5,176 bases of DNA from Deltaproteobacteria bacterium. Lineage in GTDB: Bacteria > JAUYMQ01. A model generated the notes under the pieces. It was not told the origin of the DNA and made no database searches. It worked only from the letters and a program-made list of their open reading frames with translations. The translations under genes and the position numbers were made by a program. Below, in pieces: positions 1 through 5,176 of the stretch (the first letter of the stretch is position 1; each line of letters opens with the position of its first letter). Location: assembly GCA_030698575.1 (NCBI GenBank), contig JAUYMQ010000634.1, positions 1 to 5,176 of the forward strand, read 5' to 3'.

Positions 1-1
1 C

Positions 2-118
2 TACGCCCTGTTCCTGGTCGGCCCCGCCGCCAACGCCGTCGAGATCGCGATCCAGCGAACACGGGCTCGGGCCCGGCCGGCGTCGGCGGCTAGCCCGGAT
101 TCATTGGTCATACCTTAG
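2..118 (+). CDS. C-terminal fragment of an unidentified protein, possibly membrane-associated
   Basis: The gene enters from outside the window and ends at TAG 116-118, giving 38 visible residues. The first 18 codons nearly all end in G or C, which is what a real gene in such GC-rich DNA looks like. The start of the visible part, YALFLVGPAANAVEIAIQR, is a hydrophobic stretch followed by Arg residues, compatible with a final transmembrane helix and a short basic cytoplasmic tail. The last 15 or so residues are Ala/Ser/Pro-rich and codon use becomes less biased there. The tail may therefore have been replaced when foreign DNA joined the gene. I do not recognise the family, and the other forward frames have no such codon bias. 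Confidence 0.4.
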   Translation, partial: YALFLVGPAANAVEIAIQRTRARARPASAASPDSLVIP

Positions 119-257
119 GGCCCGCGCAAGAATAACTGCGCAGATTTTCGGCGAGCCATTCGGCTTCGGGAAGCCGAGGAGCGACGACGAACGGCATACC
201 CACAGCGGTATGTAGAGGAGGAGCGACAAAGCTGGCGGAGCCCTTGGCCGTTGAAAA
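119..257. other. Non-coding, potentially structured segment between the left gene and the IS66 element
   Basis: No convincing gene is seen in this segment. It contains three inverted repeats in a row: GCGCA 124-128 with TGCGC 137-141 (8-base loop), TCGGCTT 160-166 with AAGCCGA 171-177 (4-base loop), and CATACC 195-200 with GGTATG 207-212 (6-base loop). The middle one is a perfect 7-bp stem. Such clustering suggests a folded RNA, a recombinase or transposon end, or a regulatory leader. Its composition is visibly less GC-extreme than the flanking coding DNA. I cannot assign it to a known RNA or element family. Confidence 0.4.
176..227 (+). repeat. 10-bp direct repeat GAGGAGCGAC
   Basis: GAGGAGCGAC occurs at 176-185 and again at 218-227. 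The CATACC/GGTATG hairpin lies between the copies, and the first copy begins inside the 3' arm of the 160-177 hairpin. The arrangement of a repeat, a palindrome and a repeat resembles a protein-binding or recombination site, but no function can be shown from the sequence. Confidence 0.45.
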
Positions 258-286
258 GTGTCCTTCCGGCGAGCGTGCGTGACTGA
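258..286 (+). repeat. Left terminal inverted repeat of the IS66-type element
   Basis: The repeat begins GTGTCCTTCCGG and ends TGACTGA. It matches the reverse complement of 4056-4084 at 27 of 29 positions, with mismatches at repeat positions 13 and 22. The base just outside differs between the two ends (A257 versus the complement of G4085), which supports 258 as the element boundary. It lies 44 bp upstream of tnpA, as expected for an IS66 left end. Confidence 0.88.
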
Positions 287-307
287 GCCCCCGGCGGCCC
301 GTAGGCT
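279..307 (+). promoter_or_regulatory. Weak candidate sigma70-type promoter for the tnp operon
   Basis: GTGACT at 279-284 (4 of 6 matches to TTGACA) and TAGGCT at 302-307 (3 of 6 matches to TATAAT) are separated by 17 bp, upstream of tnpA. The -35-like box overlaps the inner end of the left terminal repeat, so transposase binding there could repress transcription. The match is poor and the host's promoter consensus is unknown. Confidence 0.2.
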
Positions 308-309
308 AG

Positions 310-331
310 TGAGCGTAGGAGGTTACGCTCA
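310..331 (+). promoter_or_regulatory. Hairpin presenting the tnpA Shine-Dalgarno, abutting the start codon
   Basis: TGAGCGTA (310-317) and TACGCTCA (324-331) are perfect 8-bp arms around the loop GGAGGT (318-323). The ribosome-binding core AGGAGG spans 317-322, so it is mostly in the loop, and the A of the tnpA ATG (331) closes the stem. It sits 8 bases from the start codon, an ideal spacing. In RNA the hairpin could modulate tnpA translation. In DNA the same palindrome could be an operator. The palindrome is seen directly and its role is inferred. Confidence 0.5.
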
Positions 332-714
332 TGGGAGAGTCCGAGGATCTGAGGGCGCTGCAGCGGCGCGTGGAGGGCTGGCGTAGGAATGGGGGCGGTC
401 GGGGGTCGCGGATCCCCGAGGAGCTGTGGCGCGACGCGGTTGCGGTGGCGCGAACGGCCGGGTTGTACGCGACGGCACGGGCTCTTCGCTTCAACTACGA
501 GCGGCTGAAGAAGCTGGCGGGCACGATGGAGCCGAGCCCAGGGAAGCGGGCGATGGAGTTCGTCACGCTGCAGATGCCACAGGTGCCGGCCGGGCCCAAG
601 GTGGTGATCGACCTGGCGGGGCGTGACGGCGAGCAGATGCGCATCGACGTGTCGGGCGGGAGCGCGGTGGACGTTGCGGCGCTGGCGAGCGCGTTCTGGG
701 GGAGGAGGTCGTGA
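331..714 (+). CDS. tnpA: IS66-family accessory protein TnpA (helix-turn-helix)
   Basis: This is a 127-residue protein in the first position of an IS66 operon, where the family has a small HTH accessory protein required with TnpB for transposition. Residues 28-62 (from RIPEELW to NYERLKKL) resemble the IS66 TnpA N-terminal HTH: a helix, AVAVARTAG, then a second helix entering YATARALRFNYERLKKL. The C-terminal part (about 76-125) carries the usual FVTLQMP, VVIDLAGRDGEQMRIDV and DVAALASAFWG segments. ATG 331 is chosen because AGGAGG at 317-322 lies 8 bases upstream. The stop codon overlaps the GTG start of tnpB by four bases (GTGA 711-714), so translation is probably coupled. Nothing looks truncated. 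The specific DNA target is unknown, though the hairpin just upstream is a plausible site. Confidence 0.85.
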   Translation: MGESEDLRALQRRVEGWRRNGGGRGSRIPEELWRDAVAVARTAGLYATARALRFNYERLKKLAGTMEPSPGKRAMEFVTLQMPQVPAGPKVVIDLAGRDGEQMRIDVSGGSAVDVAALASAFWGRRS

Positions 715-1079
715 TCCAGGTGACCCCCCAGATGCGAATCCTCGTGGCCGTGGAGCCGCAGGACTTCCGGCGCGGGATCGACGGTCTGAGCCGGATCTGT
801 CGAGAGGTGCTCGCAAGCGACCCGCTCTCCGGCACGATCTTCGTGTTCCGGAGCCGGCGCGGCACGGCGATCCGGCTTCTCTGCTACGACGGCCAGGGGA
901 TGTGGCTGGCCCACAAGCGCCTGTCCGAGGGCAAATTCAGGTACTGGCCAGGACGGAAGGGGGCGGCGGGACACGAACTCCTGGCCCACCAGCTCCAGGT
1001 ACTGCTGGCGGCGGGCGACCCAGACGCGACGAGAGCGGCGCCGCTGTGGAGGCCCATCGCCCAGGCGGCCACGACGTAG
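711..1079 (+). CDS. tnpB: IS66-family accessory protein TnpB (Orf2)
   Basis: This 122-residue protein is a clear IS66 Orf2/TnpB. It shows the family pattern in order: VEPQDFRRGIDGL (14-26), DPLSGTIFVFRSRRG (37-51), IRLLCYDGQGMWL (54-66) and KRLSEGKFRYWP (69-80), followed by a variable Ala-rich tail. It is unrelated to the RNA-guided nuclease also called TnpB in IS200/IS605 elements. TnpB is required for IS66 transposition, but its biochemical role is not settled. The start is taken as GTG 711, which overlaps the tnpA stop and is served by GGAGG at 701-705. An ATG at 732 would remove seven residues and lacks this arrangement. The stop is TAG 1077-1079, with 39 bp before the DUF4338 gene. Length is normal for the family. 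Confidence 0.9.
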   Translation: MIQVTPQMRILVAVEPQDFRRGIDGLSRICREVLASDPLSGTIFVFRSRRGTAIRLLCYDGQGMWLAHKRLSEGKFRYWPGRKGAAGHELLAHQLQVLLAAGDPDATRAAPLWRPIAQAATT

Positions 1080-1118
1080 GGACTTGCGTTCTCTTCCGGA
1101 GTTTGGTACCAATGGGGC

Positions 1119-1994
1119 GTGGACATCGTGCTCCGGTACCGGGGACGCGCCATCAACGCCGCCGACGTGGACGCGATTCGGAGGCTCATCGCGGAGCATC
1201 CGAAGGCGAAGCGCCGGGCCCTGTCGATCCTGCTGTGCGAGGCGTGGTCGTGGCGTCAGGCCAACGGGGCGCTGCGCGACGCAGTGTGCCGGGGCCTCCT
1301 GCTGGCGCTGCACCGTGCCGGTCACATCACGTTGCCGCCCCCGCAGTGCCGAACGGTCCCGAGGTGGAGGCCACCGCAACGAGTCCACGTTCGGCCGGTC
1401 CCGCGCGAAGGAAACCTCGGCGATCTGGGGCCGATCGAGATACGGCAGGTGCGTCGCACCCCCGAGGAGGCGCTGGTCGATTCGCTCATCGACGAGCACC
1501 ACTACCTCGGCTACGCGAGGCCTGTCGGCGAGCACCTCAAGTATCTCGTGACGGCGAGCGGCTCGCCGCTGGCCTGCTTCTGCTGGACATCGGCGCCAAG
1601 GCATCTCGGACCGAGGGACCGGCACATCGGGTGGTCCGCGGAGGCGAGGAAGGCCAACGTCCGTTACGTGGCCTACCAGAGCCGGTTCTTGATCCTGCCG
1701 TGGATCCATGTGCCGCTCTTGGCGTCGCACTTGCTCGGGCGCATGGCGCGGCAGCTCTCCGGCGACTGGGAGCAGCAGTACGCGCACCGGATCTACTTCA
1801 CCGAGACCTTCGTCGATCCGGCACGCTTCCGCGGAACATGCTACAAGGCCGCCAACTGGACGTACCTCGGGATGACGACGGGCCGCGGCAAGGACGCGCC
1901 GACGAAGCGGCCCAACCGGCCGCCGAAGGACGTCTATGGCTACCCGCTGGTGAAGGACTTTCGCCAGAGGCTGGGGCAGATGCCACCGCCATGA
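1119..1994 (+). CDS. DUF4338 / DruA-family protein carried in the IS66 operon
   Basis: This 291-residue protein has the full set of DUF4338 landmarks: HHYLGY (127-132), VGEHLKYLV (136-144), RDRHIGW (166-172), RFLILPW (189-195), LASHLLGRMARQLSGDW (201-217), ETFVDP (229-234), GTCYKAANW (239-247) and GMTTGRGK (251-258). The N-terminal 75 residues (VLRYRGR, then a QANGALRDAVCR segment) form a small helical, possibly DNA-binding module, joined by an Arg/Pro-rich linker (76-98). DUF4338 is the domain of DruA from the Druantia anti-phage system, but no DruE-like helicase or other Druantia gene is here, so the symbol is not applied. The gene sits between tnpB and tnpC and overlaps the tnpC start (ATGA 1991-1994), which suggests a role in transposition or its control. 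The start is uncertain: GTG 1119 or GTG 1128, neither with a strong Shine-Dalgarno. The molecular activity is unknown. Confidence 0.87.
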   Translation: MDIVLRYRGRAINAADVDAIRRLIAEHPKAKRRALSILLCEAWSWRQANGALRDAVCRGLLLALHRAGHITLPPPQCRTVPRWRPPQRVHVRPVPREGNLGDLGPIEIRQVRRTPEEALVDSLIDEHHYLGYARPVGEHLKYLVTASGSPLACFCWTSAPRHLGPRDRHIGWSAEARKANVRYVAYQSRFLILPWIHVPLLASHLLGRMARQLSGDWEQQYAHRIYFTETFVDPARFRGTCYKAANWTYLGMTTGRGKDAPTKRPNRPPKDVYGYPLVKDFRQRLGQMPPP

Positions 1995-3796
1995 GCAAGA
2001 CGCCGGAGGTGGTCGAGGTGGACATGGCTCAGCTCGAGGGGCTCGTGGATCGCACGAAGGGGATCGTCGTCCCCGAGGACCACGAGCTGATCGAGGGCCT
2101 GGTGGGAACGGTCGTGGCGCTGACGAAGCTCGTGCGGGAGGGGCGAGCGACGCTCGCCCGCATCCGCCACCTGCTCGGTCTCCGGAGCAGCGAGAAGACG
2201 GACGATGTCCTGCCCCGAGGCGGGAAAGGCACGGCAGGGGACTCGGATGCGGGTACCAAGCCAGAGGCGCCCGAGGGGGCGGCGGTGACGGGCATCGATG
2301 AGAACGGGGCGACCTCCCCGACGCCCGATGCCGACAAGCCCCAAGCCCCGGGGCACGGCTGTCTGCCCCTCTCGGCGTACCTCGATCTCTGCCCGATCCG
2401 GGTGACGCACGACAAGCTCCACCCCGGAGACCGATGCCCGCTGTGCGGTCGGGGCAACCTCTTCGAGCTGCGGGAGCCGGCGAAGATCTTGCGAATCCAG
2501 GGTCAGCCCCCCCTGGTGGGGGAGTGCTGGCTCTCTCAGCGACTTCGCTGCAACAGTTGCGGCGCGGTCTTCACGGCGGCCGCGCCCCCCGAGGCGCAGG
2601 GTCGGAAGTACAGCGCCTCGGCCGTGGCCATCATCGCGCTGCTGCGCTACGGCGGGGGGATGCCCCTCTACCGCCTCGAGGGGCTGCAGGGACATATGGG
2701 CACCCCGGTCCCGGACGCCACGATGTGGGATGTCCTGGTCGTGCGAGCGGACGAGATCAAGCCCGTCCTTCAGGAACTGCGCCGCCTGGGGGCCCAGGGG
2801 GTCCTCATGCACAACGACGACACTTACATGCGCATCCTCGAGTTCATGGGGAAGCGCCGTGCCCGGCTGATCGAGAGCGGAGCGCTTCCCTCTCCCGAAC
2901 GCACCGGGCTGTTCACGACGGGCATCGTGGCGATCTTCGAGAGTCACCCGATCGCGCTCTACATCACCGGCCGTCAGCACGCGGGCGAGAACCTCGCGGA
3001 TCTCCTGACGGAGCGGGAGCCCGGGCGCCGACCGCCGATCCAAATGTGCGATGGGCTCGACCGCAACCACCCGAAGGGGCACGAAGTGGTCCCCGCCAAC
3101 TGCCTGGTCCACGGCCGCCGGCACGTCGTAGACCAGGTCGAGAGCTTCCCCGAGGAGTGCCGCTACCTGCTCGAGAGGATGAGGGACGTCTTCCGTGTCG
3201 ACGACCTCTGCCGGAAGGCGGGCCTCTCGGACGACGAGCGCCTCCATCGCCATCAGCGGGAGAGCGGGCCCATCATGGAGGAGATCCAGCGATGGATGGA
3301 GGCCCAGATGGAGGAGAAGCGCGTCGAGCCCAACTCGGGGCTGGGCGCCGCGATCAGGTACCTGCTCAAGCGCTGGGACAAGCTCACCCTCTTCCTGCGC
3401 GTTCCCGGAGCCCCCCTGGAAAACAACCTCGTGGAGAGGGCGCTCAAGCGAGCGATCCGCCACCGAAAGAACAGTCTCTTCTACTTCAACGCGCGTGGTG
3501 CAGAGGTGGGCGACCTGTACATGACGCTCATCCACACGACGGAGCTCAATGGCGGCAACGCCTTCCACTACCTGACCGAGCTGATGCGGCACGCGAAGGC
3601 CGCGTCCGAGAGGCCCGGCGACTGGCTGCCCTGGACCTATCTCGAGACTCTGGCCCGCTTGCAGGCCGCAAATGCAGCCCCCGCGCAGAGCACGTCGCCT
3701 ACGCCTCCACCCCCACACCCCCGGCCCGTGAAGCCTCGTAGGCGACCCCTCGCAGGTAAGCCGGCCGCCGAGCCACATCAGCCGCACGCTCCGTAG
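1991..3796 (+). CDS. tnpC: IS66-family DDE transposase TnpC
   Basis: This 601-residue protein is the catalytic transposase, which cuts and joins the element ends. It has an N-terminal helical region (about 30-66), an acidic, low-complexity linker (70-122) and a zinc ribbon with CPLC (149-152) and CNSC (187-190). The RNase H-like catalytic core follows. Likely catalytic residues are D276 in HNDDT (274-278), D354 in QMCD (351-354) and E482 in LENNLVERALKRAIRHRKNSL (core 476-496), the last being the standard IS66 signature. The first motif reads NDD where many IS66 members have ADE. C-terminal conserved blocks run through GDLYMTLIHTTELNG (507-521) and end with a Pro/Arg-rich tail (562-601). ATG 1991 overlaps the preceding TGA and has no good Shine-Dalgarno of its own, so coupled translation is likely. 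The frame is intact and the length is normal for the larger IS66 subgroup. Confidence 0.93.
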   Translation: MSKTPEVVEVDMAQLEGLVDRTKGIVVPEDHELIEGLVGTVVALTKLVREGRATLARIRHLLGLRSSEKTDDVLPRGGKGTAGDSDAGTKPEAPEGAAVTGIDENGATSPTPDADKPQAPGHGCLPLSAYLDLCPIRVTHDKLHPGDRCPLCGRGNLFELREPAKILRIQGQPPLVGECWLSQRLRCNSCGAVFTAAAPPEAQGRKYSASAVAIIALLRYGGGMPLYRLEGLQGHMGTPVPDATMWDVLVVRADEIKPVLQELRRLGAQGVLMHNDDTYMRILEFMGKRRARLIESGALPSPERTGLFTTGIVAIFESHPIALYITGRQHAGENLADLLTEREPGRRPPIQMCDGLDRNHPKGHEVVPANCLVHGRRHVVDQVESFPEECRYLLERMRDVFRVDDLCRKAGLSDDERLHRHQRESGPIMEEIQRWMEAQMEEKRVEPNSGLGAAIRYLLKRWDKLTLFLRVPGAPLENNLVERALKRAIRHRKNSLFYFNARGAEVGDLYMTLIHTTELNGGNAFHYLTELMRHAKAASERPGDWLPWTYLETLARLQAANAAPAQSTSPTPPPPHPRPVKPRRRPLAGKPAAEPHQPHAP

Positions 3797-4055
3797 ACGG
3801 TCTCGGCGCGGGGCCCGTGGCTCCCGCTCATCGCCACGCTCGGCTGTCGCTACGTCTTCTCGTTCTTGACCCGCCGGCCGTCCTTCACGAACGCCAGCCC
3901 GGCCATGTCCTCCCCCGCTCGGGACCCAGCTCCGATTCGCGCCCCCCACGCCCACCTCCGGGCTACGACCTCCCGGGCCACCAGGACATCCACATCGCCA
4001 CGCCGGTCGGCTGCGGACGGTCGCGCTGCCAGTCCCACTGCGCGTTGGCCGACCG
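3797..4055. other. Right-hand non-coding part of the IS66 element
   Basis: About 260 bp lie between the tnpC stop and the right terminal repeat. The + strand is C-rich and no reading frame has both a credible start with a ribosome site and a recognisable product. A 62-codon minus-strand frame (3850-4038) ends in MAGLAFVKDGRRVKNEKT with G/C at every third position. Its upstream part loses that bias and it has no known relatives that I can name, so it is not called. ACGCTC, a piece of the terminal repeat, recurs at 3836-3841. Confidence 0.5.
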
Positions 4056-4084
4056 TCAGTCAAGCACGCTCCCCGGAAGGACAC
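4056..4084 (-). repeat. Right terminal inverted repeat of the IS66-type element
   Basis: Read on the minus strand it begins GTGTCCTTCCGG and ends TGACTGA, pairing with 258-286 with two mismatches. The primase gene to the right is therefore outside the element. The adjoining octamer GTTGGTTC shares only GTTG with the left-flank octamer GTTGAAAA. Confidence 0.88.
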
Positions 4085-4121
4085 GTTGGTTCAGACGCAC
4101 TCGCGCTGAACGCCTCCAGGG

Positions 4122-4134
4122 GGTCGGACCGACC
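4122..4134. repeat. 13-bp palindrome GGTCGG-A-CCGACC
   Basis: Perfect 6-bp arms flank a single central A, 38 bp outside the right IS end and about 97 bp upstream of the primase start. A second inverted pair, GTTGGTT (4085-4091) and AACCAAC (4135-4141), encloses it. This could be an operator or recognition site for a dimeric protein, and no specific function is shown. Confidence 0.45.
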
Positions 4135-4198
4135 AACCAACCCAGGACTCTTCATGCCGAGCTGCTGCCAGGACCCGCCACTGGCCGTGAACCACACG

Positions 4199-4214
4199 CC
4201 CCCCCCCGGGGGGG
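4199..4214. repeat. C9G7 homopolymer tract upstream of the primase gene
   Basis: Nine C (4199-4207) are followed directly by seven G (4208-4214), ending four bases before the Shine-Dalgarno core of the primase gene. Such tracts are prone to replication slippage and to sequencing or assembly error. The C7G7 part could also fold back and affect access to the ribosome site. Confidence 0.8.
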
Positions 4215-4218
4215 AGAG

Positions 4219-4223
4219 AGGAG
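4219..4223 (+). promoter_or_regulatory. Shine-Dalgarno deciding the primase-gene start
   Basis: AGGAG lies in a purine-rich run, with 7 bases before ATG 4231. It decides for this ATG over the far-upstream ATG (3817) and over the internal ATG 4258 in the same frame. Confidence 0.65.
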
Positions 4224-4230
4224 AGTGCGC

Positions 4231-4986
4231 ATGCAAGCCAAGGATCAGACCAAATTGATGATTCGCTGGTGGACGTGGGCCGGCATCGACTGCGCGGACC
4301 TCGCGGTAAGGCGTCCGGATGGATCGATGCTCTGGCACACGAACCTCCCGATCAAGGAGCTTCCCCTGGGTTGGGCCGGGGCGGAGAACGCTCGCGGCGC
4401 GGATGTCTACGTGCGGCCAGCTCGTGGCTACGTCTGGCCGATCATGTTCCTCGACGATGTCCCGATCGAGGTGATGCACCGCGTCATTCGGAAGTACGCG
4501 GCGCTCGCGGTCCGCACGTCGCCGCAGGGTGGATGCCACATCTGGATGCTCTGCCGCCGCCGCCTGGACGAGCAGGAGCGGGCCGAGGCGCAGAGGCGGA
4601 TTGCTCCGCTCGCGGGAGCCGATCCTGGGTCGGTCTCCGGCGAACACCTCGGACGGCTCGCCGGGTTCAAGAACTGGAAGCGCGACGGCGTCTGGGTGAA
4701 CGTTGCCCGGAGCTCGTCAGGACAAGCCTGGGATCCCGACGCCATCGTTCCCGTTCGCACGCCCATACGTCCGATGATCCCGCTCCCACAGCCCAGTAGG
4801 GGCTTGGATCGGAGCGAGTCCGGCCGTGACTGGGGCTGGGTCTGCGGACGCCTGGAGGCTGGCTGGGAACCACGCGAGATCTACTGGGATCTGGTCGCTC
4901 GCTCACGGCCGCGTCGGGGCGCCGACGCTGAGCGCTACGCCGGCCACACGCTCTCCAACGCCCTCCAGAACCGGGCTAACGGCTGA
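4231..4986 (+). CDS. RepB/AEP-like DNA primase-domain protein
   Basis: The product has 251 residues. Its middle resembles archaeo-eukaryotic-type primases of the RepB class: DVYVRPARGYVWPIMFLDD (58-76), with the FLDD acidic pair as candidate metal ligands; RTSPQGGCHIWM (95-106), the S-x-G-x-x-H type motif II; and GEHLGRLAGFKNWKR (137-151), like the motif III region of this group. The C-terminal part (about 199-245: RDWGWVCGRLEAGW, REIYWDLV, AERYAGHTLSNAL) looks like the small helical domain that follows such primases. Residues 1-15 may be dispensable, since ATG 4258 is in frame. Plasmid and phage relatives make primers at replication origins. No helicase or initiator gene accompanies this one here. 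It lies outside the IS66 repeats, and its codon use is less strictly G/C-ending than tnpC. The same frame continues open upstream to 3817, but that stretch lacks coding character. Confidence 0.6.
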   Translation: MQAKDQTKLMIRWWTWAGIDCADLAVRRPDGSMLWHTNLPIKELPLGWAGAENARGADVYVRPARGYVWPIMFLDDVPIEVMHRVIRKYAALAVRTSPQGGCHIWMLCRRRLDEQERAEAQRRIAPLAGADPGSVSGEHLGRLAGFKNWKRDGVWVNVARSSSGQAWDPDAIVPVRTPIRPMIPLPQPSRGLDRSESGRDWGWVCGRLEAGWEPREIYWDLVARSRPRRGADAERYAGHTLSNALQNRANG

Positions 4987-5050
4987 AAAAGGAGCCCCAC
5001 GTGAGACCCACGAGAGATCCCCCTTGACAACAGTGGCCCTCATAGGAGCA

Positions 5051-5176
5051 CTAGCCGGTCTGGGAGGTATGTTGCTCCACGTAGGTCCGGATGGTCTCGG
5101 CCTCGGCCGCCCCGAGCGGCTCGAATTGCACCCCGATCCAGTACTGACCGTCACTCTCCTCGGAGGGGGCGCACCA
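5051..5176 (-). CDS. C-terminal fragment of a PilZ-like domain protein
   Basis: The minus-strand frame enters from the right edge and ends at the stop complementary to 5051-5053, showing 41 residues. The sequence YWIGVQFEPLG followed by AEAETIRTYVEQ matches the last beta-strand and closing helix of PilZ domains, which bind cyclic di-GMP and control motility or polysaccharide output. The diagnostic RxxxR and D/NxSxxG ligand motifs would lie beyond the window edge, so c-di-GMP binding cannot be judged. Codons mostly end in G or C. It converges on the primase gene with about 64 bp between the two stops, and no clear terminator is visible there. Confidence 0.5.
   Translation of the reverse strand, partial: WCAPSEESDGQYWIGVQFEPLGAAEAETIRTYVEQHTSQTG

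Follow-up and report, generated by a model that had tools for sequence, protein, structure and literature searches.

Why does a gene of the DUF4338 family, known as DruA of the Druantia anti-phage system, sit among the transposition genes of an insertion sequence? The locus that raises this question lies in a 5,176-nt stretch of a deltaproteobacterial genome (contig JAUYMQ010000634.1), and we refer to this whole stretch as the window. We analyzed the gene, its protein product, and its relatives in other genomes.

An intact druA-like gene within a complete IS66-family element

We identified a complete IS66-family element at positions 258 to 4084 of the window, with an intact DUF4338/DruA gene between tnpB and tnpC. 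The element is bounded by a 29-nt left terminal inverted repeat (GTGTCCTTCCGGCGAGCGTGCGTGACTGA; 258 to 286, plus strand) and a right repeat (4056 to 4084, minus strand) that matches the left end at 27 of 29 positions; the number of such pairs expected by chance is 0. Four genes lie between the repeats, all on the plus strand. The ORF in the tnpA position (331 to 714; 127 amino acids) had no Pfam match above cut-off and was assigned by its position and by tblastn matches at the equivalent position in three related loci, L002, L003, and L027. It is followed by tnpB, encoding the IS66 accessory protein (711 to 1079; PF05717, E = 1.1e-25; NF033819), by the druA-like gene (1119 to 1994), and by tnpC, encoding the 601-residue IS66 DDE transposase (1991 to 3796; PF03050, E = 9.5e-44; NF033517, E = 3.2e-56). 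PF05717, PF03050, and NF033517 all scored above their cut-offs, placing the element in the IS66 family. The druA-like gene begins with a GTG codon, consistent with the aligned start in its relatives, and its 291-residue product matches PF14236 (E = 1.1e-28) with 100.7 bits against a gathering cut-off of 27. The druA stop and the tnpC start overlap by four bases (ATGA, 1991 to 1994), an arrangement of translational coupling. Thus, the original prediction that the gene is an integral part of an IS66 operon and coupled to tnpC was borne out.

No perfect 8-bp target-site duplication was found; the flanks gttgaaaa and gttggttc agree at 4 of 8 positions, and this single copy is possibly old or recombined. 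In the source genome (4.1 Mb, 653 contigs), the window DruA is the sole DruA and the window transposase the sole IS66 transposase. Directly outside the right inverted repeat lies a RepB_primase-like ORF (4231 to 4986; PF16793, E = 2.3e-05), from which we conclude that the element is probably inserted in plasmid- or island-type DNA.

The window gene is not a Druantia gene

No other Druantia gene had been noticed at this locus, and our profile and PADLOC searches of the window agree: no PADLOC model matches the druA-like protein, even at an E value of 0.1, no other window protein matches, and the Druantia partners druB to druE and the DEAD/DEAH helicase are absent from the window. The source genome has one MZB-domain gene, which is unlinked to druA. 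Druantia DruAs (L132 to L135), by comparison, were recognized by PADLOC at 1e-87 to 1e-122 and span the whole 297-position PF14236 profile, whereas transposon-type copies reach only to about position 226. The window gene is not Druantia. Druantia-type DruAs in operons with a DEAD/DEAH helicase were found in Pseudomonas putida pKF715A (L205) and Nitrosococcus watsonii (L206). In pKF715A, a complete IS66 element (L205, 11288 to 13519) lies immediately upstream of the true Druantia operon.

A predicted GNAT fold with the core residues of phage Mu Mom

We modeled the druA-like protein with AlphaFold2 on a 19-sequence alignment (pLDDT 90.4). In this model, residues ∼105 to 285 (1431 to 1973) adopt a GNAT acyltransferase fold, and the best solved structure in a Foldseek search was phage Mu Mom (8BV8; E = 5e-7). 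VIA-align superposed the model on 8BV8 with a Z score of 14.8 and an rmsd of 3.4 over 164 residues at 15% identity, the next GNATs following at 13.2 and below. Profile comparison gave the same relationship, as hhalign aligned 11 phage Mom proteins with 19 DruAs at a probability of 96.8 (E = 2.3e-10), and the PHROG family 'Mom-like DNA modification protein' matched relatives at 4e-6 and 4e-5. The Pfam Mom family was hit below threshold in several relatives, and one fusion to an ISAs1 transposase (L128) passed the Pfam cut-offs for both DruA and Mom (Mom E = 1.4e-7, 31.8 bits). Because the window copy itself scores 15.6 bits against PF25680, below the cut-off of 27.1 that L128 exceeds, we call the protein Mom-like rather than Mom. 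Mom was reached solely by fold and profile-profile methods: a direct profile search of PDB sequences with DruA returned nothing significant, nor did a single Mom sequence against the DruA profile, the 11-sequence Mom profile being required. The N-terminal domain (residues 1 to 95; 1119 to 1403; pLDDT 86) is predicted to be helical and possibly helix-turn-helix; Foldseek found no match to it at 0.001, and its structural matches are weak and of the helix-turn-helix type (best Z score, 5.0). The GNAT nature of DUF4338 has already been published for DndF fusions (PMC10853773), and Mom is known to act on adenine N6 (PMC7824862). Phold has also been reported to find Synechococcus phage proteins that resemble DruA in structure, with 13 to 17% identity (PMC12774648); these may be Mom-like too.

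The alignment pairs Mom H48, Y49, D139, G146, Y149, N153, and G158 with DruA H128, Y129, D233, G239, Y242, N246, and G251, where DruA position 233 is D or E. Mom S114 aligns with DruA S203 (codon at 1725 to 1727), which does not vary among the 19 sequences or in any of the transposon-type DruAs compared; S114 is the site mutated in 8BV8, named there 'inactive mutant S124A', the two numberings being ten apart. The window copy has the full Mom invariant core (H128, Y129, S203, D233, G239, Y242, N246, and G251). A structure prediction had been proposed as a check on the suggestion that DUF4338 is an enzyme, and the model, with its GNAT/Mom fold and the Mom core residues mapped onto DruA, makes an enzymatic role plausible. 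In eight Druantia DruAs, S203 is replaced by G and G239 by S in every sequence and N246 by K or R in seven; wherever the alignment resolves position 233, the residue is non-acidic, and the six sequences aligned at H128-Y129 have W-S instead. As far as aligned residues tell, transposon-type DruAs keep the Mom core and Druantia DruAs have lost most of it.

A GNAT fold alone does not establish DNA as the substrate, and protein acylation is possible. DruA might regulate transposition or copy number by acylating the transposase or a host factor; most GNATs act on proteins or small molecules, and operon coupling and transposase fusion would suit an in-cis regulator. We nevertheless consider this improbable, given that both the nearest fold and the sequence signature point to the DNA enzyme Mom rather than to the protein acetyltransferases among the structures searched, and that one domain serves unrelated transposases, for which a shared protein site is hard to explain.

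DruA recurs with many kinds of DDE transposase

Relatives of the window gene lie between tnpB and tnpC in L003, L027, L108, and L118, and some others lie upstream of more distant IS66-type transposases. At L013, L014, L017, L028, and L140, the order is reversed, with DruA downstream of an IS66-type transposase. Pfam searches also revealed fusions of DruA to transposases of the Tn5 type (L018 and L024), DDE_5/IS701 (L023 and L109), ISAs1 (L128 and L034), and DUF4277/IS1634 (L119), and DruA adjoins ISAs1 transposases at L104, L150, L159, and L161 and a weakly matched DUF772 type at L152. At least six kinds of transposase are therefore fused or next to DruA: IS66, ISAs1, Tn5/IS4, IS701, IS1634, and the DUF772 type. 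The IS family names used here for DDE_5, DUF4277, and DDE_Tnp_1_assoc are those that we take to belong to these Pfam families. One DruA fusion (H56) carries the NCBI label 'ISAs1 family transposase'. The original prediction tied DUF4338 to IS66; that link stands, but the association extends beyond IS66 and takes in many families of DDE transposase, frequently in the form of fusions.

Several individual loci stood out. At L106 (1831 to 3878), two DruA genes lie back to back on opposite strands with one IS66 transposase alongside. An ORF neighboring DruA at L114 (4567 to 6033) has a weak match to UPF0236 (E = 0.0017, below cut-off), presumably the ISLre2 transposases, and is a possible further partner type. 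The genome of Candidatus Synoicihabitans palmerolidicus (G010; L029 to L035) holds 54 DruA matches, many of them decaying, and the DruA loci examined there are accompanied by ISAs1 transposases.

In a census of samples from three phyla (345, 398, and 299 genomes), 61 of 92 transposon-type DruAs had a DDE transposase, either fused (28) or adjacent within 1.5 kb (33); the adjacent class is biased by transposase queries that came from DruA-neighbor loci, and the fusions are free of this bias. The remaining 31 had no recognized transposase in the flank, some of them being at contig ends or truncated. None of the 18 Druantia-type DruAs had one (Fisher p = 6e-8 versus transposon-type), with the qualification that, given the DruA-derived queries, other transposases near these genes may escape the adjacency counts. 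Looking from the side of the transposase, we found DruA within a short flank at 5 of 30 IS66 loci sampled in one phylum, or about one in six, so DruA is optional for IS66.

These data also bear on whether the IS66 element captured a stranded Druantia fragment. The Pfam family in common would fit such a capture, but the PADLOC DruA models miss the window protein, the DruAs of Druantia, which lack most of the Mom core, group apart in a long-branched clade of their own (see below), and transposon-type copies accompany transposases across many phyla, while no Druantia-type census copy does. We regard a stranded fragment as largely refuted and its probability as very small.

The DruA tree

In the DruA tree, the Tn5 fusions form one clade and the IS701 fusions another; a single clade of all IS66-borne DruAs was rejected (p = 1e-35). 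Scatter of the IS66-borne copies together with decayed motifs had been named beforehand as the pattern that would speak against a transposition function; the copies are indeed scattered, but their motifs are intact. Druantia DruAs form one long-branched clade that is drawn inside the transposon radiation. Placement outside is not rejected (AU p = 0.35), so the tree does not decide on the earlier suggestion that IS66 elements were a possible source of the defense gene, and with such long branches we do not conclude that Druantia DruA came from transposons.

Four solitary DruA genes (L136, L137, L139, and L141), with no recognized transposase and no clear flanking repeats, also group together with support; they are possibly domesticated copies. 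We considered that solitary genes might be small non-autonomous elements and rejected this, as their flanking inverted repeats were not clearly above shuffled controls.

Coupling, mobility, and exchange

The exact 4-base stop/start overlap occurs at 10 of 20 druA-tnpC loci and at 5 of 7 tnpC-druA loci, and coupling thus arose in both gene orders. This bears on a further alternative, that DruA is a passenger with anti-restriction activity, modifying DNA widely and protecting the replicon outside the transposition reaction. Mom protecting Mu is a precedent, solitary DruA copies occur in the census, and most IS66 elements lack DruA; free cargo, on the other hand, would not usually show 4-nt overlaps in both orders or be joined time and again to the transposase in a single polypeptide, and we judge this reading rather unlikely, although less so than protein acylation.

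A Desulfobulbaceae genome contains three units of ∼2.48 kb that are 99.9% identical, druA included, with the druA stop ∼30 bases from the right end. In the near-identical units L010, L011, and L012, the tnpC frame is broken identically and druA is intact; these units may have been moved by a transposase supplied in trans.

By tblastn, identity of the window proteins to those of L002, L003, and L027 was 66, 53, and 51% for DruA, higher than the 52, 42, and 42% for TnpC, and in these nearest relatives the conservation of DruA is close to that of TnpB. We count the selection on DruA that this comparison suggests in favor of an accessory gene. DruA and TnpC distances are correlated (Spearman 0.50; 1 of 5,000 permutations as high), and some pairs are discordant, such as L004 and L100 (DruA 53%, TnpC ∼20%), which points to modular exchange. 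The right end of L097 has the window's terminal repeat (GTGTCCTTCCGG) and a related TnpC with a DruA of another clade, which indicates module exchange at this locus.

Proposed role

Taken together, our analysis favors, with some confidence, the reading that the window druA is an accessory IS66 gene for a Mom-type acyltransferase, most likely one that modifies DNA. Its product would be made together with the transposase through the 4-nt overlap, as a two-part protein with a small helical, perhaps DNA-binding, N-terminal domain and a Mom-type GNAT domain. Such an enzyme, dependent on an acyl-CoA-type donor, would reach the transposon complex through co-translation or, elsewhere, through fusion, and would put an acyl-type group onto DNA, at adenine N6 by analogy with Mom. 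The target could be the element's own DNA or the DNA within the complex assembled by its transposase. The excised or copied element might thereby be shielded from host restriction or nucleases, or the donor marked versus the target, and transposition itself may be affected. Target choice, end processing, or regulation had been suggested earlier for DUF4338; the modeled fold points instead to acyl transfer. More broadly, and more tentatively, a Mom-like DNA-hypermodifying enzyme may have been taken up on repeated occasions by bacterial DDE transposons, as a fusion with the transposase or by co-translation with it, and may mark transposon DNA chemically during movement, Druantia DruA being a catalytically changed relative.

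If correct, this proposal supplies a chemical hypothesis for DUF4338, with S203, Y242, D233, and H128 as defined targets for mutation, and makes DNA modification a possible step of IS transposition; Mom-like marking by DDE transposons would then be an epigenetic step in transposition. Given the transposase association and the kept Mom active-site residues, many DruAs are probably DNA-modifying partners of transposons, not antiviral parts. 'DruA' annotations in many genomes would accordingly denote transposon parts rather than defense, and defense-system surveys relying on PF14236 or on the name DruA would need correcting. IS66, GNAT, Mom, and DruA are each known; their combination, and the split between DruAs with and without the Mom core, are apparently new. 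Our literature search, which left out preprints and most subscription papers and whose silence is therefore weak evidence, found no paper joining DUF4338 or DruA with IS66 or Druantia with GNAT, and no statement of a DruA-Mom or DruA-transposon link.

Comparison with known systems

The window element shares its terminal repeats, tnpB, tnpC, gene order, and overlap with IS66 insertion sequences of the tnpA-tnpB-tnpC type and differs by the extra gene between tnpB and tnpC, which is missing in most IS66 elements sampled. With Druantia type I DruA (PF14236; PADLOC DruA1), the window copy has in common the Pfam family, the RD..IGW segment, and one conserved Tyr and Gly. Druantia DruAs have lost H-Y, S203, G239, the D/E at 233, and mostly N246, and they have a longer C-terminal part (profile positions 226 to 297) and neighboring druB to druE helicase genes, both of which the window copy lacks. 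Some DndF proteins carry an N-terminal DUF4338 GNAT domain of the same Pfam family, but these fusions are associated with defense, occur without a transposase, and were interpreted as effectors (PMC10853773). Phage Mu Mom (PF25680; 8BV8) shares with DruA the GNAT fold and the core of H-Y, S, D, G, Y, N, and G, and the mobile element that encodes it likewise uses a DDE transposase. Mom belongs to the late phage genes and is controlled by Com, unlike DruA, which is ∼15% identical to it, has an extra N-terminal domain of ∼95 amino acids, is located in or on IS transposase genes, and has a predicted activity.
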